In this document: one piece after another, positions 1 through 27,034 of the stretch
Layout: each line of letters begins with the position of its first letter
How positions within the stretch are numbered: the stretch's first letter is position 1
IMG/VR virus record: IMGVR_UViG_3300012228_000014
Location: 1 to 27,034 of that record
Origin: a virus
Length of the DNA stretch: 27,034 nt
Direction: 5' to 3' (one strand)
Made by a program: the position numbers and the translations under genes
The notes under the pieces: generated by a model
What the model saw: only the letters and a program-made list of their open reading frames with translations
Databases searched by the model: none
What the model was told of the DNA's origin: nothing

Positions 1-278
1 AAGAACAACGCGCCCGCGACCATTTCGGCCAACGGGATCGAGCGCGCCGCGTGAACGAGGATACCCGCGGTCAACGCGGCATCCGACGCCGAAATGATTT
101 CGATCAACGACGCGGCCACGGTGCCCGACGTTGTGCAGGCGAACCCGAACCCCATCGGCTCGCCGGTTCCGATCTGTCGCTTCGGCGTGACGTTGCCCAG
201 GTCGATCGATTCGGACGACACTGCCGCCGCGCCGAACGCCTGAGCGTTGCTCACTCGCAAAAAGGCATCAACATACAT
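1..278 (-). CDS. Bbp16-like capsid cement protein (partial, 3' end outside window)
   Basis: The frame opens with ATG at 278 and runs off the window edge, giving 92 codons of the N-terminus. An AAGGAG ribosome site lies about 9 bases upstream. The protein begins MYVDAFLRVSNAQAFG and continues with SIDLGN and GTGEPMGF-like motifs. This is the pattern of the Bbp16 family of phage BPP-1, which sits directly downstream of the major capsid gene, as it does here. Family members are thought to be capsid decoration or cement proteins. The assignment rests on recalled N-terminal motifs plus synteny. The C-terminal part is not visible. Confidence 0.72.
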   Translation of the reverse strand, partial: MYVDAFLRVSNAQAFGAAAVSSESIDLGNVTPKRQIGTGEPMGFGFACTTSGTVAASLIEIISASDAALTAGILVHAARSIPLAEMVAGALF

Positions 279-330
279 GGTGATTCTGCTCCTTGTAAAG
301 TCGTTGAAACGTGAAGACCCAGGGCGTCGC

Positions 331-1467
331 CTAGACGACCGTGGCCTCCGTTTCGAGCAACGCATCGACCGTGTTGATCGGGATGCCGCGGAACGTCGAG
401 CGACGCTTGCCGTCAACGTCGCCGTAGGTCAGGCCCCCGCCGCTCGTCACGTCGTCGCGGCCCTGAATGTCGAGCATCTCGAACGCCGTCCGGTTCATGT
501 AGAACGCGGGCTTGCCCATCTTCAACGACGGGATTCGGTGGATCGCCTTGATCATCAGCTCCGTCAGATCCGCGGCCGAGACTTTGGCGACGAGATTCGA
601 CGTGTCGATGTTCGCGATTCTGACGACGTGGCGCCAGTCCTTCAGGGCGATCCCGCCCTTCCACTGCCACCGCTCGACGAGCGCGACCATCCGGGCTCCG
701 GCGACGCCGCCCGCCGACTGGATGATGACTTCGCCCTTGTCTTCGTGGATGAGCCCGGCCTTCGAGCCCTTCGGGAAGATCCCCATGACGGTGTTTTCTG
801 ACCAGTTGATCAGCCACACCGACATATTGTCGGACCCGACGCCGCCGCCGCTGATGATGTTCCGGCCGTTGCCCGCGGTCGTCAGCGAATAGCGCGGCGA
901 GAGCCCCGTGAACTCCTCGGGCGCAAGCCCGCCGTTCCCGTAGAACAGGGTCTGCGCCATTTCCTGATTCATCGCTTCGATAAAGGCGCGAGCCTCCGAG
1001 AGCCGGAACGATGAAACGTTGCCGTTGAGGATCGCGAGATCCTTGTCGACTTCCGACCACGCTTCGAGCATGCCGATCTGCTCGTCGATCTGCGCCGTCG
1101 TGCTCTTGCTCGCGGCGACGCCCGCGTTCAACAGGCGCCAGGCCACGGCCGGGAGTCCCGTCCGAACCGTCGTGCGATGCCCGGTCGGCAGGTTGCCTTC
1201 GACCCACCGCATATCGGTAAGGATCTCGTTCGTCTGTGAAAGCAATTCGACGATCGTCGGAACCTTGCCATCGGGATCAAGACGCTTCGCCCAATCGGCC
1301 AGCGTGAGAGCACCCGTGCTCAGCACCGCGCCGAAGACAAGAACGCCATTCGTCAGGATCGAGGACCAATCGAAGCCCAGGTCGAGGGAACGGCCGACGT
1401 GCTGCACCGCGCCAAGATCCACGGTGAACAAGGCCAGCACACACATTACCAACAGTGAAAAACGCAT
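331..1467 (-). CDS. Major capsid protein with an unusual N-terminal extension
   Basis: This 378-residue protein forms the head shell. The segment around residues 49-100 (TGALTLADWAKRLDPDG, then ELLSQTNEILTDM and NLPTGHRTTVRTGLP) is typical of the BPP-1/podovirus capsid protein group. The middle has IDEQIGMLEAWSEVDK, and the C-terminal part carries FRGIPI. I chose ATG at 1467 because AGGAG lies 9 bases upstream, 23 bases after the scaffold stop; a longer frame to 1536 exists but overlaps the scaffold gene. With this start the first 48 residues precede the usual family start and begin with a signal-peptide-like stretch (MRFSLLVMCVLALF). An internal GTG near residue 47 would give a standard-length protein but has no clear ribosome site. 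Confidence 0.92.
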   Translation of the reverse strand: MRFSLLVMCVLALFTVDLGAVQHVGRSLDLGFDWSSILTNGVLVFGAVLSTGALTLADWAKRLDPDGKVPTIVELLSQTNEILTDMRWVEGNLPTGHRTTVRTGLPAVAWRLLNAGVAASKSTTAQIDEQIGMLEAWSEVDKDLAILNGNVSSFRLSEARAFIEAMNQEMAQTLFYGNGGLAPEEFTGLSPRYSLTTAGNGRNIISGGGVGSDNMSVWLINWSENTVMGIFPKGSKAGLIHEDKGEVIIQSAGGVAGARMVALVERWQWKGGIALKDWRHVVRIANIDTSNLVAKVSAADLTELMIKAIHRIPSLKMGKPAFYMNRTAFEMLDIQGRDDVTSGGGLTYGDVDGKRRSTFRGIPINTVDALLETEATVV

Positions 1468-1489
1468 AGCTTCTAACTCCTTCGTCGAA

Positions 1490-2191
1490 TCATTTCCCGT
1501 CGTAGAGCTTCTCTTCGATGGTCTGCGCCGCGCCACCTTGCGAGCCGCCCGCGCCGGGCTGATCCTCGGCCATCATCTTCCCGATCTTTGCCAGGAAGCT
1601 AACGATCCGAATGTGATTACCGTAGCCGCTCTTGTCGAGAAGGGCGCGAAGTTCCTTGCCCTCTTTCGTCGAAGCAGGCTCCACCCGATCGAGGACGGAC
1701 TTCGCGAGCCCCTGAGTCGCCGTCAGGTTCTCGCCGCCCCATACTGGATCGGCGTTCGTCGTCGCGAGGAAGCGCGTCGATTGTTCGATCAGCGTTTCAT
1801 TGTGACGATCGAGCGCGCCTTGCGCCTCCTCGTTCGTCCAATCGTTTTCGCGGGCGATCTGTTCGATCACCTTCACGTCGCTGTCGTCGATCGTGCTTTT
1901 CTCGGGGATCGTCAGCGTGTATTTATCGGGTGCCTTCGGCGCCGCCTTGCCGCCCTTGTCGCCCGCCGCTGCCGCGCCCTTGTCGCCTGCTGCTGCCGCC
2001 GCTGCTGCGCCCGCGTCCGTCCCGGCCTTGCCGGGCTCCGCGTTTGCCGCCGCTGCCGCCGCTGCTCCCTTGTCGCCTGCCGCCGCGCCGCCCGCGCCTG
2101 CGGCCCCTTTGTCGCCTGCTGCCGCCGCTGCTGCTGCGGCTCCGGTATCGGTGTTACCCTGCCCGGCCGCGGCTTCATTCGTCGTCGCCAT
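1490..2191 (-). CDS. Putative capsid scaffolding protein
   Basis: The protein has 233 residues and lies between the Bbp19-like gene and the major capsid gene, the usual place for a scaffold. Residues 17-82 are low-complexity Ala/Gly with four GDKG units. Residues 88-232 are charged and predicted mostly helical, with YTLTIPEKSTIDDSDV and a late KELRALLDKSGYGNH segment that resembles phage scaffold or capsid-assembly proteins. Scaffolds direct head assembly and are removed before packaging. The start ATG at 2191 has a GAGGAGAGGG ribosome site, and the gene overlaps the preceding one by 17 bases. Function is inferred from position and composition; I see no catalytic protease motif. Confidence 0.7.
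   Translation of the reverse strand: MATTNEAAAGQGNTDTGAAAAAAAAGDKGAAGAGGAAAGDKGAAAAAAANAEPGKAGTDAGAAAAAAAGDKGAAAAGDKGGKAAPKAPDKYTLTIPEKSTIDDSDVKVIEQIARENDWTNEEAQGALDRHNETLIEQSTRFLATTNADPVWGGENLTATQGLAKSVLDRVEPASTKEGKELRALLDKSGYGNHIRIVSFLAKIGKMMAEDQPGAGGSQGGAAQTIEEKLYDGK
1952..2143 (-). repeat. Ala/Gly/GDKG low-complexity coding repeat
   Basis: An imperfect tandem repeat inside the scaffold gene codes for runs of 4-8 Ala broken by GDKG at residues 26-29, 39-42, 69-72 and 77-80. At the DNA level GCC/GCG/GCA runs alternate with a recurring GGCGACAAGG core. It probably makes a flexible N-terminal linker and is prone to slippage, so copy number may vary between relatives. Confidence 0.8.
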
Positions 2192-2567
2192 TACTCACCC
2201 TCTCCTCGGATCGTTTGGTTTGCGTTGCTTCCGCTTCGGTCTGATCGGACTTCAATCGCGCCTGGTTCTCGCGCATCATCAGAAAAAACGCTTCTTCGTC
2301 CGCGGCCATGACTTCCGCGACGAGCCAATTCCCGACGTGCTGAATCCCGGCGTTGAAATGAATGCGGCTCGACGGGTCCCACACGTCCGAGCCCCACTTG
2401 CAATAGCCGAGCACCCGCCACACGAACCGGCGACCGGGCTCCGTCTTCAGGAGCGCGACCAGATCGACCATCTCGCGCTCGCGGGCTTGCTTCTCTTTGC
2501 GCCCGGCCGCGCGAACCTGTCTCGGGTCCGCGGCGTTCCGAACGAGTGGACGTGGGTTCTCAGCCAT
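2175..2567 (-). CDS. Bbp19-like head-module protein
   Basis: This 130-residue protein starts at ATG 2567, which shares one base with the TAA of the preceding gene (TAATG). It shows the Bbp19-type layout: an N-terminal RNAADPRQVR followed by a basic helix (KEKQAREREMVDL), then KTEPGRRFVWRVL, then a GIQHVGNWLVAEVM helix and FFLMMRENQAR. Members are found between portal and capsid genes in BPP-1-like phages; their role is not established. The C-terminus overlaps the scaffold start by 17 bases. A longer frame upstream to 2618 is rejected because it overlaps the previous gene more deeply and the TAATG junction fits this genome's habit. Confidence 0.75.
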   Translation of the reverse strand: MAENPRPLVRNAADPRQVRAAGRKEKQAREREMVDLVALLKTEPGRRFVWRVLGYCKWGSDVWDPSSRIHFNAGIQHVGNWLVAEVMAADEEAFFLMMRENQARLKSDQTEAEATQTKRSEERVSNGDDE

Positions 2568-3253
2568 TAGACATTGATCGTGCTGTATTCGTCGGACCCG
2601 CGCCCCACGATCATCCACGTATGGCCGTTATCCAGACCCGGTTGCCACTCGAAGATCACAAATCCCCCGCGCCCGGCCAGGCCGAGGAGCGTCACGCTTT
2701 GCACCACGGACGCCACGCCGAAGTCAGCCGGGGGAAGATGCTGGATCACCGCGCCAGGGCCCGCGATGACGCGCACGTTATCCTGCTCCGCCGCGTCGGC
2801 GAGTGCCCACACGATGACCCGCTGCCCTGCAACTTTCCCGGCCGGGAGAATCACGCGATCGCTGTCGCTGTTCGCGCCGCTCGTCACAAGGACAACGACC
2901 GTGTGCATTTTCTCTAGCCTGATCTCCGGGTAGGGCGCGACGGCGCGCGAGCGTATTAGGTCGAACGCCTGATCGAGCCCATACAGTTGCACCACGATGA
3001 TCCCGCTGGCGTGCGCGGAGCACCGAAAGCGATGACGGGCGAGGCTCCCAGGTTCGATCACGCGGCACTCCGGCGCCGAGATCGTGGCGATCTGCTCCCA
3101 CACCTTATCGCCGCCCTCGTCGCTCTCAAGGACGACCGTCCCGACAAAGGTCCCGGTCACAAGAGCCGCGATCCGATTGCCGGGCTGTGTCGTTAACACA
3201 GGGCTCACGCCGATCGCGGTGAAGCCCTTGACCGCCTCTTGGATTTCGATCAT
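2567..3253 (-). CDS. Unknown head-module protein, beta-rich
   Basis: I do not recognise this 228-residue protein. It sits between the portal and the Bbp19-like gene with TAATG junctions on both sides, so it belongs to the structural operon. The sequence alternates hydrophobic and polar residues (GTFVGTVVLESDEGG, SGIIVVQLYG, HTVVVLVTSG, RVIVWALAD), suggesting two or three beta-sandwich segments. There is no signal peptide, TM segment or Cys cluster. Such a fold would suit a head decoration, fibre-like or minor structural protein, but that is inference from position and pattern only. Confidence 0.6.
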   Translation of the reverse strand: MIEIQEAVKGFTAIGVSPVLTTQPGNRIAALVTGTFVGTVVLESDEGGDKVWEQIATISAPECRVIEPGSLARHRFRCSAHASGIIVVQLYGLDQAFDLIRSRAVAPYPEIRLEKMHTVVVLVTSGANSDSDRVILPAGKVAGQRVIVWALADAAEQDNVRVIAGPGAVIQHLPPADFGVASVVQSVTLLGLAGRGGFVIFEWQPGLDNGHTWMIVGRGSDEYSTINV

Positions 3254-5007
3254 TACGCCACCGCTGCCGCGTTACCGACGACCCGGCTTAGGGCCGTATC
3301 GCCTTCCATTGGCGTATTTCCCGCGGACTGCACCGCCGCGGCCGTGTCCTTCATGACTTGCGCTTGCGCGAGCTGATTCTGTTGTTCGCGGATCTCCGCG
3401 GCGCGGGCTTCGGCGTCTTCGTTCGAGCGAATGATCTTCGGGTTCGTGCCGAGCATTTCGCCGTAGTCATCGATCGCGACGCCTACGTCGATCTTATGCA
3501 CCGCATCAGGGAACACGGACGCGAGCCCCATCGCCGAAGTCATCAGGCGATCGAGCCCCACCACGCCGACGAGCTTTTGCGCTTGCGCGAGAATCGAAAT
3601 GTATTCGACCTTGAGATCCACGCCGTCGAGCTGTTCGGGCGGAGTCGGGATCAACCCGGCCAGGTCCATCATTTCGTAGATGCGATCGACGATCGGATCG
3701 AGAAGTTCGTCGTTCGTGCGTTCGAGGACCGGGCCGAGCGCGATCAGCTTTTCTTCGTGACGCTCCTCGACCTCGCGAGCCGTCACGGGTTGCGCGCCGC
3801 GCATGTCGTCGGAGCGCGCGAGCATCAGGAACAGATCCTCGTAGAAGCTCCGCTGGATCCGGTATTGCACCTGCCCGATATCCGCCGACAAGTGATCGAT
3901 CCGCAAGTTGACGTCGTGAATCGACTTCAACCCCTGCTGCCCTTCGCGCACGTCAACGTAAGTGATATCAGCCGGGAGAAGCGAAGTCTTTTGCGTGCGA
4001 AGGCTCGTCGGGCCCGTCAACGGCGGATCGACCATCTTCGCGATCGCTTGCCCCTTGCGACGCTGCATGATCTGAAGCTGCTTCACGTCGCCGAGCGCGG
4101 TCATTCCAGGGCAATCGGTCCCGTAGCTATCGCCGTCCGTCACGTCCCACCGCGGGCACATGACCGGGAACGATCGGAACCCGCTCTCGCGAAGGAACGT
4201 CTTCGCGGGCTCGTTAGCGCCCGGCTCATAGTGGAAGCTCGAAAACGGGAGATACTTCGCTTCGAGCTTGTTCGGGTTGCGCTGCTCGTTCGGCTCGACG
4301 AGCCAGCCCACCGGGATCGACGTTTGATACTCGCCGCGGTCCCACAGGCCCTTCACGATCGACGAGATTCGCGACCAATCCACGTCCCGCCCGCCATCGA
4401 TCGATCCGAACTCCTCGACGATCTGTCGAACGGTCAGCTCGTATTCACGAACGAACGTCGTCACAAGCCCGCGCTTGTTGAGCCCCAGAGCGAACGACCC
4501 GAGCGCGTAGGGATAGCACCGAAACAGGTCCTTCGAGTCCGGCAGGATACCGACGCCCGCGGTCCCGAACACGCCCAGATCGCCATAGACAACCGGGAAA
4601 GCGTTGTAAAGGTTCGTTTGCGCGAAGACCGTCAACATGCGCTGGGTTACTTCGTGAAGCCATTCCTTCACCGGCCCGAACTTCGCCAGGTCTGGATCGG
4701 GAGTCGTGAGCTTCATCCACGGCCGCGCGGGCGAGGTAAGCCCGGCATGCAAGCCGCTCGCGAGGGTGCGCGCCGAGAAGCGCGCCGTCGAGTCGATGAT
4801 CTTTTGGTTGCGCTTGTCGCCGCGCTCTTTATCGCCGGTCCAGAACCGCGTCCGGCGCGGGATAATGTATTCGGCCAGCTCGCCCCAATGCGTATCGAAC
4901 CCGCTCTTTCGGATATCGATCAACGACGCGCCGAGCTGCTCGACGCGCTCACGCTTCGACTTCTCGCTTCGCGTGCCGTCCGACTTGCGATCGTAGAAGC
5001 CCGCCAT
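3253..5007 (-). CDS. Portal / head-to-tail connecting protein, podovirus type
   Basis: At 584 residues this is the usual length for the T7-like head-tail connector family. Recognisable segments are IIPRRTRF near residue 50, ASGLHAGLTSPARPWMKL near 90-105, ALGDVKQLQIMQRRKGQAIAK near 305-325 and the following DPPLTGPTSL. The C-terminal part (DGVDLKVEYISILAQAQKL and later Gln/Ala-rich helices) matches the helical crown region. The protein forms the dodecameric ring at one capsid vertex through which DNA enters and to which the tail attaches. The start shares a base with the preceding TAA. The family points to a short-tailed phage. Confidence 0.95.
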   Translation of the reverse strand: MAGFYDRKSDGTRSEKSKRERVEQLGASLIDIRKSGFDTHWGELAEYIIPRRTRFWTGDKERGDKRNQKIIDSTARFSARTLASGLHAGLTSPARPWMKLTTPDPDLAKFGPVKEWLHEVTQRMLTVFAQTNLYNAFPVVYGDLGVFGTAGVGILPDSKDLFRCYPYALGSFALGLNKRGLVTTFVREYELTVRQIVEEFGSIDGGRDVDWSRISSIVKGLWDRGEYQTSIPVGWLVEPNEQRNPNKLEAKYLPFSSFHYEPGANEPAKTFLRESGFRSFPVMCPRWDVTDGDSYGTDCPGMTALGDVKQLQIMQRRKGQAIAKMVDPPLTGPTSLRTQKTSLLPADITYVDVREGQQGLKSIHDVNLRIDHLSADIGQVQYRIQRSFYEDLFLMLARSDDMRGAQPVTAREVEERHEEKLIALGPVLERTNDELLDPIVDRIYEMMDLAGLIPTPPEQLDGVDLKVEYISILAQAQKLVGVVGLDRLMTSAMGLASVFPDAVHKIDVGVAIDDYGEMLGTNPKIIRSNEDAEARAAEIREQQNQLAQAQVMKDTAAAVQSAGNTPMEGDTALSRVVGNAAAVA

Positions 5008-5321
5008 TAGGACCCGAGCAACGAAGCCCGCGCGTAACGCGGTTTGACCGGCTGCGTCGAGGAGACGGGCGTCTGCGGATTCGACAACAGGGAGCCCGCC
5101 GCCGCGCGCTTGCGGACCTTCACGGCCGCGGCTCCGGCTGCGGCCTGCTGCTGCCCCGGATCGGCGATCGGCGGCGCGGGCGGTTTGATTGTGTCGACGG
5201 TCGTATCGGTCGGCCCCGGCGCGAGCTGCTTCGCGTTGGGTGCTTTGTTCGCGTTGCGGTTTTGCAGATAGGACATCAGCATCGATCCGCCCATGAGCGC
5301 CAACGACGTAAATCCGGCCAT
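5007..5321 (-). CDS. Small head-module protein with hydrophobic N-terminus
   Basis: The protein has 104 residues. It has a short hydrophobic start (MAGFTSLALMGGSMLMSYL), a Pro/Gln/Ala-rich middle and a basic C-terminus containing KVRKRAAAGSLLSNPQ. Small proteins with an N-terminal helix and a KxRKRA...S-L-containing tail are common immediately upstream of portal genes in podovirus-type modules; no function is established. The gene follows the acetyltransferase by 5 bases and joins the portal through TAATG. AAGGA lies 12 bases from the ATG, a longer spacing than normal. Confidence 0.7.
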   Translation of the reverse strand: MAGFTSLALMGGSMLMSYLQNRNANKAPNAKQLAPGPTDTTVDTIKPPAPPIADPGQQQAAAGAAAVKVRKRAAAGSLLSNPQTPVSSTQPVKPRYARASLLGS

Positions 5322-5326
5322 GAGGG

Positions 5327-5803
5327 TTACAGTCCTTTGATGTATGCCGTTTCGACGGCCTGATATCCGCTGTGTTCGTAGAAAGTCCCCACGGTCGAAC
5401 CCGCGGGCGCGACCATTTTTACCATATTTGCACCGTTTCTAGTAGCCCACTCTTCGGCATGCCGCAACATCTTGGGTCCGATCGACCCGCCGCGGGCTCT
5501 CGGCTCGACCCACCACGCGACCTCTTCGGCGATTATTTGGCTGCTTAACTGATGGGGAACGACGATCATTGCGAGCATGCCGATCACGCCCTCGTCGACG
5601 CCTTGCACCCACCGCGGATCGCCCGCGCCGTGCTCGGCCAGGAAGATCGCGCCGAGCTGCATCACAAGCGCGATCATGCTGTCGATCGCGTCCGGCGTGG
5701 CCGCGCGCCTGAAGATCGTTCCGTAAAGCGACTCAGCAAGGAAGCGCGTCGTCATCGCTCGAATTCTCGGGCCGTCCTCGAGAATCGCTTCGCGGATGAT
5801 CAA
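5327..5803 (-). CDS. GNAT-family N-acetyltransferase, TTG start
   Basis: This 158-residue protein has the GNAT fold: an opening strand and helix (LIIREAILEDGPRIRAM), a central strand region (GVIGMLAMIVV), the acetyl-CoA pyrophosphate loop RARGGSIGPKML with its following helix, and a late FYEHSGYQAVE motif. It would transfer an acetyl group from acetyl-CoA to an amine; the substrate is unknown. I chose TTG at 5803 because GGGAG lies 5 bases upstream, it overlaps the previous TGA, and the first GNAT strand is only complete from there. The next ATG would remove that strand. It is embedded between terminase and portal, so it is expressed with head genes. Confidence 0.85.
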   Translation of the reverse strand: MIIREAILEDGPRIRAMTTRFLAESLYGTIFRRAATPDAIDSMIALVMQLGAIFLAEHGAGDPRWVQGVDEGVIGMLAMIVVPHQLSSQIIAEEVAWWVEPRARGGSIGPKMLRHAEEWATRNGANMVKMVAPAGSTVGTFYEHSGYQAVETAYIKGL

Positions 5804-6060
5804 TTCATCTCCCGGCGCCGTTGCATGCGCGCGGCCTCGCGTTTGGCTTCGGTGGATATCGCCGCGGAGATTGCGCTCACGTCTTCGACCGGCCACCAGA
5901 CCGGGACGCTCGTCCGTTTGGAATCGCACTCGAAGCAACGCCGGGACTTCGCCCAGGGTCGAGCAACGCTCTTAATCAACAGCTCGACGTGCCCGCATTC
6001 GTGGCAAGTGATCTGCCCGGCAATGTAGCGATCTGCATCGCCGGGCCGATCGCGCGTCAT
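5800..6060 (-). CDS. Small zinc-ribbon protein
   Basis: The protein has 86 residues. Two CxxC knuckles (CHEC at 19-22 and CFEC at 42-45) frame a basic segment, a typical treble-clef or zinc-ribbon arrangement. A C-terminal helix rich in Arg/Glu follows. The start ATG at 6060 overlaps the previous TGA (ATGA), and the gene's stop overlaps the TTG of the acetyltransferase. It could bind nucleic acid or protein in the packaging module; the family is not recognised. A longer reading of this frame upstream is a shadow of the neighbouring gene. Confidence 0.72.
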   Translation of the reverse strand: MTRDRPGDADRYIAGQITCHECGHVELLIKSVARPWAKSRRCFECDSKRTSVPVWWPVEDVSAISAAISTEAKREAARMQRRREMN

Positions 6061-6431
6061 CGCTTCTTCGCTTTCTTCCCGGCGACGTTCGAGCCCGCGA
6101 GCCGCGCGGGCGCCAGGTTCTCGCCGTCCTGATTCGCCGCCGCGTGATACCCGTCCTCGAACGCGCGCTGGCTTTCCGTGTTGAACGGGAAACGATCGGG
6201 CGGCGCGTCGCCGCTGCTGCTTTGAACATGTTGGACGCGCGCCTCGAACCCGCCGACGAACGCGGTTCGCAGATTCGCATCGTTCGCGTAAGGCGCGTCC
6301 GGCACCTTCCACGTAATGACCTTGCCGAGCTTGTCGAACTGAAGCGTTCGACCCTTCTCCGGCGACGCCTTCGCCGCGCGCGAGCTGGTGCCTTCCGTTT
6401 TCAGGGGCGCCGCTTTCTTCTTCGCCATCAT
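6057..6431 (-). CDS. Unknown small basic protein downstream of large terminase
   Basis: The protein has 124 residues. It has Lys-rich termini (MMAKKKAAPLK and the end AGKKAKKR) and a middle with FDKLGKVITWKVPDAPYANDANLRTAFVGGFEAR and a later FNTESQRAFEDGYHAA. The middle looks like a compact helical fold ending in a disordered basic tail. ATG at 6431 overlaps the terminase stop (ATGA); a second ATG at 6428 is equally possible. A role alongside terminase or DNA is plausible from charge and position but not shown. Confidence 0.6.
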   Translation of the reverse strand: MMAKKKAAPLKTEGTSSRAAKASPEKGRTLQFDKLGKVITWKVPDAPYANDANLRTAFVGGFEARVQHVQSSSGDAPPDRFPFNTESQRAFEDGYHAAANQDGENLAPARLAGSNVAGKKAKKR

Positions 6432-7936
6432 CGGTTCCAATCTGAGGGATCGAAATCACTCTCCACCGTGCCCGCGCCCTCGAACGGGTCGGCGTTGTGT
6501 AACGCGCCGCGATTGCGTCGCGCTCGTCTAAGAATGTCCTTCGGCATATCCGCGATCGCGAAGGTTTGGAACAGGGCGTCGCCCAGGTCCGGCGACCGGC
6601 CGAGTCTCGCCTTGATCATTTCCTTCGGCTCGATCACGAATTTACCGTTCACGAACGAGTATGTCGGCGTGATCAGCTCGCCGATCATTTCGGGAATATA
6701 CGGCAATTCGGCGCCTGACTTCACCCATTCGGCGCCGAGCATCCAGAATTCCGCGCGCCGGTTCCTGAAGCGCGGATCGATCGCCGGGTCCGAATAGACC
6801 ACCGGGATCGGCCCGTGCCCGGACGCGACGAGGTTGTCAATGACGCCGTGCCCCCAATGCCCGGTATCGTCCACGAACGTCAAGACCTCGTCGCCCTGCC
6901 CGTAGTCCGCGATCGCCTTCGCCGCGCGAGCCGCGATCGCTGTCGTGCGCGCATTGCGAAGGACCAACGGCCGGAAGGCCGCGAGCCCTTGCCGCGGGAA
7001 GATCACGGTTCGATCGTCGCCGAACCGCGCCACGTCGATCCCGAGCCGCTTCTGCGCCCACTCGTAAGCCGACAACGGAAGGCGCCGCTTCATCGCCGCT
7101 TCGACCTCTTCGGCGCCGAGCAACGCATTGATCGAGCTGGGCGGGAACTCGCCGAGAACGTTCACCATGACCCACGGGTTCTCGCGGCCGTAGTTTGCGA
7201 TCTGCTCCTTCGCCCACTTCAACGGGGTAAGACCGTCCTTGCTCATCTTCGCGGCGCGGCCGTGATGAACCCACGCCTTCGGGTTGTCGGGATCGCCCGT
7301 GATCGTGATCACCTTCCACAAGTGCCGCTGGGTCGTGCAGGCCGTGTATAGCGGGCCTTCGAGCTTCGTCGGGTTGCCCGCTTGAACGATATGGCCTTCG
7401 ACGCAGCTCGCGAGGACCGCTTCAACGGTTGCCATGACGCCCATCGGGATATCGCCCGACTCGTCGAGCACGCCCATAACGTAGTCTTCGTGCAGACCGG
7501 CGAGCGCGTTCGCCTGAGCCGCGGGGTCTGCCGACTTCGGCCAGGTGCGCGCTTGGCACCACCACGTCGCCGAATACGCTTTATGGACTACTTGGGTCTT
7601 CGTCCAAGTGAACGTCGCCGATAGGAATTGCGATCGGCTCATCCACTTCGCCAGCTCCGGCCACAGGTTCGACGCCAGGTTGTCGCCCGTGATCGACGTG
7701 GCGCCGATCCTCGGATGCGGGCGCGTCGCGAGGAAGTTCAGAATGATCCACGCGAGAACGGTTGTCTTACCCGGCCCCTTGCACGCCTTCATCGCGAGCC
7801 GCGGGGATCGAGGGTAGAGGCTCAGGGCTTCATGCTGCCAGGGGTCCGGCTCCGCTTGAAACTCCTCGCGCACGAACGCGACCGGGTCTTCGCGCCAACG
7901 GCGAAGGGTCGCGTTCGCGTAATCGTGATCGGTCAC
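6428..7936 (-). CDS. terL: Terminase large subunit (DNA packaging ATPase and nuclease)
   Basis: This 502-residue motor protein pumps DNA into the head and cuts concatemers. The ATPase domain has a Walker A-like loop CKGPGKTT at 52-59 and Walker B MGVLDES with D158 and E159. The nuclease domain shows an RNase-H-like set: GIDVARFGDD (D301), VDDTGHWGHGV (D356/D357) and SPDLGDALFQ (D453). Length and motif spacing are normal for the family. The start is GTG at 7936, overlapping the TGA of the upstream gene, with only a weak ribosome site. The small subunit is not adjacent but lies at 10471-10995. Confidence 0.95.
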   Translation of the reverse strand: MTDHDYANATLRRWREDPVAFVREEFQAEPDPWQHEALSLYPRSPRLAMKACKGPGKTTVLAWIILNFLATRPHPRIGATSITGDNLASNLWPELAKWMSRSQFLSATFTWTKTQVVHKAYSATWWCQARTWPKSADPAAQANALAGLHEDYVMGVLDESGDIPMGVMATVEAVLASCVEGHIVQAGNPTKLEGPLYTACTTQRHLWKVITITGDPDNPKAWVHHGRAAKMSKDGLTPLKWAKEQIANYGRENPWVMVNVLGEFPPSSINALLGAEEVEAAMKRRLPLSAYEWAQKRLGIDVARFGDDRTVIFPRQGLAAFRPLVLRNARTTAIAARAAKAIADYGQGDEVLTFVDDTGHWGHGVIDNLVASGHGPIPVVYSDPAIDPRFRNRRAEFWMLGAEWVKSGAELPYIPEMIGELITPTYSFVNGKFVIEPKEMIKARLGRSPDLGDALFQTFAIADMPKDILRRARRNRGALHNADPFEGAGTVESDFDPSDWNR

Positions 7937-8127
7937 TTCCGATCGGCCTTCTTGATCCAGAACTTCGACGCGACCGATTCGACGCGCTCGACACGGTGCA
8001 ACAGCTTCGAGCCGTTTACTTCGATGAAGTGTGTATTCGGCGAATTGTCGCGCGGGACCGTTCCCTGCACTTCATAGATCCGCGTCCCGCCGCGGAACCG
8101 AACCCAATCGCCGATCTCGACCTTCAC
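7933..8127 (-). CDS. Small beta-barrel-like protein of unknown function
   Basis: The protein has 64 residues and a GTG start at 8127 overlapping the TGA of the membrane-protein gene. The sequence KVEIGDWVRFRGGTRIYEVQGTV followed by LLHRVERVESVA alternates like a small KOW/SH3-type barrel, which would suit nucleic-acid or protein binding. It sits directly before the large terminase. The family is not recognised, and an ATG far upstream (8184) would overlap the membrane gene fully, so it is rejected. Confidence 0.6.
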   Translation of the reverse strand: MKVEIGDWVRFRGGTRIYEVQGTVPRDNSPNTHFIEVNGSKLLHRVERVESVASKFWIKKADRK

Positions 8128-8255
8128 AGCTTGCCCCAGGTGCCCCAGAAGACAATGAGCGCCAAGATCAGCACCGCGGGCCATAGCGGCATCTTGTCGA
8201 ACGCGCTCGCCGCGATGATTGCCAGCACCACGATCAGAAGAATCGGTAACACCAT
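8124..8255 (-). CDS. Small two-helix membrane protein
   Basis: The protein has 43 residues. It is almost entirely two hydrophobic stretches (PILLIVVLAIIAASAF and PAVLILALIVFWGTW) separated by DKMPLW, so a helical hairpin in the inner membrane. AAGGGAGG lies about 7 bases before the ATG, and the ATG shares a base with the TAA of the preceding HTH frame (TAATG). It could be a holin-like or superinfection protein, but lysis-type genes cluster at the other end of the window. No function is assigned. Confidence 0.7.
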   Translation of the reverse strand: MVLPILLIVVLAIIAASAFDKMPLWPAVLILALIVFWGTWGKL

Positions 8256-8446
8256 TAGACCGCCTCCCTTTTCAGCTTCGAGCCGTCTTGCTCGCGAAAC
8301 AGCGTATCGACAAAGATTCGACGACTCCCGCCGACCGTGCGAAGCCACTCGACCTTCTTAGCTTACATCCAGTTGTAGATGGTGCGACGACTCACGCCCG
8401 CGATCTCGCACGCTTTTAGAATCGAGACGGTTTGTCGTTCGCCCAC
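8255..8446 (-). pseudogene. HTH (MerR/excisionase-type) DNA-binding gene interrupted by an in-frame TAA
   Basis: GTG at 8446 has AGGGGG upstream and opens 27 codons ending GVSRRTIYNWM, a classic helix-turn-helix recognition helix. Codon 28 is TAA (8365-8363). The same frame then continues AKKVEWLRTVGGSRRIFVDTLF, the normal wing and C-terminal part of this phage HTH family, and ends with a TAA that shares its last base with the next gene's ATG. All parts of a 63-codon gene are therefore present and only one codon is wrong. A CAA (Gln) at codon 28 would restore it. TAA is used as an ordinary stop elsewhere in this window, so recoding of TAA is unlikely. A nonsense mutation, readthrough or sequence error are the options. 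Confidence 0.75.
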
Positions 8447-8504
8447 CTTTACCCCCTGCAACGTGTGATCGTGAGATTGATCCAGCCGAAGACGCCCGCG
8501 GCGC

Positions 8505-8951
8505 CTACGATCCGGGTCGTATCAGGCGAAGCCCCGCTGGTGCAGTGCTCGGCGGAGCCAGCCGCGAAAAAGGGGCTCTATTGCTTTCAGGACCTCTGCC
8601 CGCCGCGTTGAATGCCTGCAGCCCGGCTTCGTAGGTTGACCCGAACGGCACGGCGAAGAGTGGGCCCGTCCCCGGATCGTTCCATTGACACACGCGCCCG
8701 GCGTTGTCGGGATCGTCCCATATCGCGCGCGAGGGATTCACCGGCAGGCCCGCGACCGGCGTCGGCGGAGCCAGGTTGCACGTAATCGCGCCGATCTGGA
8801 AATCAAAGAACGACAACGGCGTCGACGCGGGCGGAGTCATCGCCGGATAGATGTTCAAGCGATAGCCGTCGATTGCTTGCGCGAGCGCGTTCGACGGCGC
8901 GGCCAGGACGGCGAGAAGGATCAACGATCGAACGATGGTCTGTGTTTTCAT
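8505..8951 (-). CDS. Secreted protein with fibronectin-III-like C-terminal motif
   Basis: The protein has 148 residues. The N-terminus is a good signal peptide (MKTQTIVRSLILLAVLAA, cleavage after ALA near residue 23), so the product should leave the cytoplasm. The mature part has two Cys (TCNL and RVCQW) that could form one disulfide. The end has the YEAGLQAFNAAGRGPES pattern of the last strands of a fibronectin-III-like fold, then PPSTAPAGLRL. ATG at 8960 is an alternative start three codons upstream. No known enzyme motif is seen. It may act in the envelope or be displayed on the particle. Confidence 0.68.
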   Translation of the reverse strand: MKTQTIVRSLILLAVLAAPSNALAQAIDGYRLNIYPAMTPPASTPLSFFDFQIGAITCNLAPPTPVAGLPVNPSRAIWDDPDNAGRVCQWNDPGTGPLFAVPFGSTYEAGLQAFNAAGRGPESNRAPFSRLAPPSTAPAGLRLIRPGS

Positions 8952-8961
8952 GGCCTGCATT

Positions 8962-9351
8962 CTACCGGATGCGAAGGCCGGTCGGCGCAACGCTCGGCGG
9001 TTCGAGATCCATCGGCACGCGACGCCATAGCTCCGACGTATGCGGGTCGATCCCGATGTAGTGCTCTTGATTCGTGCCCCAGGTGCCCGGCGCCGGGAGC
9101 TTTCCCATTTCGGTTGTTGCGAAGTGATACTCGCCGAACGGCATCGACACGACGCGCTCGGCCACGTCGATCCGGCAATGCTCGCCGACCGTCTTCGGGT
9201 CCGGCCAGAAGACCGTCCGCGGGTTGACCAGGCGATCGACCAGCACGCCGACGACGAGCCCAGCCTGCCCGCATATCGGCGCGCGAACCTCCATCGGCGG
9301 AACGTAGCCGCCCCCACCCGTGAGGACGAACCAAAGCGCCACGTAATCCAT
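8962..9351 (-). CDS. Unknown protein sharing a C-terminal motif with its neighbour
   Basis: The protein has 129 residues. ATG at 9351 has GGAGGGG just upstream and forms a TAATG junction with the preceding stop. The first residues (MDYVALWFVLTGGGGYVPP) form a short weak signal-like segment. The end, EPPSVAPTGLRI, closely matches the APPSTAPAGLRL end of the next gene, so the pair probably shares a fold or came from one duplicated domain. Two Cys (PICGQ, EHCRI) may pair. Function is unknown. Confidence 0.6.
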   Translation of the reverse strand: MDYVALWFVLTGGGGYVPPMEVRAPICGQAGLVVGVLVDRLVNPRTVFWPDPKTVGEHCRIDVAERVVSMPFGEYHFATTEMGKLPAPGTWGTNQEHYIGIDPHTSELWRRVPMDLEPPSVAPTGLRIR

Positions 9352-9617
9352 TACCCCTCCAGAATCAGATCGTCCCAACATTCCACGCATAGCCCCACGT
9401 CGTCGGTCGTTCGACGCGCCACCGGCGCCTCGCCGCAATTCTCGCAACTGTCGTCGTCGGCCGTCTCGCACTCGCAATCGTCGATCGAGAACAGGAACCC
9501 GTGATGACAGTTGCAACAATGCACGTCGGCCGCGGTCCCGTGTTGACACACCACGTCGGCACCGGGCCCGGCTTGCGACCAGATCGGCACCCACGGCGCC
9601 CCGACGTTCTGGCTCAC
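9351..9617 (-). CDS. Cysteine-rich putative zinc-binding protein
   Basis: The protein has 88 residues with ten cysteines arranged as C, CCxC-HH, CEC, CENC and CVEC. The last two CxxC pairs, about 18 residues apart, look like a zinc ribbon; the first group with two His may bind a second metal. The C-terminus is acidic. The GTG start at 9617 overlaps the preceding TGA (GTGA). It probably acts as a small metal-stabilised binding module in the cytoplasm; the partner is unknown. Confidence 0.65.
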   Translation of the reverse strand: MSQNVGAPWVPIWSQAGPGADVVCQHGTAADVHCCNCHHGFLFSIDDCECETADDDSCENCGEAPVARRTTDDVGLCVECWDDLILEG

Positions 9618-9979
9618 CGATACACCCGACGCGCCTCGCGAAAGCCAGGCACTCGACGCCATACCTCGATCGGTTGGTCCGCGCTCTCGATCGCCAGGCG
9701 TCGCATTGTGACCGGAACACTCGTTTCGTAGATGCCAGGCGCCCCGGTCGGGATCAACTCGATCGGCATGATCGGAAGATCGATCTCGCGAATAGGCGCC
9801 ACTACGATCGACGACGCCGGTTTGCCGGAGTGACGCAATTCGCGCCATCGCGGCTGATCCACCTCTCGAACGACAATCGCAAATTGTCGCCGGTTAACGC
9901 ACGCCCGCGGCACTGACAGGAACCCGAGCCGAAGGCCCGGCGTGCAGCAACAATGCACCGGAAGAATAACCTCGTCCAT
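9614..9979 (-). CDS. Unknown small protein with N-terminal Cys cluster
   Basis: The protein has 121 residues. I chose ATG at 9979 because AGGAAGG sits 8 bases upstream; an ATG at 9997 has a poorer site. The start has HCCCTPGLRLGFLSVPRAC. The middle is strand-like with repeated Ile/Pro (IREIDLPIMPIELIPTG), and the end reads IEVWRRVPGF, echoing ELWRRVPMD in the neighbouring 8962-9351 protein. The family is not recognised. It belongs to the same island of small genes between the two terminase subunits. Confidence 0.55.
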   Translation of the reverse strand: MDEVILPVHCCCTPGLRLGFLSVPRACVNRRQFAIVVREVDQPRWRELRHSGKPASSIVVAPIREIDLPIMPIELIPTGAPGIYETSVPVTMRRLAIESADQPIEVWRRVPGFREARRVYR

Positions 9980-10009
9980 ACGCTGAGCCTTCCTCATTTT
10001 CCGGCCTGA

Positions 10010-10141
10010 TTACAGTAATTCACCGAACAGCCGCGCGACGATGATCAGCAGCATCACGCCGAGCACAATCGACGCGACCAGGCCGACGAAACCCGCGCCG
10101 ATCATCGCCCCGAACTTCAGACCCGCGATCACCGCTTCCAT
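10010..10141 (-). CDS. Small single-pass membrane protein
   Basis: The protein has 43 residues. Almost all of it is one long hydrophobic helix (FGAMIGAGFVGLVASIVLGV and onward to LLIIVARLF) with several Gly residues that would favour helix packing. A GGGGG stretch lies about 5 bases before the ATG, and the upstream gene stops 9 bases before the start. Such tiny phage membrane proteins include holin-like and exclusion factors, but nothing here decides between them. Confidence 0.65.
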   Translation of the reverse strand: MEAVIAGLKFGAMIGAGFVGLVASIVLGVMLLIIVARLFGELL

Positions 10142-10150
10142 TGAGCCCCC

Positions 10151-10465
10151 TCAGTTGTTGGCCTTCAGTTCCGCTTCCAGCTCGCGCCGATACTCTTGCA
10201 GCTCGCGGCCGATGCCTTGAAGGTGCGTCACGCATTCGCCTTCGCTGAGCCCGTGATCTTCGGCCGCTTCGCCGACCGCCATATTCTGATCGAACATATA
10301 GGCCGCTCCGGCGTAGAAGCACATTCGAGCGCGCGACACTTCGAGCGCGGGCGCGTCGGCCGGAATGACTCTCTTCGAGAACTCCGTCCAACACTGGCCG
10401 AGCGTCTTTAGCTCGTATTTTGTTTTGCCGCCGCCCTTCGCGCCGCCGCGCATCGATCGAAACAT
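10151..10465 (-). CDS. Unknown helical protein next to terminase small subunit
   Basis: The protein has 104 residues. ATG at 10465 is preferred because AAGGAG is 8 bases upstream, within the end of the previous gene; an in-frame GTG at 10474 is the alternative. After a Gly/Lys-rich N-terminus (GGAKGGGKTKYELK) the rest is helical, with ARMCFYAGAAYMFDQNM and a coiled-coil-like C-terminus of Glu/Leu/Arg repeats. The pattern resembles small phage proteins that follow packaging genes. Function is unknown. Confidence 0.62.
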   Translation of the reverse strand: MFRSMRGGAKGGGKTKYELKTLGQCWTEFSKRVIPADAPALEVSRARMCFYAGAAYMFDQNMAVGEAAEDHGLSEGECVTHLQGIGRELQEYRRELEAELKANN

Positions 10466-10470
10466 TGGCT

Positions 10471-10995
10471 TCACTCCTTCGGCCGAGACTTGTCGGCCAG
10501 GTATTTCACATGGTCGAACGCCAACGAGATATCGAGCTTCTTCTTTATGCGGCCGTGGCTCTCCGCGATCAGCTCCGCGGCCCGCATCTTGTCGTAAAAC
10601 ACGATCGACCCGTCCGCTTTGATGCCCTTCACCACGAGCGCCACGTCCTCGGGCCAGTCCTTCATCGGCAAGGGCAGGCCCGTTGTTTTGTCGAGCATCA
10701 GCCGGGGATCGATCCTCAAGACTCGCGAGATCACGGCCATTGCTTCTTCGGCCGTCGCCTCCGCGACCGCGAGGATCTTCTCCCCCCGCTCCTGAATGAA
10801 CGCCTTTACCTTTGCGGAGCTTAGCAAGCGGGACGCGCAGGCATCCGTGACCGAATCCTTACGCTTGCCCGGCATGGCCTCGTTGTAAGCCGCTCGCGCA
10901 TTGTTGCCGTTCCCCAGGTAGATCAAGGCAAAGAGCTTATGGTTCGGCCGCAATGGGCCCCGCCCTTCGCCTGATCGGTTCTTCTTCTTTGCCAT
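10471..10995 (-). CDS. terS: Terminase small subunit
   Basis: This 174-residue protein recognises phage DNA and regulates the large subunit. The pattern HKLFALIYLGNGNNARAAYNEA followed by ACASRLLSSAKVKAFIQERGEKIL is the Terminase_2 type: a helix-turn-helix, a spacer and a helical region. The middle has AMAVISRVLRIDPRLMLD and WPEDVALVVKGIKADGSIVFYDKM, the common C-terminal part of this family, followed by a helix ending AAELIAESHG. ATG at 10995 has no clear ribosome site, so translation may be coupled to the gene ending 10 bases earlier. The large subunit lies about 2.5 kb downstream, an unusual separation. Confidence 0.88.
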   Translation of the reverse strand: MAKKKNRSGEGRGPLRPNHKLFALIYLGNGNNARAAYNEAMPGKRKDSVTDACASRLLSSAKVKAFIQERGEKILAVAEATAEEAMAVISRVLRIDPRLMLDKTTGLPLPMKDWPEDVALVVKGIKADGSIVFYDKMRAAELIAESHGRIKKKLDISLAFDHVKYLADKSRPKE

Positions 10996-11005
10996 CGGGC
11001 GAACG

Positions 11006-11296
11006 TCAATCCCGCGGGTCGGCCGGAACCCGATGGTTCGGCGCCATCAGGTCGGCGACGTTCTTCGCGTGCTCGCTCGGGCCCTGAGCCTCCTCGAATT
11101 TGCGCTTCAGCTCCGCCATATGGTCGGCGAACCGGATCGCGTCCGCGGCCATTCCCTCGACGATGCCCGCCACGCTCTCCACGGCGTCGGCTATGACGTT
11201 GTATTTTCCGTCGCCCGCCTCGTTGGCGAGCCCGTTCATTCGCGCCCTGATCGCCTGCAACGCCGCGACGTGCCCTTCCAGAATCTCGCGTTCCAT
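11006..11296 (-). CDS. Unknown helical protein upstream of terS
   Basis: The protein has 96 residues. ATG at 11296 has GAGGAGG 6 bases upstream. The whole protein is predicted alpha-helical with long heptad-like stretches (ILEGHVAALQAIRARM, ADAVESVAGIVEGMAADAI, HMAELKRKFEEA) and a disordered Pro/Asp tail. It could form a coiled coil or bind another subunit. It lies between a zinc-finger protein and the terminase small subunit. Confidence 0.65.
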   Translation of the reverse strand: MEREILEGHVAALQAIRARMNGLANEAGDGKYNVIADAVESVAGIVEGMAADAIRFADHMAELKRKFEEAQGPSEHAKNVADLMAPNHRVPADPRD

Positions 11297-11307
11297 GTCT
11301 GCCTCCT

Positions 11308-11520
11308 CTAAACGGTCAATGCCTTTGACGCCGTTCCTAATGATTCTAGGGTTTTTAGTTCCCTCTCTACGAAACGCTGCTGCGCCAGTAGCCAGGCTTT
11401 CCAGCACTTTCGGCATTTTCGATGACGGTGAAGCTCTCCGTCGCCGCAAATGATGCACTGCTTCGCCGCGGCCCTTTCGCGTTGCCACCGGAGCTGTTTA
11501 CTCACTTTGCGGCCGGTCAT
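11308..11520 (-). CDS. Small zinc-finger protein
   Basis: The protein has 70 residues. Cysteines CIIC (22-25) and CRKC (36-39) with an intervening HRHRK segment form a single zinc ribbon, flanked by a strongly basic N-terminal helix (KVSKQLRWQRERAAAK). DNA or RNA binding is likely from charge. ATG at 11520 overlaps the previous TGA (ATGA) and has AGGAAG 2 bases before it. It could be a phage transcription or packaging accessory factor; the family is not recognised. Confidence 0.65.
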   Translation of the reverse strand: MTGRKVSKQLRWQRERAAAKQCIICGDGELHRHRKCRKCWKAWLLAQQRFVERELKTLESLGTASKALTV

Positions 11521-11741
11521 AGCTTCCTGTGCCTGCTCACTGGCTGAAGTAACCGGCGATCGCTCATTGACTTGATATCGCCGAGCATGATCCGCCGCTC
11601 GTTGCCGTCGCCGTCCTCGAAGATTAGGACTTTGCCCGCTGTCTTCTCTTTGAATTTCAATTCGACGACCTCGCCGGACTTCAAGCGCACACGGCACCAC
11701 CGGCCGCGAGCCGTCGCACTGTGCGGAGCCCCGCGCGCCAT
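11517..11741 (-). CDS. Unknown small protein, strand-rich
   Basis: The protein has 74 residues. It starts at ATG 11741 in a TAATG junction with the methyltransferase stop. The core RVRLKSGEVVELKFKEKTAGKVLIFEDGDGNERRIM looks like a five-strand barrel with charged loops. The C-terminus is basic. It is translationally coupled to the methyltransferase, so it may be an accessory to it, but this is position-based only. Confidence 0.6.
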   Translation of the reverse strand: MARGAPHSATARGRWCRVRLKSGEVVELKFKEKTAGKVLIFEDGDGNERRIMLGDIKSMSDRRLLQPVSRHRKL

Positions 11742-12478
11742 TAGAACCCGAACCCCGTTGCGATCGGTTCGCTGAGGAGCTTCGCCGCAAGCTCGCAACT
11801 CTTTTCGTCTGTGTCCATGCCGATCCCTCGACGGCCTGTCGCCCGCGCGATTCGCAACGTCGTTCCCGAGCCCAGGAACGGATCGACGACGAGCCCACCG
11901 ATCGGCGCGAACGGGACGAGCCACCGAAGCACCGGCTCGGGCTTCTCGGCAATGTGATCCTTCTCGCCGACCGGCGCGCACTTGATCACGTTCTGCGGAC
12001 TGTGATCGTTCTCGCGCGACCACGATCCGTTCGTCGCCCAGACGACATACTCGGCCGATTGCGAGAGCCCGCCGCGTTGCATCCTGATCCCCGGCTTCCA
12101 CCACGTTCCGATCCCGCGCCATACCCACCCGCCCGATTGAATCGCGTCGGTCATGGTCGGGAGCTGTCGCCAGTCCGTGAAGATAACGGCGTGCGCTTCC
12201 GGCTTCGCACGCGCGACCGCGAACGCGAGCCACAGACTCGACCAGGCGAAGAACGCCCGCTGGTCCCGGTTGTCGCCGGAGAATTCAGGCCGGACGGTTT
12301 GCGTCGAGCTGTTTACATACTTCTCGATCGTCGAGCGCATGCGATCGGATCGATACTGCCCGCCGCTCGAATAGGGCGGGTCCGTGATCAAGGCGTCGAA
12401 CGGCTCGACCTCCGGCAACAATTCGAGCGCGTCGCCGTGGTAGATCGTGATCCCGTCGCCCTCGAAGTAGGGCTTCAA
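11741..12478 (-). CDS. DNA methyltransferase, DPPY (beta-class, N6-A or N4-C)
   Basis: The protein has 245 residues. The catalytic motif DPPY is at 33-36 and the AdoMet-binding motif DPFLGSGTT near 199, with the target-recognition region between them, the beta-class order. AEKPEP precedes motif I, as is usual. The start is TTG at 12478 overlapping the preceding TGA; it gives the usual opening KPYFEGDGITIYHGDALELLP for phage enzymes of this type, whereas the longer frame adds shadow sequence. It would methylate adenine N6 or cytosine N4, probably to evade host restriction. No cognate restriction gene is seen. Confidence 0.9.
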   Translation of the reverse strand: MKPYFEGDGITIYHGDALELLPEVEPFDALITDPPYSSGGQYRSDRMRSTIEKYVNSSTQTVRPEFSGDNRDQRAFFAWSSLWLAFAVARAKPEAHAVIFTDWRQLPTMTDAIQSGGWVWRGIGTWWKPGIRMQRGGLSQSAEYVVWATNGSWSRENDHSPQNVIKCAPVGEKDHIAEKPEPVLRWLVPFAPIGGLVVDPFLGSGTTLRIARATGRRGIGMDTDEKSCELAAKLLSEPIATGFGF

Positions 12479-12759
12479 GTCTTCGCCTTCGCGCGCTCGA
12501 CCGCGGCGAGCACGATTCGGAAGAGTTTCTGGTATGTGCCGAAGCTGCGCCAATTCGCGTTATGGCCTTCGATCTGCATGATCAATGACGGCGAGAGCGT
12601 GGCTGTCAGCTCAGGGCGGCGCGTAGCCTGAAGAACCTTCCGAAGCACGATCAACGCGCCGCCCGCCTTCTTCGCGGTGTGCTCGCGACTCAGTTCGACC
12701 CACTCCTCGGCCGTGAATTGCACCGTCACGAATTCGAGATCAGAACGGGACGTCATCAT
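12475..12759 (-). CDS. Unknown small helical protein between two methyltransferases
   Basis: The protein has 94 residues. Tandem ATGs at 12759 and 12756 follow an AGGTG ribosome site, overlapping the end of the MT-A70 gene by about 20 bases. The protein has VQFTAEEWVELSREHTAKK, then KVLQATRRPELTATLSPSLIMQIEG, suggesting four or five helices. It ends with a TTGA overlap into the next methyltransferase, so the three genes are translated together. The family is not recognised. Confidence 0.6.
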   Translation of the reverse strand: MMTSRSDLEFVTVQFTAEEWVELSREHTAKKAGGALIVLRKVLQATRRPELTATLSPSLIMQIEGHNANWRSFGTYQKLFRIVLAAVERAKAKT

Positions 12760-13816
12760 CGGGCACCTCGATCGGCGGTTTGAATTCTTCGCGGGTCCAG
12801 AGCTTCGCGTCGTTGCCGAACACGTCCCACCCCTCGACGCGCTCGCGGCCGAATAGTTCGAGGTAGGGCCCGCGGGTCCAATGCGCCTCAATCCACTTCC
12901 GCGCGCTCGCGGGCTTCTCGCTGTGCTTTTGCGATCGCCGTTCGATGAATACGCTTTTTTCTTCCGGCGTCGCCACGTCCGGCAGGCACGATCCGCGCGT
13001 CGCAATGATCAAATGTTCGTGAACGATATGGGTCCCGTAATGCCCGTGCATCCCGAGCACCTTGTCCCATACCCGGCCGGTCTTCGGCGTGAAGCCCCAG
13101 GCTTCGATCACTTCGCGCGGGCCGGGGTTCTCGTAGAGCATCGGCGCCGTTACCCACATGAAGAGGATCGCGTTCGGCATCGTATGAGCTTGCACCGGGA
13201 GCCGACACAGCTCCTCGATCGTCATGCTCGGATAGTGGCGCGCGGCCTTGCCCAGCGAGCCGTCCTTCGTCGCGCCGCTGTCGCTGTATTTCCACGGCGG
13301 ATCGGCGTAGATGATCCGATACATGCCCTGCAGCTTCGCTTGGCCGTCAATGACTTTAACCCGCTCGGCCGCTTGAATTTCTTTCTTTAGGTCCTGTTCG
13401 CTCCACCCCTGATCGCGCGATCGTTCGAGCCAGGTCTTTTGATCTGCGGGCTCCATCGACGCGACGATCGCGTGCTTCGAGAATCCGACGCCCTCGATCC
13501 GTTCGTCGGCCGGGAGCATGTTCTTCCCGAGGTATTTGTATTGCTTCACGCTGCGCTCTGACAGAACGTCGGCGTCGATCAAGTGATCGATCTTGTCCTC
13601 CCAATCGGCGCGCGTGTAGGCGTAGGCGATCAGGTCCACGATCCAGAACCCCGAGCATTTGTGAACGCGCGTCACATAGTCGAAGGTCCCCTGAAATTGG
13701 GGCAACGACGGCCGGACGCCCGCGGGCACAATAACGCCCGTGCTCGTCATCTGGAACCCGTTCAGCTCGAACGTTTCGAGCTTGGCTCTCTTCGCGATCT
13801 CTGTCTTCTTTGCCAA
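12740..13816 (-). CDS. MT-A70-family adenine methyltransferase with ParB/HTH-like N-terminal domain
   Basis: The protein has 358 residues. The C-terminal half is an MT-A70 enzyme: IIYADPPW with the catalytic DPPW at 172-175, then YPSMTIEELCRLPV, FMWVTAPML and RRSQKHSEKPA, ending in YLELFGRE near residue 325. It methylates adenine N6. The N-terminal half (about 70-150) has SERSVKQYKYLGKNMLP and a WLERSRDQGWSEQDLKKEI segment like the ParB/Spo0J-type HTH, a likely DNA-targeting part. The start is TTG at 13816 with GAGGG about 6 bases upstream. A strong hairpin precedes the gene, so it may start a separate transcript. Confidence 0.9.
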   Translation of the reverse strand: MAKKTEIAKRAKLETFELNGFQMTSTGVIVPAGVRPSLPQFQGTFDYVTRVHKCSGFWIVDLIAYAYTRADWEDKIDHLIDADVLSERSVKQYKYLGKNMLPADERIEGVGFSKHAIVASMEPADQKTWLERSRDQGWSEQDLKKEIQAAERVKVIDGQAKLQGMYRIIYADPPWKYSDSGATKDGSLGKAARHYPSMTIEELCRLPVQAHTMPNAILFMWVTAPMLYENPGPREVIEAWGFTPKTGRVWDKVLGMHGHYGTHIVHEHLIIATRGSCLPDVATPEEKSVFIERRSQKHSEKPASARKWIEAHWTRGPYLELFGRERVEGWDVFGNDAKLWTREEFKPPIEVPDDDVPF

Positions 13817-13835
13817 TGCGCGCCCTCAGAAACGA

Positions 13836-13867
13836 CGAACGGGCCCGAGGGGAGCCGGGCCCGTTCG
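13836..13867 (-). terminator. Perfect 12-bp hairpin after the Lys-rich protein gene
   Basis: Arms 13836-13847 and 13856-13867 are perfectly complementary (CGAACGGGCCCG) with an 8-base loop. Read on the coding strand the stem starts 7 bases after the TAA of the upstream gene and is followed by TCGTTTCT, a weak U-tract. It is a plausible partial intrinsic terminator or an mRNA 3'-end protector, 20 bases before the methyltransferase start. The hairpin is certain; its effect is inferred. Confidence 0.65.
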
Positions 13868-13874
13868 ATCTGGT

Positions 13875-14372
13875 TTACTCGTCGCCGTCGCCTTCAGTCA
13901 GAGCCTCGCCGATCTTGCCGGGGTCCTGCCCTTCGCCGGTTTCCGGCTTGCCCGCGTCGCCCTTCGGCGGATCGACCTGCCCGCCGTCCGCTGAGCCGTC
14001 GCGGTCACGTCGAACGACCAACTTCTCGTCGCCAGGCTCGATCGACAACGAGACGCCCGCGTTCTTGTAGTGCTTGACGCCGTGAACGCGCATCGCCTTG
14101 AGCGCGCCCGTCTCGATCGTCTTGCCCTCACCCTTGAGCTGATTCACGTCGTCGCGATTGTCGCCGATGTTCCGGCAGTAACGATCGAGATCCGTGTATC
14201 GAACGCCGGGCATCAGGTCGATCTGCTCCTCCGACTTACGGCGTGGCTTCGCGCTCGCCGTCTTCGCCGCGCGTTTCCAGGCCCGCGCCCCGTCGAACGC
14301 CGCGGACTTCTTCGCGGCCTTCTTCTTCGCCGTCTTCTTCGCCGCTTTCTTTGCGGCCTTGCGTTTCACCAT
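13875..14372 (-). CDS. Lys/Ala-rich protein with histone-tail-like N-terminus
   Basis: The protein has 165 residues. Residues 1-25 repeat AAKK/TAKK, like histone H1 tails and bacterial HU/AlgP-type extensions. Residues about 48-120 form a compact region (IDLMPGVRYTDLDRYCRNIGDN...GVKHYKNAGVSLSIEPGD), and the last 45 residues are acidic and disordered. A DNA-binding or DNA-condensing role is suggested by charge. ATG at 14372 has AAGGAG 6 bases upstream; the GTG at 14387 is less likely. It lies directly downstream of the resolvase gene and upstream of a strong hairpin. Confidence 0.68.
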   Translation of the reverse strand: MVKRKAAKKAAKKTAKKKAAKKSAAFDGARAWKRAAKTASAKPRRKSEEQIDLMPGVRYTDLDRYCRNIGDNRDDVNQLKGEGKTIETGALKAMRVHGVKHYKNAGVSLSIEPGDEKLVVRRDRDGSADGGQVDPPKGDAGKPETGEGQDPGKIGEALTEGDGDE

Positions 14373-14383
14373 TAGACGCTCCT

Positions 14384-14863
14384 TCACTGTGACCTCCGTT
14401 TACGACCGACCTCCGACAACAAACCTCGACGCGAGCGCCGACAATACTCCGCGATCAACAGAGCATCGGCGATCGCATGCGTGACCGTGAGCGCGGGGAA
14501 TAGCTGCTGCGCCCGCCGCTTTGTGATGTTCTTTTTTTCCGTATCGGTTGCGCCAGTCGCGTAGGCAATGCCGAGCGCGGCCTGCCACCGTCGAGGGATC
14601 ACCGCGTCGAAGGGGATTCGCGCCGCGGTGAGCGCGGTCCTCAGCGTGCCGACGTTCTGACCGAATGCAAAGCCGCCGCCCTGCCCAGGGACCGACCATA
14701 CATGCTCGATCACCGCGAAGGTTCCGCCCGACCAGAACCATTTCGCCAACAGGTCGATCGCGTCGCGCTCCGTCTTCGGCATCCGTTCCGTGAGCGCGTC
14801 GCCATTGTCGTTGATTAGGGCAAGGCCACCGCTCAGGCCCGGATCGATGCCGATATACCTCAT
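14384..14863 (-). CDS. RuvC-like Holliday junction resolvase
   Basis: This 159-residue protein has the RNase-H-fold motifs of RuvC: IGIDPGLSGG with D7, VIEHV with E53, and THAIADALLIAEY with H129 and D133. It would cut four-way or branched DNA during replication and recombination and resolve concatemers before packaging. It follows DnaB by 43 bases with a good promoter in the gap. GGAG lies 12 bases before the ATG, so the ribosome site is loose. It lacks the extra basic C-terminal part of cellular RuvC, as is common in phage versions. Confidence 0.9.
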   Translation of the reverse strand: MRYIGIDPGLSGGLALINDNGDALTERMPKTERDAIDLLAKWFWSGGTFAVIEHVWSVPGQGGGFAFGQNVGTLRTALTAARIPFDAVIPRRWQAALGIAYATGATDTEKKNITKRRAQQLFPALTVTHAIADALLIAEYCRRSRRGLLSEVGRKRRSQ

Positions 14864-14880
14864 TGGTTTTTGTGCTCCGC

Positions 14881-14910
14881 ATTCTAGCTAAGAACGTCCG
14901 AACTTATCAA
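14881..14910 (-). promoter_or_regulatory. Candidate sigma-70 promoter upstream of the resolvase
   Basis: On the coding strand TTGATA (14910-14905) and TAGAAT (14886-14881) are separated by 18 bases. Each matches the consensus at five of six positions. The -35 box overlaps the DnaB stop codon. It would fire into the resolvase, Lys-rich protein and methyltransferase genes. This is the best consensus promoter pair I found. Confidence 0.55.
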
Positions 14911-16319
14911 TCGTCGTCTTCACGCTGCCCGATCGGGAGCGCGGGCGGTCGGACCTTGCCCGCGATTTTCTTCCCAGGCGCCACGGCCCGCGGCTCAGGC
15001 GTCGGCATGACGCCGCCGTCGATGAACGTCACCACGTCGCCGACCAACGTCAGCACATACGAGCCCGTGCCGATGTTCCGGCCCTTGTCGAGAATGAATT
15101 CGGTCGGGCCGTCCTCCTGATGCTTCGCGCGATGCAATAGACCAACGATGTCGGCGTCCTGCTCGAACGCGCCGCAATCCTTCATCTCGCTCATCTTCGG
15201 CCGACGATCCGGCTTACTTGGATCAGGTCGTCTCATTTGCGACAGAACGATGATCGGGATCGCAAGTTCCTTCGCCGATTCCTTCAGGTTGTTTGAAGCG
15301 TCGGTTAATTGATCGTTGCGCGTTGCGTTCCGTGTTTCGAGCGCGCCGCCCATCAACTGCACATAGTCGATCACCGCGCCGTCGCAACCCTCCGCGGCCT
15401 GCTGTTGTCGGATGGCTGCTCGAATATCGACCCAGGTCCGCTTCGGCTGATCGTCGATGAATAATTCGAGCGTGCTCATCTCCTCCATTGCGTTCGTGAT
15501 TTTTCCGAAGTCAGACCCACCACAGGCGCCGTGGAGAATTCGCGTCAACGGCACGCCGGACAGTTGCGAGAGGATCCTAAATAACAATTCCTCGCGCGTC
15601 ATTTCCATCGAGAAGTAGCACATTCGACGCCCGGCCTTCGCCGCGACGACGGTCGCATTGAGCGCGAACGTCGTCTTCCCGATCGACGGCCGCGCGCCGA
15701 TGAAGATCAGGTTCCCAGGTTGCCACCCGAGCGTCTTCGCGTCGATCTCTTGAAAGCCCGTCGCGACGCCGGTTATCTTGCCGCGGTTCGCCTGTCTAAA
15801 TTCCAGCTCTTTGTATAGGTTCGCAACCGCGACTCGTTTCAGCTTTGACGGGACGTGACCGTTCACCAGGGCGAATAGCTTTCGCTCCGCATGTCGAAGC
15901 ACGTCGCGCGCGGGTGCTGCGGCTTCGTAGGCTTCCCCGAGAATTTCGTTACTAGTGAAGATCAACCGTCGAAGCGCCGCCTTGTCCTTCACGATCTCGG
16001 CGTAGTGATTGACGTTTGTCGAGCGCGGCACGCCATCGACCAGGCTTGCGAGATACACGGGCCCGCCGCACTCTTCGAGATCCCCGAGCTGTTCGAGTTT
16101 TTCCTTCAACGTCACAAGGTCGAGGGGTTGCCCGTCCTCGTCGAGCTGAATTAACGCCTTCCAGATTCGGCGATGCGCGTCGCGAAAGAAATACGTCGAG
16201 TCCGGCAGGATGCCCAGGACCAACGGGAAGACGCTGTTCTCGATCATCACGGCGCCAAAGATCGAACGCTCGGCTTCGAGGTTATGCGGGAGCGTGCGCT
16301 GCTGCTCGGCGCCGCTCAC
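14907..16319 (-). CDS. dnaB: DnaB-type replicative DNA helicase
   Basis: The protein has 470 residues. The N-terminal domain opens LPHNLEAERSIFGAVM, the standard DnaB start. The RecA-like domain has Walker A ARPSIGKTTF near 209-218, the FSMEMTREEL motif and Walker B VIDYVQLM near 316-323, then the arginine-finger region. It is a hexameric 5'-3' helicase that unwinds DNA at the fork and recruits primase. I chose GTG at 16319, which overlaps the preceding TGA (GTGA); an ATG at 16370 would overlap the upstream gene by 55 bases. No primase or polymerase gene is in the window, so host enzymes may be used. Confidence 0.95.
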   Translation of the reverse strand: MSGAEQQRTLPHNLEAERSIFGAVMIENSVFPLVLGILPDSTYFFRDAHRRIWKALIQLDEDGQPLDLVTLKEKLEQLGDLEECGGPVYLASLVDGVPRSTNVNHYAEIVKDKAALRRLIFTSNEILGEAYEAAAPARDVLRHAERKLFALVNGHVPSKLKRVAVANLYKELEFRQANRGKITGVATGFQEIDAKTLGWQPGNLIFIGARPSIGKTTFALNATVVAAKAGRRMCYFSMEMTREELLFRILSQLSGVPLTRILHGACGGSDFGKITNAMEEMSTLELFIDDQPKRTWVDIRAAIRQQQAAEGCDGAVIDYVQLMGGALETRNATRNDQLTDASNNLKESAKELAIPIIVLSQMRRPDPSKPDRRPKMSEMKDCGAFEQDADIVGLLHRAKHQEDGPTEFILDKGRNIGTGSYVLTLVGDVVTFIDGGVMPTPEPRAVAPGKKIAGKVRPPALPIGQREDDD

Positions 16320-16807
16320 GTCGTTAGGTCTTTCTGTCGCTTCTTCGTATGCTCGAACTGATCCCGGCATGGCGGATCGTGTTTACACCCGGTTGGCACT
16401 TCGGCCAGGTCGCTATCGCCGCCCTCGCGAACGTGCTCGTTGATCGTTTGAATGAACAGGCCCCAGGGATGCTTCCGATCGCGGTAATACTTATTGTCGC
16501 CTGTGATGTAGATCGAAACGCGCGACTTGAATTGCGCGACGCTGAGCCCCTTCCGAAACAACGTCTTCAGGTTACCCCTTGACTTCGCGTAGTCCGTGAA
16601 TACCCAGGGCTCGCCGTGCGCGGTCTGCCACAGCTCGGACCAATGCGTTTCGCATTCCTTGATCTTCTCGGCGATCGTCGCCTTGCCGCCCGTGAGCGCG
16701 TCGAACTCCTCGATCATGGCGCCGAGCTTTTCCCACTCCTCGCGCATGACCGGGACGAGCTTCGCGAGGACCGCGAGCCGTTTCCCCTCGTCGGTTTTTG
16801 TCACCAT
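16316..16807 (-). CDS. Unknown protein immediately upstream of dnaB (possible replication accessory)
   Basis: The protein has 163 residues. It is helical in the first half (GKRLAVLAKLVPVMREEWEKLGAMIEEF), then has WSELWQTAHGEPWVFTDYAK and FIQTINEHV, with two late Cys (GCKHDPPCRD). Genes overlapping dnaB in phages often code for helicase loaders or initiator proteins, which makes that role a fair guess, but no AAA+ or winged-helix motif is clear. ATG at 16807 follows GGGG by 6 bases; GTG at 16819 with GGAGG 11 bases away is the alternative. Confidence 0.6.
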   Translation of the reverse strand: MVTKTDEGKRLAVLAKLVPVMREEWEKLGAMIEEFDALTGGKATIAEKIKECETHWSELWQTAHGEPWVFTDYAKSRGNLKTLFRKGLSVAQFKSRVSIYITGDNKYYRDRKHPWGLFIQTINEHVREGGDSDLAEVPTGCKHDPPCRDQFEHTKKRQKDLTT

Positions 16808-16838
16808 TGCACGCCCCACAGTAAGACGGTCCTCCGGG

Positions 16839-17114
16839 TTATTTCTTTTTCGCCCACGGGCCGGTTTGGTTTTCGTAATGGTGTTTGCGATGGCAGTTCG
16901 CGCACGTTAGATTGCACTTCTCGACCTCGCGGATCAACGCCGACAGTGTGCCTTGATAGACCAGACGCGAAATCCTCAAAATCTTGCGCTCGCCCGGCCG
17001 GTGATGGAAGTCTAAACAGGCCGGATGCGATTCGCCACAGGCGCAACGCTTCCCAGCTTTGTAACCGGCCAACCACGCCCGCTTGATCTCGACCCGCCTC
17101 GTATCGTTCCGCAT
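16839..17114 (-). CDS. HNH endonuclease-like protein
   Basis: The protein has 91 residues. The zinc-binding and catalytic pattern is Cys24-Cys26, DFHHRPG with H37/H38, then a helix and CNLTCANCHRKHH (C71, C74, H75, H78/H79). This is the compact HNH form found in phages and homing endonucleases. It would nick or cut DNA. ATG at 17114 has GAGG 7 bases upstream. It stands alone after a 356-base gap, so it may be a separately acquired gene. Phage HNH proteins often act in packaging or as free-standing homing endonucleases; which applies here is open. Confidence 0.85.
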   Translation of the reverse strand: MRNDTRRVEIKRAWLAGYKAGKRCACGESHPACLDFHHRPGERKILRISRLVYQGTLSALIREVEKCNLTCANCHRKHHYENQTGPWAKKK

Positions 17115-17309
17115 GAGCACACCTCGGCTCCAAGGCTCCCCCCTCTCGGCTCCGGTCCCTGCCCGTTAACGGTATAGGTCCGTTTGCGTCGATTAGGTAT
17201 GCCAGCCGCGCGTCTTCTGAGCCTTCTTCGAGTGCCCCGGCCACTCGCCCACCCCCGCCCCGGCTCGGAATCCACCCCGGCCGCGGGAACTCTCCCAAGG
17301 GCCAGGCGC

Positions 17310-17329
17310 ATCGAACCCACTGGTTCGAT
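17310..17329. promoter_or_regulatory. 8-bp perfect inverted repeat, possible operator
   Basis: ATCGAACC at 17310-17317 pairs with GGTTCGAT at 17322-17329 across a CACT centre. It lies in the longest gene gap, 196 bases before the HNH start. It could be a protein-binding dyad or a small RNA hairpin; the sequence does not decide. Confidence 0.4.
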
Positions 17330-17422
17330 CGACGGCTAACTATTCGGGGTTTGGCCGGGAACGGGTCAGGCGTTAGAATGACGCCCTGCGGATCGTTCCG
17401 GTGCTTCACCACCGAACGCTCG

Positions 17423-17451
17423 GGCCCGGCACCTTCAGCAAGTGCCGGGCC
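17423..17451 (-). terminator. Perfect 10-bp hairpin after the 17471 gene
   Basis: GGCCCGGCAC and GTGCCGGGCC (17423-17432, 17442-17451) enclose a 9-base loop. On the coding strand the stem begins 19 bases after the TAA of the upstream gene. No U-run follows on either strand, so if it terminates it would need Rho, or it may protect the mRNA end. Confidence 0.5.
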
Positions 17452-17470
17452 TTCAAGTTTGCGGGGTTCG

Positions 17471-17788
17471 TTATACACGCGCCCGCCGTTTCTTATCAAC
17501 GCCACTAGATGTTGCGGTTGTGATCTGCGCGACCCGCATGTTCGACGCCAGGTCGATCATTTTCACTTCGCCGCGCGGGACGATGATCACCAGCCGCGGT
17601 TCGAGCTTCGAGCGCCGTCCGAAGAACTTCGAGAACGTGCGCGCGATGCTCAGGAACTCGACCTTATGCGCGGTCTGGTAATAAGGCCCGCCCTTCGAGC
17701 CGCGCCACTGCACGGCCCACACGCGCCCGTCCTCGCGATCGATCCGATCGACGTGGACCCACACTTCGCCGCGCTTCGGGCTTCTCAT
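17471..17788 (-). CDS. Unknown protein coupled to the SF2 helicase
   Basis: The protein has 105 residues. ATG at 17788 overlaps the helicase stop (ATGA), with GGAGG 8 bases upstream. The protein is strand-rich: KRGEVWVHVDRIDREDGRVWAVQWRG, YYQTAHKVEFL, EPRLVIIVPRGEVKMI, then a basic tail DKKRRARV. It could be a small nucleic-acid-binding partner of the helicase, judged only from coupling and charge. It is the last gene before the longest gap and a hairpin. Confidence 0.65.
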   Translation of the reverse strand: MRSPKRGEVWVHVDRIDREDGRVWAVQWRGSKGGPYYQTAHKVEFLSIARTFSKFFGRRSKLEPRLVIIVPRGEVKMIDLASNMRVAQITTATSSGVDKKRRARV

Positions 17789-19719
17789 CGCTTGCGCCTC
17801 CGGGCTTCGTAGATATCGATCAACGCGCTTGCCTCGCCCATCGTCATATTCGATCGCACGGGCCCGCCCAGCGATCGGAGTTTCCCGAGCTGCCGATCGC
17901 TCGCGTCCCTCGATCGCCACCCGGCGTTCTTCGATAGAATCTTCGTCGTCGATCGTCGATCGTTGAGAATGAACAACTCGGCAATCTGAAGGGCGCGTTT
18001 CGCGTCCGGCACTTCAGGAACGAGCGTGCGATGCCGCGCGGGTGAACCATCGGCCGGGCGGAACGTCGCCGATAGTGTGTAGTGCCCGAGCACGTCGCGC
18101 GTTACCGCGAGAATTTCGGTCCCGTCCTGCCACGGGTATTGAAGCCGATACTCGTCGGCGCGAACGCGAATCCATTGATAGCGGAGCCCGGCGCCGTTCT
18201 TCCCCAGGCTCGGAATACTGAAAACATCGAACGTGCTCGCGCGCACTTCGAGATCCCGCAACGTCATTCGCCCGCCCAGAGCCTCGGGGTCGAGCCCCGG
18301 CGCGCTCTCGAGGATTGCTTCGAGCGCCGCGGCCATGTCGCGAAGGTCCTTGCCGTTCGCGCTCACGTTCGGCGGGAGCCCGTAGAGGACTGGCGCCGTC
18401 TGAAGAGAATGTTTGCGCGCCACGTCCACCACGTCGATCAGAATGCATTGCGGTTTCTTCATGGCGACGCCGCGCGCGATCGCTTCGAGCCGTTCGGGCC
18501 CGACCGGATCGTCGGGATGCGGCCGGAGCCCGCGGCCGGTCATCTGCTCATAGAGCGTCGCCGACTTCGTGGGCTTCGCGTGAACGATGCACGCCGCCAT
18601 CGGTAGATCGGTCCCTTCGGTAAGGACCATGCAATTTACAAGGCCCTGAAGGTTGCCGCGCCTGTAATCGCGAATCATGTCGCGACGCTTCCACGTTTCT
18701 GTCTCTCCGCTCACGGCCTCGAACGTGACGCCGATCGCCTTGAAGGCCCGCGCGAGCTGGTGCGCGTGATCGACCGTCACGGCGAACACGATCGTTTGCA
18801 GGTCGGCCGCATAGTTCGACCAGGCTTGCACCGTGAGCGCGTTTCGGCTCTCGACGTTCACGGCCTCGGCCAGCTCGCGTTGATTGAAGTCCCCGCGGCT
18901 CGTATGCACCGCGTCGAGGTTGGCCGTCGTCTCGATCACCCACGGCACGATCGGAACGAGATAGCCGTCCTCGATCGCCTGCTTCAGCTCGTAAGCGAAC
19001 GCGATCTTCTGAAAGACACAGCTCAGGCCGATCGCATCCGTTCGATTCGGCGTCGCCGTGACGCCGACGAGGAGTCGATCCTTTGGAGCTTCGAGATCCC
19101 AGGCCGCGAGATTGCGCCCCATGACCTCGACGTCGGTTTCCTTCACGGCCTCGATCTCGTTCTCGTCGCTCGCGTCGGCCGCGGGTAAGAAGCCAAGATG
19201 AACGAGCGCCGTCCGGTAGCTCGCCGCGGCTGCGTGGTGCGCCTCGTCGATCACCACCAATCGGAACGAGTGATATCGAAGGAGCGTCTTCAGCCGCTTG
19301 AACTTTTGCGCCGCGAGCGTTTGAATCCCGGCGACGATCACGTCGCTGTATCGGTTCGCCCGGCTCCCGGCCTGCTCGATCGACACCATGACGCCGCGGT
19401 TCCCGCGCGAAATCTTGTCCGCGGCCTGCTGAAGTAGCTCCTCCCGGTGCGCGATTACGAGGACCTTCGCGCCCTTCTCAGCCTTGAACGTGTCGAGCCA
19501 GGCCGCCAGCTTCGGGAACGCTCGACCCAGGAAGGCCGCGAACCAGATTGTCTTCCCGGTCCCGGTTGGCTTTTTGAAGAGGAGCCGGTTCTTCCCGTCC
19601 ACGAAATAGGACGTTTCTAGCGCGGCGCCTGCTGCATTCTGATACGGTCGAAGGACCGGAACCCCCGGACGGGCGCCGATCGCCTCACCTGCGGGCTCCT
19701 GTGAAGAAATAGGCGTCAT
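17785..19719 (-). CDS. SF2 DEAH-box helicase / type III-like restriction helicase fold
   Basis: The protein has 644 residues with the superfamily 2 motifs in order: Walker A PTGTGKT (51-57), motif II DEAH (158-161), motif III TATP (222-225) and motif VI QMTGRGLRP (392-400). The C-terminal 200 residues are a separate strand-rich region with DLEVRASTFDVFSIPSLGKNG and YQWIRVRADEYRL, and a helical end (GEASALIDIYEARRRKR). This is the phage helicase type that remodels DNA in replication or recombination. The ATG at 19719 has no clear ribosome site; TTG at 19770 is possible. No nuclease motif is seen, so it is not a complete restriction subunit. Confidence 0.88.
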   Translation of the reverse strand: MTPISSQEPAGEAIGARPGVPVLRPYQNAAGAALETSYFVDGKNRLLFKKPTGTGKTIWFAAFLGRAFPKLAAWLDTFKAEKGAKVLVIAHREELLQQAADKISRGNRGVMVSIEQAGSRANRYSDVIVAGIQTLAAQKFKRLKTLLRYHSFRLVVIDEAHHAAAASYRTALVHLGFLPAADASDENEIEAVKETDVEVMGRNLAAWDLEAPKDRLLVGVTATPNRTDAIGLSCVFQKIAFAYELKQAIEDGYLVPIVPWVIETTANLDAVHTSRGDFNQRELAEAVNVESRNALTVQAWSNYAADLQTIVFAVTVDHAHQLARAFKAIGVTFEAVSGETETWKRRDMIRDYRRGNLQGLVNCMVLTEGTDLPMAACIVHAKPTKSATLYEQMTGRGLRPHPDDPVGPERLEAIARGVAMKKPQCILIDVVDVARKHSLQTAPVLYGLPPNVSANGKDLRDMAAALEAILESAPGLDPEALGGRMTLRDLEVRASTFDVFSIPSLGKNGAGLRYQWIRVRADEYRLQYPWQDGTEILAVTRDVLGHYTLSATFRPADGSPARHRTLVPEVPDAKRALQIAELFILNDRRSTTKILSKNAGWRSRDASDRQLGKLRSLGGPVRSNMTMGEASALIDIYEARRRKR

Positions 19720-19753
19720 TTCGCGGCCGTCCGTAACCCTCTTTTCGAGCCCT

Positions 19754-19945
19754 TCATCCCTGATCCTCAAGTTTTGCCAGCAGAGCTTCGATAAACGCGA
19801 ACACGGACGGCGCCGCCCGCGGTTCCATATACTCCGGCGTCATGTCGGGCGGAACGCGCAACGCCGCGGCCCGATGATAGATCCGACGACACCGCTCGAC
19901 GCGCGCGTTCCGGTCTTCGATGATTCGCTGCCGCTCCTCATCCAT
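19754..19945 (-). CDS. Small charged helical protein
   Basis: The protein has 63 residues. ATG at 19945 has GGAAGGTG 5 bases upstream and overlaps the preceding gene by 8 bases. The N-terminal half is a charged helix (EERQRIIEDRNARVERCRRIYHRA), followed by a Pro-containing loop and an amphipathic helix FAFIEALLAKLED. It is likely a small accessory of the helicase operon. The family is not recognised. Confidence 0.62.
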   Translation of the reverse strand: MDEERQRIIEDRNARVERCRRIYHRAAALRVPPDMTPEYMEPRAAPSVFAFIEALLAKLEDQG

Positions 19946-20393
19946 AGATCACCTTCCCGAAGCATGCGACTTGAATGATCGCGTCGGCCATCGGGCCGTC
20001 CGGGTATTCCTCTTTGACAATGCGGGCGCCCCAATCGCCCGACTCCGTGCCCTTCGGGTCCTGAAGCATCTTCACGATCGCGCGCTTGATATCGTCCGTG
20101 TTGATGACGACGCGGCCGTCCTTCGTCCCCGGCCAATGCTTTCGCTGCCGTCGATACGCGGAGTCGTCGGTCGCGTCGCTGGCTCCGGCGCCCTGATGGT
20201 CGGTCAGCCGGACCCACGCGATCCGCTCCTCCGATTTCGAGTCCTTGCCGCCGACGAGGATTTCGGTCCTCGTTTCTTCGACGCGCGCCCAATAACCGAT
20301 CCCGTAAGTGTGCCCGGCGTCGAGCGCGGTTTCGAGCACGCTCGCTAACGCCTGCGGAGTCGCGTCGATCGTGACGATTATTAATCCTTCCAT
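19938..20393 (-). CDS. Unknown early-region protein
   Basis: The protein has 151 residues. It opens LIIVTIDATPQALASVLETALDAGHTYGIGYWARVEE, a pattern I have seen in uncharacterised phage early proteins that begin with a strand, a helix and a YW motif. Later parts have RVVINTDDIKRAIVKMLQ and ADAIIQVACFGKVIYG, again alternating helix and strand. A compact alpha/beta fold is likely. It starts with a TAATG junction. Function is unknown. Confidence 0.7.
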   Translation of the reverse strand: MEGLIIVTIDATPQALASVLETALDAGHTYGIGYWARVEETRTEILVGGKDSKSEERIAWVRLTDHQGAGASDATDDSAYRRQRKHWPGTKDGRVVINTDDIKRAIVKMLQDPKGTESGDWGARIVKEEYPDGPMADAIIQVACFGKVIYG

Positions 20394-21370
20394 TAGCCCG
20401 CCACCCCCTCGTCGATTTTCAACCGTGCCCCCGGATACGCTTGCTCGAACCCTTCCTTCAGGCCCTCGGCCATCCGGTTCAAGAACTTGAGATCCGGCGT
20501 CATCGCTTCGGCCGGTATGTCGCCTGCCAGGTAGGCCGCGCGGAACTTCTCAAGGTCGAACACGCCGCCGCAGCTGTAGTTCTTTGTATTGCGCGTGCCC
20601 GCGGCCTTGCCGACCGCGCGCTCGACCTTCGGCGCCGCGACCGTGATCGGCTCCTCGCGAAGCGCGTCGGCCTGCTCGCGGATCGCTCTTGACGCGCGCG
20701 ACGACGCGATCGCGTGAACGATCTTCGGAGCGCCGATCAACTTCTCGACCGTCTTCGCCGGGTCCTTGTAACCGGCCTCTCTACAAACTCCTTCGAGCTT
20801 CGTTCGATCGCTCTGCATGCCGCGACCGATATCCAGATCCCGCTCGACAACCTTCGTCACGAACCACAGCTCACGCGCGGAGAGATCATCGCTCGCCGCT
20901 TCGAGCTTCGCCGCCGCGTCCTCCTGCTCCTGTAGCTCGCGTTCGCGATCGGCACGGGCGATCGCGGCCAGGCGTTCGCGCTCGACGCGCTCGGCCTCCG
21001 CGACGCGGGCGTCGTCGATGCGCTTGTATTCGACGTGACGCTTTTCGAGCACGTCGAGCCCGGCATCCCAGGCCGCAAGCTCTTTCTTCTCAAGGTCGCG
21101 AAGCGCGTCGAGCACCGTCGAAACTTTGCGCTTCGGGATCTGCCAATCGGCGACCGTTTGCTTTCGGCCATTCTTGCCTTCCTTGATCGTCGCGAGCGCG
21201 CCTTCGTCGCTCTTTAGGTCGCTGATAACGATCGTCGTCGCGCGATCGCGGAACGCAATCGCCGCGGCAAGATGCTTCGCCTTCAGCTCGATCGCCATCG
21301 GCTCGGGCTTCGGCGCCGCGGGCACGGTCAATGCCTTTGACGCCTTCGGTTGTTTCGTCTTCGCCTTCAT
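20393..21370 (-). CDS. Long coiled-coil early protein (DUF1351-like end)
   Basis: The protein has 325 residues. After a basic start (MKAKTKQPKASKAL), residues about 30-170 form helices with a long Glu/Arg/Ala coiled coil. The last 50 residues (FDLEKFRAAYLAGDIPAEAMTPDLKFLNRM...PGARLKIDEG) resemble the C-terminal end of DUF1351-type phage proteins, which lie near recombination genes. ATG at 21370 overlaps the previous TGA (ATGA). It may act with the annealing protein and exonuclease; this rests on position and recalled pattern. Confidence 0.65.
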   Translation of the reverse strand: MKAKTKQPKASKALTVPAAPKPEPMAIELKAKHLAAAIAFRDRATTIVISDLKSDEGALATIKEGKNGRKQTVADWQIPKRKVSTVLDALRDLEKKELAAWDAGLDVLEKRHVEYKRIDDARVAEAERVERERLAAIARADRERELQEQEDAAAKLEAASDDLSARELWFVTKVVERDLDIGRGMQSDRTKLEGVCREAGYKDPAKTVEKLIGAPKIVHAIASSRASRAIREQADALREEPITVAAPKVERAVGKAAGTRNTKNYSCGGVFDLEKFRAAYLAGDIPAEAMTPDLKFLNRMAEGLKEGFEQAYPGARLKIDEGVAG

Positions 21371-21612
21371 CGCCGCGCCTTCGCGACGATGCCGCCGAGC
21401 ACCGATCGACGGCCCGCGCTTCGCTGCGCCTTCGACGCCAGGGCGCGGATTACGTGAGCCGGGATCGTGACTTCGACAATGCACGCTGGAACGAGAACGC
21501 GCTCCTTGAACGCATCGTCGGGCGCCTCGTTGTGTCTCGTCCTTCGCGTCGCGGGCGCCATCGACACATGGATCACCTGATCGCGTAGGTCTTCGGAATT
21601 CAGTAGCGGCAT
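21367..21612 (-). CDS. Small basic protein, possible ribbon-helix-helix regulator
   Basis: The protein has 81 residues. AAGGAG lies 6 bases before ATG 21612. The C-terminal half, CIVEVTIPAHVIRALASKAQRSAGRRSVLGGIV, has the strand-helix-helix spacing of ribbon-helix-helix DNA-binding proteins, but the match is weak. It lies 37 bases downstream of the palindromic TTGACA element at 21649-21665, so autoregulation is a possible reading. Confidence 0.55.
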   Translation of the reverse strand: MPLLNSEDLRDQVIHVSMAPATRRTRHNEAPDDAFKERVLVPACIVEVTIPAHVIRALASKAQRSAGRRSVLGGIVAKARR

Positions 21613-21648
21613 AAATACTCCTTCTGTTGCGGGAGCTTATCGACGCGC

Positions 21649-21665
21649 CGACTTCTTGTCAAGAA
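21649..21665 (-). promoter_or_regulatory. Palindromic promoter/operator element, copy 1
   Basis: The 17 bases CGACTTCTTGTCAAGAA also occur at 24901-24917. On the coding strand the centre reads TTCTTGACAAGAA, a dyad with 6-base arms that contains a perfect -35 box TTGACA (21662-21657). GATAAG, a four-of-six -10 match, lies 15 bases further on. The element begins next to the stop of the HNH gene and is 37 bases before the 21612 start. Confidence 0.55.
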
Positions 21666-22127
21666 CTATGCAGCATGCGCCGATAGCTCCGTCGCCATTG
21701 CGTGAAGCAGGGCCCGTTGCCAGGGGTCGATCGGAAGCAACCGGCCGGGCTCCGACTCGCGCGCGAGCGTGATCCACTCGCCGCCGTCGTCGCCCTTCGC
21801 TTGCCACTCGACCGGCCCGTTCGAGCCCGCGGCCGTCAACGGGACCCACCGGATCGCCTTCTTGTCGATCGAGATATGGCTTTCCTTGTGGCGCCAGTTG
21901 CAAACGTAGATCATCCGATCCGGCGTCGATCGTTCGCCGGTCGGATCGCCGCCCATCCCTTTGTGCTCGGCGTGACTCACTTCGAGGAACAGGTTCCACC
22001 GCTGGCACGGGCACAACGGGAACCGGCAGGTTCGATCGCGTAGCCGAACCTTCTCTTTGTTTTTGTTCTCGACGCGCTTCAGCCGCCCGGCCTTCGATGC
22101 CCGGCGACGCGCGGTCGGTCCCTTCAT
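21666..22127 (-). CDS. HNH-family nuclease-like protein
   Basis: The protein has 153 residues. A basic start (VENKNKEKVRLRDRTCRFPLCPC) leads to zinc ligands C34, C39 and C41. LEVSHAEHKGMGGDP follows with H52 and H55, then MIYVCNWRHKESH with C76, N77, H80 and H84, the layout of an HNH nuclease. The last 60 residues (WITLARESEPGRLLPID...) are a separate helical part. ATG at 22127 overlaps the stop of the small membrane gene (ATGA). It lies in the recombination block and may process DNA there. It differs in layout from the HNH protein at 16839. Confidence 0.8.
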   Translation of the reverse strand: MKGPTARRRASKAGRLKRVENKNKEKVRLRDRTCRFPLCPCQRWNLFLEVSHAEHKGMGGDPTGERSTPDRMIYVCNWRHKESHISIDKKAIRWVPLTAAGSNGPVEWQAKGDDGGEWITLARESEPGRLLPIDPWQRALLHAMATELSAHAA

Positions 22128-22270
22128 TTGTTATCGCCCATAAAGCGCGACGTTTCACGTCGAAGACGTGCCTCCATCGCGCGATCGCGAGAGCGTTGCT
22201 CGGCGCCGCGTAACCATCGTCGAACGAGAACGAACACCACCGCGCCGCCGACTATCCAAGCAATGACCAT
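22124..22270 (-). CDS. Small membrane protein with basic tail
   Basis: The protein has 48 residues and a near-perfect ribosome site, AGGAGG, 6 bases before ATG 22270. One helix (VIAWIVGGAVVFVLV) is followed at once by RRWLRGAEQRSRDRAMEARLRRE, so the basic tail should stay in the cytoplasm. It ends with an ATGA overlap into the HNH gene. It is inserted between the exonuclease and the HNH gene, where it could tether or regulate them; no family is recognised. Confidence 0.72.
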   Translation of the reverse strand: MVIAWIVGGAVVFVLVRRWLRGAEQRSRDRAMEARLRRETSRFMGDNK

Positions 22271-22279
22271 CGGAACCTC

Positions 22280-22852
22280 CTAACAGCACCGTTTGATTAT
22301 TCGATACGCCTCGTCGAAGTCCGCGCGTTTGTCGTGACGAATGCGCTCGAACTTCCCCGACGATCGCAGATAGAGCCCGAACCGGCCCATTGCTTCCGGC
22401 GCGAGATTGTAACGCCAGGACACCGCGATCGCCTGCAACGCGGTCTGGATTGGGTGCGCCTTGTCCTTGAGCCCCGACTTCTCGTCGAGCACCGATCGCA
22501 CGCGATAGAGCTTGCCGACGCGATCGGGCCGGGTCCCGAACAAATACTTCGGATGAACCTCGGGCTCCTCGATCGCGTCCCACGTTGGCTTCAGGGCTTG
22601 CATCGCCGCGACGTGCGCGAGGACCCAGCCGCGATACTTCGAGACGAGCCGCGACACGTCGAGCGCGCCGAGATCATATTCAGCCGTGAGCTGATGCACC
22701 GCGCGCCCGCGCTCGCGAACGTCGTCGGTGTAGTAAGTCGGATCGACCCAGCCGGTCTTCTGAAGCATGCCGGTAACGTTCGGGATCACCCGCCCGCCCA
22801 CGGTGTAGACGTGATCGACGTGATCGAAACGAAAATCCACCGGCTTCAACAT
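22280..22852 (-). CDS. PD-(D/E)XK exonuclease, RecB/Cas4-like
   Basis: The protein has 190 residues. The nuclease motifs are in order: RGRAVHQL with H53, GTRPDRVG with D110, VLDEKSG with D123, E124 and K125, and a QTALQAIA helix with Q136. This is the RecB-type fold used by phage recombination exonucleases, which resect double-strand ends. The annealing protein two genes upstream is its natural partner. ATG at 22852 has no clear ribosome site and follows the preceding TGA by 2 bases, so coupled translation is likely. It is at the short end of the family. Confidence 0.85.
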   Translation of the reverse strand: MLKPVDFRFDHVDHVYTVGGRVIPNVTGMLQKTGWVDPTYYTDDVRERGRAVHQLTAEYDLGALDVSRLVSKYRGWVLAHVAAMQALKPTWDAIEEPEVHPKYLFGTRPDRVGKLYRVRSVLDEKSGLKDKAHPIQTALQAIAVSWRYNLAPEAMGRFGLYLRSSGKFERIRHDKRADFDEAYRIIKRCC

Positions 22853-22854
22853 GA

Positions 22855-23148
22855 TCAGTGCGTCAGGAAGCGCGAGAGAAGGCTCTTCGTTTCCGGCGCC
22901 GCGACGACCCGGCTTCGCTTGTCGTTCACAAGGAACGCGACGATCACTTCGGACAGCTCGGCCCGCGCATTCGGGTTGTATAGGTCGAGAAGGATCTTCA
23001 CCGCGCCGACGAGCGCGAGGATCACCAGAGCCGCTTCCGTGTTCTCGCGATAGGGAAGAATTGCCTTCGCGATCTCCGCTTGAACGTGTTTCATGCGGTC
23101 CAAGTTCTCGGAACTGAATTCGAGGGTTTGCCCTTTTGCTTTTTCCAT
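22855..23148 (-). CDS. Unknown helical protein between annealing protein and exonuclease
   Basis: The protein has 97 residues. ATG at 23148 has GGAGAG about 8 bases upstream; GTG at 23157 is possible. It is charged and helical, with a hydrophobic stretch AALVILALVGAVKILLDLY that could be a buried helix. Its place inside the recombination pair suggests a linked role. The layout resembles small uncharacterised phage proteins seen beside annealing proteins. Confidence 0.62.
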   Translation of the reverse strand: MEKAKGQTLEFSSENLDRMKHVQAEIAKAILPYRENTEAALVILALVGAVKILLDLYNPNARAELSEVIVAFLVNDKRSRVVAAPETKSLLSRFLTH

Positions 23149-23153
23149 GTCGA

Positions 23154-24086
23154 TCACTCTCCGTCGCCCGGAAGGGCCAGCTCGCCGCGCGCCGTCATGG
23201 CGCGCTCGATCGCGTTGTAGTCCTTGCGTTTGATATCCGCCGTCGCCGAGATCCCGCGGGTCTTTTTCAACCAAAGGAGAACGTCGGCGTCCGCGCGCCC
23301 GGCCTTACGCCAGATCGACACGATCCGCCGCTGCTGCTCCGGCGCGATCTTCTCGTTGCCGCTGCCATCGTTGCCGGGCGCGGGCTCGCGCAAATCCTCG
23401 ACGACGACGCCGGTCTTCACATTCGATCGCGCCGCTTTCTTCTCGCCGGGCAAGGGCTCGTCGATCTTCCGGCGCCACTGTCGGCCCTTGTCGGTATCGA
23501 CTTGGATCGCACGCTCGGCCAGGAACGCGCGAATGTAAGGCTTCCGCCACAGGTCGAGCGCCATTCCGAACCGCTTGCACAACCGGCGCAACGCATACGC
23601 GGTCGTCGATTCGATTACGTCGTCGTAACTCTGTAGTTTATTCGCCGGGATGAACTCGGCGCCGCCGTAGGCGAACGCCACGGGCACGCCGCGAAGGAAC
23701 AGGATGTGAGGCACCATGATCAGATTGTCGGTCTTCGTCGGCTTGCCGCTCGGGACCACGGCCCACCCGCCGCGGCCGAACGATTCGTTTAACCAGTCCG
23801 TGTAATACGGGTGGGGCAAGTAGATAAAGCCCTTCGGGTGAACGAGCACCTCGTCGCGATCGGGCTTGCGCGCGAGGATCTTCTCTTCGCGCTTCGAGAG
23901 CTTGATCGGCGTGATGCCGATCCCGGCCGTGTGCGCCAGCTCGCCGAGCTGCTGGGCGACCGGCGCGAGCAACCCATCAGGATCCGCAACCTCGATCCGC
24001 GCCACGTCCGCGCGACGCGCGAGCGCCGTCGACGACGACTTCTTCGGAGCCCGCGCGGGGGCTCGCCGCTTTGCCTTCTTTGTCAT
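23154..24086 (-). CDS. Mgm101/Rad52-like single-strand annealing protein
   Basis: The protein has 310 residues. A Lys/Arg/Ala-rich first 30 residues may bind DNA. The core (about 79-190) matches the Mgm101 pattern: GFIYLPHPYYTDWLNESFGRGGWAVVP, a strand region with PVAFAYGGAEF, then ESTTAYALRRLCKRFGMALDLW and RKPYIRAFL. Proteins of this group anneal complementary strands and do recombination without RecA. The C-terminus has an extra charged segment and a KRKDYNAIERAM helix, perhaps a contact for single-strand-binding protein. It forms a Red-like pair with the exonuclease at 22280-22852. The ribosome site is weak. Confidence 0.88.
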   Translation of the reverse strand: MTKKAKRRAPARAPKKSSSTALARRADVARIEVADPDGLLAPVAQQLGELAHTAGIGITPIKLSKREEKILARKPDRDEVLVHPKGFIYLPHPYYTDWLNESFGRGGWAVVPSGKPTKTDNLIMVPHILFLRGVPVAFAYGGAEFIPANKLQSYDDVIESTTAYALRRLCKRFGMALDLWRKPYIRAFLAERAIQVDTDKGRQWRRKIDEPLPGEKKAARSNVKTGVVVEDLREPAPGNDGSGNEKIAPEQQRRIVSIWRKAGRADADVLLWLKKTRGISATADIKRKDYNAIERAMTARGELALPGDGE

Positions 24087-24137
24087 GGTTTTCTCTCTGA
24101 GGTAGGATCAGCCTGTTCATCGGACGGATCTACCTCG

Positions 24138-24176
24138 ACGGCCGGGCGCTGGGAAACGCTCGGCCGTTACTTTTTT
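24138..24176 (+). terminator. Candidate intrinsic terminator read on the plus strand
   Basis: On the plus strand an 11-bp stem (24138-24148 with 24157-24167, one G-U pair) and an 8-base loop are followed by TACTTTTTT. The shape fits a factor-independent terminator on the plus strand, although no plus-strand gene is seen. On the coding strand the same bases give a weaker stem with one A-C mismatch and no U-run, directly after the stop of the 24167 gene. The T-run on the plus strand encodes Lys codons, so it may be chance. Confidence 0.4.
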
Positions 24177-24406
24177 CCTTTCTTCCAATAGTTGATCGTG
24201 CCCGTGACACCTCGGGTCAAAAACTCGATCACGGCCGCGTCGCTTACCGGCCCGGACCACTCGATCGCCGCGCTCGCCATGAGCCCCAGGTTCTTCCGAA
24301 CCTTCTCGAACTCCTTCGCGGCCTGCTTCGAGATGATGCCCTGCAACCGACGCCCGCCGCGTAAGTCTCCGAACATCGACGCGCGCCCGAGTTTCTTCTT
24401 CGCCAT
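24167..24406 (-). CDS. Small basic protein of the early block
   Basis: The protein has 79 residues. ATG at 24406 has GGAGG about 5 bases upstream; a GTG at 24421 is less likely. The start KKKLGRASMFGDLRGGRRLQGIIS is basic; the rest is helical with FEKVRKNLGLMASAA and AAVIEFLTRGVTGTI. Small phage proteins with LGRAxMF...GGRxLQGII and IEFLxRG are common and unassigned. DNA binding is possible. It sits just upstream of the annealing protein. Confidence 0.65.
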   Translation of the reverse strand: MAKKKLGRASMFGDLRGGRRLQGIISKQAAKEFEKVRKNLGLMASAAIEWSGPVSDAAVIEFLTRGVTGTINYWKKGKK

Positions 24407-24446
24407 CGTTACCTCCGCCACGCGCCCGGCGCGGCCGTTACCCGCA

Positions 24447-24815
24447 TCAATCCTTGTGGGTCCGATCGACCTCGCGAACGATGCCGTCGCACGCGGCGCC
24501 GTCGATACCCTCGCACCGTTCGCCGATGTAGCCCCAGGCCGCGCACTTCGGACAGAGCCCGCTCATTGGCTTCGCCGTGAACTTCCCTCGGATCTGCTTT
24601 GCGTAGAACGCGCCGCGGGACGGCGCCAGGCCGAACGCCTCGAAGACCTCGGGCGGAACCTCGTAGTAGTGCAGGAAGAGCCGCGAGCTTAGAAACTCGA
24701 TCGCGAGCACGCGACGCGCCTCCGAATAGCCGACGCTTGCGATATTCGATGAATCGATCGGGAGCCGCGGCACGAGCCGGGCTTCGGACGGAGTATGGTC
24801 GGGCGGTTTCGTCAT
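24447..24815 (-). CDS. KTSC-domain protein with C-terminal zinc ribbon
   Basis: The protein has 122 residues. Residues about 18-82 form a KTSC domain: LPIDSSNIASVGYS, a strand pair, FLHYYEVPPEVFEAF, then APSRGAFYAKQIRGKF. KTSC domains are small and often found beside DNA-processing genes; their role is not settled. The C-terminus has four Cys (C88, C91, C101, C109) that suit a zinc ribbon. No ribosome site lies close to ATG 24815. A hairpin and the palindromic TTGACA element lie in the leader, so the gene may be regulated and may start the early transcript. Confidence 0.82.
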   Translation of the reverse strand: MTKPPDHTPSEARLVPRLPIDSSNIASVGYSEARRVLAIEFLSSRLFLHYYEVPPEVFEAFGLAPSRGAFYAKQIRGKFTAKPMSGLCPKCAAWGYIGERCEGIDGAACDGIVREVDRTHKD

Positions 24816-24847
24816 GGTGAACAGATAGGCGCCCCGCGTTCCTCCCT

Positions 24848-24867
24848 TTCCGGGCGCGCACCCGGAA
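24848..24867 (-). promoter_or_regulatory. Leader hairpin before the KTSC gene
   Basis: TTCCGGG (24848-24854) and CCCGGAA (24861-24867) form a perfect 7-bp stem with a 6-base loop, 33 bases upstream of the ATG and downstream of the palindromic element. On the coding strand it is followed by AAGGGAGG, which could act as a ribosome site for a short leader. The effect is not known. Confidence 0.4.
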
Positions 24868-24900
24868 CCCGCGAAACGCCTGTCTTGTTCGAGAGACTAG

Positions 24901-24920
24901 CGACTTCTTGTCAAGAAGTC
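24901..24920 (-). promoter_or_regulatory. Palindromic promoter/operator element, copy 2
   Basis: This is the same 17 bases as at 21649-21665, but here the dyad extends to a perfect 9+1+9 palindrome at 24902-24920 (GACTTCTTG, T, CAAGAAGTC). The coding strand has TTGACA at 24914-24909. It overlaps the stop codon of the preceding gene and lies 86 bases before the KTSC gene. No good -10 match lies at 16-18 bases, so an activator-dependent promoter or a pure binding site is possible. Confidence 0.55.
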
Positions 24921-25197
24921 AACGCGGCTTGAAATCGTAACGGCCTTCGACGCCGACCTCGCCCCCCAGCTTCGGCGTATTCGGCATCACCGGCGCGTCG
25001 AGATACCACGCCCGCGCGTAGGCCGTCAGACCGAAGCCGTTCCACCATTTGCGATCGATGGTAATTGCGGCCGTGTGCTTATGGCCGTCCGACCAGGCGC
25101 CGACCGTGAAGCTCGCGGGCTTCTCGGCCTTCGTCGTCGCGATCTGTTCGCCGTGTCGTTTGATTGAATCGGCGATCGGCGTCGGGTCCTGATCCAT
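24919..25197 (-). CDS. Unknown protein at the end of the lysis block
   Basis: The protein has 92 residues. ATG at 25197 shares a base with the preceding TAA. The first part is helical (ADSIKRHGEQIATTKAEKP). The rest is strand-like with many aromatic residues (SFTVGAWSDGHKHTAAITIDRKWWNGFGLTAYARAWYL), ending GVEGRYDF. No signal peptide is seen. It could contact the cell envelope or a structural partner. Its stop overlaps the palindromic element that begins the next block. Confidence 0.6.
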   Translation of the reverse strand: MDQDPTPIADSIKRHGEQIATTKAEKPASFTVGAWSDGHKHTAAITIDRKWWNGFGLTAYARAWYLDAPVMPNTPKLGGEVGVEGRYDFKPR

Positions 25198-25508
25198 TAC
25201 AGGATCATCCGATCACTTTTGAGCTGCGGGATCTCGTCCTTCGGCGTGCTCACGCTCGGCGCCTCGCCGTGCTTGACCAGCGACTCGACGCGCTCGACCG
25301 TCGTCGGGCCCGGCGACGCCGCGGCCGTGAGGAGCCGACGCCGATCGCGAACCTGCTCGACGATGCCCCATACCAACGAGACGGCGGTGACGACGGCGCC
25401 GACCGCTTGCACAAGTTCGTTGTCGGACACCGCGATCCCGCTCACGCCGCCAGCGGCCATTGCTTTCCGAAACACGCTCAGCGCGATCTTCACATACAGA
25501 GGGTTCAT
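25197..25508 (-). CDS. Holin-like protein with one transmembrane helix
   Basis: The protein has 103 residues. ATG at 25508 has GGGGAG about 9 bases upstream and overlaps the preceding TGA (ATGA). The N-terminal part is amphipathic (YVKIALSVFRKAMAAGG). The middle helix QAVGAVVTAVSLVWGIVEQ followed by RDRRR matches small phage holin-like proteins, and the C-terminal half is polar. Placed beside a transglycosylase gene, a role in timing membrane lysis is likely. One clear TM segment is visible, with a possible second at the N-terminus. Confidence 0.65.
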   Translation of the reverse strand: MNPLYVKIALSVFRKAMAAGGVSGIAVSDNELVQAVGAVVTAVSLVWGIVEQVRDRRRLLTAAASPGPTTVERVESLVKHGEAPSVSTPKDEIPQLKSDRMIL

Positions 25509-26236
25509 GGTTTGCAGCTCCCCAAGATCGCGCACCATTCCGCGCGATGTTTTTTGATTGAATCGGGCAGCGTCTTCTCGTTGCCCGCGAGCCAATCATA
25601 AACCGTCCGGCCGAACCATCGCCCCATGCCCGGATTCGGGCCCTGCCCCGCGGTCGCATAGTCGGCGAAGAGGACGTCGGCGATCTGATCGAATACCTCA
25701 TCGCCCGGATACGGCGGAACGACCGGCGCGGGCGGGGGCTTCGGCGGCTCCGGCGTTACGTCGGGAACGTCGCCCTTGCACCGCGGCGCGACGAACGCAC
25801 CCGAGGACGCGACCGGATCGGTAAACGCGGTCCATGCCGCTGAAGGCGTCGGTCCTCCGGCGCCCGCGATCACGTCGATCACCGTGACGGGATTGTTCGC
25901 CGGGTTGTGACTGTCGGAGCCGGGTCCCTCGCCCTTGAAATTGAGCGCGTCATAACTTAGATCGTTGACGTTGCCGCGCTTGCCATTCAACCCCCAGGGC
26001 CCGAGGCTCGGCTCCGGGTTCAGCTTGCACGCGAGGAGCTTGATAAAGTTCCACGCGCAGGCCGCGTTCGCCGTGTGCGCGCATGCGAACGTATTCGGGT
26101 TGTCGCGCGCGAGCTGATCAACGAACGCTTTCCCGCGGCCCGCGTCGAACGGCCCGGTCGGCTTCTGCTGCGCGAGTGCGGGCGCGGCAACGAGCAACGC
26201 GATCGCGATCGTCTTAATTGTGAGTCCGCGGATCAT
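25505..26236 (-). CDS. Secreted protein of unknown function in the lysis block
   Basis: The protein has 243 residues. The start MIRGLTIKTIAIALLVAAPALA is a clear signal peptide. The mature part has five Cys (ACAHT, AACAW, LACKL, PRCKG, AWCAI and a final SCKP), suggesting disulfides, a NPNTFACAHTANAACAWNFIKLL helix, GNVNDLSYDALNFKG and VTVIDVIAGAGGP. A Pro-rich linker (PEPPKPPPAPVVPPYP) separates a C-terminal helical part. The N-terminal type recurs beside phage lysozymes, without a known role. ATG at 26236 overlaps the preceding TGA and has GGAGG 8 bases upstream. Confidence 0.72.
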   Translation of the reverse strand: MIRGLTIKTIAIALLVAAPALAQQKPTGPFDAGRGKAFVDQLARDNPNTFACAHTANAACAWNFIKLLACKLNPEPSLGPWGLNGKRGNVNDLSYDALNFKGEGPGSDSHNPANNPVTVIDVIAGAGGPTPSAAWTAFTDPVASSGAFVAPRCKGDVPDVTPEPPKPPPAPVVPPYPGDEVFDQIADVLFADYATAGQGPNPGMGRWFGRTVYDWLAGNEKTLPDSIKKHRAEWCAILGSCKP

Positions 26237-26739
26237 TCCTTGACCTCCCCACTGACACGGTTCCACGCTTCACGGAACAGGGCGTCCCATGTCGCCTGAT
26301 GTGGCTTACCCGGACGCCAGGCGTCGAGGTATTGCGCCCACCCGAGCGCCGATTCGTGCGCCTTCGGCATCGTGCCCGGTAACGTCCACAGCAGGAGCCG
26401 CGCGAAGACGCACGCGAGCATATCGTTATCTTCGAGCGCGTATTGAATGTCGGCCGTCTGGAACGATTGCTCGTCGACTAAATGCTCGTATTTCAGGAAC
26501 CGAAGCGCCTCCCGAGCCGGGCCGCGGCTTGCCTCATGCTTCATCACACCGCGAACGCCCGCCTTCTCGAACTGCCAGAAGCCCCGCGCGGGCCCGTGAT
26601 TCACTTGGCGCCGATAGAGAAATCGCGACTCCTGCAATCCGATCGCGACGAGCATTGCCCGCGCGCCCGTCGTATCCATTTTCGGCGGCAGGATCGAAAG
26701 CGCGGCCGGGATCGTCGAACGAACGATCAGATCGATCAC
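26233..26739 (-). CDS. Phage lysozyme / lytic transglycosylase-like endolysin
   Basis: The protein has 168 residues. LVAIGLQESRF with Glu37 and GPARGFWQFE near 49-58 form the lysozyme-fold active-site pattern of SLT-like phage endolysins, followed by helices ending in the WDALFREAWNR segment. It would cut peptidoglycan at host lysis. The start is GTG at 26739, overlapping the preceding TGA. No signal peptide is present, so a holin is needed; a holin-like gene is 0.7 kb downstream. Length is normal for this type. Confidence 0.8.
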   Translation of the reverse strand: MIDLIVRSTIPAALSILPPKMDTTGARAMLVAIGLQESRFLYRRQVNHGPARGFWQFEKAGVRGVMKHEASRGPAREALRFLKYEHLVDEQSFQTADIQYALEDNDMLACVFARLLLWTLPGTMPKAHESALGWAQYLDAWRPGKPHQATWDALFREAWNRVSGEVKE

Positions 26740-26951
26740 TTGTGGGGCTTCAATTCACTGAGATCGCGCAGGACCTTTCCGAACGACTTCGGCGCCAGCG
26801 TCGCGTGATTCAAGATCCACGCGACATGCGCGCGGGCCTCGACAGGATCGCACTTAAGATCCTTCACCATCTCGGCGACGACCGCTTCGATCTGTGCTTC
26901 CGAGCCGGGCGGGCAACACACGCCGTAGAAACAGCAGGCTTGACCGTTCAT
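26736..26951 (-). CDS. Small Cys-rich protein upstream of the endolysin
   Basis: The protein has 71 residues. GGAGGAAACC precedes ATG 26951. The N-terminus CCFYGVCCPPG holds four Cys in a short stretch, perhaps metal binding. The rest is helical (AQIEAVVAEMVKDL, EARAHVAWILNHA). It is translationally coupled to the endolysin by a GTGA overlap. The family is not recognised. Confidence 0.65.
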   Translation of the reverse strand: MNGQACCFYGVCCPPGSEAQIEAVVAEMVKDLKCDPVEARAHVAWILNHATLAPKSFGKVLRDLSELKPHK

Positions 26952-27034
26952 GGTTTCCTCCGATCGATTTGGTTCGTCAACTCGAAATCTCGAAGTTTAT
27001 ATTCGCGCTCGATCCGCTCGGCGTTCTTCTCGAT
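26948..27034 (-). CDS. C-terminal end of a charged coiled-coil protein (partial)
   Basis: Twenty-eight codons are open from the window edge to a TGA overlapping the next ATG (ATGA). The residues (IEKNAERIEREYKLRDFEL then TNQIDRRKP) are highly charged and helical. The 5' part is outside the window. A spanin-like or tail-linked protein would fit the lysis context, but there is too little to say. Confidence 0.55.
   Translation of the reverse strand: MEKNAERIEREYKLRDFELTNQIDRRKP

Follow-up and report, generated by a model that had tools for sequence, protein, structure and literature searches.

We conclude that a soil phage, probably infecting Acidobacteria, very probably carries a recently inactivated accessory regulator gene, i.e. 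a pseudogene, in which translation would end at a single in-frame TAA. The window, which is the whole stretch of DNA analyzed (27,034 nucleotides of the IMG/VR record IMGVR_UViG_3300012228_000014), holds the gene and its neighbors as listed in Table 1. Read directly, the regulator frame comprises 63 codons, translated as VGERQTVSILKACEIAGVSRRTIYNWM up to the TAA at codon 28, its sole interruption, and as AKKVEWLRTVGGSRRIFVDTLFREQDGSKLKREAV from there to the terminal stop. A purine-rich AGGGGG precedes the GTG start, and the terminal TAA overlaps the ATG of the next ORF (TAATG). The read-through frame matches HTH_17 (PF12728) at 27.7-28.9 bits, against a cut-off of 27, and is therefore not a chance open frame; the figure of 27.7 bits was obtained with X at the stop, and the match concerns the read-through frame, not the 27-residue product. 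Direct reading and the HTH_17 match thus bear out the layout given in the original prediction, i.e. a ribosome-binding site, GTG start, helix-turn-helix, wing, TAATG junction and a TAA at codon 28. In-frame ATG, GTG and TTG codons were searched for in the 3' part and none is present, leaving no standard start for separate translation of this half.

Table 1. Positions in the window of the interrupted regulator gene, its parts and neighboring genes
Feature	Position	Strand	Remark
Terminase large subunit	6428..7936	(-)	Anchor for locating related phages
Next ORF, 43 aa, membrane-like	8124..8255	(-)	ATG overlaps the TAA that closes the regulator frame (TAATG); GGGAGG site of its own
Interrupted winged-HTH (HTH_17 / excisionase-like, MerR-like) regulator gene	8255..8446	(-)	GTG start to terminal TAA
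3' part, 35 codons	8258..8362	(-)	Wing and tail
In-frame TAA, codon 28	8363..8365	(-)	Coincides with the final residue of the recognition helix predicted for the intact homologue
5' part, 27 codons	8366..8446	(-)	First helix and nearly the whole recognition helix
Terminase small subunit (phrog_51)	10471..10995	(-)	Stretch from here to the large subunit varies among relatives

Comparison with homologues reveals that the stop is peculiar to this virus. Related phages were located via the terminase, and wider scans added phage and chromosomal relatives, giving 121 homologue matches in phages and Acidobacteria chromosomes, or about 113 distinct other loci after removal of duplicates; the read-through query had no match in the phage reference collection. 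A sister phage (L005), the terminase of which is 82% identical to that of the window, has an intact copy of the regulator at the equivalent position, immediately upstream of its terminase large-subunit gene, with 70% identity to the window copy over 53 residues (E about 1e-22). In the codon 28 column of the 121 matches a stop occurs only in a twin contig of the window, with the other matches having Ala (73), Ser (22), Arg (9), Asp (5), Thr (4), Lys (3) or a few singles; a pattern scan for further copies with a stop at this codon returned the twin contig alone. The proposal that the family normally reads continuously through this point is consequently upheld, there being a sense codon in all of the about 113 distinct loci, and the presence of a disabling stop in this virus alone is as expected of a pseudogene.

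The stop itself might be taken to mean that the gene naturally ends after 27 residues, with the remainder being chance coding-like sequence. However, a check for homologues with a natural end after YNWM found none among the about 113 loci, and the 3' half, used as a separate piece, aligns to the family (E 6e-15, with a profile from the window gene and that of L005). In addition, the codons past the stop keep 17 of 25 residues relative to L005, where 8.1 would be expected with the same changes placed at random. We count a natural end as already refuted, and the chance of its being correct as close to nil.

The TAA is most likely genuine. A second IMG/VR contig, IMGVR_UViG_3300011429_000034, which is the twin referred to above, carries the same TAA and is 100% identical to the window over ~12 kb, making it unlikely that the TAA is a slip of a single assembly, although this contig, while a separate assembly record, may share source material with the window and is not fully independent. 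At the end of the twin contig, positions 127-479 are an inverted copy of window positions 12493-12845, which is probably an assembly hairpin. Further, in all the members of the nearest clade that were inspected (hosts L096, L097, L104, L105 and L141; phage L040) codon 28 is GCG or GCA, i.e. two or three changes from TAA, such that a one-base error is an unlikely source of the stop. Thus, although the window is a metagenome contig and the second contig, being identical throughout, could go back to one source with it, an error in sequencing or assembly is highly improbable as the explanation.

The same codons do not support the single C-to-T change from CAA by which the stop had been explained; CAA occurs in one very remote homologue only, whereas in the near ones the codon specifies Ala (GCG or GCA). 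To judge from the homologues, TAA would have been reached via one or more intermediate codons or by a change of several bases at once. In a remote phage homologue (L070:3001-3156) the corresponding stretch is YNWMYAKR and codon 28 is TAC, a single change away from TAA; the likeness to the window's YNWM-stop-AKK is probably a coincidence, the two proteins being only about 45% identical.

The region past the stop is clean, without a frameshift or a second stop, and amino-acid constraint has been kept there; dN/dS for the 3' half is about 0.13-0.25 relative to the host copies, with too few changes for relaxation to be seen. This constraint implies either that the stop arose late in the history of the gene or that full-length protein is still made. 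The former needs nothing special, whereas the latter would need readthrough of UAA without a conserved signal or structure. A clean and constrained region past the stop is, however, equally expected of a read-through gene, and to that extent counts against the pseudogene reading. On balance the break appears to be young, and the original prediction of a freshly broken regulator is supported by the sense codon in all other homologues, the intact syntenic copy in L005 and the constraint past the stop.

The original prediction had offered, as an alternative, a stop that is read through at some rate to give 27- and 63-residue products with regulatory meaning. The preserved and constrained frame past the stop is in keeping with this proposal, and in-frame stops in bacterial genes with dN/dS <1 have been taken as possible readthrough events (PMC7918605). 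However, the leaky stop named in that work is TGA, whereas codon 28 is UAA, and the same constraint would be expected after a recent nonsense mutation. The stop is in no homologue, hence there is no conserved readthrough signal, and the 27-residue product would be without the wing. The RNA fold 3' of the codon 28 TAA is not unusual (z -0.52), and an RNA structure stimulating readthrough was accordingly rejected. Given also that no suppressor tRNA was found in the stretches scanned, that TAA ends other genes at a conserved position and that there is no in-frame start past the stop, we consider the production of two such products very unlikely. It likewise seems highly improbable that UAA at codon 28 is read through usefully in infection, with small amounts of the full winged-HTH protein acting on an Acidobacteria host circuit.

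With respect to decoding of TAA more generally, four window genes (5007-5321, 5327-5938, 11741-12553 and 13875-14387) have TAA ends at, or at most 3 residues from, the ends of their homologues in L004 or L005, substantiating the earlier statement that TAA is a working stop elsewhere in this genome. No in-frame stops were found in 14 other window genes (4769 codons), and ARAGORN identified no tRNA genes in the window, in the stretches next to it or in related ones. A phage with a reassigned stop would have that stop in frame in many genes and not use it as a terminator, which is not the pattern found here. Decoding of TAA as an amino acid by the virus or by its host has nothing direct in its favor, beyond the window being a 27 kb fragment (a sister contig is about 46 kb), such that a tRNA could lie beyond the window. 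Because conserved genes here end with TAA, recoding was rejected; we regard it as already contradicted and give it almost no credence, the 14 genes without in-frame TAA and the result of the tRNA scan also standing against it. For the pseudogene reading, it counts on the other side that a suppressor tRNA could be present elsewhere in the phage, given the fragmentary record, or in the host. As a general caution, recoding does not follow from a lone TAA in a frame that is otherwise intact. By coordinate reading, the stops in the few other window alignments that have them fall either before the annotated starts or within shadow frames that overlap genes, and other broken genes in the window were rejected on these grounds.

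The genomic setting suggests why inactivation of the regulator could be tolerated. The set of small genes separating the terminase subunits is not the same in the window as in L005, and no copy of the regulator lies close to the terminase in at least 20 further related phages with sufficient sequence, pointing to an accessory gene, the loss of which would be tolerated. The early stop need not silence the next ORF, because this has its own ribosome site; a family search with this ORF gave no match. A further ORF within the variable region between the terminase genes (8505-8972, minus strand) begins in a manner resembling a signal peptide (MKTQTIVRSLILLAVLAAPSNALA) and matches nothing in Pfam.

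The chromosomal relatives of the regulator are almost all in Acidobacteria records and are about 66-84% identical to the sister-phage gene, which suggests that the phage probably infects Acidobacteria. Beside the regulator, the chromosomal loci have a divergent sigma-54-type response regulator in 76 of 80 cases and a sigma-70-type factor in 74 of 80. In the Acidobacteria loci L078-L157 (e.g. L105:1522-4814) the intact regulator lies between the two, as part of a conserved regulatory locus. In an even draw of 199 Acidobacteria genomes, a close copy (E below 1e-14) occurs in 16 and is free of internal stops in every case. Many other soil phage contigs (L040-L077) also carry copies of the Acidobacteria regulator. 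In a tree of about 50 residues, most nodes of which are weakly supported, the window copy clusters with one clade of hosts (support 0.936) and that of L005 with a different one; this placement suggests repeated capture, and the slot may have been filled twice, by separate events.

The broken gene is itself of little weight, as it adds a single clean nonsense mutation, of very recent date, to those in phage accessory genes. The more useful by-product is the intact family, i.e. the knowledge that soil phages carry a small DNA-binding protein whose gene in Acidobacteria adjoins those for a sigma factor and a response regulator of sigma-54 type. This points to the probable host and to a way in which phages might act on its transcription.

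AlphaFold2, run on the intact protein of L005 with an alignment of 37 sequences, gives a model (mean pLDDT 86) with helices at residues 9-16 and 20-28, the latter being the recognition helix, and wing strands at 34-36 and 42-45; the closest solved folds are Pukovnik Xis and BldC. When intact, the regulator is a small DNA-binding protein with a winged HTH of Xis/BldC-like shape, the recognition helix and wing of which would contact DNA. Because a product ending at residue 27 loses the wing, while keeping most of the helix, loss of DNA binding is to be expected, and the 27-residue product should be inactive.

Pukovnik Xis, from a mycobacteriophage (PDB 4j2n), is like the modeled protein a small single-domain winged HTH (Foldseek E 9e-4, TM 0.67, 39% identity). 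The intact relatives are members of the excisionase family TIGR01764 (35.9-41.5 bits against a cut-off of 28.8), whereas the window copy, at 23.3 bits, falls below the cut-off; by HTH_17, a host relative scores 32.8 bits. A functional excisionase acts together with a tyrosine integrase the gene of which is close by. The setting differs from that of excisionase systems in that no match to a tyrosine integrase (PF00589) was found in the 27 kb record, itself a fragment, and in that the chromosomal relatives adjoin a response regulator and a sigma factor, while the window copy is interrupted. BldC of Streptomyces (PDB 6ama/6amk), a 68-residue MerR-like winged HTH without another domain, holds DNA with both its recognition helix and its wing (PMC5859096); its fold is similar, and its Trp and wing region align with the regulator family. 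Nevertheless, the intact relatives (20-26 bits) and the window copy (22 bits) are below the cut-off of 77 for the BldC model NF033787 and are not filed as BldC. A further trait of the BldC family is that its members bind direct repeats in DNA in a head-to-tail arrangement. With respect to the interruption, the closest parallel is with nonsense-interrupted phage accessory genes, which likewise have a single in-frame stop in a gene that is otherwise intact and accessory; the present case differs from these in nothing except the very young state of the break.

Follow-up and report, generated by a model that had tools for sequence, protein, structure and literature searches.

The window analysed here is the whole of IMG/VR virus record IMGVR_UViG_3300012228_000014, which is probably a fragment of a phage genome, and the copy counts given for it cover these 27,034 bases only. 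It encodes a major head protein, a terminase and a DnaB helicase, and its genes run mainly on the minus strand. Two minus-strand units are of interest. The first one, behind what is called site A, starts with a KTSC-domain gene (24447–24815; PF13619, 4.5e-17), followed by small84, the gene of a conserved basic protein of 79 aa (24167–24406), then by the genes of a Mgm101/Rad52-like annealing protein (23154–24086; PF06420, 1.3e-23) and of an exonuclease-like protein (22280–22852; phrog_298, 8e-05), and by a conserved Cys/His-rich gene, HNH-like by eye and with no Pfam or PHROG match (21666–22127). The second one, behind site B, is the p340 gene (20393–21376), preceded in the window by an 81-aa ORF (21367–21612). 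Elsewhere, an MT-A70-type adenine methyltransferase gene lies at 12740–13816 (minus strand), a 16-base inverted repeat, GTGATCGACGTGATCG and its reverse complement, is found at 22811–22826 and 25867–25882, each part inside an ORF, and a 21-base direct repeat, ACGGTCAATGCCTTTGACGCC, at 11312–11332 and 21324–21344, the second copy falling within the p340 gene.

A 17-mer, CGACTTCTTGTCAAGAA, occurs as two exact copies on the plus strand, at 21649–21665 (copy 1, site B) and 24901–24917 (copy 2, site A), both of them intergenic. No third copy was found on the plus strand of the window and none on the minus strand. This exact search confirms an earlier sequence-only reading, which had described an identical 17-mer in two gene gaps and in one orientation. 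The 19-mer GACTTCTTGTCAAGAAGTC, searched on both strands with up to three mismatches, matched the window only at the same two places and gave no match in 100 dinucleotide-preserving shuffles. The symmetry claimed for the 17-mer holds for 13 bp of copy 1 (21653–21665, TTCTTG-T-CAAGAA), the leading CGAC falling outside the dyad, and copy 2 forms a perfect 19-bp odd palindrome (GACTTCTTGACAAGAAGTC on the minus strand, 24902–24920). Since most genes lie on the minus strand, the minus-strand reading of the core, TTCTTGACAAGAA, is the useful one, and it forms an odd dyad whose centre is the A of TTGACA. Palindromy by itself is weak evidence, because odd palindromes with arms of at least 9 were present in 4 of 60 base shuffles of the window; the case rests on repetition and conservation.

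The surroundings of both copies look like promoters. At copy 1, the perfect TTGACA described earlier is indeed present, to be read on the minus, gene-carrying strand (21657–21662), and a -10 hexamer, TAAGCT (21634–21639), lies 17 nt from it and is identical in G004, the nearest relative found. A Shine–Dalgarno AAGGAG (21618–21623), recognised by sequence and conserved in G004, precedes the ATG at 21612, and 36 bases, rather than the 37 first counted, separate the 17-mer from this start of 21367–21612. The symmetric site thus covers the -35, as the idea of a binding site over this box implied, and it is likely to be occupied by a protein. The dyad of copy 1 adjoins the stop codon TAG of the upstream gene 21666–22127, and that of copy 2 overlaps the TGA of 24919–25197. 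At copy 2, the TTGACA of the dyad has no xAxxxT at 16–19 nt, and the candidate -35 at the correct spacing is a TTGACT (24917–24922) placed 17 nt from TAGTCT (24894–24899), a candidate -10 aligned with TAAGCT in G004. The homologous promoter of G004 reads TTGACA-18-TAAGCT, with the dyad on its -35, and in the window the dyad lies 9 nt closer to the -10. The copy 2 dyad is the longest of all sites despite a -10 distance misfitting its TTGACA. Such retention seems to fit an operator better than a -35 variant, since decay would be tolerated there in a sequence serving just as a -35, though not in an operator, this being a single case.

With hexamers 16–18 nt apart before a gene, the layout is that of sigma70-type promoters. 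Neither window site is listed by a strict promoter scan (at least 4/6 per hexamer and 9/12 overall), because TAAGCT and TAGTCT match only 3/6. An xAxxxT at 17 or 18 nt follows eight of the 11 TTCTTGACAAGAA-type sites scored, for a chance of 4.6–7.0% per site, and the three sites without it are window copy 2 and one sequence internal to a giant gene, found in two records. A layout resembling that of copy 2 is also seen in G007 (35595–35625), where TTGACA-17-CAGAAT carries the dyad-like GTTGTTGTCAGAATC in its spacer.

The same two loci keep the site among relatives, a check that had been proposed for it. Dyad-type promoters stand before the small84/recombination operon and before p340 in nine related phage genomes, window included, whose exonucleases are 40–92% identical to that of the window. 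The gene order behind site A is KTSC (5/9 genomes; besides the window, in G004, G007, L222 and L223), small84, annealing protein, exonuclease and HNH-like gene, and the same small basic protein, small84, is present in this operon in all nine. Behind site B, p340 follows directly in five of the nine genomes, and small ORFs intervene in the window, G004, L223 and L225. When six genomes were compared, small84, the exonuclease and p340 were among the genes near the sites common to all of them. A scan of viral contigs with the 17-mer gave three stretches, one of them related (L005, in G001, whose portal, head protein and terminase are 58–60% identical to those of the window). The 13-mer core of copy 1 is found identically in G004, G001 and G038. 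In G001, three exact copies and a fourth with two changes are all followed by a -10, and a copy with one change, inside a giant gene, lacks one. G004 (45,947 bases; exonuclease 92% identical) has three exact copies, one inside a coding region, and no further 13-mer within two mismatches; in G038 (the record of L226), two copies are exact and two others differ by one mismatch. With up to two mismatches, the window 13-mer matches 10 of 33 portal-related records, including G006 and G009 with one mismatch and none exact. At one of the G001 promoters (L005 4600–4660), an apparent intrinsic terminator, seen by eye (GGCCCGGC...GCCGGGCCTTTTT), shares its left arm and loop with the spacer and -10, so that transcription of the upstream unit may end across the new start site.

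Seven of these loci were retrieved by way of the small84 protein and not of the dyad; they include three new phages (L222, L223 and L225). Their promoters were searched as a TTGAC-type hexamer plus a -10, any TTGACA being also accepted at these loci, with flanks left unconstrained. All seven have a dyad-type site 207–931 nt before small84 and another one before p340, just as site A precedes small84 and site B precedes p340 in the window and in G001. At L224, site A is a TTGACA without a -10 at 16–18 nt. Dyad-type flanks were found in 14 of the 15 TTGACA rows of this unconstrained search; L222 and L223 have two dyad-type sites each and L225 has three, the dyads of L225 using TTGACT. The same scan also gave 13 rows without a dyad, seven of them from L225 (three on the other strand). 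The Cys/His-rich gene that ends at the copy 1 dyad has matches at five of these seven loci. A dyad pattern, composed after the sites had been seen and from a profile to which all eight small84-positive records contributed rows, has 2–4 coding-strand matches in each of these eight records (26 in total; one on the opposite strand). One match each is carried by 5 of 18 records without small84, many of which are short fragments where a missing match means little, six exceeding 40 kb (G014, G025, G026, G029, G030 and G036). The reversed pattern, used as a control, gave two matches across all 26 records. A promoter-pattern scan returned 108 stretches, and kinship was checked for the 107 besides L005. 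Related ones are L107, with two matches, and L135, L142 and L187, which are three pieces of G004; L136, L166 and L212 have just one gene type, weak or widespread, in common with the window phage, and the remaining 100 of the 107 gave no kinship match.

Inside the giant gene of three phages, a dyad-type TTGACA is followed at 17 nt by CAGACT or CAGAAT (G004 28070–28082, G007 16476–16490 and G039 2736–2764, the records behind L014, L220 and L222, respectively). These internal dyads share column 1070 of the protein alignment, within a poorly conserved linker, and could perhaps mark a third regulated, internal promoter. The window stops short of the giant gene.

The variation between sites gives details about what is kept. 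Positions were counted over 25 of the 27 sites listed, two sites inside coding sequence being dropped, and a few of the 25 had been chosen by the core itself. The arms drift, yet the TT and AA flanking TTGAC are nearly invariant, with T at -5 in 24/25, T at -6 in 23/25 and AA at +5/+6 in 25/25, all of them outside the -35 hexamer. The consensus is roughly aSTTSTTGACAasAAST (S = C or G). Positions +/-4 and +/-7 mostly alternate between C and G with only partial pairing, complementary pairs being found at +/-4 in 13/25 (shuffle mean 10.3, P 0.15) and at +/-7 in 14/25 (shuffle mean 9.4, P 0.02), where both P values ignore kinship. The altered arms are found in G007 (GTTGTTGACAACAAC and GTTGTTGACAGAAAC) and in G011 (GTTGTTGACACAAAC three times, GTTGTTGACACAAAG once), pairs +/-3 and +/-4 being broken in the four G011 sites and in one G007 site. 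An inverted repeat is thus conserved inside the core promoter among relatives, with only partial symmetry in some of them.

Which protein could bind these sites was then considered among the phage products. The 81-aa product of 21367–21612 had been proposed as its own ribbon-helix-helix (RHH) repressor, and this proposal is not supported. Pfam and PHROG searches with the protein gave nothing better than E 0.1, the viral-contig scan turned up no relative, and phmmer found no homologue in 11 related records, where blastp gave one chance-level piece (E 6.3); as a control for these searches, small84 was recovered in four of the five records, among the 11, that carry it. Neither an RHH family match nor conservation with the operator was observed, and other small ORFs sit at this place in G004. 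The gene looks like one of the variable inserts between site B and p340, and its product was rejected as a regulator. Single-sequence scans with this protein and with the annealing protein found no relative. The p340 protein has a Terminase_2-type HTH seen by Pfam in two of the five members scanned, the window's not among them, and it is disfavoured as a universal binder because G038 lacks the HTH segment and yet has intact dyads; p340 divergence does not follow operator divergence either (r = 0.08).

On the available sequences, small84 is a better phage-encoded candidate than the 21367–21612 product. It has an RxQGxxT-like stretch followed by two or three helices, features that would be compatible with an RHH repressor. 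No credible match was found in Pfam, PHROG, NCBIfam or PDB sequences, and a Pfam HTH was not detected in the six members scanned. Its two models (mean pLDDT 74.5 and 72.6) have no strand assigned, a monomer model being unable to show the ribbon; they gave no convincing fold match, the best structural rows being bHLH domains with Z <3, and no RHH among the Foldseek or VIA rows, an absence that is not proof against RHH. Small84 divergence shows no correlation with operator divergence (r = 0.03, P 0.44; r = 0.07 for a 9-aa putative strand), and operator divergence tracks that of the unrelated exonuclease, used as a kinship proxy (r = 0.50, P 0.017). That small84 is the dyad-binding repressor is a tentative assignment, less likely than not.

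The reading preferred here, held with moderate confidence, is that both copies are operators of a dimeric repressor, set within sigma70-type early promoters and shutting two units together, small84 being the likeliest phage-encoded binder. A dyad centred near -32, as in copy 1, or in the spacer, as in copy 2, suits repression, not activation. The repressor would occupy the odd dyad over or just downstream of the -35 and keep RNA polymerase off, an occlusion suggested by these positions because they are where repressors sit. The site A (copy 2) operon and p340 behind site B (copy 1) would be turned off jointly, and small84, produced from the site A operon, would provide negative feedback after infection. 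We infer the early timing of the genes, as well as binding, repression and the identity of the binder, from the sequence. A further step, which is rather doubtful, would be that small84 founds an undescribed family of very small repressors reading an odd dyad fused to the -35, and that they govern a lineage-wide, feedback-controlled early regulon; on the same doubtful footing, this regulon would consist of the recombination operon, p340 and, in three genomes, the promoter inside the giant virion gene.

The dyads might instead be bound by a host-encoded dimeric regulator, such as a stress or SOS-type repressor, tying the phage genes to the host state without any phage repressor. This is unlikely, even if no known repressor was matched among the window proteins scanned (20 by PHROGs and 14 by Pfam), the only regulator-like match being a sub-cutoff ANT/KilAC inside the annealing protein (17.1 bits for a cut-off of 25.3). 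The drift of the operators with phage kinship and not with small84 also counts for it, since sites would be expected to adapt to the regulators of different hosts. However, both recurrent sites precede phage units, the first of which has small84 in all nine genomes compared. It is still less likely that there is no regulator at all and that the flanks reflect an extended -35/spacer preference of a host or phage-modified RNA polymerase. The symmetry would then be incidental because TTGACAA is itself symmetric, and indeed TTGACA by itself accounts for the centre pairs +/-1 and +/-2, the left half varies more than the right one, and some sites are only partly symmetric. However, the near-invariant TT at -6/-5 mirrors the AA at +5/+6, and the copy 2 dyad is kept though no -10 stands at the proper distance from its TTGACA.

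Two other explanations have little to recommend them. An autoregulatory operator of the 21367–21612 product is very improbable: this is the first ORF behind copy 1, and the C-terminal part of its product is RHH-like by eye, but it has no homologue in viral contigs or in the 11 records, no family match below E 0.1, and its place is taken by other ORFs in G004. That the dyad acts as a hairpin in RNA, or as an intrinsic terminator behind the stop codons of the upstream genes, deserves hardly any credit. Both dyads do adjoin or overlap a stop codon, and the RNA fold of copy 2 (-8.7 kcal/mol, z -2.62) is matched by only 5 of 200 shuffles, but the fold of copy 1 does not stand out from shuffles (z -0.78), no T-run follows the dyad on either strand, and a terminator scan lists neither copy. 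The GC-rich stem and T-run of an intrinsic terminator are not found here, which led to its rejection, and neither a hairpin nor a terminator accounts for the strict -10 spacing and the constant DNA core. N4-type hairpin promoters were also considered, because relatives carry a virion-type protein of 2868–3641 aa, and were set aside, the -10 sitting at 17–18 nt.

The operator reading can be compared with known systems. Lambda-type OR/OL regions have odd dyads of about 17 bp overlapping the -35 of early promoters. Here there is one operator per promoter, in contrast to their triple arrays, and no CI/Cro-type match was found among the window proteins scanned. Phage P22 Mnt and Arc are small RHH repressors whose odd or near-palindromic operators overlap early promoters. 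The likeness lies in a small phage protein, here a candidate, and in an odd operator overlapping a predicted early promoter; the difference is that RHH is only a candidate fold for small84, with no credible sequence match to solved structures. The best comparison is with the Aca-controlled promoters of acr-aca phage operons, which have an inverted repeat in the core promoter and are autorepressed by blocking RNA polymerase (PMC9410906). The small regulator gene (here a candidate) inside the operon and the inverted repeat within the core promoter are common to both. In contrast, Aca are HTH proteins of anti-CRISPR operons, whereas the operon here carries recombination genes, no HTH is detectable in the candidate, and two or more units share one type of site. 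In cluster A mycobacteriophages, one repressor site is spread over several places and early promoters (PMC9283540). These stoperators are asymmetric and numerous and stop elongation, whereas the window sites are few, symmetric and tied to a -10.

Bases 1–25000 and 19101–27034 gave no DNA match to named phages, and the window phage appears to belong to a podovirus lineage absent from the named-phage collection searched. The nearest named phages by portal are phiV10-type podoviruses and related Vibrio phages, with 43–45% identity among the best 20 of 176 matches; this collection gave no DNA match to the window and, with one member as query, no small84 match. Small84 was likewise absent from the named phages (one member as query) and plasmids searched. 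Most of the 26 portal relatives in genome contigs belong to Proteobacteria, and weaker ones come from Desulfobacterota-type, Deferribacteraceae and Spartobacteria contigs; small84 was not found in 14 such genomes, searched with no positive control. A limited literature search found no publication on the dyad motif or on small84.

The 17-mer would thus mark two phage promoters on which lies a symmetric, apparently protein-bound site; this control site is real, though of a rather ordinary sort. The element appears to be a promoter-operator of a well-known type in a new phage lineage, and its reading as a binding site is well supported by conservation. This opens a way into the gene regulation of uncultivated podoviruses of a lineage without a close relative in the named-phage collection searched, and a two-copy repeat becomes a regulon that can be tested, with few candidate binders. 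Should small84 prove to be the repressor, it would contribute a small, as yet unclassified DNA-binding protein along with a compact operator-promoter part.
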